Positions 1-64,000 of a stretch of DNA of 64,000 nt are shown here, one piece after another. Numbering within the stretch: position 1 is the stretch's first letter; each line of letters opens with the position of its first letter. Source of the DNA: Tibeticola sediminis (GTDB taxonomy: Bacteria > Pseudomonadota > Gammaproteobacteria > Burkholderiales > Burkholderiaceae_C). A program made the translations under genes and the position numbers. Location of the stretch: contig NZ_RKQL01000004.1 of assembly GCF_003843835.1 (NCBI RefSeq), forward strand, positions 193,501 to 257,500, given 5' to 3'. A model generated the notes under the pieces. The model was not told the DNA's origin, made no database searches, and saw only the letters and a list, made by a program, of their open reading frames with translations.

Positions 1-267
1 TTCATCAAAGCCGTGGAAGCGATGAACGAGCGCTTGGGCATTCCACGCACGCTCGCCGCGCTGCGCGCCGAAGACATCCCCGCGCTCGCGCGCGCCGCCG
101 CGCATGAGGCCGATTTCAACTACCCCGTGCCGCGGGTGCTGAGCCTCGAGGAAATCGAAGCCATCCTGCGCGCCTTGCTGCCCGATGCCGCCCCGACCGC
201 CCGCGCCGGTACGCGCACCCGCCGACGCTCGGCCCAAGCGCCGGGGACGTATTCGGCGTTGCCATAA
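1..267 (+). CDS. Iron-containing alcohol dehydrogenase, C-terminal fragment (cut by window edge)
   Basis: Frame 1 is open from the first base to a TAA at 265-267, giving 88 residues of a protein that starts outside the window. The segment LGIPRTL, then ED-IPALA, then the NYPVPRVLS-LEEIEAILR ending match the C-terminal helical domain of group III iron-dependent alcohol dehydrogenases (the Fe-ADH fold that oxidises alcohols with NAD). The metal and cofactor residues lie upstream and cannot be checked, so the substrate is unknown. The tail after the last helix is a low-complexity Ala/Arg stretch. aroG starts 8 bp downstream on the same strand, so the two may be cotranscribed. Confidence 0.8.
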   Translation, partial: FIKAVEAMNERLGIPRTLAALRAEDIPALARAAAHEADFNYPVPRVLSLEEIEAILRALLPDAAPTARAGTRTRRRSAQAPGTYSALP

Positions 268-274
268 TCCCCGG

Positions 275-1396
275 ATGAGCCCTCACGTCCACCCCGTCGC
301 CAGCCCCCTCAACACGCAAGACCACACGCGCACCGACGACGTGCGCATCCGCTCCGTGCGTCCGCTCATCACGCCTGCGCTGCTGCAGGAATGGCTGCCC
401 GCGCCCGGCGCGGCCGTTCGCTTGGTGGAGCACAGCCGCGCGGCGATTTCGCGCGTGTTGCATGGGGCCGATGACCGGCTGGTGGTGGTGGTCGGGCCGT
501 GCTCGATTCACGACCACGACCAGGCGCTGGAATACGCCCAAAGGCTCAAGGCCGAGGCCGATGCACTCGCGCAGGAGTTGATCATCGTGATGCGCGTGTA
601 TTTCGAAAAGCCGCGCACCACGGTGGGCTGGAAGGGCTACATCAACGACCCGCATCTCGACGGCAGTTTCGCCATCAACGAGGGACTGGAGCGCGCGCGT
701 GCGCTGCTGCTCGACATCCTGGCGCTCGGCCTGCCGGTGGGCACGGAGTTTTTGGACCTGCTCTCACCGCAGTTCATCAGCGACCTGGTGAGCTGGGGCG
801 CCATCGGCGCGCGCACCACCGAGAGCCAGAGCCACCGCCAGCTCGCCAGCGGCCTGTCCTGCCCGGTGGGCTTCAAGAACGGCACCGACGGTGGCGTGAA
901 GGTCGCGGTGGACGCCCTCGTCGCCGCGCAGGCCAGCCACGCGTTCATGGGCATGACGAAGATGGGCCAGGCAGCGATTTTCGAAACCCGCGGCAACCCG
1001 GACTGCCACGTCATCCTGCGCGGCGGCAAAACGCCGAATTACGACGCTGCGAGCGTCGCCGCCGCCTGTGGGGTGCTCCAGGCCGCGGGTCTGCGCGAGC
1101 AGGTCATGGTGGACGTCTCACACGCCAACAGCAGCAAGCAGCATGCGCGCCAGATCGACGTCGCCGCCGACGTCGCCGCGCAGGTGGCGGCGGGCGAAGC
1201 ACGCATCATGGGTGTGATGATCGAAAGCCACCTCGAGGAAGGCCGCCAGGACATCGTGCCCGGCCAGCCGCTGCGCCGGGGCGTCTCGGTGACCGATGCG
1301 TGCATCAGTTTCGAGCAGACGGTGCCGGTGCTCGAAGGCCTCGCCGCCGCGGTGGAACTGCGCCGCCAACGCAACCCGCACACGGCTTCGGCGTGA
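275..1396 (+). CDS. aroG: 3-deoxy-7-phosphoheptulonate synthase, class I (DAHP synthase)
   Basis: This 373-residue cytoplasmic enzyme condenses phosphoenolpyruvate and erythrose 4-phosphate in the first step of the shikimate pathway. The class I signatures are clear: GPCSIHD at residues 74-80 and KPRTTVGWKG at about 112-121, followed by the TESQSHRQLASGLSCPVGFKNGT block and GGKTPNYDA. The length fits AroG/AroF/AroH (about 350-370). I chose the ATG at 275 because it follows the previous stop by 8 bp and gives a family-like N terminus; the frame stays open upstream but that part is low complexity. Which aromatic amino acid feeds back on it cannot be read here. The gene converges on infA. Confidence 0.95.
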   Translation: MSPHVHPVASPLNTQDHTRTDDVRIRSVRPLITPALLQEWLPAPGAAVRLVEHSRAAISRVLHGADDRLVVVVGPCSIHDHDQALEYAQRLKAEADALAQELIIVMRVYFEKPRTTVGWKGYINDPHLDGSFAINEGLERARALLLDILALGLPVGTEFLDLLSPQFISDLVSWGAIGARTTESQSHRQLASGLSCPVGFKNGTDGGVKVAVDALVAAQASHAFMGMTKMGQAAIFETRGNPDCHVILRGGKTPNYDAASVAAACGVLQAAGLREQVMVDVSHANSSKQHARQIDVAADVAAQVAAGEARIMGVMIESHLEEGRQDIVPGQPLRRGVSVTDACISFEQTVPVLEGLAAAVELRRQRNPHTASA

Positions 1397-1400
1397 ATCC

Positions 1401-1456
1401 CCCACCCGCAGCGGGTGGGCTCGCGCCATCGCGGGAACGGATTCAGCGTGGCCTTA
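1401..1456. repeat. GC hairpin plus family A repeat end between aroG and infA
   Basis: CCCACCC-GCAGC-GGGTGGG (1401-1419) is a perfect 7-bp hairpin just after the aroG stop. It is followed by the right-end type of family A (CGCCATCGCGGGAACGGATTCAGCGTGGCC, 1425-1453), which runs straight into TTAG. TTA of that TTAG is the complement of the infA TAA stop. There is no T tract, so the hairpin is only a weak bidirectional terminator candidate for the two convergent genes. Confidence 0.55.
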
Positions 1457-1708
1457 GCGCGGCCGGCGCGGCGCCGAGGGGCCGCGGCCTTCGATGTGGC
1501 GGAAGGTGATGCGGCCCTTGGTGAGGTCGTAGGGCGAGAGTTCGAGCGAGACGCGATCGCCCGCGAGGATGCGGATGTGGTTCTTGCGCATCTTGCCGCC
1601 GGTATAGGCGATCAGTTCGTGCCCGTTGTCGAGCGTGACGCGAAAGCGCGAGTCGGGCAGCACCTCACTGGCAACGCCCATCATCTCGATCAGTTCTTCT
1701 TTGGCCAT
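1454..1708 (-). CDS. infA: Translation initiation factor IF-1
   Basis: The 84-residue product begins [12 protein letters not shown] and carries the OB-fold core [28 protein letters not shown] and ITFRH typical of IF-1, which binds the A site of the 30S subunit and helps start translation. I took the ATG at 1708 because MAKE is the standard N terminus; the frame stays open further upstream without family similarity. The C-terminal tail ([12 protein letters not shown]) is longer and more basic than E. coli IF-1 (72 residues), as in the second, betaproteobacterial type of IF-1. It stands alone, not in a ribosomal protein operon, so a second infA copy elsewhere in the genome is likely. Confidence 0.95.
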
Positions 1709-1860
1709 GGTGTGGTCCTTCATAGTCGCATGGAGGCGGGTCGCCCCATGCTGGGTTGCCCACGCCAAAACCACTCCGGATGCCAACCGAAACCGCCCAG
1801 CGCTCTGGGGAATCGACCAGTGTAGCAGAAATGCAACATTCGTGCCGGGACGCCGGGACG

Positions 1861-1904
1861 CCGGGATGCGCGACGCGCGAGGGCCCTGTTCAGCGTTGCC
1901 TTAG
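1861..1904. repeat. Family A repeat fragment abutting ubiB 3' end
   Basis: The minus strand reads CTAA then GGCAACGCTGAACAGGGCC and CTCGCGCGTCGCGCATCCCGG. That is the left-end type of family A, beginning 2 bp beyond the ubiB stop codon at 1907-1909. The outer tetranucleotide here is TTAG/CTAA (YTAR). No opposite end is present nearby, so this is a solo or truncated copy. Confidence 0.65.
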
Positions 1905-1906
1905 GT

Positions 1907-3601
1907 TCAGTCCTCGTCCGAGCGGCCGCTGCGTCGGATGGCGCGGATCAGCCACAGGCCACCCGCCACCGCGCCGAGGAATCCGAGCAGACCGAAGAGC
2001 GGCAATCCCAGCAGGGTCGGGCCGCCCTGCACGGTCATGACGATGGACGAGCCAATCACCAGTGCGGCGATGACGAGCGCCATGGCGAGCCGGTTGGCCG
2101 CACGGTCGATCTGATCGCCCACACGCTTGAGGTGCACGATGTCGAGCGCAATGTTCAGCTGCCCGCGCCGCGCCTGCCGCAGGATCTGGGCGACATCGTC
2201 GGGCAGGTGCTCGACGACGCCGAGCGCACGGCGCAGCGTGCCCCAGGCGCGCCGAGCAAGCGCCCGCGGCTCGTAGCGCGCACGCAGCACCTGGCGCAGC
2301 AGCGGGGTGGCTTCGGCCGCCATGTGAAAGTTCGGGTCGAGGCTGCGCCCGAGGCCTTCGAGCGTGATGAAGGCCTTGACGAGCAGCGCCAGGTCCGAGG
2401 GCAGCCCCAACTGGTGCTCGCGCAGGATGGCGGTCGCGTCGGCGAGCATCTGGCCGAGCCGAAGCTGCGCCAGCGGCACGCCGTGGTACTGGTCGACGAA
2501 GGCCTCGATTTCGCGCTCGAGCTGCGCGAGATCGGCGCCATGGCCATCGCTCGCCCATTCGAGCAGCACGTCGGCCACCGCGCGCGGCTCGCGCTCGACC
2601 AGACCGAGCAGCAGGCTCAGCAGTTCCTCGCGCCGACGCTCCGACAAGCGGCCGACCATGCCGAAGTCGATGAAGGCGATGCGGTTGCCCCTCAAGTAGA
2701 AGACATTGCCGGGGTGCGGGTCGGCGTGGTAGATGCCGTCTTGCACGATCATCTTGAGCACCGCGTGGGCGCCGCGCCGCGCGAGCCGCTCGCGGTCGAA
2801 GCCGGCTTCGGGGGTGAGCGCGTCGATGCGTTCGCCGGGCACGCCCTCGATGCGTTGCTGGACGTTGATGCGCGCACCGGTCCAGTCCCAATACACCCGC
2901 GGAATCACGATGTACGGCAGCGCCGCGAGATTGGCCGCGATCCGCTCGGCGTTGCGGCACTCGTTGGCGAGGTCGAGTTCGCGGCGCAGTGAACGCGCAA
3001 ATTCCCGCACCAGTTGCTGCGGCCGGTAGGGCTTGAGGGCGGGCCATTCCGCTTCGGCCAGCGCCGCAAGCCGCGCCATGAGCCGCAGGTCTGCCTCGAT
3101 GACGGATTCAATGCCGGGGCGACGGATTTTGACCACCACTTCGGTGCCGTCCTGCAGACGCGCGCCGTGCACCTGCGCAATCGATGCCGCCGCGAGCGGC
3201 TGGGCATCGAAGCGCGCAAACACCGCCTCGGGCTCGGCGCCCAGGTCCTCGCGCAGTTGCGGCCGCAGCGCTTCGATCGGCAGCGCCGGAACCTGGCTGT
3301 GGAGCTTTTCAAACTCAGCAATCCACTCGGGGCCAAACAGGTCGGCCCGCCCCGCGAGGATCTGGCCCAGCTTGACGAAGGTCGGGCCCAGTTCCTCCAG
3401 CGCGAGCCGCACCTGCACCGGCGCCGGCAGGCGCGCGAGGTCGGCCGCATGGTCCCAGTGCAGCGCATGGCCCGCGCGCTCGAGCCGATCCGCCAAGCCC
3501 AAGCGCCGGACGAGCTCACCGAAACCGTGCCGCACCAGTACCGAGGCGATTTCTTTGAGCCGGGCCAGGTCACGCGCGGCAAACAAGGTATCGATCAGCA
3601 T
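1907..3601 (-). CDS. ubiB: ABC1/UbiB-family atypical kinase-ATPase for ubiquinone biosynthesis
   Basis: This 564-residue membrane-associated protein belongs to the UbiB/COQ8 family, needed for coenzyme Q synthesis through its atypical kinase fold. Seen in order: KLGQ of the KxGQ motif at 77-80, the alanine-rich loop AAASIAQVH at 137-145 that replaces the P-loop, lysine 158, HADPHPGN at 292-299, and DFG at 312-314. Two hydrophobic segments close the protein (roughly 497-520 and 526-550), the usual membrane anchor. It is slightly longer than E. coli UbiB (546). The gene stands alone between repeats. Several UbiB paralogues exist in some bacteria, so assignment as the essential ubiB is probable, not certain. 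No clear ribosome site precedes the ATG at 3601. Confidence 0.88.
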   Translation of the reverse strand: MLIDTLFAARDLARLKEIASVLVRHGFGELVRRLGLADRLERAGHALHWDHAADLARLPAPVQVRLALEELGPTFVKLGQILAGRADLFGPEWIAEFEKLHSQVPALPIEALRPQLREDLGAEPEAVFARFDAQPLAAASIAQVHGARLQDGTEVVVKIRRPGIESVIEADLRLMARLAALAEAEWPALKPYRPQQLVREFARSLRRELDLANECRNAERIAANLAALPYIVIPRVYWDWTGARINVQQRIEGVPGERIDALTPEAGFDRERLARRGAHAVLKMIVQDGIYHADPHPGNVFYLRGNRIAFIDFGMVGRLSERRREELLSLLLGLVEREPRAVADVLLEWASDGHGADLAQLEREIEAFVDQYHGVPLAQLRLGQMLADATAILREHQLGLPSDLALLVKAFITLEGLGRSLDPNFHMAAEATPLLRQVLRARYEPRALARRAWGTLRRALGVVEHLPDDVAQILRQARRGQLNIALDIVHLKRVGDQIDRAANRLAMALVIAALVIGSSIVMTVQGGPTLLGLPLFGLLGFLGAVAGGLWLIRAIRRSGRSDED

Positions 3602-3634
3602 GGAGCGATCATAGACGCCGGCAACAGCTCCTGC

Positions 3635-3690
3635 CTATCAAAATCCTTTTTTGATAGCAACGAACGACCGATTCATGCTGGCGAAGCGCC
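3635..3690. repeat. Family D repeat with 9-bp hairpin upstream of ubiB
   Basis: CTATCAAAA-TCCTT-TTTTGATAG (3635-3657) is a perfect 9-bp hairpin 34 bp upstream of ubiB. It continues with degenerate family D sequence (CAACGAACGACCGATTCATG, then GGCGAAGCGCC). The T-rich side also makes it a candidate terminator for the upstream minus-strand gene. Confidence 0.5.
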
Positions 3691-3720
3691 ATTTTTATCT
3701 AAGGCGGCGCAGACCGCCCG

Positions 3721-3767
3721 CCGCCGGGATGCGCGGCGCGCGAGGGACTTGTTCAACGTTGCCCTAA
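3721..3767. repeat. Family A repeat fragment at the 3' end of the TPP enzyme gene
   Basis: The sequence CCGGGATGCGCGGCGCGCGA then GGGACTTGTTCAACGTTGCC ends in CTAA, 3 bp before the complement of the stop codon at 3771-3773. It is the same end type as the copies at 1861 and 12905, with a YTAR tetranucleotide at its border. Confidence 0.65.
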
Positions 3768-3770
3768 AAC

Positions 3771-5426
3771 TCAGGGCGCGATCGCCCGCTTCAGGCCGCG
3801 GGCCAGCGGGCGTGGCAGGCTGGCCAGGGACTCGAGCAGATGCGGCAGCACGCGCAGCTTCAGGCCCGTGAGGGTGGGCGGCACGACCGCCTCGATCAGG
3901 TGCGGCCCCGGCGTGGCCAGCGCCTGCTCGAGTGCGCGCACGAAGCCCTCGGTGCTCGTGGCGCGTTGGGCGGGCACACCCATGCCGTGCGCGAGCTGCA
4001 CGAAATCGATCGGCGGCTGGCGCAGGTCGAACTGCGCGCGCGCCTTCTCGGCCGCGCCGAGCGCACCCACGCGCTGCAGCTCCACGTTCAAGATGGCGTA
4101 AGCGCGGTTGTTGAACACGATGCTCACCACATCGAGCCGCTCGCGCGCCATCGTCCACAAGGCTTGCGGCGTGTACATCGCCGAGCCGTCGCCCGAGAGC
4201 GCAATCACCTTGCGCCCCGGGCACGCAAGCGCAGCGCCGACCGCGTTGGGCAAGCCCTGCCCGATCGCGCCGCCGGTGAGTGTGAGCAAGTCGTGGCGCG
4301 GTGCGCCCGCGGTGTAGAGCGGCAGCAGCAGGCCCGAGGTCTGCGCCTCGTCGACGACGATGGCACCTTCGGGCAACAGGTGGCCGACGGCCTTGCAGAC
4401 TTTGTCGGCCGTGAACTTGCCGCGCGGCCGCGGCGCGCGCTGCGCGGGCTGCACCCGAGGCGGCGTACGCTCGGCGCCAAGCGCGGCGACGAGCGCCGAA
4501 AGGCTGGCCACCACGTCCTCGTCGAACCCGGCCAACGTGTGCACCTGACAGCCCGCGGGCACGAGGTCGCTGGCCTTGCCCGGATAGGCAAAGAAGGACA
4601 CCGGCGACTTGGCGTCGACCAGGATCAAATGCTCCAGTCCCGAGAGCTGCACCGAAGCAAGTTCGGCCAGATAGGCGAGCCGTTCGATCGGCGGCAGGCC
4701 CGCGCCACGCTCGAGCCGCGTGGGAAAAACCTCGGAAAACAGCCGCGCCCCGGTGTGCGCCGCAATTTGCGACGCGGCCCGCAAGGTCTCTGCGCGCAGC
4801 GCACGACCGCCGAGCAGCAGCGCCGCGCGGCCGCCGCCATTGCGCAGCGCCTGTGCGATCGCCTCGACCCGCGCGGCATCGACCGCGGCTGTGGCCCGCC
4901 GCGGTCGGGGCGCTGCGGGCACGCCGCCCTCGCTCCAGGACACATCGGCCGGCAGGATCAGCGTCGCCACCTGGCCCGGGGGCCCAAAGCTCGTGGCGAC
5001 CGCCTCGGCCGCATCCTGGCCGATCTGCGCGGGGCTGAGACTGCGGCGGATCCAGGTGGAGACGTTGCGCGCCACGGTTTCGATGTCGGACTGCAGCGGC
5101 GCGTCGTAGCGCGCATGGTGCGTGGCGTGGTCGCCCACGATGTTGACCACCGGGACCCGCGCCTTGCGGGCGTTGTGCAGATTGGCCAGGCCGTTGCCCA
5201 GACCGCAGCCCAGGTGCAGCAGGGTGGCGGCGGGCTTGTCGGCCATGCGGGCATAGCCATCGGCCGCCCCGGTGGCCACGCCCTCGAACAGCGTGAGCAC
5301 GGCACGCAGGCGCGGCTCGCGGTCGAGCGCCGCGACGAAGTGCATCTCGCTCGTGCCGGGATTGGTGAAGCAGACCTCCACGCCCGCCTCGACCAGCGTG
5401 CGCATCAGGGCTTGGGCTCCGTTCAT
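3771..5426 (-). CDS. Thiamine diphosphate-dependent enzyme, acetolactate synthase large-subunit-like
   Basis: The 551-residue protein has the three-domain layout of the pyruvate oxidase/acetolactate synthase family. The N-terminal pyrimidine domain contains TNPGTSEMHF and the ThDP-activating glutamate in LFEGVATGAADGYAR (Glu48). A central domain follows, and the C-terminal domain has the cofactor motif GDGSAMYTPQ ending in FNN. No regulatory ilvN-type subunit is next to it, so it is unlikely to be the main branched-chain enzyme; relatives act as decarboxylases or C-C lyases on varied 2-oxo acids. It lies 29 bp downstream of an FAD dehydrogenase gene on the same strand and is probably cotranscribed with it. 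Start at ATG 5426. The substrate is unknown. Confidence 0.85.
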   Translation of the reverse strand: MNGAQALMRTLVEAGVEVCFTNPGTSEMHFVAALDREPRLRAVLTLFEGVATGAADGYARMADKPAATLLHLGCGLGNGLANLHNARKARVPVVNIVGDHATHHARYDAPLQSDIETVARNVSTWIRRSLSPAQIGQDAAEAVATSFGPPGQVATLILPADVSWSEGGVPAAPRPRRATAAVDAARVEAIAQALRNGGGRAALLLGGRALRAETLRAASQIAAHTGARLFSEVFPTRLERGAGLPPIERLAYLAELASVQLSGLEHLILVDAKSPVSFFAYPGKASDLVPAGCQVHTLAGFDEDVVASLSALVAALGAERTPPRVQPAQRAPRPRGKFTADKVCKAVGHLLPEGAIVVDEAQTSGLLLPLYTAGAPRHDLLTLTGGAIGQGLPNAVGAALACPGRKVIALSGDGSAMYTPQALWTMARERLDVVSIVFNNRAYAILNVELQRVGALGAAEKARAQFDLRQPPIDFVQLAHGMGVPAQRATSTEGFVRALEQALATPGPHLIEAVVPPTLTGLKLRVLPHLLESLASLPRPLARGLKRAIAP

Positions 5427-5455
5427 GGCGTCTCCGAATTCAAGCTGGATCGCGG

Positions 5456-7063
5456 TCAGTGACAAAGGTCCCGCGCTGCCGCCCGCGCGGTCAGGATGCA
5501 GCCCGAGAGAAAGGTGCCTTCGAGCGAGCGCTTGCCACTGGCTCCGCCGCCGCCGAAGCCCGCGGCCTCGCCCACGGCGTAGAGGCCGGGGATGGGCGCG
5601 CCCGCAGTGTCGAGCACGCGGCTGTGCAAATCGGTCTGCAGGCCGCCCAGGCTTTTGCGGGTGATGAGCTGCACCTGAATGGCGATGTACGGTCCCGCGC
5701 CGCGTTGCTGCAGCGGTGCGGGCTTGCACGTGCGCAGCCGGTCCGGGCCCCACTGGCGCGCATGCAGAATGCGGCGGATCTGGTCGTCGTTGTGCAGCTT
5801 AGCCCCCGCGGCGAAATTCACATCGAACGCGTCCACCGTCGCTTGCAGCACCTCGGCTTGCACGTCGTCGCGCCCGGTGAGCGCATTCATCTTCGCCGCA
5901 AGCCCCGCGAGCGTGTCGTCGACGAGGAACTGCGGGCACTCGGCCACCATCTGCCGCACCAGCCGGTGGTTGCCCAACAGCGTTTCCTTCAAAAAAAGCA
6001 GGAACTGCCGGTCGCGGATGCGCGGGTTGTGCTCCGCGCCGGAAATGGCGAACTCGCGCGCTGCGATGCGCCAGTTGAGCAGCTGCCAGGTCCAGGGTTG
6101 CTCGAGCTCGGCCACACGCCGGCACAGCTCATGCGTATCGAAACCCGTCACCAAAGGCTCGGGCCCGAGCCGCCGCCCCCGATGGTCGAGCCACAAGGCC
6201 GATTTGCACGGAATCAAGGACAGCCCGTGGCCGGGGAAATGCGGCTGCGGATGCGGAATGCCCGCGGCATAGTTCCACATGTCGCCCGCGTGCGTGATCT
6301 GCGCACCCAGCGCTTCGGCCGCCTGATGCATCGATCCGTCGGCAAACGGGTGCGCGCCATTGAGAAAACCCGCGGGCAAGGGCCGATCCTGGGGCCAGTT
6401 CGCCCGCACCTGCTCGTGGCTGCCGTTGAGGCCCCCGGTGGCCAGCACCACCGCGCCCGCGCGCAGCGGCCACTCCTGCCCAGTGCTTTCGTCGCGCGCC
6501 ACCGCCCCACGCAGCGCCCCTGCGGCCGTCTCGAGCGCGAGGACCCGGTGGCCGCTGAGCAGCGTCAACCGCCCCCCGCTGCCCGCGCGGCGCAGCGCTT
6601 CGATCAGGCGCAAGGTCAGCGCCCGGGCCGTGCCCCAGAGGATGTGGTAGCGCGGCACCGAGTTGCCTTCGCCCCAGTGCCCGCGCTCGACCCAGTTCAC
6701 CGCGGGCATGAACTTCAGCCCGAGCGCGATCAGCCAGTCGTACACCTCGGCGCGGCAGTGCTCGACGTAATAGGCTGCCCAACGCCGCGGCCAGACCTCG
6801 TCCGGACCCAGTTCGCCAAAACGCAGCCAATCGGCGAGCGCGCGTTCAGGGCTGTCGGGGATACGCATGCGCCGCTGCAGCGGCGTATCGACGAGCGCCA
6901 TGCCGCCGAAGGCCCAGCGGGCCAGGCCACCGAGGCGTTCGGGGGTGTCGCGGTCGACGACGATGACGCTCTGGCCGGCTTCGAGGCATTCCAGGGCGAC
7001 GACCAAACCGGCAAGGCCACCGCCGATCACCAACACATCGGCTGCGGTTCTGGCTTCGGGCAT
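5456..7063 (-). CDS. FAD-binding dehydrogenase (ketosteroid dehydrogenase/fumarate reductase-like flavoprotein)
   Basis: The 535-residue product has an N-terminal FAD-binding Rossmann motif (VIGGGLAGL, 12-20), VLATGGLNGSH in the middle and a C-terminal GLYAVGEAAGFGGGGASG plus GTFLSGCILTAR, which closes the FAD site. This is the layout of the flavoprotein family that includes 3-ketosteroid delta-1-dehydrogenases and fumarate reductase flavoproteins (COG3573 type). An AAGGAG site precedes the ATG at 7063 by 8 bp, which decides the start. It is the first gene of a probable two-gene operon with the thiamine enzyme. The acceptor and substrate cannot be read from sequence. Confidence 0.85.
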   Translation of the reverse strand: MPEARTAADVLVIGGGLAGLVVALECLEAGQSVIVVDRDTPERLGGLARWAFGGMALVDTPLQRRMRIPDSPERALADWLRFGELGPDEVWPRRWAAYYVEHCRAEVYDWLIALGLKFMPAVNWVERGHWGEGNSVPRYHILWGTARALTLRLIEALRRAGSGGRLTLLSGHRVLALETAAGALRGAVARDESTGQEWPLRAGAVVLATGGLNGSHEQVRANWPQDRPLPAGFLNGAHPFADGSMHQAAEALGAQITHAGDMWNYAAGIPHPQPHFPGHGLSLIPCKSALWLDHRGRRLGPEPLVTGFDTHELCRRVAELEQPWTWQLLNWRIAAREFAISGAEHNPRIRDRQFLLFLKETLLGNHRLVRQMVAECPQFLVDDTLAGLAAKMNALTGRDDVQAEVLQATVDAFDVNFAAGAKLHNDDQIRRILHARQWGPDRLRTCKPAPLQQRGAGPYIAIQVQLITRKSLGGLQTDLHSRVLDTAGAPIPGLYAVGEAAGFGGGGASGKRSLEGTFLSGCILTARAAARDLCH

Positions 7064-7128
7064 GGCGGCTCTCCTTCGCTTGGCATCAACCCGTGCGCCG
7101 GGAGCTGCGCGCCCGAACCGAAATCCGG

Positions 7129-7389
7129 TCAACGCACTTCGGGCAGTTCGATCTTGACTTCCAGCACTTCGAGATTGTCCTGCCGTTCGAGGCTGACTTT
7201 GATGTCATCCGGGTTGATCCGGATGTACTTGCCAATCACGTCGACGAGGTCGCGCTGCAACGCGGGCAGAAAGTCGGGCTCTGCGGCGCTGCGGCCGACG
7301 CGCTCACGCGCAATGATGAGCTGCAGCCGTTCCTTGGCAACGCTGGCGGTCTTTTTTTTCTCACCGAGCAAAAAGGAGAGAAAGGACAT
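7129..7389 (-). CDS. minE: Cell division topological specificity factor MinE
   Basis: The 86-residue product starts [19 protein letters not shown], the amphipathic membrane-targeting and MinD-binding helix. It then has [10 protein letters not shown], and the C-terminal dimer domain contains [13 protein letters not shown] and VKIELPE. MinE releases MinD from the membrane and drives pole-to-pole oscillation. It is the last gene of minC-minD-minE, 3 bp after minD. Length and order are standard for proteobacteria. Confidence 0.96.
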
Positions 7390-7392
7390 GGC

Positions 7393-8208
7393 TCACTTCC
7401 CCCCGAACAGCCGCTTGAAGAAGCCTGGCTTCTCGGCTTCGGTAAAGCGCATGGGTCGTGATTCACCGAGGAAGCGCGCCACCACGTCCTTGTACGCCTC
7501 GGCCACGTCGCTGTCGGCCATGTGGATGGCGGGCACGCCCTGGTTCGAGGCCTGCAGCACCGTTTCGCTCTCGGGAATCACGCCGATGAGCGGAATGCGC
7601 AGTATGTCTTGGATGTCCTCGAGGCTGAGCATCTGCCCGTCGGCCACGCGGTTGGGGTTGTAGCGCGTGATCAAGAGATGTTCCTTGACCGGCTCGCCGC
7701 CTTCGATGGCGCGTTTGGTCTTGCTGCCGAGCATGCCCAGGATGCGGTCGGAATCGCGCACGCTCGAGACCTCGGGGTTGGTGACGACGAGCGCTTCGTC
7801 CGCATAGTGCATGGCCATGAGCGCGCCGGTTTCGATGCCCGCCGGCGAGTCGCACACGATGTACTCGAAACCCATCGCGGCCAGATCGGTCAGCACCTTC
7901 TCCACACCCTCCTGCGTCAGCGCATCCTTGTCGCGCGTCTGGCTGGCCGCGAGGATGTAGAGGTTGTCGCACTGCTTGTCCTTGATCAGGGCCTGGTTGA
8001 GATTGGCCTCGCCGTGGATGACGTTGATGAGGTCATAGACCACCCGGCGCTCGCAGCCCATGATGAGGTCGAGGTTGCGCAAGCCGACGTCGAAATCGAT
8101 GACGGCCGTCTTGTGCCCGCGCAGCGCAAGGCCGCTGGCGAAACTGGCGCTGGTCGTGGTTTTGCCCACGCCGCCTTTACCGGAGGTGACGACGATGATT
8201 CTGGCCAT
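7393..8208 (-). CDS. minD: Septum site-determining ATPase MinD
   Basis: This 271-residue ParA-family ATPase recruits MinC to the membrane. It shows the deviant Walker A SGKGGVGKTTTS at residues 9-20 with both signature lysines, the switch segment YIVCDSPAGIETGAL, and a C-terminal membrane-targeting helix ending in FFKRLFGGK. I chose the ATG at 8208 (MARIIVVTSGKGG) over an in-frame upstream start because it matches all known MinD N termini. It is 27 bp downstream of minC and 3 bp upstream of minE. Confidence 0.97.
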   Translation of the reverse strand: MARIIVVTSGKGGVGKTTTSASFASGLALRGHKTAVIDFDVGLRNLDLIMGCERRVVYDLINVIHGEANLNQALIKDKQCDNLYILAASQTRDKDALTQEGVEKVLTDLAAMGFEYIVCDSPAGIETGALMAMHYADEALVVTNPEVSSVRDSDRILGMLGSKTKRAIEGGEPVKEHLLITRYNPNRVADGQMLSLEDIQDILRIPLIGVIPESETVLQASNQGVPAIHMADSDVAEAYKDVVARFLGESRPMRFTEAEKPGFFKRLFGGK

Positions 8209-8235
8209 GGGTCGGAGTCCTTTGCGATACAAAAA

Positions 8236-9012
8236 TTAGGCGGCCCTGGACGCCATGTCCAGAGCCTGCATGATCAGTTTGTCGCCCTGAGGGCCGCTCT
8301 CCAGTCTGACATGAGCGGACTTACGCCACACCTCCGCCGGCCAAGGCGTTTCCGCCGTGCGGTAGACACCGGCGATCGAGACCAGCTCAGGTTCAAACGA
8401 AAGCGAAAAAATCCGCGCGTCCGCGTCGCCCCGCGCGCCCGCGATCGCCTTGCCCCGCAGCGGCGCGTAGACATGGATGTTTCCATCGGCGATGACCTCC
8501 GCGCCGGGGTTGACCATCGCCAACACCACCAGATCGCGACCCCGCGCATACACCTGCTGGCCCGAGCGCAGCGGCCGATCGATCACGAGCGCGCTGGTCG
8601 GAACAGGCGCCAGCACCTCGCCCCGTGCTTGCGGCGCAGGGTTGGATGGGGCTGCGGCCGATGGCGCGGCGTCGGCACGGGCTCGGGCATCGGGCGCATG
8701 GACCAAGCCCGCCGAGCGCGCCTCCTCGGCCTGGGCCGCTCCACCGCCGCGCCAAGCGACCGGTAGCAGCCCTTGCTGGCGCAGCAGATCGAGCAGCGCG
8801 GGCAGCGCGACGACCGTGTGCTCATCGAGGCTGGAAAAATCGAGCAGCAGCGGCTCGCCCTCGAAGAACCCAGGAATTTCGGCCAGGCGCTCCCTCAGCT
8901 CTTGCTCGAGCACGGCGACATCGCCCGATTTCAGGCGCAGCATCACCAACGGCAGGTTGGCGCTTTTGATTTCAAAGCTGAGGGGAGACTGGGCCGACAC
9001 GGAATGAGACAT
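8236..9012 (-). CDS. minC: Septum formation inhibitor MinC
   Basis: The 258-residue product has the N-terminal FtsZ-inhibiting domain (about 1-105, with LLLDFSSLDEHTVVALPALLDLLRQ split over strands and helices). An Ala/Pro-rich linker runs to about 150, followed by the C-terminal beta-helix domain beginning PLRSGQQVYARGRDL and running through GNIHVYAPLRGKAIAGARGD. The C domain dimerises and binds MinD. The long low-complexity linker is the only departure from E. coli MinC (231 residues). It is the first gene of the min operon; no promoter is obvious between it and the convergent-facing end of the upstream gene. Confidence 0.95.
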   Translation of the reverse strand: MSHSVSAQSPLSFEIKSANLPLVMLRLKSGDVAVLEQELRERLAEIPGFFEGEPLLLDFSSLDEHTVVALPALLDLLRQQGLLPVAWRGGGAAQAEEARSAGLVHAPDARARADAAPSAAAPSNPAPQARGEVLAPVPTSALVIDRPLRSGQQVYARGRDLVVLAMVNPGAEVIADGNIHVYAPLRGKAIAGARGDADARIFSLSFEPELVSIAGVYRTAETPWPAEVWRKSAHVRLESGPQGDKLIMQALDMASRAA

Positions 9013-9083
9013 GGAGACGGCGCGAAATTTTCTGCGCGCATCTTACGGCATGGCTCATGGCCGAACCCCGGCCGAAAGGCGGC

Positions 9084-10010
9084 TCAATCGGCACCAACGA
9101 GCACCCGCACATGGGCTGCGACGCTGCGCGCCAGCGCGTTGGGCTCATAGCCACCTTCGAGCGTCGAAATGAGCTTGCCGCCGCAATGGCGTCGCGCCAC
9201 CACCAGGAGCTGCTGGGTGAGCCACTCGTAATCCCGGTCAACCCAGCCCAGATTGCCCATGTCGTCGTCGCGATGCGCGTCAAAGCCCGCCGAGACGAAG
9301 ATGAGCTGCGGCTCGAAACGATCCAAGGCCGGCAGCCAATGCTCCAGCACCGCCGCGCGCAGTGCCTCGGACGCTGTGCGCGTGGGCAGCGCCACATTGA
9401 CCATGTTCGGTCGGCGTTCGTCTTCGCCGCAAAACGGATAAAGACCGCGCTCGAATACCGAGCACATCAAGACGCGTTCGTCATCGCGAAAGATGTCCTC
9501 GCTGCCGTTGCCGTGATGCACGTCGAAGTCGATCAGGGCGACGCGCTCGAGCCCATGCACATCGAGCGCATGACGGATGCCGACCGCGGCATTGTTGAAA
9601 AAGCAAAAACCCATGGCGCGTTCGCGCTCGGCGTGATGTCCGGGCGGCCGCACGCAGCAAAAAGCGTTGGTGATTTCCCCAGCCAAAACAAGGTCGGTGG
9701 CAAGCACACAGGAGCCAGCGGCTCGAAGCGCGGCGCGCACCGTGTGTGGATTCATCAGTGTGTCGGGGTCTACGGGGCGATAGCCGTCCAAGGGGGCGGC
9801 GCTCAGGATTTCCCGAACGTACAGAGCCGTGTGCGCCCTCGCGAGCTGTTCTTCGGTGGCCAGCGGCGCGTCGAACGCGTGCATGTAGTCGAGCAGGCCT
9901 TTGGCAAGTAAGTGGTCGTAGATCGCATGCAGACGTACCGGCGCTTCGGGGTGCGAGGGCCCCATTTCGTGGCGCAGGCAATCGGGGTGGGTAATGAAGC
10001 CGCTGAGCAA
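9084..10010 (-). CDS. HDAC-family zinc deacetylase (AcuC/histone deacetylase-like)
   Basis: The 308-residue protein has the complete arginase/deacetylase active site: RPPGHH at 121-126, DFDVHHGNG at 161-169 with zinc ligands Asp163 and His165, SAGFDAH with the third ligand Asp244, and the catalytic tyrosine in EGGYEP (288). The family removes acetyl groups from polyamines, lysines or other small amides. Bacterial class II members like this are usually acetylpolyamine or protein deacetylases, and the substrate cannot be told here. The best start is TTG at 10010, which gives the usual GFITHPDCLRHEMG opening; no ATG fits. The gene borders the candidate origin. Confidence 0.9.
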   Translation of the reverse strand: MLSGFITHPDCLRHEMGPSHPEAPVRLHAIYDHLLAKGLLDYMHAFDAPLATEEQLARAHTALYVREILSAAPLDGYRPVDPDTLMNPHTVRAALRAAGSCVLATDLVLAGEITNAFCCVRPPGHHAERERAMGFCFFNNAAVGIRHALDVHGLERVALIDFDVHHGNGSEDIFRDDERVLMCSVFERGLYPFCGEDERRPNMVNVALPTRTASEALRAAVLEHWLPALDRFEPQLIFVSAGFDAHRDDDMGNLGWVDRDYEWLTQQLLVVARRHCGGKLISTLEGGYEPNALARSVAAHVRVLVGAD

Positions 10011-10090
10011 GAGGTGCTTTCGATACGAGTGAATCCGGACCGCAATCGGCGCCCCGCGGGGGGAAGGGGTGGGGCTAGGAAGGGGTTTGG

Positions 10091-10345
10091 ATGTTTATCC
10101 TAGATATGGCTATTTCAAATTAGTCGTAGTAGTAGGTCAAGCCGGTTTTTTGGGGAAAGTCGAGTTTTTCCTGAGCGGACAAGGACTTAAGGCCGGGACA
10201 GCCCTGTGAACCGAGGTCGATTGCAGCTGTCTCGCGTATAGGGACAACTTCGCTACAGGGGTGGGTCGTGTGGATAAGCCGGATTTATGCGGGAAGTTAT
10301 CCACAGACTTATTCCAGGAAACCATTGCCCAAGGCTCGGGCCGAT
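10091..10345. other. Candidate replication origin region (oriC)
   Basis: This is the core of a 422-bp gap (10011-10432) without a credible gene. It holds an AT-rich segment (10091-10136, about two thirds A+T in a chromosome that is about two thirds G+C) ending in TAGTCGTAGTAGTAG (10121-10135), which resembles DnaA-trio repeats. T-runs at 10146-10152 and 10175-10179 follow, then two perfect DnaA boxes in opposite orientation. Genes to the left are mainly leftward, and the parS/parAB segregation region lies 17-24 kb to the right. Only two strict boxes are present and dnaA is not in the window, so the call is tentative. The rest of the gap shows no other structure. Confidence 0.55.
10269..10305. 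promoter_or_regulatory. Pair of perfect inverted DnaA boxes
   Basis: TGTGGATAA (10269-10277) and TTATCCACA (10297-10305) are exact matches to the DnaA box consensus in opposite orientation with 19 bp between them. A partial TTATCC occurs at 10095-10100. DnaA binding is the natural reading, either for origin firing or as a DnaA-titrating or regulatory site. Confidence 0.7.
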
Positions 10346-10394
10346 GAGTCGAAGCCGTGGCGTGGATGTGCAAGGACGCAGACCGACCGCACCC

Positions 10395-10432
10395 GGCCGG
10401 CGCGGCGCGGACGGACCCGGCTCAGCGTTGCC
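10395..10432. repeat. Degenerate family A fragment at the ubiM 3' end
   Basis: The sequence CCCGGCTCAGCGTTGCC at the right side is the outer end of family A, and the complement of the ubiM stop codon (10433-10435) follows it with no gap. The internal part is diverged. Confidence 0.45.
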
Positions 10433-11629
10433 TCACGCCGTCAGCGCGCGGGCGATCCGATGTTGGAAGGGCGGGAAGGCCGCGGCGGCGCGCAAGGCCA
10501 GGCGGCGCAGCGTCCGAGCGGCCGGACGTTCGTCGGTGTAGAGACCGACGATGGCTTGCGTGGTGAGATAGAGGCTGCGCGTGTCGCGGCGATGCCGGCG
10601 TTCGTAAGCAGCCAGCGGCTCGAAGGCTCCGGGGTCGGCCTGTTGAGCCGCGGCGCGGCGTAGGCGACTCGCGAGCGTGCTGACGCCCAACAAGCCGAAG
10701 TTGAAGCCGTGGGCCGTGACCGGGTGCATGCCGACCGCGGCGTCGCCGATGCAGGCAAAGCGCGGGGCGGCGATGCGCTCGGGCCACACCGAAACCAAGG
10801 GGTAGACATGCCGCTGGCCCTGGAGCTGCATCGCACCAAGCCGGTGGGCGAATCGTGCGGCGACGGCTTGGTTGAACGCCTCGGGCGTGTCGTGGCACAG
10901 GGCTTCGATGTCGGCTGCGGGCAGGGTGATGACGACCGAAGCGCGCGGCCGACCGGTTTCGGGGTCGGGATTCATCGGCAACAAGGCGAGCGTCTGGCCG
11001 TGGTCGAACCATTCCCAGGCGGATTGGGCGTGGTCGCGTTCGTGGGTCATCGCGCAGACCAGCATGCTGCGGCCGAAATCTCGATGGGTGGCGGCGATGC
11101 CGAGCATGCGCCGGGTCGAGGAAAAGCGGCTGTCGGCAGCGATCAGCAGTCGGCCCTGCAGTTGTCGCCCGCTGGCGAGGGTGAGGTGGGCGACGTCGGG
11201 CTCGACCTGGGCCTGGACCACCCGGTCCTCGAAGTAAAAGTCGCCGGCCGGTTGCCCGCCGCGGGCGCTCGCGCAGGCCGCAAGGGCGGCGCGACGGATG
11301 TGGTGGTTGGAGACGAGAAAACCGAGTTCATTGGCACCGCAGCTTCGCGCGTCGACGACGAGCGGTTTCGGATCGGGGCCGTCGAAGATGCAGGCACGGC
11401 GCAAGGGGGCGCGGTGCTCGGGGGCGATACGGGCCCACAGACCGAGGTGCTGCAAGGTTCGAACCGATTGCTGCGTGAGAGCGATCTCGCGGCCGTCCTC
11501 GGGCGGGTCTTGAAGCTCGGCCTCGCGCAAGGGATCGATGAGGGCAATGCGCCAACCGGTCGAGGCCAGGGCGGTCGCAAAGGCCAAGCCGGCCGGCCCG
11601 GCACCGACCACGAGAATGTCGTAATTCAT
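10433..11629 (-). CDS. ubiM: UbiH/VisC-family FAD monooxygenase, probably UbiM-type ubiquinone ring hydroxylase
   Basis: This 398-residue flavoprotein hydroxylase carries GAGPAG at 9-14, a diverged DG motif (AADSRFSSTR, about 165-174) and the second FAD motif GDAAVGMHPVTAHGFNFGL at about 295-313. That last segment fits the ubiquinone-ring hydroxylases UbiH/UbiF/VisC. The VGMHPVTAHGFN wording is what I recall for UbiM, the broad-specificity hydroxylase, so the symbol is a family-level guess. Its job would be adding hydroxyl groups to the benzoquinone ring at the inner membrane, in the same pathway as ubiB at 1.9-3.6 kb. It stands alone beside the candidate origin. Confidence 0.75.
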   Translation of the reverse strand: MNYDILVVGAGPAGLAFATALASTGWRIALIDPLREAELQDPPEDGREIALTQQSVRTLQHLGLWARIAPEHRAPLRRACIFDGPDPKPLVVDARSCGANELGFLVSNHHIRRAALAACASARGGQPAGDFYFEDRVVQAQVEPDVAHLTLASGRQLQGRLLIAADSRFSSTRRMLGIAATHRDFGRSMLVCAMTHERDHAQSAWEWFDHGQTLALLPMNPDPETGRPRASVVITLPAADIEALCHDTPEAFNQAVAARFAHRLGAMQLQGQRHVYPLVSVWPERIAAPRFACIGDAAVGMHPVTAHGFNFGLLGVSTLASRLRRAAAQQADPGAFEPLAAYERRHRRDTRSLYLTTQAIVGLYTDERPAARTLRRLALRAAAAFPPFQHRIARALTA

Positions 11630-11764
11630 CCCGCGGAGGCTATCGACGGACGGGAGCGGGCGCTTTGACGGCGCTCAACTGAACAGAGGGAACGACAGAA
11701 CGGACCGTAGCCTCTGGGTTTGCAGCGGATACGGGTCACGTAGCCCGTCGTTCGAAAGCCAGGC

Positions 11765-11974
11765 TCAGCGCTCGAGGTACCAGCGGATGATGTATTTCGC
11801 GAGGTAGCCCACCATGCCAAAGGCCAGGCCCAGGAACATCACGAAGGTTCCAAACTTGCCCGCCTTGGATTCCCACGCGAGCTGTCCGATGATGAACAGC
11901 ATATACAGAATGAAGGCACCGACGCCGAAGCTCAGGCCGAAGGCCGCGATCTGTTCTTCCGAATAGCCAAACAT
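11765..11974 (-). CDS. DUF2788 small membrane protein
   Basis: The 69-residue protein has two transmembrane helices, roughly residues 8-30 (FGLSFGVGAFILYMLFIIGQL) separated by ESKAGKFG from 40-62 (TFVMFLGLAFGMVGYLAKYI). The opening YSEEQIAAFGL and the GKFGTFVMFLGL linker fit the uncharacterised DUF2788 family of proteobacteria. A GGAGG-like site (rc of CCTCC at about 11977-11982) precedes the ATG at 11974. It is 12 bp downstream of the next gene and may be cotranscribed with it. Function unknown. Confidence 0.8.
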   Translation of the reverse strand: MFGYSEEQIAAFGLSFGVGAFILYMLFIIGQLAWESKAGKFGTFVMFLGLAFGMVGYLAKYIIRWYLER

Positions 11975-11986
11975 GGAGGAAACCTT

Positions 11987-12826
11987 TTAGGCCGCACGCT
12001 GCGACGGCGGGAGGCGCTCGGGTAGGTGGCTTGCGTCCACGAGCTCACGGTACGCGTGCCAGCTTGCATGGCCGAGCAGCGGCAGGGCGACGATGAGACC
12101 GATGCCGCTGAGCATACCGAGCGCGGTGATGACCATGAGCAGCCCGGCCCACAAGGCCATGGGCAGTGGATTGGTAACGATGACGGCCCAGCTCGTGAGT
12201 ACCGCTTGCTGGACCGAGACGGCGCGGTCGAGCAGCAGCGGCATCGAGACCACACTGGATGCATAAATCGGCGCCGCGAGCAACCCGCCGAGCAACAGCC
12301 AGAGCTCGAACAGCCACGAGTCTTCGGCCAGCACCACCGAGCGCAGGAAGTCGACGGGGGTTTGCACGGGCGCCGGTGCGTACAGCGTGATCAAGGCGGC
12401 CGAGGTCAGCACCCAACCGGTGCCGGCCAGCGCCAGGAGCAGACCAAAGCGCACCAGGCACCAATAGCCGCCGCTGCCACCGCTGCGTTGCTGCTGCCAG
12501 GCGGTCCAGGTGGCCACGAGCAAGCGGCCGTCGGCAGGCTCACCGCGCTCGAGCGCGCGGCTGAGCGCATAAAAGCCGGTGGCAAACAGCGGGGCGACGA
12601 CGAGGAAACCGGACGCGGCGCTGGCCAGCAACCAGAAGCGGTCGTGTGCGATCAGCAGCAGCAGCGCCCCGGCGGCGGTCAAAGCTGCCCCTTGAACGAA
12701 GCTGATCGTCCCGGCGCGCCAAAGATCGCGCCAGCCGAGCCGTAGCCAGTGCAGAGGCCGCGTCAACCCCACCATGCGGACAGTGGGCAGGGACGTGGGT
12801 GCGGGGCAGGCGTTGGGTGTCGGCAT
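11987..12826 (-). CDS. DUF2189 integral membrane protein
   Basis: The 279-residue polytopic membrane protein has about six hydrophobic segments (for example ISFVQGAALTAAGALLLLI, LLASAASGFLVVAPLFATGF and LPMALWAGLLMVITALGML). The pattern LHWLRLGWRDLWRAG, then GFYALSRALERGE, and near the end LPLLGHASWHAYRELVD matches the DUF2189 family. I used the ATG at 12826, since the only upstream in-frame start is a TTG without a ribosome site. It lies upstream of the DUF2788 gene on the same strand. No function is established for the family. Confidence 0.8.
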   Translation of the reverse strand: MPTPNACPAPTSLPTVRMVGLTRPLHWLRLGWRDLWRAGTISFVQGAALTAAGALLLLIAHDRFWLLASAASGFLVVAPLFATGFYALSRALERGEPADGRLLVATWTAWQQQRSGGSGGYWCLVRFGLLLALAGTGWVLTSAALITLYAPAPVQTPVDFLRSVVLAEDSWLFELWLLLGGLLAAPIYASSVVSMPLLLDRAVSVQQAVLTSWAVIVTNPLPMALWAGLLMVITALGMLSGIGLIVALPLLGHASWHAYRELVDASHLPERLPPSQRAA

Positions 12827-12904
12827 GATGAGGAAACGCAAAGCTTAAAGCGCTGATCGTGCCTATTGTTTGCGTTTCGTCAAAGCCGGAAATACCCGGG
12901 GGTG

Positions 12905-13075
12905 TTTAAGGCAACGCTGAACAAGTCCCTTGCGCGCCGCGCATCCCGGCTGCGGGCGGTCTGCTTCGTTGCAAATCCTCGCCATAGCTTCGGCTATGGC
13001 TGCGGTTTGCGCCTCGCATCCCATCCCGCGGCCGGGCGCGCGCCATCGCAGGAACTTATTCAGCGTTGCCTTAAA
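12905..13075. mobile_element. Family A MITE-like element, full copy (171 bp)
   Basis: The two ends are near-perfect inverted repeats: TTTAAGGCAACGCTGAACAA at the left and the complement of TTTAAGGCAACGCTGAATAA at the right. GGCAACG is flanked on both sides by TTAA, which could be a 4-bp target duplication of the YTAR type. Inside, GCCATAGC-TTCG-GCTATGGC (12981-13000) is a perfect 8-bp hairpin with a TTCG loop, extended by GCAAA and TTTGC outside it. No coding capacity. The right end is 54 bp from the spy-like gene stop. Confidence 0.75.
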
Positions 13076-13129
13076 CCCGTCCCGCGCTTTGTGCCTTCAC
13101 GGGGGCCGAATCCGCCTGGCCATGGGCGC

Positions 13130-13690
13130 TCAGTGCTTCATGCCGGGGCCGAATTCGGCGGGGTGGGCGTGTCGCCCTTCGTGCTCGAGCCAGCGCTTGG
13201 ATTCGAGGTCAAAGATTTTTTGTTGTGCCGGGTTGAGCTGCGCGTAGAAGGTCTTGATCGCAGCAAGGCGCGCGTCCATGCGAGCCTGGGCCTGCGCGCG
13301 CAGCTGCTGCATGCGTTCGATGCGCTCGGGCGTGCTGAGCTTTTCCATTTCGGCACGCAGCGCGGCGCGGTCGGCGACCAGCGGCGGCTCGGGCTTCATG
13401 GCCTCGGCGAAAGTGTTCCAAGCGGGCTCTTGCGCAGGGCTCAGTTGCAAGCGCGTCTTGAGCTCGGCGAGATGACGGGCTTGGCGCTCGGCACGCTGGG
13501 CTTGCCTCGCGGTGGCGTCTGGGCCTCCATGGGTGCCGTGCATGCGCATCATGGGCGCGTGCGGGCCTTGGGGGCCAGCCATCGGGCCGGGGCCGCCTTG
13601 CGCAGGCGGACTCATTTGGGCGCTGGCTGCGAGCGCCGCGGCCGAGAGGACGGCCGTTACGACGAAGGGACGAAGTTGCGAAGTGCGCAT
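13130..13690 (-). CDS. Spy/CpxP-family periplasmic chaperone-like protein
   Basis: The 186-residue product has a signal peptide (MRTSQLRPFVVTAVLSAAALAASAQ) and a Pro/Gly/His-rich segment. A charged helical domain follows with the LTXXQ-type motif LSPAQEPAW and a second helix-turn (STPERIERMQQLR, LNPAQQKIFD). Spy and CpxP are ATP-independent envelope chaperones induced by stress including copper. The ATG at 13690 has an AAAGGAAG site and gives the signal peptide, so I prefer it over longer in-frame starts. It lies downstream of DUF2892 and the Crp/Fnr gene on the same strand, within the copper island. Histidine/methionine clusters (MMRMHGTHGG) may bind metal; that is inference. Confidence 0.8.
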   Translation of the reverse strand: MRTSQLRPFVVTAVLSAAALAASAQMSPPAQGGPGPMAGPQGPHAPMMRMHGTHGGPDATARQAQRAERQARHLAELKTRLQLSPAQEPAWNTFAEAMKPEPPLVADRAALRAEMEKLSTPERIERMQQLRAQAQARMDARLAAIKTFYAQLNPAQQKIFDLESKRWLEHEGRHAHPAEFGPGMKH

Positions 13691-13851
13691 GAGAGGCTTC
13701 CTTTCCTGTGAACTTGGAATGCTGCGCCGGGACGACCGGAGCAGACAGGAAGCGAGTGTGGCGGCGCGATGTATCGGCGCGTTGGTGCGCCGATGATGTT
13801 TTGTAAAGATCAGCGGGCCGGCCGCGCGACCGACCCACCGCATTGAGGCCT

Positions 13852-14046
13852 TCAGCTCTTCTTCATCGGGCAGGTGTTGATGCCCAGCAGGGTGTAGAGC
13901 GGACACCAGCCCAGCAGGCCGGTGGCGAGCGGAACCACGCCAATCCAGCCCCAGACGCCGATGGTGCCGGTGTAGGTGAGGCCCAGCAGGACCAGGCCGA
14001 CGATGACGCGCAGCGCGCGGTCGATGGTGCCTTCGTTGGTTTTCAT
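13852..14046 (-). CDS. DUF2892 small inner-membrane protein
   Basis: The 64-residue protein opens MKTNEGTIDRALRVIVGLVLLG, has a second hydrophobic segment (VWGWIGVVPLATGLLG) and ends GWCPLYTLLGINTCPMKK. This is the DUF2892 signature, with two conserved cysteines at the C terminus, and such domains often accompany rhodaneses and thiol or metal stress genes. An AAAGGAA site precedes the ATG at 14046. The 5-4-5 palindrome at 14117-14130 sits 71 bp upstream, between this gene and the Crp/Fnr gene. The gap 13691-13851 towards the Spy-like gene holds a perfect 8-bp hairpin (ATCGGCGC...GCGCCGAT, 13773-13794) of unknown role. Confidence 0.85.
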   Translation of the reverse strand: MKTNEGTIDRALRVIVGLVLLGLTYTGTIGVWGWIGVVPLATGLLGWCPLYTLLGINTCPMKKS

Positions 14047-14116
14047 GATGCGTTCCTTTCCAAGTTGAACGAGTGGGAGCAAGGCCGGATTGTTCCGGCT
14101 GCCGTGCGCATGGTCT

Positions 14117-14130
14117 GTGACTTTGGTCAC
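14117..14130. promoter_or_regulatory. Perfect palindrome GTGAC-TTTG-GTCAC, candidate Crp/Fnr-type operator
   Basis: The site has the 5-4-5 spacing of FNR/DNR boxes and, read as TGTGA-N6-TCACG, also nearly matches a CRP site. It lies 71 bp upstream of the DUF2892 start and directly downstream of a Crp/Fnr-family gene, which suggests local control by that regulator. Inference from position and symmetry. Confidence 0.4.
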
Positions 14131-14155
14131 GGAGTCAATCGAGGGGCGGGCGAGC

Positions 14156-14827
14156 TCACCGTGGCCCGCTGGCGCGGCGCAAGGCGGCGGCGTCGAGGAT
14201 GCGGATGTGCTCGCGGCCGCAGGCGATCCAGCCGTCACGTTCGAAGCGGCGCAGCAGGCGCGAGACGATTTCGCGCGCCGTGCCCAGGTCCTCGGCGAGT
14301 GCCTGATGGGTGGTGGCGATGTCGGGCCCGTGCCCGAGCAGCGCGGCGGCGAGCCTTTGGTCCAGCCGCTGGAAGGCGACGGCGTCGATCAATTCGGTGA
14401 GTTCGGCCATGCGCTCGGCATAGAGGCCGAGTACGAGCGCGCGAAAGCCGGGGGACTGCAGCCAGCGCTCGAAGGTTCGGGGGTCGGCGAGGATCAGCTC
14501 GGTCGGACGGGTGGCGACACCGCGCGCGGCGAGCGGGGTGCCGCGAAACAGGCAGGCGCTCGACACCAGGCAGATTTCCCCGGGGGAGACGCGGTAGAGC
14601 TCGAGCGAGCGTCCGTCGGCGGCATGGCGCGAGACTTTGACTTCACCCTCGAGCACGATCGGAAAGCCAAGACACGGGGCTTGCTCGCGGAACAGCACGG
14701 TGCCTTCGGGCACGCGCAGAAACACCGTCGCCGGCAGCTCGTGCAGCGCCGGGTCGACCGCGGCGAGGACGGGGTAGAGCGCCAGCGCCCGCTCGAGGGT
14801 GGGACCGGGGCCGGGCTCAATCGGCAA
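14156..14827 (-). CDS. Crp/Fnr-family transcriptional regulator, cysteine-containing sensor domain
   Basis: About 223 residues. The N-terminal cyclic-nucleotide-binding fold is visible (VFLRVPEGTVLFRE, then FPIVLEGEVKVS, LYRVSPGEICLVSSAC), followed by the dimer helix (LYAERMAELTELIDAVAFQRLDQ split over its length). The C-terminal winged helix contains TTHQALAEDLGTAREIVSRL and RFERDGWIA. Cysteines in QAPCLGF and GEICLVSSACLF recur in a Crp/Fnr subgroup found beside DUF2892 genes and could sense redox, thiols or metal; there is no FNR-type N-terminal Fe-S cluster. The best start is TTG at 14827, overlapping the end of copZ by 11 bp, so the start is uncertain. It probably belongs to a copZ-regulator operon. 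Confidence 0.82.
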   Translation of the reverse strand: MPIEPGPGPTLERALALYPVLAAVDPALHELPATVFLRVPEGTVLFREQAPCLGFPIVLEGEVKVSRHAADGRSLELYRVSPGEICLVSSACLFRGTPLAARGVATRPTELILADPRTFERWLQSPGFRALVLGLYAERMAELTELIDAVAFQRLDQRLAAALLGHGPDIATTHQALAEDLGTAREIVSRLLRRFERDGWIACGREHIRILDAAALRRASGPR

Positions 14828-15014
14828 CGGTGTAGCCCTCTTCGGTGATCGCCGCGGCCAGAGCCTCGCGCGGCGCGCTGGACTCGACCTCGACCCGGTT
14901 TTGGGCACGGTCGATTTGAACCTGCGCCTGCGGGTCGACGCGTTTGAGCGCGCGCTCGACCGCTTTTTCGCAATGGCTGCAGGTCATGCCGGTGACGGTG
15001 TAGGTGTGTTTCAT
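14817..15014 (-). CDS. copZ: CopZ-like copper chaperone (heavy-metal-associated domain)
   Basis: The 65-residue single HMA domain starts MKHTYTVTGMTCSHCEKAVERAL. The metal motif GMTCSHC at residues 9-15 provides the two cysteines that bind Cu(I), and ITEEGYTV ends the ferredoxin-like fold. A GGAG site lies 8 bp before the ATG at 15014. It is divergent from copA (63-bp gap), the usual pairing of a cytosolic chaperone with its exporting ATPase, and its 3' end overlaps the Crp/Fnr gene. Confidence 0.92.
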   Translation of the reverse strand: MKHTYTVTGMTCSHCEKAVERALKRVDPQAQVQIDRAQNRVEVESSAPREALAAAITEEGYTVAD

Positions 15015-15021
15015 GCGGAAC

Positions 15022-15039
15022 TCCGGATCAAAAGCCGGA
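15022..15039. promoter_or_regulatory. Inverted repeat TCCGG-N8-CCGGA between copZ and copA
   Basis: A perfect 5-bp inverted repeat lies in the only intergenic space between divergent copper genes, which is where a CueR or other operator would sit. It overlaps the copZ ribosome site, so it could also act on translation. No canonical CueR promoter spacing was recognised. Confidence 0.25.
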
Positions 15040-15077
15040 AGCATACGGCGACAGTTCAATCGTTGGACAATCAACAC

Positions 15078-17342
15078 ATGAATGAACCGGCAGTGAATCC
15101 TGGGGAAGCGGGCGATGGCGAGCGGTGCAGCGTCGACCTCGGCATCGGCGGTATGACTTGCGCCTCATGCTCGGCGCGGGTGGAGCGGGCACTGCGCAAG
15201 GTGCCCGGCGTGCAGCAGGCGACGGTGAATCTGGCGACCGAGTCGGCGCGCGTCGTGGTGGCGGGGGGCGATCCGCAGGTGGTGGCGCGCCTGGCCCGCG
15301 CGGTGCGCGAGGCGGGCTATGAGCCGCGCACGCCCGAGCAGATGCAGGCGGCGGCCGACGAGGGCCCCTGGGCGGGGTTTGGGCCGGTGGCGCTGGCCTT
15401 GGCCTTGTCCGCGCCGCTGGTGTTGCCCATGCTGCTGCAGGTGTTCGGGGTGCATGTGATGCTGCCGCCCTGGCTGCAGTTTTTGCTCGCCACCCCGGTG
15501 CAGTTCGTGCTGGGGGCGCGGTTCTACAAGGCGGGCTGGTCGGCGGCACGGCATGGCAGCGGCAACATGGATTTGCTGGTGGCCATCGGGACGACCGCGG
15601 GCTGGCTGCTGTCGGTCTGGCTGTGGTGGACGGCGCCGGCGGGCGAGACGCCGCATCTCTATTTCGAGGGCTCGGCGGTGGTGATTGCGCTGGTGCTGCT
15701 GGGCAAGTGGCTCGAAGCGCGCGCCAAGAGGCGGGCGACTTCGGCGATCCGGGCGCTGCATGCCTTGCGGCCTGAGCAGGCGCATTGGCTCGGGCCCGAT
15801 GGGGAGGTCGATGTGCCGGTGGCCGAACTCTTGCCCGGCGACCGGGTGGTGGTGCGGCCGGGCGAGCGCTTCCCGGCCGATGGCCGCGTGGTCGAAGGCC
15901 ACACCCAGGCCGACGAATCGCTCTTGACCGGCGAGTCGCTGCCCGTGCCCAAAGGGCCAGGGGACGCGGTGACGGGCGGCGCGATCAACGGCGAGGGCCG
16001 CGTCATGGTGGAGGTGACGGCGGTGGGGGCGGAGTCGGTGCTTTCGCGCATCATCCGGCTCGTCGAGGATGCGCAGGCCGCGAAGCCACCGATCCAGCGG
16101 CTGGTCGATCGCGTGGCTGCGGTGTTCGTGCCCGTGGTGCTGGGGTTAGCGGTGCTGACGTTGGCCGGCTGGCTCGCTGCGGGCGTGGGTTTCGAGGCGG
16201 CGGCCATCCATGCGGTGTCGGTGCTGGTGATCGCCTGCCCTTGCGCATTGGGGCTGGCGACGCCGGCGGCGATCATGGTGGGCACGGGCGTCGCGGCGCA
16301 GCACGGCATTCTGATTCAGGATCCGCTGGCGCTCGAGCGCGCCCGTGCGGTCGACACGGTGGTGTTCGACAAAACAGGCACCCTGACCGTGGGGCGGCCG
16401 ACGCTGACCGCGTTTGTGACCGACGAGCCGCAGGCGGAGGATGCGTGGCTTGCTTTAGCGGCCAGTTTGCAAAGCGGCAGCGAGCACCCCTTGGCACGCG
16501 CGGTGGTGGCCGCAGCGCAGGCACGGTCGGTCGCGTTCGAGCCGGTGACACAGATGCACGCGGTGCCCGGCCGGGGCACCGAAGGGGTGGTGGACGGGGT
16601 GTGCTGGCGCTTGGGGAGTCTGCGCTGGCTCGAGGAGATGGGGGCGACGCTCGGGCCGCTCGAGGGCGAGGCGCGGCGGCTGCTGGCCAGCGGCGCGACC
16701 GTTTCGGCCTTGGCGGAATGTGGACGCGGTGAGGGCTCGGAAGCCCCCGCGGCGCGGGTGCGGGCGCTGCTGGCCTTTGCCGATGCGGTGAAGCCGGGGG
16801 CGCGCGAGGCGATCGAGCGCTTGCGCGCGCGGGGCTTGCAGGTCGTGATGCTCACCGGCGACCACCGCGCCGCAGCAGCGGCCGTGGCGCAGGCGCTCGG
16901 GCTCGATCCCGAGCGCGGTGAGGTGGTGGCCGAGGTCATGCCCGAGCAAAAAGCGGGGCACATTGCCACGCTGCGCCGCGCCGGGCGCGTGGTGGCGATG
17001 GTGGGCGACGGCGTGAATGACGCGCCTGCGCTCGCGGCCGCCGATGTGGGGCTGGCGATGGGCAGCGGCACCGATGTGGCCATGCACGCCGCGGGCATCA
17101 CGCTCATGCGCGGCGACCTGGCGCTGGTGCCTGCAGCGCTCGACATTTCGGCGCGCACGGTCGGCAAGATCCGGCAAAACCTGTTTTGGGCGTTCATCTA
17201 CAACATCGTCGGCATCCCGCTGGCGGCCTTGGGTTATCTGAGCCCGGTGCTCGCCGGCAGCGCGATGGCGGCGAGTTCGGTCAGCGTGATGGCCAACGCC
17301 CTGCTGCTGCGGCGCTGGCGGCCAGAATGTCAAAAAAGATAG
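15078..17342 (+). CDS. copA: Copper-translocating P1B-type ATPase
   Basis: This 754-residue inner-membrane pump has one N-terminal HMA domain (GMTCASC at 25-31). Then come the transmembrane set, TGES at 284-287 in the actuator, the ion-binding CPC (ACPCALG, 386-392), the phosphorylation loop DKTGTLT at 431-437, an SEHPLA HP motif and a C-terminal GDGVNDAPAL. These define a Cu(I)-exporting P1B-1 ATPase. The ATG at 15078 is 63 bp from the divergent copZ; longer in-frame starts would run through copZ. The last codons and TAG stop lie in a family D repeat (from 17332), so the C terminus (PECQKR) looks repeat-derived. Confidence 0.96.
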   Translation: MNEPAVNPGEAGDGERCSVDLGIGGMTCASCSARVERALRKVPGVQQATVNLATESARVVVAGGDPQVVARLARAVREAGYEPRTPEQMQAAADEGPWAGFGPVALALALSAPLVLPMLLQVFGVHVMLPPWLQFLLATPVQFVLGARFYKAGWSAARHGSGNMDLLVAIGTTAGWLLSVWLWWTAPAGETPHLYFEGSAVVIALVLLGKWLEARAKRRATSAIRALHALRPEQAHWLGPDGEVDVPVAELLPGDRVVVRPGERFPADGRVVEGHTQADESLLTGESLPVPKGPGDAVTGGAINGEGRVMVEVTAVGAESVLSRIIRLVEDAQAAKPPIQRLVDRVAAVFVPVVLGLAVLTLAGWLAAGVGFEAAAIHAVSVLVIACPCALGLATPAAIMVGTGVAAQHGILIQDPLALERARAVDTVVFDKTGTLTVGRPTLTAFVTDEPQAEDAWLALAASLQSGSEHPLARAVVAAAQARSVAFEPVTQMHAVPGRGTEGVVDGVCWRLGSLRWLEEMGATLGPLEGEARRLLASGATVSALAECGRGEGSEAPAARVRALLAFADAVKPGAREAIERLRARGLQVVMLTGDHRAAAAAVAQALGLDPERGEVVAEVMPEQKAGHIATLRRAGRVVAMVGDGVNDAPALAAADVGLAMGSGTDVAMHAAGITLMRGDLALVPAALDISARTVGKIRQNLFWAFIYNIVGIPLAALGYLSPVLAGSAMAASSVSVMANALLLRRWRPECQKR

Positions 17343-17385
17343 CATGGATCGACCAAACGGCGCTGGGGTTTCGGCAGTTTTTTCG
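17332..17385. repeat. Family D repeat spanning the copA stop codon
   Basis: CAAAAAAGATAGCATGGATC, then GACCAAACGGCGCTGGGGTT and TCGGCAGTTTTT match the family D order (GATAGC, GACC, GGCGCTGGGG, TCGGCAG). The rest of the copA to RND gap (17386-17622) holds two hairpins, CCGAC-N7-GTCGG and GCGGGCCG-N6-CGGCCCGC (17517-17538), then a T-rich run near 17570-17587 ahead of the next gene. A copA terminator or RND leader is possible. Confidence 0.6.
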
Positions 17386-17622
17386 AGAACCCAGGCTCCG
17401 GAGGCCATTCAGGTTCGTTCAACGGGCGCAGCGGCGGCTGCGGCGCGTCCAAGGCGGGTTGAGGGCAGGGGCTTAAGCTGGGATTCATCTTTGCCCGACA
17501 ATAATCGTCGGCGTTTGCGGGCCGCGTCACCGGCCCGCGCGGGCTGCCTTCATGGGGCCTTCAACCTTTCCTATTTTTTCCCCTTTTTGGCTACGAGCCG
17601 GTGCGCCGGCAGGGAGAACGAC

Positions 17623-18759
17623 ATGCTGAAACTTTCTCAGGCGCTGGCCACGGCGGCGCTCGGCGGCGCGCTGTGCAGCGCGGCAGCCGTCTGGGCGCAG
17701 GCGGCGCCTGCGCCGGTCACGCTGAGCCCCGAGCAGTTGAGTGCTGCGGGCATCCGCACCCAGCGGGTGAGCCGCACCGATGCCGCCGCAGCCCAGGCGC
17801 TGGAACTCTCGGGCACGGTGGTGCTGCCGCCGCAGGCGCAGCTGGTGCTCAGTGCGCCGCTGGCGGGCGTGGTGCAGCAGGTGACGGTGAGCCCAGGCCA
17901 GGCCCTGCGCGCCGGCCAGCCGGTGGCGCGGCTGCAGAGCGCGGAGCTGCTGCAATGGCAGCGCGAGCGGCTGAGCGCGCAGAACCAGTTGCAACTGGCC
18001 GAGGCGCGGCTCTCGCGCGACGAGAAGCTGTTCGCCGAGGGCCTGATTGCCGAAATGCGCGTGCAGGAGGCGCGCAGCCAGGCCGAACTGGCGCGGCTGG
18101 CACTGGCCGAGCGGCGCGCGGTGTTGAGCGTTGTGGGCGCCGGCACGCAGGGCGAGGGACTGCAGGCCGGGCTGACACTGAGCGCGCCGGTGGCGGCCAC
18201 GGTGATCGAGCTGCTGGCCAGCCCCGGCCAGCGGCTTGACGCGGGCATGCCGGTGGCGCGGCTGGCGCGCGCCGGCGCGCTGGCGCTGGAGCTGCAGGCG
18301 CAGCCCGAGCAGGCTGCGAGCGTGCGCGTGGGCGACCGATTTGAGATCCTCGGCTGCCGCCGTGCCGATGGCTCGCCGGTGACGGCCCGCCTCATGGCGC
18401 TGAACCCGCAGCTCATGCCAGGCAACCAGGCGGTGGTGCTGCGCGCCGATGTGGAAGGCAAGGCGCCCGAGTGTTTGCGCGCCAACCAGTTCGTGCAGGC
18501 GCGGCGCACGGCGCTGGGCGGGCGGGCGTCGTCGGCGCTGGCGCTTCCGACCGAGGCGGTGGTGCGCCAGGGCACGCAGGCCTATGTGTTCGTGCGCACC
18601 GCCAAGGGCTTCGTGCCCACGCCGGTGCAGGTGCAGGCCCAGGGCGCAGGCCTGGTGCAGGTGACGGCCGGCCTGCGGGGCGACGAGGAGGTGGCGGTGC
18701 AGGGCACGGCCGCGCTCAAGGGCGCCTGGCAAGGCCTGGGCGCGGGAGAGGCCCAGTGA
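17623..18759 (+). CDS. Efflux RND transporter periplasmic adaptor subunit (CusB/CzcB type)
   Basis: The 378-residue membrane fusion protein begins with a signal peptide (cleavage likely after AAAVWAQA). It has a first lipoyl half (SAPLAGVVQQVTVSPGQALRAGQ), an alpha hairpin (about 105-175), the second lipoyl half (SAPVAATVIELLASPGQ) and a beta-barrel ending in LPTEAVVRQGTQAYVFV. It bridges the inner-membrane pump and outer-membrane channel encoded next. AGGGAG lies 7 bp before the ATG at 17623. Its TGA overlaps the pump ATG by one base, which indicates translational coupling. It has no methionine-rich N-terminal copper site like that of CusB. Confidence 0.9.
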   Translation: MLKLSQALATAALGGALCSAAAVWAQAAPAPVTLSPEQLSAAGIRTQRVSRTDAAAAQALELSGTVVLPPQAQLVLSAPLAGVVQQVTVSPGQALRAGQPVARLQSAELLQWQRERLSAQNQLQLAEARLSRDEKLFAEGLIAEMRVQEARSQAELARLALAERRAVLSVVGAGTQGEGLQAGLTLSAPVAATVIELLASPGQRLDAGMPVARLARAGALALELQAQPEQAASVRVGDRFEILGCRRADGSPVTARLMALNPQLMPGNQAVVLRADVEGKAPECLRANQFVQARRTALGGRASSALALPTEAVVRQGTQAYVFVRTAKGFVPTPVQVQAQGAGLVQVTAGLRGDEEVAVQGTAALKGAWQGLGAGEAQ

Positions 18760-21700
18760 TGCTGGCGCGCCTGATTGCGTTTTCGCTTGCGCAGCGGCTG
18801 CTGGTGGCGGTGCTGGCGCTGGCGCTGATGGGCGCGGGCTGGGTGGCGTTTCGCGCGCTGCCGATCGACGCCTTCCCCGATGTTTCGACCACGCAGGTCA
18901 AGATCATCCTCAAGGCGCCGGGCATGACGCCCGCGGAGGTGGAGACGCGCATCGTCGCGCCCATCGAGCAAGAGCTGCTGGGCATCCCGAAGCAGGTGAT
19001 GCTGCGCTCCCAGAGCAAGTATGCGATTGCCGACATCACGCTGGACTTTGCCGACGGCACTGATATTTATTGGGCGCGGCAGCAGGTCAGCGAGCGGCTC
19101 GCCGGCGTGATGGGCGAACTGCCGCCGGGGCTCTCCGGGGGCCTCGCACCCATCACCACGCCGCTGGGTGAGATGTTCATGTTCACACTCGAAGGCCCGC
19201 AGTCGCTGGCGGAGAAGCGGCGCGTGCTCGACACCCTGGTGCGCCCGCGGCTGCGCGGCATCGCCGGCGTGGCCGACGTGAACACCCTGGGCGGCGTGGT
19301 GGAAACCTTCGAGGTCGCGCCCGATTTGGGGGCGCTCGCGGCGCGCAAGCTGTCGCTGGCGCAGCTGCAAGAGGCGCTGGCCACGAACAACCGCAACGAT
19401 GGCGCGGGCCGGCTCTCGGCGGGGGAGGAGTCGTTGCTGGTGCGCGCGGACGGCAGCATCCGCACGCTCGACGATGTGCGCGCGATCGCCGTGGCGCAGA
19501 AGGACGGCCAGGTGGTGCGCGTGGGCGACGTGGCCACGGTGCGCCTGGGCAGCCTCACGCGCTACGGCGGGGTGACCCGCAACGGCGAGGCCGAGGCGGT
19601 CGAAGGCCTGGTGCTGGGCCTGCGCGGCGCGAATGCACAAAGCTTGGTGCGCGACGTGAAGGCCGCGCTCGACGAACTCGCGCCCAGCCTGCCCAAGGGC
19701 ATGCAGATCGTGCCGTTTTACGACCGCGGTGCGCTGGTCGAGCGCGCGGTGGGCACGGTGAGCAAGGCGCTGGCCGAGGCCATCGTGTTGGTGCTCGCGC
19801 TGCTGCTGCTGTTCCTGGGCAATCTGCGCGCGGCGCTGGTGGTGGCGCTGATCCTGCCGCTGTCGGCGCTGGCCACCTTCGTGCTGATGCAGCAATGGGG
19901 CTTGTCGGCCAACCTGATGTCGCTCGGCGGGCTGGCCATTGCCATCGGCATGCTGGTGGATGCGGCGGTGGTGGTGGTGGAAAACATCGAGGCGCGCGCG
20001 GGTCAGACCGGCGGCAGCGCGCAATTGGCGCATTTGCACAATGTCTACCGGGCCACGCAGGAGGTGGCGACGCCGGTGGCCTCGGGCGTGCTCATCATCA
20101 TGATCGTGTTCCTGCCGCTGTTGACCTTGCAGGGGCTCGAAGGCAAGCTGTTCTCGCCGGTGGCGCTGACCATCGTGTTCGCGCTGGCGGCTTCGCTGCT
20201 GCTGTCGTTGACCGTCATTCCGGTGCTGGCGTCGGTCGCGCTTAAGCGGGGTCACCATGCCACGCCGTGGGTGGTGCGCAAGCTCGAGGCCGCTTATGCG
20301 CCGCTGCTGGACTGGGCGCTGGCCCATGCCAAGACCGTGGGGCTGCTGGCCGCAGCGGCGCTGGTGGCCGCTGCAGCGGCGTTTGGCAGCATAGGCAAGT
20401 CCTTCATGCCCGCGCTCGACGAGGGCGACATCATCATGCAGGTCGAGAAGCTGCCGTCGATCAACCTCGCGCAGTCCATGGCCACCGACCTGGCGATTCA
20501 GCAGCGCATCATGAAGGCCGTGCCCGAGGTGGCGGGCATCGTGGCCCGCGTGGGCTCCGACGAGCTGGGTCTCGACCCCATGGGGCTCAACGAAACCGAC
20601 ACCTTCCTCGTGCTCAAGCCGCGCAGCGAATGGCGGTTCAAGACCAAGGAGGCGCTGATCGATGCGCTGCGCGAGGCCGCCGCGGGCATGCCCGGCGTGA
20701 ACGTGAGCTTTACTCAGCCCATCGAGATGCGCACCTCGGAAATGCTCTCCGGCGTGCGCGGCGACCTCGCGGTCAAGGTGTTCGGGCCCGACCCGGCCGA
20801 GCTCTCGGCGCTGGCGGAAAGAATCGTCGGCGTGCTCAAGGGCCTGCCGGGTTCGGAAGACGTGGTGACGGCACAGAACGATGGCGTGCAGTACCTGCGG
20901 GTGGAGATCGACCGCGCCGCCGCCGGACGCTTCGGCCTCACGGTCGAGCAGGTGCAAAACGATTTGCGCACCCTGGTCGAAGGCCAGCGCGTGGGCACGG
21001 TGATGCAGCAGGCGCGGCGCGTGCCGCTGGTGCTGCGCGGCGACGAGCCGTTGCGCCTTTCGCCCGAGCGCTTCGCGCAGCTGCGGCTGCCGCTCGCGGG
21101 CGGCGAGTCGGTGGCGCTGGCGCAGATCGCGCGCCTGGTGCAGGACGACGGGCCGGTGAAGGTCGAGCGCGAGCAGTCCTCGCGCATGTCGGTGGTGCGC
21201 GCCAATGTGCGCGGCCGCGATCTGGTGGGCTTCGTCGGTGACGCGCAGGCCGCGGTGGCGCGCGAGGTGGCGCTGCCCGAGGGCTACCACCTCGCCTGGG
21301 GTGGGCAGTTCGAGAACCAGCAGCGCGCGGCCCAGCGGCTGGCTCTGGTGGTTCCGGTGGCGCTGGCGCTCATCGTGGGCGTGCTGTTTGCCACGCTGGG
21401 CTCGCTCCGGCAAGCGCTGCTGGTGTTCGCCAACATACCGCTGGCGCTGGTGGGCGGCGTGGCCGCGCTGGCGGTGAGCGGGGAATACCTTTCGGTACCG
21501 GCTTCGGTGGGCTTCATCGCGCTCATGGGTATTGCCGTGCTCAACGGCCTGGTGCTGGTGACCCACTTCAACCAGTTGCGCGCACGCGGCCTGCCCATCG
21601 CCGAGGTGGTGCGCCAAGGCGCCGTGCGGCGGCTGCGGCCGGTGCTGATGACGGCGAGCATCACCGCGCTGGGGCTGATTCCGCTGCTGCTGGCCACCGG

Positions 21701-21836
21701 GCCGGGCTCGGAGATTCAGCGGCCGCTGGCGGTGGTGGTGATCGGCGGGCTGATCAGCTCCACATTGCTGACGCTGGTGTTGCTGCCCATCGTCTATGCC
21801 CGCTTTTTCGATACCGCAGGGAAGGACCCCGCATGA
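18759..21836 (+). CDS. Heavy-metal efflux RND pump (CusA/CzcA family)
   Basis: This 1025-residue inner-membrane proton antiporter has the RND layout: TM1, a large periplasmic loop with DFADGTDIYWARQQVSERL, TM2-7, a second periplasmic loop and TM8-12. The TM4 signature is AIGMLVDAAVVVVEN: it keeps the Asp and Glu but has Ala where Co/Zn/Cd pumps have the first Asp (DFG), as in the Cu/Ag pump CusA. With the neighbouring CopA and CopZ this makes monovalent copper or silver the best guess; the substrate is inference. Start ATG 18759 overlaps the adaptor stop; its TGA overlaps the next ATG. Confidence 0.93.
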   Translation: MLARLIAFSLAQRLLVAVLALALMGAGWVAFRALPIDAFPDVSTTQVKIILKAPGMTPAEVETRIVAPIEQELLGIPKQVMLRSQSKYAIADITLDFADGTDIYWARQQVSERLAGVMGELPPGLSGGLAPITTPLGEMFMFTLEGPQSLAEKRRVLDTLVRPRLRGIAGVADVNTLGGVVETFEVAPDLGALAARKLSLAQLQEALATNNRNDGAGRLSAGEESLLVRADGSIRTLDDVRAIAVAQKDGQVVRVGDVATVRLGSLTRYGGVTRNGEAEAVEGLVLGLRGANAQSLVRDVKAALDELAPSLPKGMQIVPFYDRGALVERAVGTVSKALAEAIVLVLALLLLFLGNLRAALVVALILPLSALATFVLMQQWGLSANLMSLGGLAIAIGMLVDAAVVVVENIEARAGQTGGSAQLAHLHNVYRATQEVATPVASGVLIIMIVFLPLLTLQGLEGKLFSPVALTIVFALAASLLLSLTVIPVLASVALKRGHHATPWVVRKLEAAYAPLLDWALAHAKTVGLLAAAALVAAAAAFGSIGKSFMPALDEGDIIMQVEKLPSINLAQSMATDLAIQQRIMKAVPEVAGIVARVGSDELGLDPMGLNETDTFLVLKPRSEWRFKTKEALIDALREAAAGMPGVNVSFTQPIEMRTSEMLSGVRGDLAVKVFGPDPAELSALAERIVGVLKGLPGSEDVVTAQNDGVQYLRVEIDRAAAGRFGLTVEQVQNDLRTLVEGQRVGTVMQQARRVPLVLRGDEPLRLSPERFAQLRLPLAGGESVALAQIARLVQDDGPVKVEREQSSRMSVVRANVRGRDLVGFVGDAQAAVAREVALPEGYHLAWGGQFENQQRAAQRLALVVPVALALIVGVLFATLGSLRQALLVFANIPLALVGGVAALAVSGEYLSVPASVGFIALMGIAVLNGLVLVTHFNQLRARGLPIAEVVRQGAVRRLRPVLMTASITALGLIPLLLATGPGSEIQRPLAVVVIGGLISSTLLTLVLLPIVYARFFDTAGKDPA

Positions 21837-22192
21837 ACGGATCTGCAACCGAGGCACGGCCCGAGGCCGCGGCCACGCCGCCCGACTGCTTGCTGACGCT
21901 GGCGCTGCCGCGTGCACTCGAGGAAGAAGTGCTCGACACCTTGATGAGCCACCTCGAGCTTGCGCGTGGGTTCACCGTGCTGCACGGCCAGGGCATGGGC
22001 ACGCATGTGGCCTTGGCGAGCGCGATGGAGCAGGTGCAGGGGCGCGCGCGGCGGGTGTTCGTGCAGGTGGCCTTGACGCGGGCGCAAGCGCATGCCTTGC
22101 TGCGCGCGCTGCACGAGGCGCTGCCGCGTGCGCGGATGGCGTACTGGATCGTGCCCTTGCTGGACTTTGGACATGTGGGAGAAACGGTATGA
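21833..22192 (+). CDS. DUF3240 protein of heavy-metal RND operons
   Basis: The 119-residue soluble protein has DCLLTLALPRALEEEVLDTL near the start and a C-terminal YWIVPLLDFGHVG, the two ends of the small ferredoxin-like DUF3240 domain. It is found almost only beside CzcA/CusA pumps in proteobacteria, so a regulatory or metal-sensing role (P-II-like fold) has been suggested by context. ATGA overlaps join it to the pump gene upstream and to the outer-membrane gene downstream, so all four are translated as one unit. No metal-binding motif is obvious: a single Cys near residue 19. Confidence 0.8.
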   Translation: MNGSATEARPEAAATPPDCLLTLALPRALEEEVLDTLMSHLELARGFTVLHGQGMGTHVALASAMEQVQGRARRVFVQVALTRAQAHALLRALHEALPRARMAYWIVPLLDFGHVGETV

Positions 22193-23478
22193 AGGCAGCT
22201 GAGGCCGTGCGGCGCGGGGCGCTGGCCGTCGTGTGGGGTCTGGCGGCGGGCAGCAGCTGGGCGCAGACCGCGGCGCAAGTGGGCCTGCCGCTGCCCGTGG
22301 AGGTGTTGCGCGCGGCGGTGCAGGCGCAGCCGCGCGTCGCGGCGGCCGAGGCCGCGCTGGCCGCCGCTCGGGCCCGCGGCGAGGCGCTGCAGGCGGGGCC
22401 GTATGAATGGACGGCGCGGCTCGCGCTGAATCGGCGCGACGACCGCGCGGCCGACCAGCGGCTCAGCGAGCAGGAGATCGCGTTGGAAACCGGGCTGCGC
22501 CTGCCTGGAAAGGCGCAGACGGATGGGCAGCTCGCCGCGCTCGGCGTGCAGGAACAGGTGCATGCCTTGGCGCAGGCGCGGCGCGAGGTGTTGCACGAGC
22601 TGCTGGCCGAGACCTATGCGCTGCTGGCCGCGCAGCGCGAGGCGGCGGTGCAGGCCGAGCTGGTGGCGGTGTCGCAGCGGCAGTTGGAGGTGGCGCTGCG
22701 CCGCGAGCGCGCCGGCGAGGCTGCGAAGCTCGAAACCTTGGCCGCGCGGGCCGATTTGGCGCGCGTGCAGGCCGCGGCCGAAGCCGCGCAGGCCCAGGCT
22801 GCCGAACGCTCGGCTGCCTGGCTGCGCCGTTATCCGGGCGTGCTGCTGCCCGACGCCGCGGCGGTACCGGAGTTGGAGGCGCTGGTCGCGCGCATGAAGC
22901 CGCTCGAAAGCGCGGCCGCGCAGGCGGCCTGGGTGGAGCAGCTCATGGCCCAGCACCCCGACTTGGCGGCTGCTGGGATCCGCACCGCGCTGGCGCGCAC
23001 CGAAGCCAGGCGTGCCGAGCAGGACCGGCTGGCTGACCCCACCGTGGGCGTGCGCACTGCCCGCGAGCGCGGCGGGCAGGAGCGGGTGTGGGGCGTGTAT
23101 GTGTCGGTGCCGATCGGCGGCGCGGCGCGGCAGGCGGCGGTGGCTGCGGCTTTGGCCCAGGCCGATCGCGCCGAGCGTGAGCAGGCGCAGACGCGCCAGC
23201 GTGTGCAGGCCGAGGCGTGGCGGATGCTCGGGGAAGCGCTGCAGGGCGTGCGTCAGGCGCAGCGCCAGCAAGTGGCGGCGCAGGCGCTGGTGCGCAGCGC
23301 CCAGTTGCAGGAACGCGCCTGGACGCTGGGTGAGGGCACGTTGTCGGATGTGCTGCTGGCGCAACGCACGGCGGCCGAGGCGCGGCTGGCGGCCGAGCGC
23401 GCGCATGTCGATGCGGCAGCGGCGTTGGCGCGGCTGGAGGCGCACTCCCCCAGCGTGTGGGCGGACGCCGGGCGGTGA
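22189..23478 (+). CDS. TolC-family outer-membrane efflux channel
   Basis: The 429-residue product has a signal peptide ending near SSWAQ and two repeated long alpha-helical stretches (residues about 45-215 and 250-420) rich in Ala, Glu, Arg and Gln. Short beta segments such as YEWTARLALNRR and RVWGVYVSVPIGG lie between them. This duplicated layout is that of TolC/CusC-type channels. It starts with an ATGA overlap on the DUF3240 stop and ends the adaptor-pump-DUF3240-channel operon. It is a little shorter than CusC (about 440 mature). No N-terminal lipobox is seen. Confidence 0.9.
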   Translation: MKAAEAVRRGALAVVWGLAAGSSWAQTAAQVGLPLPVEVLRAAVQAQPRVAAAEAALAAARARGEALQAGPYEWTARLALNRRDDRAADQRLSEQEIALETGLRLPGKAQTDGQLAALGVQEQVHALAQARREVLHELLAETYALLAAQREAAVQAELVAVSQRQLEVALRRERAGEAAKLETLAARADLARVQAAAEAAQAQAAERSAAWLRRYPGVLLPDAAAVPELEALVARMKPLESAAAQAAWVEQLMAQHPDLAAAGIRTALARTEARRAEQDRLADPTVGVRTARERGGQERVWGVYVSVPIGGAARQAAVAAALAQADRAEREQAQTRQRVQAEAWRMLGEALQGVRQAQRQQVAAQALVRSAQLQERAWTLGEGTLSDVLLAQRTAAEARLAAERAHVDAAAALARLEAHSPSVWADAGR

Positions 23479-23529
23479 GTGAGCCCACCGTCCGCCGGGC
23501 CGGCGCTTGGGCGTCGAATTCGCGGGAAG

Positions 23530-23543
23530 TTGACATGGATCAG
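23530..23543. promoter_or_regulatory. FNR-like half-palindrome TTGAC-ATGG-ATCAG upstream of the hemerythrin gene
   Basis: Eight of ten defined bases fit TTGAT-N4-ATCAA. It lies 61 bp upstream of the hemerythrin ATG, a sensible distance for an activating site. Inference only. Confidence 0.35.
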
Positions 23544-23604
23544 GATGGACCGGGTCGTCAATCCGCATCCTCGCAGTCCTGTGCGGTTTCGACCCTGAGC
23601 GACC

Positions 23605-24189
23605 ATGAAACACCCAAGCCTCACCATCATCCGCGACGAGCATTCGTCGCTCGCGGCCATGCTGCAGTCCATGCGGCTTCTGGTTGAACGCGGTCCGGGC
23701 GACCACCCCGAGCGATTCTTCGACGTGCTGCGCGCCATGCTGTTCTACATCGACGAGTTTCCCGAGCGCCTGCACCACCCCAAGGAGTCGGAGCTGCTGT
23801 TCCCGCGCGTCGCGCGCAAGGCGCCTGCGGTGGCCGAGACGATCGAGCGCCTCGAGCGCGACCACCAGAGCGGAGAGCGCCTGGTGCGCGAGCTGCAACA
23901 CTTGCTGCTGGCCTGGGAGCTGCTGGGCGAGTCGCGGCGCGCAGCGTTCACCGAGGCGTTCCGCAAATACGTGGATTTCTACCTCGAGCACATGCGGATC
24001 GAGGAGCAGGTGATCCTGCCCGAGGCCGAGCAGCAGTTCAGCGACGCCGACTGGGCCGAACTCGACGCGGCCTTCGAACAAAACCGCGACCCGCTGACCG
24101 GCAAGTACCCGCCCGACCCAGCCTACGAGCGCCTGTTCACGCGCATCGTGATGAAAGCGCCCGCGCCGATCGGGCTCGGTGAAGACTGA
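23605..24189 (+). CDS. Hemerythrin domain protein
   Basis: The 194-residue product has the four-helix HHE/hemerythrin pattern: RDEHSSL (His13), YIDEFPERLHHPKESELLFP with the HxxxE pair, RDHQSGE, and FYLEHMRIEEQVILP with another His/Glu set. These residues hold a non-heme di-iron centre that can bind oxygen, NO or iron. The tail LDAAFEQNRDPLTG is typical of the bacterial HHE proteins. It stands alone on the plus strand with an FNR-like site upstream, which suggests a link to oxygen limitation or nitrosative stress. The start ATG at 23605 is the family-like MKHPSLTIIRDEH. Confidence 0.88.
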   Translation: MKHPSLTIIRDEHSSLAAMLQSMRLLVERGPGDHPERFFDVLRAMLFYIDEFPERLHHPKESELLFPRVARKAPAVAETIERLERDHQSGERLVRELQHLLLAWELLGESRRAAFTEAFRKYVDFYLEHMRIEEQVILPEAEQQFSDADWAELDAAFEQNRDPLTGKYPPDPAYERLFTRIVMKAPAPIGLGED

Positions 24190-24238
24190 GCGGCGCGGCG
24201 GCGCGGCGCCGCGCGAGCCGGCAATCGAGCACCGTTTT

Positions 24239-24297
24239 TCAGGCTTTTTGCCTGGAAGCCGGCGTCAAACGGCGATTTTTTGCTATCAATATAGGAT
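24239..24297. repeat. Family D repeat and small hairpin between convergent genes
   Basis: CAGG-CTTTTTG-CCTG (24240-24254) is followed by GGCGTCAAACGGCGATTTTTTGC then TATCAAT, a reversed family D copy (its complement reads ATTGATAGC, AAAAAATCGCC). It fills the space between the convergent hemerythrin and ene-reductase genes and could serve both as terminator. Confidence 0.5.
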
Positions 24298-25412
24298 TAT
24301 TGACCCCCGGCATCCGCCAGGGTTGGATAGTCGGTGTAGCCATGCGCGCCGCCGCCGTAGAAGGTGCTGCGGTCGGGCGTGTTGAACGGGCCGCCGCGGC
24401 GCAGGCGTTCGACGAGGTCGGGGTTGGCGATGTAGGCGCGGCCAAAGGCGACGAGGTCGGCGCCGTGTTCGAGCGCCTGCTCGGCCAGTGCCCGGTCGTA
24501 GCCGTTGTTGACCATCCAGGCGCCGTCGCCGCCGTGGCTGCGCCAGGCGGTGCGCATGGCGTCGTAGTCGAAGGGGCGGTCCTCGCGCACGCGCGGGCCG
24601 CCGGTGGCCCCTTCGATGACATGGATATAGGCCAGTCCCAATGGGCCGAGGTGGCGGGCGACGTATTCGAACAGTGGCTGTGGATGGGGCTCGTCGATGT
24701 CGTTGGCGGGCGTGACCGGTGAGAGGCGGATGCCGGTGCGCCCTGCCCCGACCGCCTCGATCACCGCGCGCACGACCTCGAGCAGGAAGCGCGCCCGGTT
24801 CGGGATCGGTCCGCCGTAGTCGTCGCTGCGGTGGTTGGCGCTGCTTTTGAGGAACTGGTCGATCAGGTAGCCGTTGGCGCCGTGGATTTCCACGCCGTCG
24901 AAGCCCGCATCGATGGCAAAGCGCGCGGCATGGGCGTAGTCGCGCACGATGCCGGGAATTTCCTCGGCGTCGAGCGCGCGGGGGATGGAGGTTTCGACGA
25001 ACACCGGCGCGCCGTCGCGGATCAGCACGGTTTTGGTGTGGGCGCGCACGGCCGAGGGCGCGACCGGCAGCGCATGGTGCGGCTGCAGGTCGACATGCGA
25101 GACCCGCCCGACATGCCAGAGCTGGGCGACGATGCGCCCTCCGGCTTCGTGGACGGCGCGGGTCACGCGCCGCCAGCCGTCGATTTGCTCGGTGCTGTAA
25201 AGCCCGGGCACGTCGGCGTAGCCCTGCCCCTGCGGGCTGATGGCGGTGCCCTCGCTCACGATCAGGCCCGCGCTGGCACGCTGGCGGTAGTACTCGGCCA
25301 TGAGCGGCGTGGGCGTGCCGTTTGGTGCGCGGTTGCGCGTCAGCGGCGCCATGACGATGCGGTTGGGCAGCGCCAGGGCGCCGGCGCGAAAGGGGGTGAA
25401 GAGCTTGGACAT
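24297..25412 (-). CDS. nemA: Old-yellow-enzyme family alkene reductase
   Basis: The 371-residue FMN-dependent TIM barrel starts LFTPFRAGALALPNRIVMAPLTRNRA, the standard opening of NemA/OYE proteins. His177 and Asn180 in EIHGANGYLIDQFL bind the substrate oxygen, with the proton-donor Tyr182. ANHRSDDYGG and FGRAYIANPDLVERLR complete the FMN phosphate site. The family reduces activated C=C bonds (enones, maleimides) and nitrate esters with NADPH. It is a single gene divergent from an MFS transporter 105 bp away. The TetR/NemR-type repressor often beside nemA is not present. Confidence 0.92.
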   Translation of the reverse strand: MSKLFTPFRAGALALPNRIVMAPLTRNRAPNGTPTPLMAEYYRQRASAGLIVSEGTAISPQGQGYADVPGLYSTEQIDGWRRVTRAVHEAGGRIVAQLWHVGRVSHVDLQPHHALPVAPSAVRAHTKTVLIRDGAPVFVETSIPRALDAEEIPGIVRDYAHAARFAIDAGFDGVEIHGANGYLIDQFLKSSANHRSDDYGGPIPNRARFLLEVVRAVIEAVGAGRTGIRLSPVTPANDIDEPHPQPLFEYVARHLGPLGLAYIHVIEGATGGPRVREDRPFDYDAMRTAWRSHGGDGAWMVNNGYDRALAEQALEHGADLVAFGRAYIANPDLVERLRRGGPFNTPDRSTFYGGGAHGYTDYPTLADAGGQ

Positions 25413-25517
25413 GACGGCTCCGGGTCAGTGAATTTGGGCATAGGGTAACGCGGATGGACGCTTTGGACAGCGCCTGTGCGACATACAGCGCGCGTCGGAT
25501 TGCGCCACACTCGGGCG

Positions 25518-26810
25518 ATGTCGCCATCGAAGCCCGCCTCGACCGCGCGCGCCGCTGCGCCTGCAGAGTCCATCACGGAGCGTCCCAGCCCGGAGCCGCC
25601 GACGCACGTGGTGCTGGCGCGGGCGCTGGCTTTGTCCTTGGGTGCTGCAGTGTCGCTGGGCGTGACGCGGTTTGCGTATGCGCTGCTGTTGCCCCCGATG
25701 CGCGCCGACCTGGGTTGGAGCTACGCCCTGGCGGGCTCGATGAACACCGCCAACGCGCTGGGTTATCTGCTCGGTGCGCTGCTGACGCCGCGGCTCCTGG
25801 CGCGCTGGGGCGCGGCGGCGTTGCTGCTCTGGGGCTCGGTGGCGGCGAGCGTCTTCATGGGGCTGAGCGGCTTTTTCACCGATGCGACGCTGCTGCTGGT
25901 GCAGCGGCTGCTCGCCGGCGTGGCCAGCGCGTTCGTGTTCATCGCTGGGGGCGTGCTGGCGGCGCGGCTCGGCTCGTTGCAGCCGCGGCGCGCGGGCTTG
26001 TTGCTCGGCCTGTACTACGGCGGCACGGGTTTGGGCATCGTGGCTTCGGCGCTGCTGGTGCCGCTGGTCCTCGACGCGGTGCGGGCGCAGCCGCACGCTT
26101 GGGCCTGGGCCTGGTGGGCGCTCGCGCTCGTGTGTGCGGCCGCGACGGTGGGGCTGCGATGGCCGGCCAAAGCGCTACACGATCAGGAGCAACCTAAGGC
26201 CGATTCCAGCCGGCCCGGTTCTGCTGAGGACGCAAACCGGCGGGCAGGGCGTATGGCCTGGCGGCACTTTGCGGCGGCGCTCGCCGGCTACAGCCTGTTT
26301 GGCGTGGGCTACATCGGCTACATGACCTTCGTGATTGCGCTGCTGCGCGAGCGCGGTGCCAGCGGGGGCGAGGTGACGCTGTTTTACGCGCTGCTCGGGG
26401 TCGCGGTGATGGCGTCTTCGCGCATCTGGGCGGGTCTGCTCGACCGTGCCCGCGGCGGCGGTGCGCTCGCACTCCTCAATGCGCTCTTGGGTCTGGCGAC
26501 GGTCTTGCCGGTGTTCACCGGGGCCTGGCCGGTGGTGCTGGCCTCGGGACTGCTGTTTGGTGCGGTGTTTCTCTCGGTCGTGGCGTCGACGACCGCTTTC
26601 GTGCGGCACAACCTGCCGCCTGCGCAGTGGGCAGGCGGCATCAGCGCGTTCACCATCGTGTTCGCGGCTGGCCAGATCGTGGGGCCGACCATCGTCGGCT
26701 GGATCGCCGACGGGCCCGGCGGGCTGGCGCGTGGGCTGGGATTTTCTGCGGGCGCGCTGTGGCTGGGTGCCTTGCTGGCGACGCGCCAGCGTCCCTTGGC
26801 TCAGGTCTGA
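25518..26810 (+). CDS. MFS transporter, YbfB/YjiJ family
   Basis: The 430-residue product has twelve hydrophobic segments starting at ALALSLGAAVSLGVTRFAYALLLPPM and the family-typical DLGWSYALAGSMNTANALGYLLGA. A cytoplasmic loop (about 218-250) separates two six-helix halves, and YTGIGYIGYMTF-like FGVGYIGYMTFVIA opens the second half. YbfB/YjiJ carriers are uncharacterised major-facilitator transporters with 10-12 helices. I chose the ATG at 25518; a GTG at 25476 is also in frame. It is divergent from nemA, and export or import of an electrophile handled by NemA is conceivable but unsupported. Confidence 0.85.
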   Translation: MSPSKPASTARAAAPAESITERPSPEPPTHVVLARALALSLGAAVSLGVTRFAYALLLPPMRADLGWSYALAGSMNTANALGYLLGALLTPRLLARWGAAALLLWGSVAASVFMGLSGFFTDATLLLVQRLLAGVASAFVFIAGGVLAARLGSLQPRRAGLLLGLYYGGTGLGIVASALLVPLVLDAVRAQPHAWAWAWWALALVCAAATVGLRWPAKALHDQEQPKADSSRPGSAEDANRRAGRMAWRHFAAALAGYSLFGVGYIGYMTFVIALLRERGASGGEVTLFYALLGVAVMASSRIWAGLLDRARGGGALALLNALLGLATVLPVFTGAWPVVLASGLLFGAVFLSVVASTTAFVRHNLPPAQWAGGISAFTIVFAAGQIVGPTIVGWIADGPGGLARGLGFSAGALWLGALLATRQRPLAQV

Positions 26811-26831
26811 GAGCGTGAGAAACCCCGGACT

Positions 26832-27266
26832 TCAGCGCACGACGAGCACCGGGCGCGTGGCCTGATCCACGATCTTGCGGGCGACGCTGCCGAGCATGAG
26901 TTTTTCGAGCCGGCTGCGGCCGTGCGAGCCCACGACGATCAAGTCGGCGCCGACGTCCTCGGCGGCTTTGAGGATGCCGGCGGCGACATGCGCGTCTTCG
27001 ACGAGCAAGGTCTTGAGCTGCACACCGGCTTTTTCGGCGAGATCGGCAATTTCATTGAAGGCCCGGGTGGCCGTTTCCTGCGCTGCGGCAAGATAGGCCT
27101 GAAAACCCATGGGGTTGACTTCGCCGATGCCGAGGTAAGGATAGGGGTCGACGACAAAGACGGCGGTGAGTTGGGCGCCGTGGATGCGGGCAAGCTCAAC
27201 CGCGCGGTGGGCGGCGTGGCTGGCGGCTTCGGAGCCGTCGGTGGCCAGTAGGATGTGTTTGAACAT
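26832..27266 (-). CDS. Universal stress protein UspA family
   Basis: The 144-residue protein begins HILLATDGSEAASHAAHRAVELA and ends with VVGSHGRSRLEKLMLGSVA then TRPVLVV, containing the G-2x-G-9x-G(S) ATP-binding motif of the nucleotide-binding Usp subclass. Such proteins are induced under stasis or oxygen limitation. An FNR-like palindrome sits 87-100 bp upstream of its ATG (27353-27366), in the gap after gdhA. AAAGGACC precedes the start. It is monocistronic between an MFS gene and gdhA. Confidence 0.92.
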   Translation of the reverse strand: MFKHILLATDGSEAASHAAHRAVELARIHGAQLTAVFVVDPYPYLGIGEVNPMGFQAYLAAAQETATRAFNEIADLAEKAGVQLKTLLVEDAHVAAGILKAAEDVGADLIVVGSHGRSRLEKLMLGSVARKIVDQATRPVLVVR

Positions 27267-27352
27267 GGTCAGGGTCCTTTCAGGGGAAGGGCGGCGGGCC
27301 GGATGGCGCCGCCGCGCGTGGGGGCATTGTGCCGGGGTGGCGGGCGGCAGAC

Positions 27353-27366
27353 TTGACGCGGCTCAA
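27353..27366. promoter_or_regulatory. FNR/DNR-like palindrome TTGAC-GCGG-CTCAA upstream of usp
   Basis: The site has 5-4-5 geometry and differs by one base from the symmetric TTGAC-N4-GTCAA. It lies between the gdhA stop (27380) and the usp start (27266). Anaerobic control of Usp by FNR-type regulators is known in other proteobacteria; the assignment here is inference. Confidence 0.4.
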
Positions 27367-27379
27367 TTTTCCGTCCGGG

Positions 27380-28681
<1,302 letters not shown>

Positions 28682-28881
28682 GCGATGGGTTTCCTTTTGG
28701 GATGAAGGGTTCGCGCGGGTGTGCGCGCGCTCGGCGCGGGTCGCGCCGAGCAAGCTTAATCCGCTTCGGACCGCAAAAATCGGGCCTGCGGGTTTCCCCC
28801 GGGGTGCTTAGCGCGCGCCCAATGGCCCTTCCCTCTTCAGCTTTCCCTCCCCAACAGTTCCCCCAAACGCCGGCGAACCGA

Positions 28882-28887
28882 TAAAAT
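28882..28887 (+). promoter_or_regulatory. Possible -10 element ahead of mnmG
   Basis: TAAAAT is the only AT-rich hexamer in the 278-bp divergent gap between gdhA and mnmG (28682-28959). It lies about 73 bp upstream of the mnmG start. No convincing -35 accompanies it, and the remainder of the gap shows nothing else recognisable. Confidence 0.25.
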
Positions 28888-28959
28888 TGGCGCCCCTCAT
28901 CCGGCAGGGCGTGCGCCATCTTGCTGCCGCGTCAGCCCCCCTCTCCCTTGGTGCTCGAC

Positions 28960-31026
28960 ATGCTTTATCCCGAAGAATTCGACGTCATCGTCGTCGGCGG
29001 CGGCCATGCCGGCACGGAAGCGGCGCTGGCCAGCGCGCGCATGGGTTGCCGCACGCTGCTGCTCACGCACAACATCGAGACGCTCGGGCAGATGAGCTGC
29101 AACCCCAGCATCGGCGGCATCGGCAAGGGGCATTTGGTCAAGGAGGTGGATGCGCTTGGCGGCGCGATGGCGCTGGCCACCGACGAGGCGGGCATTCAGT
29201 TCCGCATCCTCAACAGCTCCAAAGGCCCGGCGGTCCGGGCCACGCGCGCGCAGGCCGACCGCGTGCTCTACAAGGCGGCGATCCGGCGGCGGCTCGAGAA
29301 CCAGCCGAACCTGTGGCTGTTCCAGCAGGCGGTCGACGACCTGATGGTCGAGGGCGATGGGGATGGGGCGCGGGTGACGGGCGCGGTCACGCAAATCGGC
29401 ATCCGTTTTCGGGCGCGTGCGGTGGTGCTGACGGCGGGGACTTTTCTCGACGGCAAGATTCATGTGGGGCTGCAGCACTACGCCGCGGGCCGCGCGGGCG
29501 ACCCGCCGGCGGTGTCGCTCTCCGCGCGCCTCAAGGAGCTCAAGCTGCCGCAAGGCCGGCTCAAAACCGGCACGCCGCCGCGCATCGACGGCCGCACCAT
29601 CGATTTCTCCAAGTGCACGGAGCAGCCGGGTGACGGCATGCCCGGTGGCCTGCCCGGGCCGGTTCCGGTGTTCAGTTTCATGGGCCGGCCGGACATGCAC
29701 CCGCGGCAACTGCCGTGCTGGATCACGCACACCAACGAGCGCACGCACGACATCATCCGCTCGGGCTTCGACCGCAGCCCCATGTTCACCGGCAAGATCG
29801 AAGGCGTGGGGCCGCGCTATTGCCCGAGCGTCGAAGACAAGATCAACCGCTTTGCGGGCAAGGACAGCCACCAGATCTTCCTCGAGCCCGAGGGGCTGAG
29901 CACCCACGAGTTCTATCCCAACGGCATTTCCACCAGTCTGCCCTTCGACATCCAGTATGCGATGGTTCGCAGCCTGCCGGGGCTGGAGCACGCCCACATC
30001 CTGCGGCCCGGCTACGCGATCGAGTACGACTACTTCGATCCGCGCGGGCTCAAGCGCAGCTTCGAAACCAAAGCGATTTCGGGTCTGTTCTTCGCCGGCC
30101 AGATCAACGGCACGACGGGCTATGAGGAGGCCGCGGCCCAGGGCTTGTACGCCGGCATCAACGCGGCGCTTCAGGTCCGGGGTGAAGCGCCCTGGGTGCC
30201 GGCGCGCGACGAGGCGTATCTCGGAGTGCTGGTCGACGACCTGGTCACGCAGGGCGTGACCGAGCCCTACCGCATGTTCACGAGCCGCGCGGAGTTTCGC
30301 CTGCAACTGCGCGAGGACAATGCCGACCTGCGTCTGACGGAGACCGGCCGTCGCCTGGGCCTCGTCGACGACGCGCGCTGGGAGGCGTTCTGCCGCAAGC
30401 GCGATGCGGTTTCACGTGAAACCGAGCGCCTCAAGTCGACCTGGGTGAACCCGCGCATCCTCAGCGCCGCGGAGGCCGAGCGGGTGTTGGGCAAACCCAT
30501 CGAGCGCGAATACCCCTTGTTCGAATTGATGCGCCGCCCGGGTGTGGGCTATGCCGAACTGATGGGTCTCGAAGGGGGGCGTTGGGCGCCGGCGCCGCAG
30601 CCCGACGATGCGGATGGGCGCCCGCTGGTTTCACGTGAAACACTGGGCGAGCTTTACGCGGCCGTGGTCGAGCAGTTGGAGATCGCGGCCAAATACGCGG
30701 GCTACATCGAGCGGCAGAAGGACGAGGTGGAGCGGGCGGCGGGCCACGAGTCTTTGCGCCTGCCCGAAGACCTGGACTACACCCAGGTCAGCGCGCTGTC
30801 GATCGAGGTGCGGCAAAAGCTGCAAAAACACCGCCCGGAAACGCTGGGCCAGGCCGCGCGCATCTCGGGCGTGACCCCGGCAGCCATCTCGTTGTTGCTG
30901 ATCCATTTGAAGAAAAAGGGCTACAAGGACTTTGGCGGTGCGCGCGGGCCGAAGGTGGCTTCGCCGGTGGATTTGGCGCAGGATGCGGCTGAGCCCGCGG
31001 CCGTGCCCGGGGTGGCGGCCTCGTGA
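28960..31026 (+). CDS. mnmG: tRNA uridine-5-carboxymethylaminomethyl modification enzyme MnmG (GidA)
   Basis: The 688-residue FAD protein works with MnmE to modify the wobble uridine of several tRNAs. Seen: [14 protein letters not shown] at the N terminus, [17 protein letters not shown], the KTGTPPRI motif, the insertion domain, [21 protein letters not shown], and a C-terminal helical domain ([17 protein letters not shown]). At 688 residues it is longer than E. coli MnmG (629), mainly through an insert near 555-575 and an Ala-rich tail. Two parS palindromes are read in frame as VSRET (residues near 485 and 558). It starts at ATG 28960 and overlaps rsmG by GTGA. Confidence 0.96.
30408..30423. 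promoter_or_regulatory. parS site 2 (inside mnmG)
   Basis: GGTTTCACGTGAAACC is a perfect 16-bp palindrome whose 14-bp core equals the ParB consensus. It is read as VSRET in MnmG. Confidence 0.88.
30627..30642. promoter_or_regulatory. parS site 3 (inside mnmG)
   Basis: GGTTTCACGTGAAACA contains the full 14-bp core and differs from consensus only in the first base. It is 219 bp from parS site 2 and also read as VSRET. Confidence 0.88.
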
Positions 31027-31736
31027 CGGCGACGCCTCGCACCCAGGCGGTCGCCGCGCTGCGCGGGCCTTTGCGCGCAGGCGCCGAGGCGCTGGGCTGG
31101 GCGCTGACCGAGGCGCAGCTCGAGGCCTTGCTGGATTACCTCGAGCTGATCGCCAAGTGGAACCGGGTCTACAACCTCACGGCGGTGCGCGAACCGGCCG
31201 AAATGCTGACCCACCATGTGCTCGACAGCCTGGCGGTCGTCGGGCCCTTGCGGCGGCAGCTTCAGGCGCAGGGTCTGGCGGGGCCGCGGCGGGTGCTCGA
31301 TGTGGGCTCGGGAGCCGGCCTGCCGGGCGTCGTGCTGGCCTTGTGCGCGCCTGAGCTCGAGGTGAGCTGTGTGGACACGGTGGCGAAGAAGGCGGCTTTC
31401 ATCCAACAGGCGGCGGTGGCCTTGCGCTTGCCGAACCTGCGGGGCCTGCATGCACGGGTCGAGACGCTGTCCGCCGCGCGCGGCCAGGCGTATGACGTGG
31501 TGACCTCGCGCGCGTTTGCGTCGCTCTCCGACTTCACGCGCTGGTCGCGGGCGGCCTTGGCCGAAGGGGGCTTTTGGATGGCGATGAAGGGGCGCGTGCC
31601 CGACGACGAGATCGCCGCGCTGCCGCCCGAGGTGTCGGTGTTTCACGTGGAACGTCTCACCGTGCCGGGCTTGGACGCCGAGCGTTGCATCGTTTGGATG
31701 CGGCCCGCCTCGCTGCACGACGCCGCACTCACGTAA
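31023..31736 (+). CDS. rsmG: 16S rRNA (guanine-527-N7)-methyltransferase RsmG (GidB)
   Basis: The 237-residue SAM-dependent enzyme methylates G527 of 16S rRNA. The motif-I loop is [18 protein letters not shown], preceded by [21 protein letters not shown] and LDSLAV, and followed by [12 protein letters not shown]. Start GTG at 31023 overlaps the mnmG stop (GTGA), the usual coupling in this operon. It carries parS site 4 near its 3' end, read as VFHVERL. At 237 residues it is slightly longer than E. coli RsmG (207). Confidence 0.95.
31639..31654. promoter_or_regulatory. parS site 4 (inside rsmG)
   Basis: TGTTTCACGTGGAACG matches the ParB site except at two positions. It lies about 0.8 kb upstream of parA. 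Confidence 0.75.
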
Positions 31737-31791
31737 ACTCGGCGTTCTGGCCGAACCGACCCCGGCGGCCGCTCTTTGGAAAGTTCCCAGC

Positions 31792-32406
31792 ATGTTCGGC
31801 ATTGCGGATTACGGCGCCTTCGTTGCCGCGGTTGTGTTGTTCCTGGCGATTCCGGGGCCGGGCAATCTTGCGCTCATCACCTCGACCGCCAAGGGCGGCG
31901 TGCGCGGTGGGCTGGCGGCGACTTTGGGCGTCATCGCCGGCGACCAGGTGCTGATGTGGATGGCGGTGGCCGGCGTGGCCGCGCTGCTGGCGGCCTGGCC
32001 GGTGGCGTTTGCGGCGGTGCAGTGGCTGGGCGCGGCGTATCTGGCCTGGTTGGGCTGGAAGATGCTCATGGCCAAGCCCGGCGCCAAGCCCGTGCTGCAC
32101 ATCGAGCCGCACCACTATTTCCGGCAGGCGGCGGCGATTACGCTGCTCAACCCCAAGGCCATCGTGTTTTACATGGCTTTCTTCCCTTTGTTCGTCGACC
32201 CCGCGCATCATCAGGGGCTGCTGACCTTTGGCGTCATGGCCGCCACCATTGCAGGGTTGACCTTCGTCTACGGCGCCGTCGTCGTGCTGCTCGCGCATGT
32301 TTTGGCCGCGCGGCTGCGCGCGATGCCGGTGCTTGGGCGCACGCTCGAGAAGATCGCCGGGGTGTTCCTGATCGGCTTTGGCGTGAAGCTGGCCTTGTCG
32401 AAGTAA
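31792..32406 (+). CDS. LysE/RhtB-family amino-acid exporter
   Basis: The 204-residue inner-membrane protein has about six helices and the family-typical FLAIPGPGNLALITSTAKGG opening, YLAWLGWKMLMA in the middle and LLNPKAIVFYMAFFPLFVD in the second half. LysE/RhtB proteins export amino acids or their derivatives; the substrate is unknown here. It sits between rsmG (55-bp gap) and parA (33-bp gap) on the same strand, a position I recall as common in Burkholderiales chromosomes. It is probably part of the mnmG-parB transcription unit. Confidence 0.88.
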   Translation: MFGIADYGAFVAAVVLFLAIPGPGNLALITSTAKGGVRGGLAATLGVIAGDQVLMWMAVAGVAALLAAWPVAFAAVQWLGAAYLAWLGWKMLMAKPGAKPVLHIEPHHYFRQAAAITLLNPKAIVFYMAFFPLFVDPAHHQGLLTFGVMAATIAGLTFVYGAVVVLLAHVLAARLRAMPVLGRTLEKIAGVFLIGFGVKLALSK

Positions 32407-32439
32407 AGCCCGACGGGCGCAACAGAGGGGGAGGGTCGC

Positions 32440-33219
32440 GTGGCGCGGATTTTCTGTGTAGCCAACCAAAAAGGCGGGGTCGGCAAGACCACCACCACCG
32501 TGAACCTGGCGGCGGGGCTGGCCAAGGTCGGCCAGCGCGTGCTCATGGTCGACCTCGACCCGCAGGGCAACGCCACCATGGGCTCGGGCGTCGATAAGCG
32601 GGAATTGCGTCTGAGCGTCTATGACGTGTTGCTCGGGGCCGCTGAGGTCCGCGAGGCCGCCTTGGCTGCGGAGCGCGCAGGCTACGCCGTGTTGGGCGCG
32701 AACCGTGAACTCAGTGGCGCGGAAGTCGAGCTCGTCGGGCTGCCCCAGCGCGAGAAGCGCCTCAAAGCGGCGCTCGCCGCCGTCGATGCGGACTATGATT
32801 TCGTGCTGATCGACTGCCCGCCGAGCCTGAGCCTGCTCACGCTCAACGGTTTGTGCGCCGCGCACGGCGTGATCGTGCCCATGCAGTGCGAATACTTCGC
32901 GCTCGAAGGCTTGACCGACCTCGTCAACACCATCAAGCAGGTGCACGCGAACCTGAACCCGGAACTGAAGATCATCGGTCTGTTGCGCGTCATGTTCGAC
33001 CCGCGCATCACCTTGCAACAACAGGTCAGCGAACAACTCAAGGCGCATTTCGGCGCCAAGGTGTTCGACACCGTGATTCCGCGCAACGTGCGCCTGGCCG
33101 AGGCGCCGAGCTACGGCCTGCCGGGCGTGGTGTTCGACCCCTCGGCCCGTGGCAGCCTGGCCTTCGTCGAGTTCGCCCGCGAGATGGTCGCGCGCGCGCA
33201 GCGGCCCGATTTTCAGTAG
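32440..33219 (+). CDS. parA: Chromosome-partitioning ATPase ParA (Soj)
   Basis: The 259-residue product has the deviant Walker A QKGGVGKTTTT at 10-20, Walker A' VDLDPQGNATMG, and VLIDCPPSLSLLT as Walker B. YFALEGL and DPRITLQQQVSEQL follow. It lacks the N-terminal helix-turn-helix of plasmid ParA, so it is the chromosomal Soj type that moves ParB-parS complexes after replication. The start is GTG at 32440 with a GGGGGAGGG site. parB follows after one intervening gene, and four parS sites lie 0.8-4.6 kb upstream. Confidence 0.95.
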   Translation: MARIFCVANQKGGVGKTTTTVNLAAGLAKVGQRVLMVDLDPQGNATMGSGVDKRELRLSVYDVLLGAAEVREAALAAERAGYAVLGANRELSGAEVELVGLPQREKRLKAALAAVDADYDFVLIDCPPSLSLLTLNGLCAAHGVIVPMQCEYFALEGLTDLVNTIKQVHANLNPELKIIGLLRVMFDPRITLQQQVSEQLKAHFGAKVFDTVIPRNVRLAEAPSYGLPGVVFDPSARGSLAFVEFAREMVARAQRPDFQ

Positions 33220-33225
33220 GTTTCA

Positions 33226-33285
33226 AAGCTTTTCGCCGGAACCCTAGCGCCAAATGGTCAGATTGCGCTATCAAAAAGTGAACGC
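33226..33285. repeat. Family D repeat between parA and the hydrolase gene
   Basis: The minus strand reads CACTTTTTGATAGCGCAATC, then TGACCATTTGGCGCTAGGGT and TCCGGCGAAAAGC. This is the best-preserved reversed copy of family D, filling the 78-bp gap after the parA stop. Confidence 0.65.
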
Positions 33286-33297
33286 ACGGGGTGGTCG

Positions 33298-33858
33298 ATG
33301 AGCCCGCTCGCCCCCGTGCTGACCCTGCCCGGCTGGCTCGGCAGCGGCCCAGACCACTGGCAAAGCCGCTGGGAGGCGCTGTACGGCTTCACCCGCGTGG
33401 AGCAGCACGACTGGCTGCGCCCGCTGCGCGGCGACTGGAGCGCGCGGCTCGACGAGGTGCTGCTCGAGCAGCGCGAGCCCGTGGTGCTGGCCGCGCACAG
33501 CCTGGGCTGCATCCTGGTCGCCTGGTGGGCCGCGCACTCGCGCCACACCGACCGCGTGCGCGGCGCGCTGCTGGTTGCGCCGCCCGAGGTGGAGCGCGAG
33601 GACCTGCGGGCGCAGATCCCCGGCTGGGCGCCGATTGCCCGCACGCGGCTGCCATTTCCGTCCACCGTCGTGGCCAGCATTGATGACCCCTATGGCTCGG
33701 CCGAACACGCCGCGGCGCTGGCGCTGGCCTGGGGCAGCGGCCTTTTCATCGCCGGCGCGCGCGGCCACCTCAACGCCGACTCGGGCCTGGCCGACTGGCC
33801 CGAAGGCGTCGCCTTGTTGCAGGCGCTGCGCGAAGCTGCGGTATCAGCACCCGATTGA
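33298..33858 (+). CDS. RBBP9/YdeN-family alpha/beta hydrolase
   Basis: The 186-residue protein opens PVLTLPGWLGSGPDHWQSRWE, the family hallmark. It has the nucleophile elbow AHSLGC, an acid loop at SIDDPYG, and the catalytic histidine in GARGHLNADSG. RBBP9/YdeN proteins are small serine hydrolases of unknown substrate. It lies between parA and parB with the parB start 17 bp after its TGA, so it is within the partition operon. A role in segregation is not supported by anything in its sequence; position could simply be conserved synteny. Confidence 0.88.
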   Translation: MSPLAPVLTLPGWLGSGPDHWQSRWEALYGFTRVEQHDWLRPLRGDWSARLDEVLLEQREPVVLAAHSLGCILVAWWAAHSRHTDRVRGALLVAPPEVEREDLRAQIPGWAPIARTRLPFPSTVVASIDDPYGSAEHAAALALAWGSGLFIAGARGHLNADSGLADWPEGVALLQALREAAVSAPD

Positions 33859-33875
33859 CTTTCAAGGAATTTCCC

Positions 33876-34850
33876 ATGGCCACCAAAAAACCCAAAGGGC
33901 TCGGACGCGGGCTCGAAGCCTTGCTTGGGCCGACCGTTCAGGAGCGCTCCGGGAGCGATGCCGCCGCGCCGGCCGCCGATTCGGCGCCCGCGAGCTTGCC
34001 GCTCGAACGGCTCGTGCCCGGCCGCTACCAGCCGCGCACGCGCATGGACGAGGGCGCGCTCTATGAACTCGCCGAGTCGATCAAGGCGCAGGGCATCATG
34101 CAGCCGATTCTGGTGCGCCGCCTCAGCGCCGAGGACGCTGCGCAGCGGCGCGCGCAGGGCGGCGCTGCCGATGCAGCGAACGCCGCCACGCCGCTGTATG
34201 AAATCATCGCCGGTGAGCGGCGTTTCCGTGCTGCGGCGCTGGCAGGCCTCGCGGAAGTGCCGGTGCTGGTGCGCGAGGTGGACGATCAGGCCGCGGCGGC
34301 GATGGCGCTGATCGAGAACATGCAACGCGAGGACCTCAACCCGCTCGAAGAAGCGCAGGGCTTGCAGCGGCTGATCCGCGAATTTGGCTACACCCACGAG
34401 CAGGCCGCGCAGGCGGTGGGCCGCTCGCGCTCGGCGGCGTCCAACCTGCTGCGGCTCCTGAATCTGGCCGAACCGGTGCAGACCATGCTGATGGCGGGCG
34501 ACCTCGACATGGGCCATGCGCGCGCGCTGCTCGCCCTCGAGCGCGCAGCGCAGATCACGGCCGCGAACCAGATCGTGGCCAAGTCGCTCTCGGTGCGCGA
34601 GGCCGAGGCGCTGGTGAAGAAGATCGGCGCCGAATTCGCGCTGGCGCCGCAGAAGGCGCGCAAGGAAAAGTCGCGCGACTTGAAGCGCGTCGAAGAGGAA
34701 CTGTCCGACCACTTCGCTGCCGAGGTCGAAGTGCGCATCAAGAAACGCGTCAAGCGCGCGGGTCGGGTGGACGAGGCGGGGGAACTGGTGCTGCACTTTG
34801 CCTCGCTCGACGAGCTCAACGGCCTCATCGAGCGGTTGCGCGCGGCCTGA
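33876..34850 (+). CDS. parB: Chromosome-partitioning CTPase/DNA-binding protein ParB (Spo0J)
   Basis: The 324-residue product begins KKPKGLGRGLEALLG, the ParA-interacting N terminus. The CTP-binding domain follows, with IIAGERRFRAAALAG and IENMQREDLNPLEEA. The helix-turn-helix (YTHEQAAQAVGRSRSAASNLLRLL) binds parS, and the C-terminal dimer domain ends with LVLHFASLDELNGLIERL. A 14-residue Ala-rich insertion (about 96-108, RRAQGGAADAANA) lies between the N arm and GERR box. ATG at 33876 has AAGGAA upstream. Its own parS sites are the four in gdhA, mnmG and rsmG. Confidence 0.96.
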   Translation: MATKKPKGLGRGLEALLGPTVQERSGSDAAAPAADSAPASLPLERLVPGRYQPRTRMDEGALYELAESIKAQGIMQPILVRRLSAEDAAQRRAQGGAADAANAATPLYEIIAGERRFRAAALAGLAEVPVLVREVDDQAAAAMALIENMQREDLNPLEEAQGLQRLIREFGYTHEQAAQAVGRSRSAASNLLRLLNLAEPVQTMLMAGDLDMGHARALLALERAAQITAANQIVAKSLSVREAEALVKKIGAEFALAPQKARKEKSRDLKRVEEELSDHFAAEVEVRIKKRVKRAGRVDEAGELVLHFASLDELNGLIERLRAA

Positions 34851-34966
34851 GTCCGCCGCGAGGAGCCGCGTCGCCCAGTTCTTTCGAGGCCACGGCCGGG
34901 CGCGCCGTCCCAGGACTCATACACCTTGCCTGAGCGTCGTTGCCCTTCCAGGGGCGCCGCGTGTTC

Positions 34967-36394
34967 CTACAGCTGGAAAATCTTGCCCGGGTTGAGGATG
35001 TTCTTCGGGTCGAGTGCACGTTTGATGGTGCGCATAACCTCAATGGTGCCGGCGCCGGCTTCTTCGACGAGGAAATCCATCTTGTGCAGGCCGACGCCAT
35101 GCTCGCCGGTGCAGGTGCCGCCGAGCGTGAGCGCGCGCCGCACGAGCTGGTGGTTCAGTGCCTCGGCTTGGGCGCGCTCCTCGGCGCTGTTGGGGTCGAT
35201 CAGGTAGCCGAAGTGGAAATTGCCGTCGCCCACATGGCCGACGAGGAAATACGGAATGCCGCTCGCGTCGGCTTCGGCCACCGAGTCGAGCAGGCAGTCG
35301 GCCAGCCGGCTGATCGGCACGCAGGTGTCGGTGGAAATGGCGCGGCAACCCGGGCGGCTTTGCACCGCGGCGAAATAGGCGTTGTGCCGCGCCGTCCACA
35401 GCCGTGTGCGCTCCTCGGGCGTGCTTGCCCATTCGAAGTCCTGGCCGTGGTTTTCATGGGCGATGGCCTGTACGGTTTCGGCCTGTTCCTTCACGCTGCT
35501 GGGCGAGCCGTGAAACTCCATCAGCAGCAGATGCGCCTCGCGCAGCCCGAGCTTGCTGTGCGCGTTGACCATCTTCACGGTGTTCGCGTCGATCAGCTCG
35601 CAGCGCGCGATCGGCACGCCGAGCTGGATGGTTTCGATGGTGGTCTGCACCGCGTCGGCGATGGTGGGGAAGGAACAAATCGCAGCCGAGATGCCCTCGG
35701 GCAGCGGGTAGACGCGCAGGCTCAGTTCGGTGATGACGCCGAGCGTGCCCTCGCTGCCGACGAACAAGCGCGTGAGGTCGTAGCCTGCGCTGCTTTTTTT
35801 GGCGCGCGTGCCGGTGCGGATGACCTCGCCGCTGGCGGTGACGACCTCGAGCGCGAGCACGTTCTCGCGCATGGTGCCGTAGCGCACGGCGTTGGTGCCG
35901 CTGGCGCGCGTGGCGGCCATGCCGCCGAGGCTGGCGTCTGCGCCAGGGTCGATCGGAAAGAACAGGCCCAGGTCTTTGATGGCCTCGTTGAGTTGCTTGC
36001 GCGTGACCCCCGGCTGCACCGTGACCGTGAGATCCTCACCGTTGACCGCCAGCACCCGGTTCATGCGCGATACATCGAGGCTGATGCCGCCTTGCACCGC
36101 CAGCAAATGCCCTTCGAGCGAAGAGCCCACGCCAAACGGAATCACCGGCACCTCATGCTGCGCCGCCAGCCGCACGGTGTCGGCCACGTCGGCGGTGCTC
36201 TCGGCAAACACCACGGCCGCGGGCGGCGGCACATTGGTGAATGGCGACTCGTCGCGCCCGTGTTGCTCGCGCACCGCCTGCGCGGTGGACAACTGCGCAC
36301 CGAAGCGCGCGCGCAGCGCTTCGATCAGCGCGGGCGGCACCGGGCGTTGGTGAACTTCGGGCAGCAGATGGGTGGGGGTGGAGGGTGCGTTCAT
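34967..36394 (-). CDS. FAD-linked 2-hydroxyacid dehydrogenase (D-lactate dehydrogenase/glycolate oxidase GlcD type)
   Basis: The 475-residue flavoprotein has the PCMH-type FAD domain (VIPFGVGSSLEGH about 85-97, GADASLGGMAATRASGTNAVRYG, GSEGTLGVITELSLRVYPLP). The C-terminal cap domain has HVGDGNFHFGYLID and ends TGEHGVGLHKMDFL, ALDPKNILNPGKIF. This is the vanillyl-alcohol-oxidase superfamily branch of cytochrome-dependent D-lactate dehydrogenases and GlcD. No glcE/glcF partners follow, which favours a single-chain D-lactate (or other D-2-hydroxyacid) dehydrogenase feeding electrons to quinone or cytochrome. It converges on parB across a 116-bp gap without visible features. Confidence 0.9.
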   Translation of the reverse strand: MNAPSTPTHLLPEVHQRPVPPALIEALRARFGAQLSTAQAVREQHGRDESPFTNVPPPAAVVFAESTADVADTVRLAAQHEVPVIPFGVGSSLEGHLLAVQGGISLDVSRMNRVLAVNGEDLTVTVQPGVTRKQLNEAIKDLGLFFPIDPGADASLGGMAATRASGTNAVRYGTMRENVLALEVVTASGEVIRTGTRAKKSSAGYDLTRLFVGSEGTLGVITELSLRVYPLPEGISAAICSFPTIADAVQTTIETIQLGVPIARCELIDANTVKMVNAHSKLGLREAHLLLMEFHGSPSSVKEQAETVQAIAHENHGQDFEWASTPEERTRLWTARHNAYFAAVQSRPGCRAISTDTCVPISRLADCLLDSVAEADASGIPYFLVGHVGDGNFHFGYLIDPNSAEERAQAEALNHQLVRRALTLGGTCTGEHGVGLHKMDFLVEEAGAGTIEVMRTIKRALDPKNILNPGKIFQL

Positions 36395-36543
36395 CGAGGG
36401 CTCCGGTTCAGCCTTGCGGCGGCGATGGCGGCAGTTTACGGCGAGTCGATGGCCCTTCGCATGGCCCGTCGCACGGGCCGCGGCATACTCGCCCCCGGGG
36501 CCGCGACGCACCGCGCGGCCCGAACCCTGCCAGGAGCACCACC

Positions 36544-37146
36544 ATGGGAAAACGCCTCACGCAAATCGCGACCCGCACCGGGGACGACGGCACCACCGGC
36601 CTGGGCGACAACACGCGCGTCTCCAAAAACAGCCTGCGCGTGCACGCCATGGGCGATGTGGACGAACTCAATTCGCACATCGGCCTCTTGCTGTGCGAGC
36701 CCATGCCCGACGACGTGCGCGCGCTGCTGGTGCGCATCCAGCACGAGCTGTTCAACCTCGGCGGCGAGTTGTCCATTCCCGGCTTCGAACTGCTCAAACC
36801 CGAGGCGGTGGCCGGGCTGGACGCCGCGCTGGCCCAGCACAACGCCACCTTGCCCAAGCTCGAGGAGTTCATCCTGCCCGCGGGCACGCGCGCAGCCGCG
36901 CAAGCCCATGTGTGCCGCACGGTGGCGCGCCGCGCCGAACGAGCGGTGGTGGCGCTCGGGGCGCAAGACGCGCTGCGGCCCGCCCCGCGGCAGTACCTCA
37001 ACCGCCTCTCGGACCTGCTGTTCGTTCTCGCCCGCGTGCTCAATCGTCACCGCCCCGACGGCAGCGTGGGCGACGACGTGTACTGGAACAGTGCACGGCT
37101 GGCGGCGGCGACCGATCCCAAGAATAAAAAAGATAGCGCTACCTGA
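36544..37146 (+). CDS. PduO-type cob(I)alamin adenosyltransferase
   Basis: The 200-residue product begins with the ATP-binding TRTGDDGTTGLGDNTRVSKNS and contains DELNSHIGLLL. The helix-bundle core has FILPAGTRAAAQAHVCRTVARRAER and YLNRLSDLLFVLARVLN. These are the hallmarks of PduO/YvqK adenosyltransferases, which add the 5'-deoxyadenosyl group to corrinoid to make coenzyme B12. No cobalamin riboswitch is visible in the 149-bp divergent gap before it. The last eight residues (KNKKDSAT) and the TGA are encoded by a family D repeat, so the C terminus is repeat-derived. ATG at 36544 follows AGGAG. Confidence 0.93.
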   Translation: MGKRLTQIATRTGDDGTTGLGDNTRVSKNSLRVHAMGDVDELNSHIGLLLCEPMPDDVRALLVRIQHELFNLGGELSIPGFELLKPEAVAGLDAALAQHNATLPKLEEFILPAGTRAAAQAHVCRTVARRAERAVVALGAQDALRPAPRQYLNRLSDLLFVLARVLNRHRPDGSVGDDVYWNSARLAAATDPKNKKDSAT

Positions 37147-37175
37147 CCGTTTGGCGCTGGGGTCCGGGGGGAAAC
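37128..37175. repeat. Family D repeat spanning the adenosyltransferase stop codon
   Basis: AAAAAAGATAGCGCTACCTG then ACCGTTTGGCGCTGGGGTCC is a well-preserved forward copy. The gene's TGA (37144-37146) is inside CTGACC of the repeat. Confidence 0.65.
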
Positions 37176-37189
37176 CTCCAAAAAAACGC

Positions 37190-38173
37190 TCAGGAGCTCT
37201 CGCCCAGCCCCTGGGTGAGTCGCTCGCCCATCCAGCGCAGCAGGTCGAGCCACATCTGCCGCATCTCGGCGTCCAGCGGCGTGCGCAGCGCGTTGGGCAG
37301 CTCGATGGTCACCACCGGCACGCGCTTGTGCACGCCGCCGTAGTTGCCCAGGCTGCCCGGGTAGATGCCCACCTGGTCGAGGTACAGCCGCCCCAGGCGC
37401 GAGGGCGGCACACTTGGGCCGTCGAAATCGAGCACGCCGTAGGGCGCATGGATGCTCACGATCAGATGCGGTCGGAACTGCTCCATCTGCTCGTGCAGGT
37501 AGTGGCTCTCGGGTTCGGACAGCGGGGCCGGGCCAGGCCAGCGCCGCGGGTCGCGGCGGGTGCGCTGCTCCCAGTAGCGCGGCGCCTCGCGCGCCCAGCC
37601 AGGCGTCGGGAAGTTGCGGTTGAGGTCCACCCCGTGCGCATTGGTGCGCCGCGGCGGCGTGGCCACCAGGCCGTCGGGGTTGAGCACCGGCAGGAAGCGC
37701 CAGTGCACCGGCCGTGCGAGCTGCACGCCCTCGCGCGCGGCCAGATGCAGCCAGTGCAGCGCCACCGAGGCCGAGGACAGCTCGTCGCCGTGAATCGCGC
37801 CCACCACCAGCACGCGCAGCGCCGCGCCGCGGCCGCGCTCGGGCGCACCGCCGCGGGCCTCGCCCTCGGTGCCGGCGGTGTGCGCGTCCGCCTGCAGCAG
37901 CACACCGCCCTGCACCGATCGCACGGGCGCTGCCGTCAGACCGAGCGTGCGGCACAGCGCGGCCGCCACGCGCGGCAGCCGCGGCAACAGCGCCAAACAG
38001 CCGCGCTGCGCCACGTCGGCGCCCGCGGACAAACCCGCAGCCGAAGCCGTCGAGGTCGCGGGTGCCGCAACCGCAGCGGGGCCCGCGTGGGCCGTGTGCG
38101 CGAGCACCAGCGCCCCGCAGGCCACCAGCAGCCATCGAAGAACCGAAGAAACCGGAAGGGCAGAGGAACACAT
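37190..38173 (-). CDS. M14-family zinc carboxypeptidase, MpaA-like, with signal peptide
   Basis: The 327-residue product starts with a probable signal peptide (LLVACGALVLAHTAHA). Its M14 domain has the zinc ligands in VGAIHGDELSSAS (His and Glu) and the third ligand in IVSIHAPYG. NRNFPTPGW provides the substrate Arg/Asn segment and VTIELPNA the catalytic glutamate. This layout fits murein-peptide amidase MpaA and relatives, which cleave the gamma-D-Glu-diaminopimelate bond in released peptidoglycan peptides. A signal peptide would place it in the periplasm, unlike cytoplasmic E. coli MpaA. The start ATG at 38173 is the first in frame. Confidence 0.82.
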   Translation of the reverse strand: MCSSALPVSSVLRWLLVACGALVLAHTAHAGPAAVAAPATSTASAAGLSAGADVAQRGCLALLPRLPRVAAALCRTLGLTAAPVRSVQGGVLLQADAHTAGTEGEARGGAPERGRGAALRVLVVGAIHGDELSSASVALHWLHLAAREGVQLARPVHWRFLPVLNPDGLVATPPRRTNAHGVDLNRNFPTPGWAREAPRYWEQRTRRDPRRWPGPAPLSEPESHYLHEQMEQFRPHLIVSIHAPYGVLDFDGPSVPPSRLGRLYLDQVGIYPGSLGNYGGVHKRVPVVTIELPNALRTPLDAEMRQMWLDLLRWMGERLTQGLGESS

Positions 38174-38239
38174 GGGGCAAGGCCCGGGTCAGCCAGCGAC
38201 GCGCCCGAGGATAGCGGAGCCGGGCACGTGGGCGCAGCG

Positions 38240-38333
38240 CTCCCCCGAACGGTGAACGGCCTCTGCACCCAATTCCCTCTCAGCCTCTCAAGCAACGCGC
38301 AATACGTTCCCGCGATGGTGCGCCGCGCATGCC
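38240..38333. repeat. Family B end joined to a family A-like fragment
   Basis: GAACGGTGAACGGCCTCTGC (a block also present in the family C copy near 62385) is followed by CCAATTCCCTCTCAGCCTCT (the family B right end), then CAAGCAACGCGCAATACGTT and CCCGCGATG as in the family A copy at 53290. It lies in the 247-bp divergent gap between the peptidase and flavin reductase genes; the rest of that gap shows nothing further. Confidence 0.55.
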
Positions 38334-38420
38334 GGCGAGGCCAGCGGGTGCATTGGCCCCAGGCCGGGGCAGGGCGGCGCCGATGCGCGATACTGCGCGG
38401 CCGTCCACGCCCGCGCCGCT

Positions 38421-38933
38421 ATGACCGAGCCCCATCCCGACGCCCGCAGCCCCGCGTTTTCCACGCCCGAGTTTCGTGCGGCGTTGGGCATGTTCGCGAC
38501 CGGCGTCACCATCGTCACTGCGCGCCGCAGCGACGGCACGCTCGTCGGGCTGACGGCCAACTCCTTCAACGCCGTCTCGCTGCAGCCGCCGCTGGTGCTC
38601 TGGAGCCTTTCGCACGCGGCGAGTTCTTTGGCCACATTCGCGCAGGGCACGCACTACGCGATCAATGTGCTCGCCGCTGATCAAAAGACGCTGGCCGAGC
38701 GCTTTGCCACGCGCGGGGTGGACCGCTTTGCCGGCGTGGCTTGGACCGAGGGCGCCAGTGGCGTGCCGCTGATCGAAGGTGCCGCCGCGCATTTCGAATG
38801 CTTCAACCGCAGCCGCTACGACGAGGGCGACCACGTCATCTTCGTCGGCGAAGTCGAGCGCTGCAGCCACCGGCCAGGCGCCTCGCCGCTGCTCTACCAC
38901 GGCGGGCGGTTCTACACCGAGCATCCGTTGTAG
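38421..38933 (+). CDS. Flavin reductase-like FMN-binding protein
   Basis: The 170-residue product has the flavin reductase split-barrel pattern: ALGMFATGVTIVTA, GLTANSFNAVSLQPPLVLWSL, INVLAADQ and LYHGGRFY near the end. Such proteins bind FMN and reduce it with NAD(P)H, usually supplying a two-component monooxygenase. No oxygenase partner is adjacent, so the physiological partner is unknown. It is monocistronic, with ATG at 38421 and a degenerate family A fragment 6 bp after its stop. Confidence 0.88.
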   Translation: MTEPHPDARSPAFSTPEFRAALGMFATGVTIVTARRSDGTLVGLTANSFNAVSLQPPLVLWSLSHAASSLATFAQGTHYAINVLAADQKTLAERFATRGVDRFAGVAWTEGASGVPLIEGAAAHFECFNRSRYDEGDHVIFVGEVERCSHRPGASPLLYHGGRFYTEHPL

Positions 38934-38939
38934 CTTCGG

Positions 38940-38968
38940 GCAAGGCTGAGCCAGTCCCTCGCGCGCTG
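38940..38968. repeat. Degenerate family A left-end fragment after the flavin reductase stop
   Basis: GGCAAGGCTGAGCCAGTCCC followed by TCGCGCGC differs from the intact family A left end at a handful of positions and starts 6 bp after the stop codon. Confidence 0.45.
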
Positions 38969-39015
38969 TCGCCTGCCCGACGGGCGAGCCGTGCATCCGC
39001 ATCTATTCTTGTTGC

Positions 39016-39915
39016 ATGACCGCACCGCGCAAAGATCATCTCGACGCCACCGCGGTGGCGGTGTTGCTGGCCTGCAGCCTGTTTTGGGGCTTTCAGCAGG
39101 TGTTGGTGAAAGCCACGCTGTCCGAATTGCCGCCGGTGTTTCAGGCGGGCTTGCGGCTCGTGGGGGCGGCGGTGCTGTTGCTCTTGTGGGCGCGGGCGCG
39201 CGGTTGGGCGCTGTGGACGGCGGACGGTACGGCTGCGGCCGGGCTGCTCGCGGGCGCCTTGTTCGCGGCGGAGTTTGCGTGCATCTACCTGGGCTTGCAA
39301 TACACCACCGCTTCGCGTCTGACGGTGTTTCTCTACACCTCGCCGTTCTGGGTCGCAGCCTTGCTGCCGCTGTGGGTGCGCGGCGAGCGGCTGCGCACGC
39401 CGCAGTGGCTGGGCATGGCGCTGGCGTTTGCCGGCGTGCTGCTGGCGCTGCGCGAGGGCTTTGCCGGGCAGGGGGCGGCAGCGACCTGGCGCGGCGACCT
39501 GCTCGCGCTGGCCGCCGGGCTGCTCTGGGGGTTGACCACGGTGACGATCCGCGCCACGCGGCTCGCGCAGGCGAGCGCGCCGCGGGTGCTGTTGTGGCAG
39601 TTGGGCGTGGGCGGCTTGGCCCTGCCGCTGTTGTCGCTTGCCCTCGGCGAGCGCTGGAGCTGGGCGTGGAGCCCGTTTGCCGCCACGTCGATGGCTTTGC
39701 AAACCGTCGTGGGCGCGTTCGCGAGCTACCTCGCGTGGATGTGGCTGCTGACGCGCTACCCGGCGACGAAGATGTCGGTGTTCGTGTTCCTCACGCCGGT
39801 GTTCGCGCTGCTCACAGGCGCGTTGTGGCTGCAGGAGCCGGTGACGCCCAGCCTGCTCGCCGCGCTCGTCCTGGTGGCCGCGGGCATCGTTGCGGTGAAT
39901 CGGCGGCGCGTCTAG
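39016..39915 (+). CDS. EamA-family drug/metabolite transporter
   Basis: The 299-residue product has ten hydrophobic segments in two EamA halves: VLLACSLFWGFQQVLVKATL opens the first and LLALAAGLLWGLTTVTIRAT the second, with SRLTVFLYTSPFWVA and KMSVFVFLTPVFALLTGALWL as the matching fourth-helix segments. EamA carriers export metabolites, amino acids or drugs; the substrate is not predictable. The TAG stop at 39913-39915 lies inside CTAG at the border of a family A repeat. It converges with the acetoacetyl-CoA synthetase gene. Confidence 0.9.
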   Translation: MTAPRKDHLDATAVAVLLACSLFWGFQQVLVKATLSELPPVFQAGLRLVGAAVLLLLWARARGWALWTADGTAAAGLLAGALFAAEFACIYLGLQYTTASRLTVFLYTSPFWVAALLPLWVRGERLRTPQWLGMALAFAGVLLALREGFAGQGAAATWRGDLLALAAGLLWGLTTVTIRATRLAQASAPRVLLWQLGVGGLALPLLSLALGERWSWAWSPFAATSMALQTVVGAFASYLAWMWLLTRYPATKMSVFVFLTPVFALLTGALWLQEPVTPSLLAALVLVAAGIVAVNRRRV

Positions 39916-39966
39916 GGCGACGCTGAATCAGTTCCCGTGAGGTTCGGCGCGCGAGGGACTCATTTC
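39912..39966. repeat. Family A repeat fragment at the EamA stop codon
   Basis: CTAG then GGCGACGCTGAATCAGTTCCCG gives a left end, followed closely by CGCGCGAGGGACTCATTTCA, resembling the inner part of an opposite end. The EamA stop TAG is part of the CTAG (YTAR) border. It is a collapsed copy without the hairpin core. Confidence 0.55.
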
Positions 39967-39974
39967 ATGTTTCC

Positions 39975-42092
39975 TCAATCCCCCCTCGTGCGCGCCAGGT
40001 ATCGCTGCGCATAGTCCACATACCAAGCCAGGCAGCCGGGGTTGGCCATGGCTTCCTTGTTGATGACTTTGTCCAAGGGCTGGCCGAGCAGCAGGCGCTT
40101 GATGGGCAGTTCCTGCTTCTTGCCCGAGAGGGTGCGCGGAATCTCGGCGACCTGCTCGATGGCGTCGGGCACGAAGCGCGGCGAGAGCGCTCGGCGGATG
40201 GCGTCGGCGATCCGCGCGCGCAGCGCTTCATCGAGCACCTGCCCTTCGCGCAGCACCACGAACAGTGGCATGAAGCTCGGCCGGCCGAGGTATTCGAGGT
40301 CCACCACCATGGAGTCGAGCACTTCGGGCAGGGCTTCGACGGCGCTGTAGATCTCGCTCGTGCCCATGCGCAGGCCGTGGCGGTTGATGGTGGCGTCGCT
40401 GCGGCCGTAGATGACGCAGGAGCCGTCGGGGAAGATGCGCAGCCAGTCGCCGTGCCGCCAGACGGCGCCGGCCGAGGCGTCGAGATCGCCGCCGCCGGGT
40501 TTGCGTCCGTGTCCAGCGGGGTAGGCTTCGAAGTAGCTCGCACGGTAGCGCGAGCCGTCGGCGTCGCCCCAGAAATACAGCGGCATGGAGGGGATGGGCT
40601 GGGTGCAGACCAGTTCGCCCACGGCGTCGATGACGGGCTCGCCGGCCTCGTTCCAGGCCTCGACCGCGCAGCCGAGCAGTCGGCACTGCATGCGCCCGGG
40701 CGTTTGCGGCAGCTCGCGGTGGCCGCCGATGAAGGCGCCGGCAAAGTCGGTGCCGCCGCTGATGTTGCACCACCAAATGTCGCCGCCGTCGGGTCGCGGC
40801 TGTCGCTGGGCCAGCGCCGCGAACTGCTCGGTGCCCCAGCGCTGCGCGTCCTCCGATAAGGGCGAGCCGGTGGTGCCGAGCGCGCGGATGCGCGAGAGGT
40901 CGCCGCAGGTTGAGAGGTCGACCCCAGCCTTGAGGCAGTTGGCGTAGAAGGCTGCGCCCGCGCCAAAGAAGCTCACGCCCGTGTCGGCGGCCAAGCGCCA
41001 CAGCGTCGTCCAGTCGGGCCGCTCCTTGCTGCCGCCGGGGTTGCCGTCGTAAATGACGCAGGTGGTGCCGTTGAGGAGGCCGCTCATCTGCGCGTTCCAC
41101 ATCACCCAGCCGGTGGAGCTGTACCAGTGGTAGCGCTCGCCAAAGCTGTTCGCGGCATAGCTGCAGCCCACGTCGTTGTGCAGCACTTTGAGCGCGAGCG
41201 CGACCAGCACGGTGCCGCCGTGGCCGTGCACGATCGGCTTGGGCAGGCCGGTGGTGCCGCTGCTGTAGACGATCCACAGCGGGTGGTCGAACGGCAGCCA
41301 TTCGGGTTCAAAGGCCGCGGCTTCGGCATTGTTTCGGCCGGTTGCCCGCGTGAAGTCGTCACAGGGCAATCCAAAATCAGGAGCGCTCTGGCTCGTCCCG
41401 AGGTTGTCCCACAGCAGTACCCGGCGCACGCTGGGCAGGGCGGCGCGCAGCTCTGCCATCACGCCGAGGCGGTCGTGGTCGCGGCCGCCGTAGCTCACGC
41501 CGTCGCAGCCGATCAGCAGCACCGGCTCGATCTGGCGGAAGCGGTCGAGCACCGCGGCCGTACCCATGTCGGGCGCGCAGATGCTCCAGACCGCGCCGAT
41601 CGCCGCGCAGGCGAGAAAAGCCACCATGGCCTCGGGCACGTTGGGCAAATACGCGGCCACGCGGTCGCCGCGCTGCACGCCCGCTTCGCGCAGGGCCAGC
41701 GCGAGCGAGGCGACCTGACGGCGCAGCTCGGGCCAGGAGAGTTCCGTGTGCCGGCCGCGCTCATTGCGCGCGACGACGGCCGGCAGACCCGCGGCATGCG
41801 CGGGCGCCACATGGCGGAACACCTGCTGCACATAGTTGACCTGCGCGCCCGGAAACCACACCGCGCCGGGCATCACGTTCCGGGCCAGCACCGCGTGGTG
41901 GGGCGTGGGCGACTGAAGATCGAAGTAATCCCAGATGCTCTGCCAAAAAGCGTCGAGCTCGGTGGTGGACCAGCGCCACAGCGCGTGGTAGTCGGCAAAA
42001 GCCAGGCCGCGTTCGCGCGCCAGCCACTGCTGGTAGAGACGAATCTGCGGCACGTAGGGCGGTGGGCTCGACGGGGTGAGGGCAGCGGACAT
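39975..42092 (-). CDS. aacS: Acetoacetate-CoA ligase (acetoacetyl-CoA synthetase)
   Basis: The 705-residue adenylate-forming enzyme has an N-terminal segment FWQSIWDYFDL and GAVWFPGAQVNYVQQV typical of AacS. It also has the AMP-binding P-loop IVYSSGTTGLPKPIVHGHGG, SSTGWVMWN, and a C-terminal domain with the catalytic lysine in LSGKKQELPIKR. It activates acetoacetate to acetoacetyl-CoA, useful in ketone-body or polyhydroxybutyrate metabolism. It is longer than most AacS (650-670), mainly through extra loops. ATG at 42092 is the first in frame. It is a single gene, upstream on its strand from nothing related. Confidence 0.93.
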   Translation of the reverse strand: MSAALTPSSPPPYVPQIRLYQQWLARERGLAFADYHALWRWSTTELDAFWQSIWDYFDLQSPTPHHAVLARNVMPGAVWFPGAQVNYVQQVFRHVAPAHAAGLPAVVARNERGRHTELSWPELRRQVASLALALREAGVQRGDRVAAYLPNVPEAMVAFLACAAIGAVWSICAPDMGTAAVLDRFRQIEPVLLIGCDGVSYGGRDHDRLGVMAELRAALPSVRRVLLWDNLGTSQSAPDFGLPCDDFTRATGRNNAEAAAFEPEWLPFDHPLWIVYSSGTTGLPKPIVHGHGGTVLVALALKVLHNDVGCSYAANSFGERYHWYSSTGWVMWNAQMSGLLNGTTCVIYDGNPGGSKERPDWTTLWRLAADTGVSFFGAGAAFYANCLKAGVDLSTCGDLSRIRALGTTGSPLSEDAQRWGTEQFAALAQRQPRPDGGDIWWCNISGGTDFAGAFIGGHRELPQTPGRMQCRLLGCAVEAWNEAGEPVIDAVGELVCTQPIPSMPLYFWGDADGSRYRASYFEAYPAGHGRKPGGGDLDASAGAVWRHGDWLRIFPDGSCVIYGRSDATINRHGLRMGTSEIYSAVEALPEVLDSMVVDLEYLGRPSFMPLFVVLREGQVLDEALRARIADAIRRALSPRFVPDAIEQVAEIPRTLSGKKQELPIKRLLLGQPLDKVINKEAMANPGCLAWYVDYAQRYLARTRGD

Positions 42093-42226
42093 GGCGGATG
42101 CGGGCAAGCGGGGGCAGGGGGGGGCAAGGGGGCCGAAGCAGCGCGGGGAAAACGATAGCGCAGCTGCGTCCCGCTGTGCACCGGGGCTGGCCCGAGCCGC
42201 CGTCGCGTGGGCGACGCTGGGGTGGC

Positions 42227-43000
42227 TCAGCGCGTCAGCAAGCGCCAGACCATCTCCAGTCCGGCGGCGAAAAGGTCGGTGCCGGCGGCGCCGTCGCCGG
42301 TGGTGCCGAGCAGGCTGCTGCGGCGCTCTGCGCGTTCTTCGCGCAGCACGCGCTCGCGGTCGCGCTCGATCATGATGAGCGCATCGGCCAGGCCCAGCGG
42401 CTGCACTGTGCCGGCCTGTGCGGCGATGCGGGCGTAACCGCCGAGCGCGGCCTCGACGGCCTTGGGGTCGAGCAGCGCCAGCGGCGAGCGGCAGTGGCTG
42501 CAGGCATCCTCCCGACGCACATCCACCGGCGCGCCGCAGCTCGCGCAGCGAATGACGCCCACACGCTGCGCGATGTCCTCGATCTCCGGCCGCGTGAGGT
42601 GGCGCGCGAAGCCCTTCTCCACCATGAACGCGGAGAAGGTCGCTGCCCGCCCGTGCCCGCGCGGGCAGCGGTGGGTGAGGTAGCGGCCGTGCTTGACCAC
42701 GTCGTAGCCGTCGGTGAGCGCGCTGGCGCAGCGCGGGCAGGCCAGCCGGGCGGCCAGCGAATGGTGGCCTTCGTCGCGGTGGGCATGCAGCACGCGCAGC
42801 AGCTGCACCACCGACGCAGCCGACAGCAGCAGGTTCTCGCGCGGGTCGAACCAAAGCAGCTGGCAGGCGAAGCACAGGTCGAGCTCCAAGGCCTCGCCGC
42901 GCTGGCTGTGCAGGTCGAGCACCTGCATCGCGCCGCGGCAGGACGGGCAGGCAAGCCGGCCGGTGCGGGCGGTGGGCGTTGAAGTGGCTTCAATATTCAT
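42227..43000 (-). CDS. Uncharacterised multi-zinc-ribbon protein
   Basis: This 257-residue soluble protein is not recognised as a named family. It contains CPSCRGAM and CFACQLLWF near residues 19-50, CPRCASAL near 90, a lone cysteine in THRCPRGHG near 109, and CASCGAP followed by CSHCRSPL near 150-172. These form at least two, probably three, zinc ribbons. The ribbons are linked by a helical segment (ENLLLSAASVVQLLRVLHAH), and a charged C-terminal helix (IMIERDRERVLREERAERR) precedes a short hydrophobic end. Start ATG at 43000 sits on the edge of a family D repeat. It stands alone upstream of aacS on the same strand (134-bp gap). Confidence 0.7.
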   Translation of the reverse strand: MNIEATSTPTARTGRLACPSCRGAMQVLDLHSQRGEALELDLCFACQLLWFDPRENLLLSAASVVQLLRVLHAHRDEGHHSLAARLACPRCASALTDGYDVVKHGRYLTHRCPRGHGRAATFSAFMVEKGFARHLTRPEIEDIAQRVGVIRCASCGAPVDVRREDACSHCRSPLALLDPKAVEAALGGYARIAAQAGTVQPLGLADALIMIERDRERVLREERAERRSSLLGTTGDGAAGTDLFAAGLEMVWRLLTR

Positions 43001-43045
43001 AGCAATACCTGACCAGATGGCGCTGGGATTTCGGCAGAAAACCTC
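42996..43045. repeat. Family D repeat at the start of the zinc-ribbon gene
   Basis: TTCATAGCAATACCTGACCA then GATGGCGCTGGGATTTCGGC and AGAAAACC is a forward copy, overlapping the zinc-ribbon start codon (complement at 42998-43000). It is the one copy seen at a gene start. The gap 43046-43173 shows nothing else recognisable before the family B element. Confidence 0.6.
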
Positions 43046-43173
43046 GAGATCCCCGTTTTGCGCAGCCCCCGCGGGCGTGGCGGGTTTCCTCAAGGTGTGC
43101 GCAGAGCCCCCGCGCTGCTTGCTGGGGGCGCATCTTGGGCACGGCCATTTTTCTCTCACCCGTTCACGGCTTC

Positions 43174-43339
43174 TCAGAGGCTGAGAGGGAATTGGGCGTG
43201 CCCGAAGAGGCGCCACAAAGCGCGTCCGAGTAGGCGCAAAGCACAGCCGTAGCTCGGGCTACGGCGCGCATTTGCAACGCCCTCTGGCGTGTTTTGGGAC
43301 GTCAGAGCGGGCATGACCAATTCCCTCTCAGCCTCTCAG
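43174..43339. mobile_element. Family B MITE-like element, full copy (about 166 bp)
   Basis: GAGGCTGAGAGGGAATTGG (43178-43196) and its exact complement (43317-43335) form 19-bp terminal inverted repeats. Between them GCGCAAAGCACAGCCGTAGC-TCGG-GCTACGGC then GCGCATTTGCAAC has the same layout as the core of family A: an 8-bp hairpin GCCGTAGC/GCTACGGC (43246-43265) with outer TTTGCAAC and GCGCAAA blocks, in reverse orientation. The right end includes the stop codon of the dehydrogenase gene (43336-43338). No coding capacity. Confidence 0.7.
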
Positions 43340-44439
43340 GCCAGCGCCGCGGCCACGGCGCTGCCGAGGTCGGTGGTGCGGGCCTTGCCGCCCAGATCCG
43401 GTGTGCGCGGGCCGTCGCGCAGCACGGTTTCGATGGCGCGCACGATGCCGTCGTGCGCGGCGCGCCAGCGCGCGTCGCAACTGCTGCGGCCGCCAAGGAA
43501 GTCGAGCATCAGCGCGCCCGACCAGATCATCGCGATCGGGTTGGCGATGCCGCGGCCCGCGATGTCGGGCGCGGAGCCGTGCACCGGCTCGAACAGGCTC
43601 GGCCAGCGCCGCTCGGGGTTGAGGTTGGCCGAGGGCGCGATGCCGATGGTGCCGCAGCACGCCGGACCCAGGTCGGAGAGGATGTCGCCAAAGAGGTTGG
43701 TCGCGGCCACCACGTCGAAGCGCTCGGGCTGCAGCACGAAGCGCGCGCACAGGATGTCGATGTGCTGCTTGTCCCAGGCGACGTCGGGGTAGCGCGCCGC
43801 GGCTTCGGCGCAGCGCGCGTCCCACCAGGGCATCGAGATCGAAATGCCGTTGCTCTTGGTGGCGAGCGTGAGCGTCTTGCGCGGCCGGCTGCGCGCGAGC
43901 GCGAAGGCGAAGTTCAGCAGCCGCTCGCTGCCGGTGCGCGTGAACACCGACTCCTGCACCACGAACTCGCGCTCGGTGCCCTCGAACATCACGCCGCCCA
44001 CGCTCGAATACTCGCCCTCGGTGTTCTCGCGCACGATCAGCATGTCGATGTCGCCGGCCTTGCGTCCGGCCAGCGGACAGGGCACGCCGTCGAACAGACG
44101 CGCGGGGCGCAGGTTGATGTACTGGTCGAACTCGCGGCGGAACTTCAAGAGCGAACCCCAGAGCGACACATGGTCGGGCACGGTGGCGGGCCAACCGACG
44201 GCGCCGAAATAAATCGCGTCCATGCCCGCGAGCTGCGCCTTCCAGTCGCTCGGCATCATCTGCCCGTGCGCCAGGTAATAGTCGCAGTGCGCCCAGTCGA
44301 AGGCGTGAAATTCCAGCGGCAGCGCCCAGCGCCGCGCGGCCGCTTCGAGCACGCGCAAGCCTTCGGGCATGACTTCACGGCCGATGCCGTCGCCGGCGAT
44401 GACGGCGATGCGCGCGACGGGTTGTGTGGGGTAACTCAT
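43336..44439 (-). CDS. Tartrate dehydrogenase-type isocitrate/isopropylmalate dehydrogenase family enzyme
   Basis: The 367-residue metal- and NAD-dependent beta-decarboxylating dehydrogenase starts [17 protein letters not shown]. It has [20 protein letters not shown] (substrate arginines), [14 protein letters not shown] and [11 protein letters not shown] (metal aspartates), and ends [19 protein letters not shown]. The EGEYSSVGG and [15 protein letters not shown] wording fits tartrate/D-malate dehydrogenases rather than LeuB. It begins 1 bp after the ABC ATPase stop, so it is the last gene of that transcription unit, which is functionally odd. Its stop codon is part of the family B element end. 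Confidence 0.88.
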
Positions 44440-44440
44440 G

Positions 44441-45225
44441 TCAGTGGGGCACCGTGGGTGGGGTGAGCAGGCTGCCGGGGGTGTTGGGGGTGTTGGGGTT
44501 GGGGCGCCGCTCGGCTTCGCCGACGATACGGCCGTCCACGAGTTCGATGATGCGGTCGCAGCGTGCGGCCAGCCGCGGATCGTGCGTGACGATCAAACAG
44601 GCGCTGCCGTGGTCGCGGTTGAAGGCGCGCAGCAGTTCGAACACCGCGTCGGCGCTGGCGGTGTCGAGGTTGCCCGTGGGCTCGTCGGCGAGGATGAGCC
44701 GGGGCCGCAAGGACAGCGCCCGCGCGATCGCCACGCGCTGCTGCATGCCCCCCGAGAGCTCGCCCGGCCGCTTGGCCATCGCGGCGCCCAGCCCCACGCG
44801 CGTAAGCAGCTCGGCCGCGCGGGCCTCGGCCTCCGGCGTGGCCACGCCATGCGTGATGATGGACGGCAGCAACACGTTCTCGAGCGCCGTGAACGCGGGC
44901 AGCAGATGGTGGTACTGGAACACGAAGCCGATCGTGTGGCCGCGCAGCGCGGTGAGTGCCGCATCGTCGAGCGCAGCGGTGTCGTGCCCGTCGATCACGA
45001 GCCGCCCGGCGCTCGGTCGCTCGAGCAGCCCGATGAGGTTGAGCAAGGTGCTCTTGCCCGAGCCCGAGGGCCCCGTCAGCGCCACGAACTCGTGCGCGGA
45101 GAGGCTCAGGTCGATGCCGTGCAGCACCTCGGTCTCAACCGGCGTGCCGACGTTGTAGCTCTTGCGCACGCCGTCGAGCTGCAGCACCGCGTCTTCGCGC
45201 GCAGGGTTCGTGGCCAGGGCTGTGC

Positions 45226-45229
<4 letters not shown>
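44441..45229 (-). CDS. ABC transporter ATP-binding protein (LolD/MacB/DevA type)
   Basis: The 262-residue ATPase has Walker [14 protein letters not shown] (about 46-58), the Q-loop in [18 protein letters not shown], the signature [15 protein letters not shown] and Walker [13 protein letters not shown], then H-loop [11 protein letters not shown] and the short single-domain form place it with LolD, FtsE and MacB/DevA exporters. Its ATG overlaps the permease stop (ATGA), so it works with the FtsX-like permease and HlyD-like adaptor upstream. The C-terminal Pro/Asn-rich tail is unusual but of no known meaning. Confidence 0.92.
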
Positions 45230-46494
<1,265 letters not shown>

Positions 46495-46529
46495 GGCGGT
46501 GGTCGGCAAGGCGGAGGGTGCTCGGCGTT

Positions 46530-47777
46530 TCAGCGCGAAATCATGCCCTGCGGCACGTCCATGGGCCGCTGGGCGTCACTGCGGGCGACTTCGCGCACGC
46601 GGTCGCCCGGCGCGGCTTTTTCGGTCTGCGGGATCACGCGCGCGCCCTCGGCCAGCCCCTCGGTGATTTCCACCGCACCAATCCCGCGCAGGCCGAGCTT
46701 GACCGGCACGCGCGCAGCCCGGCCTTCCTGCACGACCAGCACCCACGGGGCCTCGCGGTCGGCGTCACGCACCGCCGCCGCCGAGAGCACCAGCGCATCT
46801 TTCTTCTCGCCGCCCAGGATCTCGACCGACACCGTCATGTCCGGTCGCAAAAAGCCGGGCGGCTGCGGCACCGCGAGCCGCACGGGCACGGTGCCGCGCT
46901 GCGCATCGACCGCCGGCGCGATCCATGACACGGTGGCCGCAAAGCTTTGCCCGGGGTAGGCGTCCGCCACCGCCTGCGCGGCCATGCCGACCGAGACGAG
47001 CCGCAGGTTTTTCTCGTCGATCGCCGCGTCGATGCGCAGTGGACCCTCGGCGGCCAGGCCCAGCAGCGCACGGCCCGGCTGCGCCATCGAGCCCGGCTCG
47101 ACATGGCGCGTGAGCACCATCGCGTCGACGGGGCTGGCGAGGTTGAGCCGCGCGAGGCGCGCGCGCGCAGCGGCCAGTGCCGATTCGGCCTGTTCCACGC
47201 GGGTGCGGACCAGCCGCGCGCCCACCTCGCCCGGTGCGTTGGCGCGCGCTTGCACCCGCGCGGCTTCCAAGGCGCTGCGGGCGTTGGCCAGCGCACGTTC
47301 GGCTTCATCGGCCTTTTGCGGTGCGAAAAAGCCCTGCGCGACCAAAGCGCGGGCGCGCTCGGCCTCGCGCTCGGCGGTTTTCAAGTTCGCCTCGGCCTGG
47401 GCGAGCGCCTGCGCGCTCACCGGCGCCGTCACGCCGCTTTGCTCGCGCGCGCGCTCGCGTGCCTCGAGCAGCGCCGCTTCGGCCTGCGCCAGCGCCGCGC
47501 GGGCCTCGTCATCGGAGAGCCGCACGAGGACTTGCCCCGCGCGCACGCGGTCGCCCTCGCGCACCCGCACCTCGCGCACCGTGGCCGTTACTTCCGAGCC
47601 CAGGTCGATGCGCGCGCTCGCTTCGACCCGGCCCGTGGCCACGACCGACTGCGCAATCGCGCCGCGCGTTACCGCCACCGTGCGCACCGGCACGCCGCGC
47701 GTGGTCCCCAGCGCCACCGCGGCCAGCACCACGAGCACCGCTGCCGCGCCCAAGCCCCACTTCATGCGTGTGTCCAT
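46530..47777 (-). CDS. HlyD/MacA-type periplasmic adaptor of an ABC exporter
   Basis: The 415-residue product has one N-terminal membrane anchor (MKWGLGAAAVLVVLAAVALGT), a lipoyl half (ATGRVEASARIDLGSEVTATVREVRVREGDRVRAGQ), and a long alpha hairpin of Ala/Glu/Arg heptads (about 95-200). The second lipoyl half (LARLNLASPVDAMVLTRHVEPG) and a beta-barrel domain follow. With the FtsX-like permease and DevA-like ATPase it makes a tripartite exporter of the MacAB/DevBCA kind. ATG at 47777 is chosen because the anchor starts immediately after. It is divergent from uraA with a 124-bp gap holding nothing recognisable. Confidence 0.9.
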   Translation of the reverse strand: MDTRMKWGLGAAAVLVVLAAVALGTTRGVPVRTVAVTRGAIAQSVVATGRVEASARIDLGSEVTATVREVRVREGDRVRAGQVLVRLSDDEARAALAQAEAALLEARERAREQSGVTAPVSAQALAQAEANLKTAEREAERARALVAQGFFAPQKADEAERALANARSALEAARVQARANAPGEVGARLVRTRVEQAESALAAARARLARLNLASPVDAMVLTRHVEPGSMAQPGRALLGLAAEGPLRIDAAIDEKNLRLVSVGMAAQAVADAYPGQSFAATVSWIAPAVDAQRGTVPVRLAVPQPPGFLRPDMTVSVEILGGEKKDALVLSAAAVRDADREAPWVLVVQEGRAARVPVKLGLRGIGAVEITEGLAEGARVIPQTEKAAPGDRVREVARSDAQRPMDVPQGMISR

Positions 47778-47901
47778 GGGGCGCAAGCGTAGCAGGGCTG
47801 CGCGGCGCCCTGCCGGCGAGGGGCCTTTTTGTTGCGCTGCACGATGGACAGCGGCGGCTTTGCCACTACGATCGCGCCGGTTCAATCACCCGGAGAAGAA
47901 A

Positions 47902-49188
47902 ATGCCCCTGTTCGACTGGAAAGAAAAAAGCCCCGAGGTGCTTGCCACCGGCGGCGTCATCGGCCCGGATGAGCGCCTGCCCTGGCCGCAGACCACCGTG
48001 ATGGGGCTGCAGCATGTGGTGGCCATGTTCGGCGCCACCGTGCTCGCGCCCATCCTCATGGGCTTCGACCCCAACGTCGCCATTTTGATGAGCGGCATCG
48101 GCACGCTGATCTTCTTCGTGCTCACCGGTGGCAAGGTGCCGAGTTACCTCGGCTCGAGCTTTGCCTTCATCGGCGTGGTGATCGCCGCCACCGGCTACGC
48201 GGGCAAGGGGCCCAACGCCAACATCGCGGTGGCGCTCGGCGGCATCATCGCCTGCGGCGCGCTCTACACCCTCATCGGCGCGCTGGTCCAGGCCATCGGC
48301 ACGGGCTGGATCGAGCGGCTCATGCCGCCCGTGGTGACGGGCGCGGTGGTGGCCGTCATCGGCCTGAACCTCGCGGGGATCCCGGTGAAGAACATGGCGG
48401 CGTCGAACTTCGACAGCTGGATGCAGGCGCTGACCTTCGTCTGCGTGGGGTTGGTGGCTGTGCGCACGCGCGGCATGGTGCAGCGGCTGTTGATTTTGGT
48501 GGGCTTGATCGTGGCGAGCATCCTTTACGCGGTGCTCACCAACGGCCTGGGGCTGGGCAAGCCGCTGGACCTCTCGGGCATTGCCAACGCGGCCTGGTTC
48601 GGCGCGCCGCAGTTCGCCGCGCCGGTGTTCAGCGGCCCGGCGATGCTGTTGATCGCGCCGGTGGCGATCATTCTCGTCGCCGAAAACCTCGGCCACCTCA
48701 AGGCCGTGACCGCCATGACCGGCAAGAACCTCGACCCCTACATGGGCCGCGCCTTCATGGGCGACGGCATCGCCACCATGGTCTCGGGCGCGGTCGGCGG
48801 CACGGGCGTGACCACCTATGCGGAAAACATCGGCGTCATGGCCGCGACCAAGATCTATTCCACCGCGGTGTTCCTCGTCGCGGCGCTCATCGCCGTGCTG
48901 CTGGGTTTTTCACCGAAGTTCGGCGCGCTGATCCAGGCCATTCCGCTGCCGGTGATGGGGGGTGTCTCGATCGTGGTGTTCGGCCTCATTGCGGTGGCCG
49001 GCGCGAAGATCTGGGTCGACAACCGCGTGGACTTCTCGGACAACCGCAACCTCATCGTCGCGGCCGTGACGCTGGTGCTCGGAACCGGCGACTTCACCCT
49101 CAAGTTCGGCGATTTCGCCCTCGGCGGCATCGGCACCGCCACCTTCGGCGCCATCGGCCTTTGGGCGCTGTTGGGTGGGCGGCGGTAA
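47902..49188 (+). CDS. uraA: Uracil/xanthine permease, NCS2 family
   Basis: The 428-residue carrier has about fourteen hydrophobic segments and the NCS2 signatures [15 protein letters not shown] near the N terminus, [12 protein letters not shown], the substrate-site [18 protein letters not shown] with the conserved Glu, and [20 protein letters not shown]. The AENIGVM pattern is that of UraA uracil:proton symporters rather than xanthine carriers. GGAGAAG precedes the ATG at 47902 by 5 bp. No pyrimidine gene is adjacent, so regulation cannot be read. Length matches E. coli UraA (429). Confidence 0.92.
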
Positions 49189-49252
49189 GGCTGCGCAATC
49201 GCCTCCCTCTCGGGGCCCGCACCCCATCGGACCTGCGGCTACCATCGCGGCC

Positions 49253-49588
49253 ATGGACCAGAAGAAGCATTTCTTGCGCCGCCTCCGCTGGGCGGTCTAC
49301 GCGGCACCGGGTGCGGCGGCAGCCGAGGGGCTGCGCACGGGCTCACCTGGCGCTGGGGAAGCGTTGCTCGCGGTGGCGGGGGTCGTTGCGGCCTCGGCGG
49401 TGTTGCTGGCGGTGCTGGCGGCCTTGATCGTTCTCGTGCTGCCGCGGCGTTGGGCGCGCCCCAAGCGCTGGCTCGTCGCGCTGGCCATCGCTCCGCTGGG
49501 CTTCGGCGTCCTGGTGCTGGTGGCCTCGGGCCTGGGCTGGTTGCAGCCGCTGGTGGCGCAGTGGTTGCTGCCGGCCCCGGCGCCCTGA
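49253..49588 (+). CDS. Small hypothetical membrane protein
   Basis: The 111-residue protein has a basic N terminus (MDQKKHFLRRLRWAVYAAPG), one hydrophobic segment of about 25 residues (about 41-66, LLAVAGVVAASAVLLAVLAALIVL), a basic loop (RRWARPKRW) and a second hydrophobic segment (LVALAIAPLGFGVLVLVASGLG). I do not recognise the family. Codon use is like its neighbours and the start ATG fits the 64-bp gap after uraA, so it may be real, but no motif confirms it. Confidence 0.5.
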   Translation: MDQKKHFLRRLRWAVYAAPGAAAAEGLRTGSPGAGEALLAVAGVVAASAVLLAVLAALIVLVLPRRWARPKRWLVALAIAPLGFGVLVLVASGLGWLQPLVAQWLLPAPAP

Positions 49589-49702
49589 ACCTGGGCAGAT
49601 CACGGCGGAGGAGGTCAGGACCCGGGTCTAGAATGCCCTCCCGGCCCGCGCTCGTACCCGTGCAGACCCGCGCACGGCGGTCCGGTCGATGCAGGAGACC
49701 TC

Positions 49703-52021
49703 ATGACGCAAAACAACCCCCCGACGCCCGAAGCACTCGAAGAACGACGGGCGCAGTTGCGCCGCGCGGCGCTCGACTATCACGAGTTTCCCCAGCCCGG
49801 CAAGATCGGCATCACCCCGACCAAGCAGCTCATCAACCAGCATGACCTGGGGCTGGCCTATTCGCCCGGCGTGGCCGCCCCCTGCGAGGAAATCGTCAAA
49901 GACCCGGCCGCGGCGTTTCGCTACACCAGCCGGGGCAACCTGGTGGGCGTGGTGACCAACGGCACGGCGGTGCTCGGTCTGGGCGACATCGGGCCGCTCG
50001 CGGGCAAGCCGGTGATGGAAGGCAAGGCGGTGCTGTTCAAAAAGTTCGCCGGCATCGACGTGTTCGACATCGAAATCAACGAGAAGGACCCGGACAAGCT
50101 CGTCGACATCATCGCTGCGCTCGAGCCGACCTTCGGCGGCATCAACCTCGAAGACATCAAGGCGCCCGACTGCTTCTACGTCGAGCGCAAGCTGCGCGAG
50201 CGCATGAAGATCCCGGTCTTTCACGACGACCAGCACGGCACCGCCATCGTCGTCGGCGCGGCAATCATCAACGGCCTCAAGGTCGCGGGCAAGGACCCCA
50301 AGCGCATCAAGCTCGTCACCTCCGGCGCCGGCGCCGCGGCGCTCGCCTGCCTGGGCCTGCTCGTCAAGCTGGGTATCCCACGCGAGAACATCTGGGTCAC
50401 CGACCTCGCCGGGGTGGTCTACGAGGGCCGCACCGAGCTGATGGACGCGGACAAGGTCGTCTATGCGCAAAAGACCGAGGCGCGCACGCTCGCCGAGGTC
50501 ATCGACGGGGCCGACGTGTTTCTGGGCCTGTCTGCGGGCGGCGTGCTCAAGCCCGAAATGGTCGCGCGCATGGCGCCGCGGCCGCTGATTTTTGCGCTGG
50601 CCAACCCCAACCCGGAGATCCGCCCGGAGGAGGTGCGCGCCGTGCGCGACGACGCCATCATGGCCACCGGCCGCTCGGACTACCCGAACCAGGTCAACAA
50701 CGTCCTGTGCTTCCCCTACATCTTCCGCGGCGCGCTCGACGCGGGCGCGACCACCATCACGGTCGAGATGGAGCTCGCCGCGGTGCGCGCGATCGCCGAG
50801 CTTGCGCAGGCCGAGCAAAACGAGGTCGTGGCGGCGGCGTATGCGGGTGAAAAACTCGCCTTCGGCCCGGAATATCTGATCCCCAAGCCCTTCGACCCGC
50901 GGCTGATGATGAAGATCGCACCCGCGGTCGCGCAAGCCGCTGCCGACAGCGGCGTCGCGCAGCGGCCGATCGCCGACATGGCCGCGTACCGGCAGCGGCT
51001 CGAGAGCTTCGTCTACGCCTCGGGCACCATCATGAAGCCCATCTTCGAGGCGGCCAAGCGCGCGACCCACAAACGTGTCGCTTATGCCGAGGGCGAGGAG
51101 GAGCGCGTGCTGCGCGCCGCGCAGATCGTGGTCGACGAGGGCCTGGCGCGCCCGACGCTGATCGGCCGGCCGGCCGTCATCGCACAGCGCATCGAGAAAT
51201 TTGGCCTGCGGCTGCGTGAAGGGCGGGACTACGACGTGGTCAACGTCGAGCAGGACGACCGCTACCGCGACTTCTGGCAGACCTACCACCGCATGACCGA
51301 ACGCAAGGGCGTGACGGTGCAGATGGCCAAAATCGAAATGCGTCGCCGCCTCTCGCTCATCGGGTCGATGCTGCTGCACAAAGGCTATGTCGACGGACTG
51401 ATCTGCGGCACCTGGGCCACCCATGCGATGCATCTGCAGTACATCGATCAGGTCATCGGTCGCCGGCCGGGCGTTTCGGTCTATGCGGCGATGAACGGGC
51501 TGATGCTGCCCGGGCGGCAGGTGTTCCTGGTCGACACCCACGTCAACTACGACCCGAGCGCGGAACAGCTCGCGGAAATCACCGTGCTCGCCGCTGAGGA
51601 GATGCGGCGCTTTGGCATCACGCCCAAGGCGGCACTGCTGTCGCACTCCAACTTCGGATCTTCCAATCAGCCCAGCGCGGCCAAGATGCGCGAGGTGCTG
51701 GCCCTCGTGCAGCAGCGCGCGCCCTGGCTCGAGATCGACGGCGAGATGCACGGCGACCTGGCGCTCGACACCGCCGCTCGCCGCGCCCTCATGCCGCGCA
51801 CCACGCTGCTCGAGGACGCGAACCTGCTCGTGCTGCCCAACATCGATGCGGCCAACATCGCGTACAACCTGCTCAAGGTCTCGGCGGGCGGCAACATCGC
51901 CGTTGGCCCCGTTTTGCTCGGCGCGGCCAAACCGGTGCATATCCTGACGCCCAGCACCACCGTGCGGCGCATCGTCAACATGACGGCGCTCACCGTCGCC
52001 GACGCGAACGCCGGCCGCTGA
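49703..52021 (+). CDS. maeB: NADP-dependent malic enzyme with C-terminal phosphotransacetylase-like domain
   Basis: The 772-residue fusion has an N-terminal malic enzyme domain with [21 protein letters not shown], the metal site [11 protein letters not shown] and the NADP Rossmann motif [15 protein letters not shown]. After about residue 430 it has a phosphate acetyltransferase-like domain ([37 protein letters not shown]) that is catalytically inactive and regulatory in MaeB. It decarboxylates malate to pyruvate while making NADPH. Size equals E. coli MaeB (759). AGGAGA lies 7 bp before the ATG at 49703. Confidence 0.96.
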
Positions 52022-52148
52022 GGCGGCGGCCCGGCCTAGGGTTTTCCAGTGTTTTGGCTTGCGTTTTTGTCGCGTTTCCGTCACACTACGCGCCTACTTT
52101 CCGGGTTTACCCGGGGTTTTCACGGTCAAAACGACGGACGCGCAACAC

Positions 52149-52556
52149 ATGACTCGGCCGCGGCGCAGCCCTTGGGGCGCATGGATACTGGCGGCCCTGC
52201 TGCTGTTCGCTGCGGGCTTGGGGGACTGGGCGCAGGCGCGTTCCCCAGTGCCAGACCAGGCCGAAGCCGTGGCAACGGTTCGCCTGGAGCAGTTGCCCGC
52301 CGAAGCGGTTGAAACCTATCGCTTGATCCTTCAGGGCGGACCGTTTCCGTTCGAGAAGGACGGGTCGGTGTTTGGCAACCGCGAGCGGCAGCTTCCGTTG
52401 CGCGTTCGGGGATATTACCGTGAATACACCGTGAAAACGCCTGGAAGTCGGGATCGGGGCGCGCGCCGCATCGTCTGCGGCGGGGAGCCGCGGCGGCCCG
52501 AGGTGTGTTACTACACCGAGGACCATTACGCGAGCTTTCGCCGCATCGTCGAATGA
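52149..52556 (+). CDS. Secreted ribonuclease of the N1/T1 (barnase-like) family
   Basis: The 135-residue product has a signal peptide (about 1-30, WILAALLLFAAGLGDWAQA). The microbial RNase core follows: LPAEAVETYRLILQGGPFPF, DGSVFGNRERQLP, then YYREYTVKTPG with the catalytic Glu, ARRIVCGG with the Arg, and EDHYASFR with the catalytic His. That Glu-Arg-His order equals barnase. Two cysteines near IVCGG and EVCYY could form a disulfide. It is followed 65 bp later by a barstar-family gene, its presumed cytoplasmic inhibitor. ATG at 52149 is chosen for the signal peptide. Confidence 0.9.
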   Translation: MTRPRRSPWGAWILAALLLFAAGLGDWAQARSPVPDQAEAVATVRLEQLPAEAVETYRLILQGGPFPFEKDGSVFGNRERQLPLRVRGYYREYTVKTPGSRDRGARRIVCGGEPRRPEVCYYTEDHYASFRRIVE

Positions 52557-52621
52557 CGAGGGCCCGTGCCGTTTCGGCATCGATGGATCAGTCTCTTTCA
52601 CATTTTTAGAAAGCCGCGGAG

Positions 52622-53023
52622 ATGGAAACACCACTTCGTAACGTCAGGCCCAACATCGTGCAGTCGATTCGGGCCTACCGTGTGCAGGATCTGCAGGAGG
52701 CGGCACAGGCCTTGGGCCACCACTTCCTCTACGCCAACCTGGCGAACGCACAGAGCAAGCAGGACGTGCTCGACATGATCGCGCAGCAGTTCACGTTGCC
52801 CACGCATTTCGGCAAGAACTTCGACGCGCTCTTTGATTCGATCACCGATCCGGTGCACAAGTCCGGGCCGCAGCCGGGCTTTGTCGTGGTGCTCGAGCAC
52901 ATTCCGGCCAACGGCAAGTTCGACAAGGAAGCGCGCGAACAGTTGCTCGACATCTTCCGCGACGCGGCGGACTACTGGGCCGACCGCAAGGTTCCCTTCA
53001 GGGTCTTCTATTCTTTTCAGTAG
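52622..53023 (+). CDS. Barstar-family ribonuclease inhibitor
   Basis: The 133-residue product holds the barstar core: FLYANLANAQSKQDVLDMIAQQF, then LPTHFGKNFDALFDSITD, where the Asp/Asp pair corresponds to the barnase-binding helix, and VVVLEHIP. An N-terminal extension of about 30 residues precedes the usual barstar start. It would protect the cytoplasm from the secreted RNase encoded upstream on the same strand (65-bp gap). A strong hairpin overlaps its stop codon (53023-53057). Confidence 0.92.
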   Translation: METPLRNVRPNIVQSIRAYRVQDLQEAAQALGHHFLYANLANAQSKQDVLDMIAQQFTLPTHFGKNFDALFDSITDPVHKSGPQPGFVVVLEHIPANGKFDKEAREQLLDIFRDAADYWADRKVPFRVFYSFQ

Positions 53024-53057
53024 CCCGTTCCGCATCCATGGGCCAAGCGGAACGGGC
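53023..53057 (+). terminator. Strong hairpin directly after the barstar stop
   Basis: GCCCGTTCCGC (53023-53033) and GCGGAACGGGC (53047-53057) form a perfect 11-bp stem with a 13-nt loop beginning at the barstar stop. There is no T tract, so it may be a Rho-associated or mRNA-stabilising hairpin rather than a classical terminator. Confidence 0.45.
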
Positions 53058-53223
53058 GGATGAGGCCAAAGCGCAGCACACCAGTGTCGCTGCGCCGGGG
53101 ATCCATGCCCCCCAAGACAAGACCGACCCCGCCGTGGCAGCCAGTCTGCTGGTGGATGTCTCGGTCGAGGCGCTGCGCATGAGCAGCCCTTTCAATGCCG
53201 GCTACTGGCTCAACGCAGCCTGA
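53038..53223 (+). CDS. Possible small protein of 61 residues (low confidence)
   Basis: The reading frame has a plausible helical second half (DPAVAASLLVDVSVEALRMS) and ends in A-A-TGA, where the stop codon starts the family B sequence GAGAGGCTGAGAGGG. That is the same junction seen at the end of the dehydrogenase gene near 43336. Against it, its ATG lies in the loop of the hairpin at 53023-53057, there is no ribosome site, and I recognise no family. A later start is possible. Confidence 0.25.
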   Translation: MGQAERADEAKAQHTSVAAPGIHAPQDKTDPAVAASLLVDVSVEALRMSSPFNAGYWLNAA

Positions 53224-53292
53224 GAGGCTGAGAGGGGATCGAACATGCCCGCCCCTTCGGGCACACCCAATTCCCTCTCAGCCTCTGAGGCA
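53219..53292. repeat. Short family B element (74 bp)
   Basis: CCTGAGAGGCTGAGAGGGG at the left and CCCTCTCAGCCTCTGAGG at the right are inverted copies of the family B end. Instead of the long core, TGCCCG-CCCCTT-CGGGCA (53247-53264) forms a small 6-bp hairpin. It is a deletion derivative or minimal form of the element at 43174. Confidence 0.65.
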
Positions 53293-53346
53293 ACGCTGAG
53301 AACCCGTTCCCGCGATGAAGCGCCATCGCGGGAACCGATTCAGCGC
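53289..53346. repeat. Short family A element with perfect 12-bp hairpin
   Basis: GAGGCAACGCTGAGAACCCG begins the copy and GAACCGATTCAGCGCGG ends it at the rsmA stop codon (53340-53342). Between them GTTCCCGCGATG and CATCGCGGGAAC (53306-53317, 53324-53335) form a perfect 12-bp stem with a 6-nt loop. It is directly joined to the short family B element. Confidence 0.6.
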
Positions 53347-54110
53347 GGTTTCGGATCCAGTTCCTGTGCCAGCGCGAGGTAGTCGCCCACGGGCACTTCC
53401 TCGGCGCGGCGGTGCAGGTCGAAGCTGCTGGTGCTGCCCCGCGCTTCGAGCCAGCGGCCGAGGCTGTGCCGCAGCAGTTTGCGGCGCTGGCTGAAAGCCA
53501 CACGCACGAGCTCGGAGAGCAAGGCCGCATCGACGGCCGCCGGGGATTCGATTGGGCGCATCCGCACCACCGCGCTGTCCACGCGGGGCGGCGGGTTGAA
53601 GCACTCGGGCGGCACGTCGAGCAGCCACTCCATCGCATAACGCCACTGCAGCATCACCGAAAGCCGGCCATAAGCGGCGGTGGCGGGCGCCGCGACCATG
53701 CGGTCGACCACCTCTTTTTGCAGCATGAAGTGCTGATCGCGGACGCAGTCGGCCACCTCGAGCAAATGGAAGAGGATCGGGCTCGAGATGTTGTAGGGCA
53801 GGTTGCCCACGATGCGCAGCGCCGCACCTTTGCGCTCGGCGAGTGCGCGGAAATCCACGCGCAGTACGTCGGCTTCGATGACCTCGAGTGCGCTGCGTTG
53901 GCGCAGCCGCGCCGCGAGATCACGATCGAGTTCGATCACCGTCAAAGCCCCGCTGCGCGCCACGAGCGGGTTGGTCATCGCGCCAAGCCCAGGGCCGATT
54001 TCGACGAGCGGCTCACCGGGTTTGGGATCGATCGCATCGACGATGGCGTCGAGGATTGCGGGGTCGGCCAGGAAATGCTGGCCGAAACGCTTGCGGGCGA
54101 TGTGCTTCAC
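53340..54110 (-). CDS. rsmA: 16S rRNA (adenine-1518/1519-N6)-dimethyltransferase RsmA (KsgA)
   Basis: The 256-residue product dimethylates two adenosines near the 3' end of 16S rRNA. It begins [13 protein letters not shown] and has the SAM motif [11 protein letters not shown]. The catalytic [15 protein letters not shown] (NLPY) follows, then the KEVVDRMVA segment and [13 protein letters not shown]. The start is GTG at 54110, overlapping the surA stop (GTGA), so the two are translationally coupled; there is no pdxA between them as in enterobacteria. Length is close to E. coli RsmA (273). Confidence 0.95.
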
Positions 54111-55549
54111 GGCGCCTGGGGCGGTTCGCGCAACTCGACGTAGGCACGGGCCCGCACGTCGCGCGCCCAGCGCTCGTAGGCTTCCTCGAGCTTTTTCTCG
54201 CGCGCGAGGTTGCGCGCGATCTCGCGTTGTTCCTGGGGTGTCAGGGTCTTTTCGCGCCGCTCGAGCAGCTGGATGAGGTGGACGCCGAAGCGCGAAACCA
54301 CGGGCGGGCTGATTTCGCCCGGCGCGAGCTGCGCCAGCGCCTCTTCGAATTCCGGAACGAACTGCCCGGGGCTGGCCCAGCCCAGATCGCCCCCTTCACG
54401 GGCGCTGCCATCTTGCGAGTATTCGCGGGCGAGGGCTGCAAAGTCGGCCTGGCCGCGCAGCACCCGGGCCCGCAGTTCGGCCAGGCGCTCGCGCGCCTGC
54501 GCTTCGCTGAGTTTCGGACCCGGACGCAGCAGGATGTGCCGCGCATGGGTTTGCGTGACCTGGGTGGGCAGGGCATCGGGCACGCGCCGCTCGAGTACCT
54601 TGAGGATGTGGAAGCCCGCGCCGGAGCGGATGGGCCCGACGACCGCCCCCGGCGCTGCCCCGCGGATGGCCTCGACGAACAGCTCCGGATAGCGGTCGAG
54701 CGGCCGCAGGCCGAGCATGCCGCCGCTTTCCCGGCCTTCGGGCGACTGGGAGAACTGCCGCGCGAGGGCCGCGAAATCCTCGCCCTGCCGAGCGCGCTGC
54801 GCCAGTTCGAGCGCGCGCTGGCGCAGCGCCCCGACCTGCTGCTGGCTCGCCTGCTCGGGCACGGCGACGAGGATGTGGCCCAGGTTGACCAGCTCCGGCG
54901 CGCCGTCCTGCGCGGCCTGGAGCGAGGCGATGAACTCGTCGACGTCGGCTTCGGTCACCTGCAGGCGGGAGGCGACTTCGCGTTCGCGCAGCCGCGTCAG
55001 GATGATTTGCCGCCGCAGGTTCTCGCGGAACTCGCGCAGGCTGACGCCGCGGCGCTCGAGTTCGCGGTGCAGTTGCTCGACACTGAGCCCGTTTTGCCGC
55101 GCGACGTTCTGCTCGGCTTGATCGACCGCTGTGTCATCGACCTTGATGCCTTGCTCGGCGGCCAGTTGCAGTTGGGCGCGCTCGGAAATGAGGCGCTCGA
55201 GCACCTCGCGCTCGAGGGTGGCGCGATCGGGCTGCGGGCCGCCACGCGCGGCCAGTTGGGCCTGCAACTGTTCGACGGCGCGCTGCACCTCGCGGTTCGT
55301 GATCGGCTCGTCGTTGACCACGGCCACGATGAAGTCGGCGGGCTGGGGGCCGCGAACCGCCGGGGGCAGCGTGGCCGCCGCCACTGCCGGGGCCAGGGTC
55401 GAGGCCGACGTTCCGGGCTTGAGGCGTAAGCCCTGTGCCGTACCCAAAGTCGGCGCGAGCAGGCCGACGCACAGCAGCGCCGTGAGGGCCTGGCTCAAGG
55501 CCGGAAGGCGGCGCGCGTGCGGCAAAGGTGGGAGGGAGGCCTCAGTCAT
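54107..55549 (-). CDS. surA: Periplasmic peptidyl-prolyl isomerase/chaperone SurA
   Basis: The 480-residue product has a signal peptide (about 15-39, [24 protein letters not shown]), a SurA N domain ([17 protein letters not shown] to about 215), two parvulin PPIC domains (about 220-320 with [12 protein letters not shown], and 330-430 with [16 protein letters not shown]), and a C-terminal helix. It escorts outer-membrane proteins, including LptD encoded just upstream. Its ATG at 55549 overlaps the end of lptD by 8 bp. It is longer than E. coli SurA (428), mostly through an N-terminal Ala/Pro stretch. Confidence 0.94.
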
Positions 55550-57917
55550 AGTTGCTGAATCGGCTCGGCGGGGGCGCCGGCTCGCGGAGGTATTGATAGC
55601 GGGGTATGTTATCGCGCAGCGTCTTGAGGGGGTTGGAGCCCAGACGCGAGAAGCCCACGAGTTCGAGCTGGAACATGATGCGGCTGCTCGAGCTCGCCGC
55701 ACCGCTTTGGAGCCGGTCGAACACGACGCGGCCGATCCAGCAGCCCGCGTCGTACTCGAAGCCGAGGATCGCGTCGACCAGCTTGTGCTCCATCACGCTG
55801 AAGTTGAGCCGCCCGACGCTGTACCAGCGCCCGGCCCCGAGGCCGCGGCCGGGGCCGAGGTCTAGGCCCGGGTCGTTCCAGAGGTCGTTGAGCGGCCACT
55901 GCCAGCCCATGTCGAGCTGTTCGCTGATGCCATTTTTGAGGCGGTAGCCGGCGCTGAGCACCCGATAGTTGCCCGGCGAGTAACGTGCGCCGAGCGTCGT
56001 GCGCAGCGAGCGGCCGGTTTTCGGGTTGAATTGCAAACCGGCGTCGGCGCGCCAGCGCGGGCTCCACTGCAAGGAGCCGCCGACGAGGATGTCGCTGAGT
56101 CGCTCGTCGATCGGGGTTTCGCCCGGCAAGGTGACTTTTTGGCTGGAGAAGCGCAAACGCTGCGCGAGCCCGAGGCGGACGAGCTCGCCGCCGTTGTCCG
56201 CGTCATACAGACGGCTGACCAGGCCCAGCGTGAGCAGGTTTTCATCGGCGATCCGATCCGAGCCGACGTAGGGGTTGTCGGAAAAAATGCTGTCGAGGTT
56301 GAAGTCCTTGGCGGCGGTGTCGTAGACCGGCAGCGCCTGCTGGTCGCGGTAGGGGGTGTAGACATAGAGCGCGCGAGGCTCGAGGGTCTGGCGCACGGCG
56401 CGGCCGAAGTAGGCCGTGTCGCGCTCGAAGATCAGGCCGCCGTCGAGACTGAAGGTCGGCAGGCTGCGTGTGGCGCGGGTGCGTCCGTCGACCAAGGGCG
56501 CGTCGAACGCGTAGTGGGTGTGGTTGGTGCGCAGTGTCGGGGTGAGAAAGCTGCCGGGCGTGAGCCAGGTGTAGCCGATTTGCGCGCTCAGCACGCTGCG
56601 CTCGGCGTTCGGTTGCAGCGTGCGCGTCGCATCGGCGCGGAATCGGCTGTAGTCGGCGTCCAGCGTGTACTGCCAGCCGCGGCTGGGGCTTAGGCCATAG
56701 CGCGCCGTGAGTTGGGGCAGGCGATCGTAGGGCGGGATGATCGGCGCGTCGGGTGTCTGCAGGGTTTGCCATTTGAGGCTGCGCCACTGCGCAGACCAAG
56801 CGCCCTGACTCCACGAGAGCCGGCCGTCGGCGGGCAGCAGGCGGGGCGTCAGCGCCGGGATGCCGCGCGTGAAGTCGCGCCAGTAGTCCGCGTCGCTCAC
56901 GCGGTTGAGGTTCAGGCTCAGGCCCGTGCCGGCAGCCAGCGTGGCCTGATGCTGGGTCGACAGACCCCAGCGGTCGCGGCCGCGCAGCCGGTCCGAGGGC
57001 ATGAGGTTGCCCAGGACCTGACCGCTCGCGACGGGCGCCAGGTAGCGAAACTCGCCGCCCACGGCCACGCCACGGCGGCTCATCAGCGTCGGCGTGAGTG
57101 TGGCGTCGTAGTTCGGGGCGAGGTTGAGGTAATAGGGCTGCGCGTAGGTGAAGCCTCCGACGCTGTCGAGGTCGAGTGTGGGCGGCAAAAAGCCCGAGCG
57201 GCGCTGGTCGCCGAGGGGAAACGCAAAGCCCGGCACCGGCAGGATCGGCACGCCCTTGAACTCCAGCACCCCGCCGTGCGCGCGGCCTTCTTCGGCTTCG
57301 TTGTCGATGTCGATGCGCGCGGCCCGCAAGACCCAGTCGGGCAGCCATTCGGGGCCGTTGCGGCGGCAGGTGCTGTAGCGCACGTCGTGGACCTGGCTGC
57401 GATGGTCGTCGATGAACTCGGCCCGCGCGGCCTCGCCGTAGCCGCCGTTCTTCAGGAAGGAAAAGCTGGGCTGGGTGAAAAAGCCGCTGCCGTCGTCGAG
57501 GTGCAGCTCGAGCTCGGGCCCGCGATAGACATTGCCGTAGCGGTTGAGCCGCACGTCGCCTTCGGCGCGGACCGTGTTGGTGGCGCGGTCGTAGCGCAGG
57601 CGTTCGGCGCGAATGACGGTGTCGACGCGGCGCAGCATCGCATCGCCCTCGAGCACGCTCTCGCCGTCGATCTGGCCGTGCAGGCCATCACCGAATAGAA
57701 AGGTGGGCGCTTGGCGCCGCGCCTCGGCGCTGATCGGCTCGGCCAGCGCCTCGCTCGGACGCAGGGCGGGCGCGGGCTCAGATTCGGACTGGGCGCGGGC
57801 GCAGCTGGCACCGAGCGCAAGCAGGCACAGCAGCGCGGCGCGCAGCCGCTCGGCCGCAAGCGGCGTCAAGCATCGAGGGGATTCTTCCGGGCCAGAGGCC
57901 GGCGCGCGCGGGAGCAT
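55542..57917 (-). CDS. lptD: LPS-assembly outer-membrane protein LptD
   Basis: The 791-residue product starts with a signal peptide (LRAALLCLLALGASCARA). It has the N-terminal OstA-like beta-taco domain (about 75-190, GLHGQIDGESVLEGDAMLRR and RAEGDVRLNRYGNVYRGPEL) and then a 26-stranded barrel region with many aromatic-tipped strands, ending LVGFSRLGSNPLKTLRDNIPRY. Cysteines in YSTCRRN and DAGCWIG are placed like the disulfide partners of E. coli LptD. It inserts LPS into the outer leaflet with LptE. I used ATG 57917; a TTG at 57944 is also in frame. It heads lptD-surA-rsmA and is divergent from amgK. Confidence 0.94.
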   Translation of the reverse strand: MLPRAPASGPEESPRCLTPLAAERLRAALLCLLALGASCARAQSESEPAPALRPSEALAEPISAEARRQAPTFLFGDGLHGQIDGESVLEGDAMLRRVDTVIRAERLRYDRATNTVRAEGDVRLNRYGNVYRGPELELHLDDGSGFFTQPSFSFLKNGGYGEAARAEFIDDHRSQVHDVRYSTCRRNGPEWLPDWVLRAARIDIDNEAEEGRAHGGVLEFKGVPILPVPGFAFPLGDQRRSGFLPPTLDLDSVGGFTYAQPYYLNLAPNYDATLTPTLMSRRGVAVGGEFRYLAPVASGQVLGNLMPSDRLRGRDRWGLSTQHQATLAAGTGLSLNLNRVSDADYWRDFTRGIPALTPRLLPADGRLSWSQGAWSAQWRSLKWQTLQTPDAPIIPPYDRLPQLTARYGLSPSRGWQYTLDADYSRFRADATRTLQPNAERSVLSAQIGYTWLTPGSFLTPTLRTNHTHYAFDAPLVDGRTRATRSLPTFSLDGGLIFERDTAYFGRAVRQTLEPRALYVYTPYRDQQALPVYDTAAKDFNLDSIFSDNPYVGSDRIADENLLTLGLVSRLYDADNGGELVRLGLAQRLRFSSQKVTLPGETPIDERLSDILVGGSLQWSPRWRADAGLQFNPKTGRSLRTTLGARYSPGNYRVLSAGYRLKNGISEQLDMGWQWPLNDLWNDPGLDLGPGRGLGAGRWYSVGRLNFSVMEHKLVDAILGFEYDAGCWIGRVVFDRLQSGAASSSSRIMFQLELVGFSRLGSNPLKTLRDNIPRYQYLREPAPPPSRFSNYD

Positions 57918-57977
57918 GGAGGGGTCGTTTCGGCGGTGCAACAAGGGGAGAGCCCGTCTGCATAGAATCGATTATCC

Positions 57978-59084
57978 ATGAGCGATCTACCTACCCCTGC
58001 GACTCCCCAGCCCTCGCCCATCCTCTGGTCCGACCCCGAACGGGGCGCGGCGTTTGCGCGCTGGCTGGGCGCGCTGGCCCCGGTGCATGACCTGGCCGTC
58101 GACAGCCTGCGGTCCGCATCGGCCGACGCGAGTTTCCGGCGTTATTTCCGCATCGATCGGCGGGGCGGGGGAAGCTGCATCGTGATGGACGCGCCGCCCC
58201 AGTACGAGAACAGCGTGCCCTTCGTGCGGGTGGCCGCGCTGCTGCGCGAGGCGGGTTTGGTGGCGCCCGAGATCTGGGCATGGGATGAGGCGCAGGGCTT
58301 CCTGCTGCTGAGCGACCTGGGGCCGACGACGATGATGTCGCAGCTCGACTCGGCGCGCCCCGAAGCCGCAGCGCCGCTCTTTGCCGCTGCCACCGATGTG
58401 CTGGTGCAATGGCAGCGCGCGAGCCGCCCCGACATGCTGCCGCCTTACGACGAGGCGTTGTTGCGGCGCGAACTCGCGCTCTTCCCCGACTGGTACTTGC
58501 GTCGGCATCGGGGCCTCGAACTCACACCGGCGCAGGCCGAGGTGCTCGCGCGGACCGACGAGCTGCTGGTGCGTCAGGCCTTGGCCACGCCGCGGGTCTA
58601 TGTGCACCGCGACTTCATGCCGCGCAACCTCATGGTGCTGTCCGGCGACGGGCCCGCGCCTCGGCTCGGGGTGCTGGACTTTCAGGATGCGGTCGAAGGC
58701 CCCATCACCTACGACATCGCCAGTTTGCTGCGCGACGCCTTCATCAGCTGGGACGAAGCCTTCGTGCTCGACGTCACCGTGCGCTATTGGGAAAAGGCGC
58801 GCAAGGCCGGGCTGATGGATTTCGAGGATTGGCACAGCGACTTTGGCGCGTTTTGGCGCGCGGTGGAGTGGATGGGGCTGCAGCGGCACCTCAAGGTGGC
58901 GGGCATTTTTGCGCGACTCACGCTGCGCGACGGCAAGCCGCAGTACCTGGCCGATGCGCCACGCTTCATCGGCTACATCCGCGCTACGGCGGCCCGTTAT
59001 CGGGAATTCACGCCGCTTTTGCGCCTCATCGACGAGGTCGAGGGCTTGCAGGCGGCCAGCGGCTGGGCTTTGGGCCGAATGTGA
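57978..59084 (+). CDS. amgK: Aminoglycoside-phosphotransferase-fold sugar kinase, AmgK type
   Basis: The 368-residue protein has the APH kinase fold: DASFRRYFRI with the P-loop-like segment, VHRDFMPRNLMV with the catalytic Asp and Asn, and LGVLDFQDAVEGPITYDIASLL with the metal Asp. The location divergent from lptD and the FRRYFRI/GPITYDI wording fit AmgK, the N-acetylmuramate/N-acetylglucosamine anomeric kinase of cell-wall recycling. AmgK is normally followed by murU; here the next gene is rsmE. ATG at 57978 is 60 bp from the divergent lptD start. Confidence 0.85.
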   Translation: MSDLPTPATPQPSPILWSDPERGAAFARWLGALAPVHDLAVDSLRSASADASFRRYFRIDRRGGGSCIVMDAPPQYENSVPFVRVAALLREAGLVAPEIWAWDEAQGFLLLSDLGPTTMMSQLDSARPEAAAPLFAAATDVLVQWQRASRPDMLPPYDEALLRRELALFPDWYLRRHRGLELTPAQAEVLARTDELLVRQALATPRVYVHRDFMPRNLMVLSGDGPAPRLGVLDFQDAVEGPITYDIASLLRDAFISWDEAFVLDVTVRYWEKARKAGLMDFEDWHSDFGAFWRAVEWMGLQRHLKVAGIFARLTLRDGKPQYLADAPRFIGYIRATAARYREFTPLLRLIDEVEGLQAASGWALGRM

Positions 59085-59108
59085 TCCAATCGCCGGCGTG
59101 TTTCGGTC

Positions 59109-59137
59109 TTTTCTTGCTATCAAAAAGTGATTGCTTG
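59109..59137. repeat. Family D fragment upstream of rsmE
   Basis: TTTTCTTGCTATCAAAAAGTGATTGC is the TTTTTGATAGC end of family D in reverse orientation, filling the 53-bp gap between amgK and rsmE. Confidence 0.45.
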
Positions 59138-59872
59138 ATGCCGCGCATTTACTGCTTCCTGCCGCTGTCCGAGGGCGCGCTCGTGGTGCTGGACGCGGCG
59201 GCGTCGCGCCACGTTCAGGTGTTGCGCGCGCAACCGGGCGATGCGCTCACCCTGTTTACCGGCGCAGGCGGTCAATGGCAGGGCACGATCGAGCGCATGG
59301 GCCGCAGCGAGGTGACGGTGCGGATCGGCGGCTTCGAGCCGCTCGAGCGCGAGGCCGCGCGACCGGTGCATCTGGCCTGCGGCATGCCGGCCAACGAGCG
59401 CATGGACTGGCTGGTCGAAAAAGCCACCGAACTCGGGGCGGTGCGCGTGCAGCCGCTGCACACCGCGCACAGCGTGCTGCGCCTGAGCGCCGAGCGCGCG
59501 GCCAAGAAGCAGCAGCATTGGCAGCAGGTGGCGGTGGCCGCCTGCGAGCAGTGCGGACGCAACCGCGTGCCCACGATCGAGCCCGTGCGCACGCTCTCGG
59601 CTTGGCTCGGCAGCGCCGAAGCGCAGGCACCCGCCGCGGCGCTGCGCTGCGTGCTCTCGCTCGCCGAGGGCGCGCGGCCGTGGGGCGAGCTGCTGCGCAG
59701 CGCGACGCCCACGCAGCCCGTGTGGCTGCTCAGCGGCCCCGAAGGCGGCTTGTCGGCCGAGGAAGACGCACAGGCGCGGGCCTACGGCTTCGTGCCCGTG
59801 ACGCTGGGGCCGCGCGTGCTGCGCGCCGAAACCGCGCCGCTGGCGGCGCTGGCGCTGGCGACCCTGGGCTGA
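59138..59872 (+). CDS. rsmE: 16S rRNA (uracil-1498-N3)-methyltransferase RsmE
   Basis: The 244-residue SPOUT methyltransferase has a PUA-like N-terminal domain (RHVQVLRAQPGDALTLF) and then LACGMPANERMDWLVEKATELGAVRVQPL. The trefoil-knot SAM site is SGPEGGLSAEEDAQARAYGF and LGPRVLRAETAPLAALA, with the ATELG and GPRVLRAETA hallmarks of RsmE. ATG at 59138 is chosen for its family-like start; an open frame continues upstream in amgK. Its TGA is one base from the end of a family C element. Confidence 0.94.
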   Translation: MPRIYCFLPLSEGALVVLDAAASRHVQVLRAQPGDALTLFTGAGGQWQGTIERMGRSEVTVRIGGFEPLEREAARPVHLACGMPANERMDWLVEKATELGAVRVQPLHTAHSVLRLSAERAAKKQQHWQQVAVAACEQCGRNRVPTIEPVRTLSAWLGSAEAQAPAAALRCVLSLAEGARPWGELLRSATPTQPVWLLSGPEGGLSAEEDAQARAYGFVPVTLGPRVLRAETAPLAALALATLG

Positions 59873-59873
59873 C

Positions 59874-60108
59874 CCTAAATCCGGCAGTTGACCGCTTTTC
59901 GCGAAAAGCAAGGTGTTGATGTTTCAACAATTTTCGGTGCGCAGGCCCTTCACCGCTTGGGTGAGCGCTGCGCACCAGTTCGAGCCGCCCTCGGGCCCGG
60001 GGGCAGCGTTGCAAATCCTCGCCATGGCGCCCGCCATGGCTGTGGTTTGCGCCTTGCCCGCGCGCCCGATGACGGCCCGTACGGGCGCGCCCAACTGCCG
60101 GATTTAGG
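59874..60108. mobile_element. Family C MITE-like element, copy 1 (235 bp)
   Basis: Perfect 17-bp inverted repeats CCTAAATCCGGCAGTTG (59874-59890) and complement (60092-60108) bound the element. Inside, GTTGCAAATCCTC, the hairpin GCCATGGC-GCCC-GCCATGGC (60021-60040) and TGTGGTTTGCGCC repeat the core of family A almost exactly. A palindromic TTTTCGCGAAAA (59896-59907) and GTTTCAACAATTTTCGGT lie near the left end. It begins 1 bp after the rsmE stop. No coding capacity. The remaining 72 bp before the MFS gene show nothing else. Confidence 0.75.
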
Positions 60109-60180
60109 CTCACGGGTTCCGCGGGGCTGCGCCGCCCGCCCGTGCACGTTGAGCAGCCAGGCCGCTGCTAGACTGCCCCA

Positions 60181-61344
60181 ATGAACGCTTCCTTGCTGTT
60201 GTTGGCCCTGTGTCAGGGTTTGTTTCTCACCAACAACGTCGTCTTCATCGCCATCAACGGCCTGGTGGGCTACCAACTGGCGCCGGCGGGATGGATGGCG
60301 ACCCTGCCGGTGATGGGCTATGTGGTTGGCGGTGCACTCTCGACCGGGCTCGTGGCGCGCGCGCAGATGCGCTGGGGGCGGCAGCGCAGTTTTCAGCTCG
60401 GGCTGGTGGTGGCGCTGGTCTCGACGCTGTTGTGCGCGTATGCCGCCTGGAGCCGGAATTTTGGCTTGCTCGTCGCTGCGACGGTGCTGGCGGGCTACTA
60501 CAGCGCCAACGGGCAGCTCTACCGGTTCGCTGCCGCCGAGCTCGCCGCGCCTGCGTTTCGCGAGCGCGCCGTCTCGCTCGTGTTGGCGGGCGGTCTGCTG
60601 GGTGCGGTGATCGGCCCAAACCTGGCCGCGCGCACGCGCACCTTGACCGAGACGCCTTTCGTCGGTGCTTACCTTGCGCTGGCCGTCGTGGCGTTGCTGT
60701 CCATGGCGCTCATGGCCGGGGTGCGCTTTCCGCCGGTGCCGCCGAAGTCGGACGGCGATGCCCCGGGCCGACCGTTGTCGGAGATCGTGCGCCAGCCGGT
60801 GTTCATCGTCGCCACCGCCGGTGCCGCGCTCGGTTACGGCGTGATGAACCTGCTGATGGCGGCCACGCCGCTGGCCATGGATGTGTGCGGCTTTCCCTTC
60901 GACGACGCGGCGCTGGTGCTCGAGTGGCACGTCATCGGCATGTACGCGCCGGGGTTCTTCACCGGGCATTGGATCCGCCGGTTCGGCACGCTGCCCATCA
61001 TGGGCGTGGGCGTCTTGCTCAACGCCACATGCATGGCGCTGGCGTTGTCGGGCGTGGAGCTGCAGCACTTCCTGGTGGCCTTGTTTCTTCTGGGTGTGGG
61101 GTGGAACTTCCTGTTCACCGGCAGCACCACGCTCGCTTTGCAAGCCTATCGGCCCGAGGAGCGCGACCGTGCGCAAGCCTTCATCAACTTTTGCATGTTC
61201 AGCACCATGGCGGTGACCTCCTTCGCCTCGGGCGCCCTCGTGACGACGCAGGGCTGGGCGCTGCTCAACTGGGGGTCGTTGATCCCGGTCGCCCTGCTGG
61301 GATTGGCGATCCTATGGCTGGCACGGCAAGCGCCGCGACGATGA
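60181..61344 (+). CDS. MFS transporter
   Basis: The 387-residue protein has twelve hydrophobic segments, with LFLTNNVVFIAINGLVGYQL at the start and GLLGAVIGPNLAARTRTLTETPFVGAYLAL across helices 5-6. A cytoplasmic loop with PKSDGDAPGRPLSEIV lies in the middle, and GWNFLFTGSTTLALQAYRPEERDRAQAF comes near helix 10. The last of these (RAQA after helix 10) and the missing large loop place it with the small uncharacterised proteobacterial MFS_1 carriers. Substrate unknown. It is bracketed with the next gene by two inverted family C elements. Confidence 0.85.
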   Translation: MNASLLLLALCQGLFLTNNVVFIAINGLVGYQLAPAGWMATLPVMGYVVGGALSTGLVARAQMRWGRQRSFQLGLVVALVSTLLCAYAAWSRNFGLLVAATVLAGYYSANGQLYRFAAAELAAPAFRERAVSLVLAGGLLGAVIGPNLAARTRTLTETPFVGAYLALAVVALLSMALMAGVRFPPVPPKSDGDAPGRPLSEIVRQPVFIVATAGAALGYGVMNLLMAATPLAMDVCGFPFDDAALVLEWHVIGMYAPGFFTGHWIRRFGTLPIMGVGVLLNATCMALALSGVELQHFLVALFLLGVGWNFLFTGSTTLALQAYRPEERDRAQAFINFCMFSTMAVTSFASGALVTTQGWALLNWGSLIPVALLGLAILWLARQAPRR

Positions 61345-61364
61345 GGCGCCGCACGAGGGGACAC

Positions 61365-62210
61365 TCAAGGAAACCGCGCATCCAGCCAGCGTCGCAGTTG
61401 CAACAACACGCTTTGGCGGTGCGTTTCGTTGAAGGTCTCGTGGTAGAGCGGCTCAAAACGGTGCGCTTCCACCAGGGCCGGCGGTGCGGCTGCGGCGAAG
61501 CGCTGCGCCCCGCGGGGGTCGACGAGCCGGTCGGCGCCCGCATACAGCAGCAAGGTCGGAACGGCCCAGTGCGCCGCGGCGGCTTGCACGATGGGGCCGG
61601 ATGCGTCGATGAAACGTGCCAGCCGCGCGCTGATGCGGTCATGCACGCAAGGGTCCTGGCGATAGGCTGCCACGACCGCCGGGTCGTGCGAGAGCGCGGC
61701 AGGATCCAGACCGTTGCTCACGGCCCAGTCGGGCGCCAGGCGCAGCAGCAGCGCGATGAGCGCGCGCTGCGCGAACCCCAGACCCGCATCGAACGCGGGC
61801 GAAGACAACACCAGTCCATCGGCGAGTCGCGGCTGTTCGGCGAGCAGCCGCGCCGCGACCAGGCCACCCAGGCTGTGCCCGAGCAGGATCAGCGGTGCGA
61901 GCGCGTGCTGCGCCCGCGTGTAACCAATCAGGTCGGCCAGGTCGTCCAGCAGGCGGCGCTCGTGGGGCAGCGTGCCGCGCGGGCCATCCGAGTCGCCGTG
62001 GCCGTATTGGTCGTATCCCCGCACCGAAAAACCCCAGCGGTTGAGTTCTTCGGCCAGCGCGTCATAGCGCCCGGCATGTTCCCCGAGGCCATGCACCAGC
62101 AGGACGACCCCGCGCACCCGACCGCCGTGCGCGGGCTCAGCCGCCCAGTCATAACAGGCGATGCGCGCGCCGTCCGAGGCGGTGTATGGGCGGATCGTTG
62201 CGACGCTCAT
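61365..62210 (-). CDS. Alpha/beta hydrolase, monoacylglycerol-lipase-like
   Basis: The 281-residue protein has the serine hydrolase fold: LLVHGLGEHAGRYDALAEEL (oxyanion loop), YDQYGHGDSDGPRG, the nucleophile elbow LLGHSLGGLVAAR, the acid in LLYAGADRLVDP, and the catalytic His in PLYHETFNE. HGLGEHAGRY and GHGDSDGPRG are typical of monoglyceride lipase and lysophospholipase L2 relatives. It converges with the MFS gene (20-bp gap) and its ATG at 62210 is 23 bp from the second family C element. Confidence 0.9.
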   Translation of the reverse strand: MSVATIRPYTASDGARIACYDWAAEPAHGGRVRGVVLLVHGLGEHAGRYDALAEELNRWGFSVRGYDQYGHGDSDGPRGTLPHERRLLDDLADLIGYTRAQHALAPLILLGHSLGGLVAARLLAEQPRLADGLVLSSPAFDAGLGFAQRALIALLLRLAPDWAVSNGLDPAALSHDPAVVAAYRQDPCVHDRISARLARFIDASGPIVQAAAAHWAVPTLLLYAGADRLVDPRGAQRFAAAAPPALVEAHRFEPLYHETFNETHRQSVLLQLRRWLDARFP

Positions 62211-62232
62211 CTCGTGGTCTTGAGCGCTTCAA

Positions 62233-62468
62233 CCTAAATCCGGCAGTTGGGCGCACCCGGGCGGGTCGTCATCGGGCGCGTGGGCAAGGCGCAAACCACA
62301 GCCATGGCGGGCGCCATGGCGAGGATTTGCAACGCCGCCCCCGCGCCCGAGGGCGACTCGAACGGGTGCGCAGCGCTCACCCAAACGGTGAACGGCCTCT
62401 GAACCGAAAATTGTTGAAACATCAACACCTTACCTTTTCGCGAGTAGCGGTCAACTGCCGGATTTAGG
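62233..62468. mobile_element. Family C MITE-like element, copy 2 (236 bp), inverted relative to copy 1
   Basis: The same perfect 17-bp ends CCTAAATCCGGCAGTTG (62233-62249) and complement (62452-62468) are present. Its minus strand reads like copy 1: GTTTCAACAATTTTCGGT, a CGGTGAACGGCCTCTG block variant, GTTGCAAATCCTC and the GCCATGGC hairpin. It starts 1 bp from the glgP stop codon. The pair of copies is in opposite orientation 2.1 kb apart. Confidence 0.75.
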
Positions 62469-62469
62469 T

Positions 62470-64000
62470 TCAAATTCCTGCTGCCAGGGCGGGCGACCAT
62501 GGTGGTGTCGCCGGCCTGCCCCCTTCGAACAAGGGGCGGACGCCCCAGATGCCCTCGGCGTAGTTGGAGACGGCGCGATCCGACGAAAACATGCCCACGC
62601 CCGCGATGTTGTGCAGACACGAACGTGACCAGTCACGATGCAGGCGGTAGCGCTCGTCGACGCGGTTTTGCGTGGCGATGTAATCCGCATAGTCGGCCAG
62701 CAGTTGGTAGTAGTCCGATTCGAGCAAGGACCGCGTGAGGTCCTGGTAGCGCTGCGGCTCCTCCGGTGAAAACGCGCCGTCGGCGATGCGGTCGATCGCC
62801 ATTTTCAGCTCGTAATTGCTCGCGTAGTAGCGGCGTGGGACGTAGCCATGCGCGCGCAGCTCGGCGACCTGTTCGGCGCGGTTGCCGAAGATGAACATGT
62901 GCTCTTCACCGACGTTTTGCGCAATCTCGATGTTCGCGCCGTCCCAGGTTCCGATCGTGAGCGCGCCATTGAGCGCAAATTTCATATTCCCCGTGCCGGA
63001 AGCTTCGGTTCCCGCCAGCGAAATCTGCTCCGACAGATCGGCCGCGGGGATGATCAGCTCGGCCAGCGTGACGCGGTAGTTGGGGACAAAGACGACTTTG
63101 AGGAGCGGACTGACGCAGGGGTCGGCGTTGACCGTGCGGGCCACGTCGTTGATGAGCCGGATGATCAGCTTGGCCATGTGATAGGCCGAGGCTGCTTTGC
63201 CGCCAAAGATCACCGTGCGCGGCACCCAGTTGCCTTTGGGGTTCGCCCGAATCGCGTGGTAGCGCGTGATCACATGCAGCACATTGAGCAACTGCCGCTT
63301 GTATTCATGGATGCGCTTGACCTGCACATCGAAGAGGCTCTCGGGGTCGATCTCGATCCCGAGCTCCCGCCCCACATAATCGGCCAGACGCCGCTTGTTG
63401 CGTTGCTTGACCAGTCGCAAAGCGGCCAGAAAGGCGTCGTCGTCGGCATGGGCGCGCAGTTGGCCGAGATGCGAGAGCTCCCGTCGCCAGAGCGGCCCGA
63501 TGCGCGCGTCGATCAGCTCGGACAGGGCCTGGTTGGCCTGCCCGAGCCAGCGCCGCGGCGTGATGCCGTTGGTGACGTTGCAGAACTTCTCGGGCCACAG
63601 GCGTGCGAAGTCGGCAAACAGCGTGCGCACCATGATGTCGCTGTGCAGCGCCGAAACGCCATTGACTTTGTGACTGGCCAGCGCACACAACCAAGCCATG
63701 CGCACCCGGCGCTGCCCGTTTTCCTCGATCAGCGAGACCCGGCGCAGCAGATCCATGTCCTCGGGAAAGCGCGCATGCACCTCGGCGAGGTGGCGGGCGT
63801 TGATGTCATAGATGATCTGCAAATGCCGCGGCAGCAGCCAGCCCAAGAGGTCCACCGGCCAGACCTCCAGCGCCTCGGGCATCAGCGTGTGATTGGTGTA
63901 GCTGAAGATGCGCTGGCACAGCGCCCAGGCCTCGTCCCAGGGCACCCGATGCTCGTCGACCAGCAGGCGCATCAGTTCGGGCACCGCCAGCGCCGGGTGC
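62470..64000 (-). CDS. glgP: Glycogen/alpha-glucan phosphorylase, C-terminal part (cut by window edge)
   Basis: At least 509 residues are visible, running off the right edge in frame at HPALAVPELMRLLVDEH. The PLP lysine region EASGTGNMKFALNG, the phosphate-site segment TNGITPRRWL, and GGKAASAYHMAKLIIRLINDVA are those of GlgP/MalP, which releases glucose 1-phosphate from glycogen or maltodextrin. The visible part matches the C-terminal two thirds of an approximately 800-residue enzyme. The C terminus GGRPATPPWSPALAAGI diverges from the family just before the adjacent family C element. The start lies beyond the window. Confidence 0.94.
   Translation of the reverse strand, partial: HPALAVPELMRLLVDEHRVPWDEAWALCQRIFSYTNHTLMPEALEVWPVDLLGWLLPRHLQIIYDINARHLAEVHARFPEDMDLLRRVSLIEENGQRRVRMAWLCALASHKVNGVSALHSDIMVRTLFADFARLWPEKFCNVTNGITPRRWLGQANQALSELIDARIGPLWRRELSHLGQLRAHADDDAFLAALRLVKQRNKRRLADYVGRELGIEIDPESLFDVQVKRIHEYKRQLLNVLHVITRYHAIRANPKGNWVPRTVIFGGKAASAYHMAKLIIRLINDVARTVNADPCVSPLLKVVFVPNYRVTLAELIIPAADLSEQISLAGTEASGTGNMKFALNGALTIGTWDGANIEIAQNVGEEHMFIFGNRAEQVAELRAHGYVPRRYYASNYELKMAIDRIADGAFSPEEPQRYQDLTRSLLESDYYQLLADYADYIATQNRVDERYRLHRDWSRSCLHNIAGVGMFSSDRAVSNYAEGIWGVRPLFEGGRPATPPWSPALAAGI

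Follow-up and report, generated by a model that had tools for sequence, protein, structure and literature searches.

The window, a stretch of 64,000 nucleotides from Tibeticola sediminis, corresponds to C4:193501-257500 of a genome of 2.73 Mb in ten contigs, in the following called the own genome; family and order are those of this organism, and G001 is a genome of the same genus. At 10011-10432 the window contains a gene-free gap, and minC, minD and minE are found just outside the two genes that flank it. Identical neighbours flank the gap in G001, as judged by eye from the DNA. Within the gap lies a module of about 200 bp. From left to right it consists of an AT-rich tract, the DnaA-trios with a decayed DnaA box close to them, weak box-like sites and two perfect inverted DnaA boxes. 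The features are listed below, with offsets counted from the conserved core.

9084-10010, minus strand: histone-deacetylase-family gene, left neighbour of the gap
10011-10432: gene-free gap between the histone-deacetylase-family gene and the UbiM-like ubiquinone hydroxylase gene, predicted oriC
10092-10151: AT-rich tract, 65% AT over 60 bp, overlapping trios and spacer; probable start of unwinding, as predicted
10112-10134, plus strand: conserved core ATTTCAAATTAGTCGTAGTAGTA
10121-10135, plus strand: DnaA-trio tract TAGTCGTAGTAGTAG (TAG TCG TAG TAG TAG; read 3'-GAT-5'), from sequence and alignment
10136-10149: spacer between the trios and the proximal box position, from alignment; the limit given in the available part of PMC8287927 is 16 bp
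10150-10158, minus strand: position of the decayed trio-proximal DnaA box, with 3 or 4 mismatches according to the register and strand chosen
10239-10247, minus strand: weak DnaA-box-like site TAGGGACAA, 2 mismatches, counted by eye
10269-10277, minus strand: perfect DnaA box, first of the inverted pair, offset +157
10297-10305, plus strand: perfect DnaA box, second of the inverted pair, offset +185
10347-10432: copy of a dispersed repeat, last 86 bases of the gap, outside oriC, from BLAST copies
10433-11629, minus strand: UbiM-like ubiquinone hydroxylase gene, right neighbour of the gap
27840, 30408, 30627 and 31639 (27840-31654), plus strand: four parS-like sites, 0.05 expected
32440-33219, plus strand: ParA-family gene, called from best matches that are below their cut-offs
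33855-34850, plus strand: ParB-family gene, TIGR00180 above cut-off

A preliminary description of this DNA had proposed a chromosomal origin away from dnaA, based on two perfect inverted DnaA boxes, an AT-rich stretch in a GC-rich chromosome and a run resembling DnaA-trios at 10121-10135, and all three elements were found again. The 60 bp starting at 10092 have the highest AT content of any 60-bp stretch in C4 170001-257500 (87.5 kb) as compared to a local mean of 32%, providing the AT-rich element of an oriC; across the entire 310-kb contig C4 the same value is reached by 125 of 305,235 60-bp starts, located in seven 1-kb bins. The consensus of a trio is 3'-GAT-5' (PMC8287927, in the part available). 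At 10127-10135 three consecutive TAG are present, in agreement with the rule that three or more trios should have adenine in the middle; the preceding TCG is without this adenine.

The number of DnaA boxes is uninformative, as it is at chance level in the window (four sites with at most one mismatch versus a mean of 7.25 in shuffled sequence) as well as in the genome (14 TTATNCACA sites versus 14 for the reversed pattern), and box counting alone was discarded as evidence. What is beyond chance is the conserved arrangement rather than the number of boxes. Pairs of DnaA boxes less than 40 bp apart occur only twice in the own genome, the pair in the gap and one on contig C1. The latter consists of two perfect boxes in direct tandem, 11 bp apart (L001 1501-1520 = C1:211476-211495), and could be a DnaA-regulated promoter or a titration site. 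The dispersed repeat of about 86 bp that ends the gap occurs at least 11 more times in the own genome, including once inside the window (C4:206410-206495), and 11 times in G001.

Conservation in related genomes had been suggested as a check of the origin proposal, and the module turned out to be nearly ubiquitous. The core pattern, searched with at most 3 mismatches, matched 76 of 299 family genomes versus two of 299 for a reversed-pattern control. This search was superseded by a sequence-only profile, R1, built from 31 aligned copies including that of the window. R1 detects the module, in one or more copies each, in 283 of the 299 family genomes (E up to 0.01; 31 of the 283 being sources of the profile), as would be required of an oriC, and in 260 of 267 genomes of good quality (at least 90% complete, at most 5% contaminated); at the same E value no match was obtained in 16 of the 299. 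In the own genome R1 has a single match, at the module, with all 125 candidates scored. BLAST with the whole gap matched four of 60 relatives, the own genome among them, whereby the match in G001 comprised only the dispersed repeat, that in G005 the core and one weak match to the repeat, and that in G021 the core and the sequence after it. Among 80 loci fetched via the histone-deacetylase-family protein a clear module was present in three: in L046 (a Hydrogenophaga MAG) and L051 (a Burkholderiaceae MAG) it lies, as in the window, less than 200 bp upstream of the histone-deacetylase-family gene, and L049 (Hydrogenophaga aromaticivorans) contains two copies 382 bp apart. Two more matches at 5 mismatches among these 80 loci look like chance.

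In addition to its presence, the geometry of the module is conserved. In 33 loci the density of DnaA boxes (at most one mismatch to TTRTNCACA) is 14.1 per kb within the module versus 0.97 per kb in the surroundings; together with the perfect inverted pair this constitutes the box cluster in an intergenic gap that is expected of an oriC. Box offsets from the core are fixed, at about +38 in 28 of 32 loci, at +157 in all 32 and at +185 in 23, the last two being the perfect inverted pair of the window; a right-hand box is located within +172 to +199 in 29 of the 32, and in nine a further box with one mismatch or none is located between +116 and +129, the counterpart of the weak site at 10239-10247. 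Although the core served to select the loci, it cannot on its own give rise to boxes as distant as those at +157 and +185. These counts cover 32 of the 33 loci, L154 being omitted for its expanded trio tract. In L154 (G174) the tract is about 50 bp longer through TAG repeats and the module otherwise normal, a trinucleotide-repeat expansion within an origin.

The distance of about 130 bp between trios and boxes had been named as a weak point of the origin proposal. The distance is real, 134 bp to the strong boxes, yet 28 of the 32 loci, G001 among them with TGTGGGCAA, have a box that departs from TTRTNCACA in no more than one position and is separated from the trios by about 14 bp, whereas the same position of the window has at least 3 mismatches. 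The long distance in the window is thus explained by decay of a proximal box that most relatives have kept. According to the available part of PMC8287927, the rule for the bacterial unwinding system demands a DnaA box with at most 2 mismatches 0-16 bp from the trios; the window deviates from it with 3 or more mismatches at 10150-10158.

Where is the module located relative to dnaA? The preliminary description had noted that dnaA, dnaN and gyrB are absent from the window, which is correct: the three genes are consecutive on the same contig (about 180.7-186.2 kb), left of the window, and dnaA is 22 kb to the left of the module at C4:203,606, not within the few kb over which an oriC would count as adjacent. 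Because this gene order is intact, a break separating dnaA from dnaN is not what took the module away. The dnaA-dnaN gap of the own genome contains no module, no box with at most one mismatch and, by eye, no trios. Two DnaA boxes are found in the rpmH-dnaA gap (C4:180806-180863), one of them almost at the start of dnaA, and probably serve dnaA autoregulation; trios were not seen there by eye.

The position was determined in 97 family genomes, which were selected rather than drawn at random (40 of the 76 pattern matches and 57 among the profile matches listed, with fewer contigs preferred). In 36 of the 97 a copy of the module lies just 3' of dnaA; in 34 of these the middles of the copy and of the DnaA ATPase domain are 0.94-1.34 kb apart, and the orientation is identical throughout; in L144-L146 dnaN starts directly beyond the trios, by eye. 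The 36 include G277, judged to be near because its single contig is cut close to dnaA, with the module near the end, dnaA at the start and the orientation of the near cases, and G295, for which a second copy at dnaA was found when R1 was rerun on 63 genomes (50 far ones, G310 and 12 with the module on another contig) to look for copies at dnaA. The module is 8.4-596 kb from dnaA without a copy at dnaA in 49 of the 97 (G310, at about 62 kb, among them), and the best copy is on a contig other than that of dnaA in 12; in two of these a weaker second copy does share the contig of dnaA, at a distance of 59 kb (G014) and 65 kb (G168). Within a single family the distance thus varies between about 1 kb and about 600 kb. 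Outside the family, R1 matched 39 genomes of the order, of which 14 were checked for dnaA. Six of the 14 (G329, G361, G373, G365, G366 and G052; four families, two of the matches weak) carry the module 3' of dnaA, and this shared place in other families suggests that the dnaA-dnaN gap is probably the older, ancestral site. In G415, G436 and G353 the module is displaced from dnaA by about 50, 38 and 346 kb, in G042 and G472 it lies near the far end of the contig, and in G351, G039 and G488 matches are far from dnaA or on another contig and may be chance, those of G039 and G488 being weak.

The strand composition switches at the module. On C4 the GC skew amounts to -0.015 from 100 to 180.6 kb, on the left side of dnaA, and to -0.002 in the stretch from dnaA to the module; it is +0.072 over the 36 kb right of the module and +0.046 further on, as far as 300 kb. 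The fit of a single step to 304 of the 310 1-kb bins, from which N-rich bins and bins below 40% GC were dropped, is best at 203,000, with the edge at 204,000 lower by 2.6 and dnaA worse by 6.9 log units; the skew is weak and the bootstrap range of the step wide (188-241 kb), with dnaA outside of it. Cumulative skew had been proposed as a check. The raw cumulative curve of C4 has a flat floor and reaches its minimum at 186.6 kb, closer to dnaA; it was replaced as origin marker by the step fit, which favours the module. A step at the module also beats a step at dnaA in six of eight sampled relatives, by 9.9 log units in G309, 3.9 in G240, 3.4 in G306, 3.1 in G259, where dnaA is 596 kb from the module, and 2.7 each in G279 and G253, as fitted on all fetched stretches of each relative except G001, for which 16 of 20 were used. 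At the module of G309, which is 34 kb away from dnaA, a skew of -0.048 gives way to one of +0.047. G001 is neutral, its module step being at -0.36 log units relative to the dnaA step, with positive skew between the two where negative would be expected. In G185 skew is weakly positive between dnaA and the module, sampled only in stretches right of dnaA, and a second module is situated half way, 46 kb from the first. Sufficient flanking sequence was available for 26 of 30 module loci, and in 22 of these the skew on the right of the module exceeds that on the left (means +0.054 and -0.003), with loci oriented by the module and gene strand uncontrolled.

The parS sites and parAB genes named in the preliminary description were likewise found again. 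Four matches to the parS consensus are located 17.5-21.3 kb from the boxes, and mnmG, rsmG and the genes of the ParA and ParB families lie at 28.9-34.8 kb of the window, the latter two at 32440-34850. An origin of a second chromosome was discarded as an explanation, as dnaA, mnmG and the parS-like sites are all on the contig of the module.

Judged from its sequence, the gap at 10011-10432 is very probably the chromosomal oriC, at which replication would start in the cell, and the origin proposed in the preliminary description is supported by conservation of the module, its fixed geometry, its place between dnaA and dnaN in relatives and the skew step. It could be imagined instead that replication starts beside dnaA, in the rpmH-dnaA or the dnaA-dnaN gap, and that the module is an accessory DnaA-binding site, for which speak the two boxes in the rpmH-dnaA gap, the raw skew minimum at 186.6 kb and the neutral fit of G001. 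However, R1 matches nothing else in the own genome, both gaps at dnaA appear devoid of trios, and the skew step favours the module on the own contig as well as in six of eight relatives, with dnaA as far off as in G259, rendering an origin beside dnaA very improbable.

Even less probable is the alternative raised in the preliminary description, a DnaA-titrating or regulating site of the datA or DARS kind, which would limit active DnaA and start no replication. Such sites hold clustered boxes in the absence of an unwinding element or skew switch. The presence of just two perfect boxes, 134 bp from the trios, would be compatible with this proposal, but the trios, the AT-rich tract and the skew step, all of them origin features present in the gap or on the contig, would be left unexplained, as would the near-universal occurrence of the module in the family and its position at dnaA-dnaN in relatives. 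That boxes and TAG repeats merely coincide in an AT-rich gap would agree with the chance-level box counts in window and genome, but in view of an aligned module in nearly all family genomes and of the excess of core matches over the reversed control, the probability of such a coincidence is negligible.

How might the predicted oriC work? By analogy to Bacillus subtilis, and from the anatomy and conservation of the module, DnaA would bind to the box cluster, above all to the inverted pair 10269/10297, and a DnaA filament would extend to the trio tract and capture the TAG-bearing strand, whereupon the AT-rich tract left of the trios could open for loading of the helicase. Without a good proximal box, the filament in the window may be seeded from the inverted pair or from the weak intermediate sites.

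The kind of oriC is already known; what is notable is the free movement of a conserved module relative to dnaA within one family. In the ancestor the module would have resided between dnaA and dnaN, in the lineage of the window between the histone-deacetylase-family gene and ubiM, a direction of movement that we infer. Copy numbers bear on how it may have moved. Of the 49 displaced genomes, 26 have two or more copies at E up to 1e-5 (including G005, G291, G231, G217, G004, G154 and G185), versus, among the matches listed, five of the 36 that carry one at dnaA (G182, G156, G297, G199 and G295), relatedness being uncorrected in this comparison. G245 also has multiple copies. Extra copies are in tandem, inverted or kilobases apart, and multi-copy genomes possibly have bipartite or duplicated origins. 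One copy at dnaA-dnaN is accompanied by a more distant one in G156 (25 kb away) and in G295 (29 kb away), G182 has two inverted copies 3' of dnaA, and G297 one on each side of dnaA. A tentative explanation, to which we would assign not quite an even chance, is that the oriC of the family, as a portable unit of about 200 bp, has time and again left the dnaA-dnaN site by copying and subsequent loss of the old copy, whereby dnaA, dnaN and gyrB can stay together. This explanation gains weight through G295 and the copy counts; if it is true, G156 and G295 are intermediates, and G297 and G182 represent earlier steps.

For the 49 of the 97 selected genomes with displaced modules, finding the origin or setting the genome start by dnaA would be wrong by 8 to about 600 kb, whereas the R1 profile would mark oriC directly, also in draft genomes. 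Moreover, the varied distances within one family could serve as natural experiments on whether the initiator gene has to be close to the origin. In titles and openings of abstracts of open-licence literature no report on displacement of oriC from dnaA in Comamonadaceae, Burkholderiales or Betaproteobacteria was found, from which we do not claim that it is unreported.

Among known systems, the module resembles the basal unwinding system of B. subtilis, which consists of boxes 6 and 7, a spacer and trios and is predicted across bacteria (PMC8287927, in the part available). Common to both are trios of the sequence 3'-GAT-5' beside an AT-rich tract, a trio-proximal box (in 28 of 32 loci, at a distance of about 14 bp) and, in part of the family, the dnaA-dnaN site. 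In contrast to B. subtilis, the window has a decayed proximal box and 134 bp between trios and strong boxes, and its module is 22 kb away from dnaA.

In Escherichia coli, oriC is separated from dnaA by tens of kb, as is the module in the window. The neighbours differ, the histone-deacetylase-family gene and ubiM with minCDE close by in the window, and the distance to dnaA varies from about 1 to about 600 kb among the relatives. The predicted oriC of Yersinia pestis is located between gidA and mioC, as in E. coli (PMC10225481, in the part available). Some relatives with two modules, G297 with one on each side of dnaA among them, are reminiscent of Helicobacter pylori. The parts of the H. pylori oriC flank dnaA. 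They are two in number, according to the accessible part of PMC8235120, whereas the genome of the window has one module.
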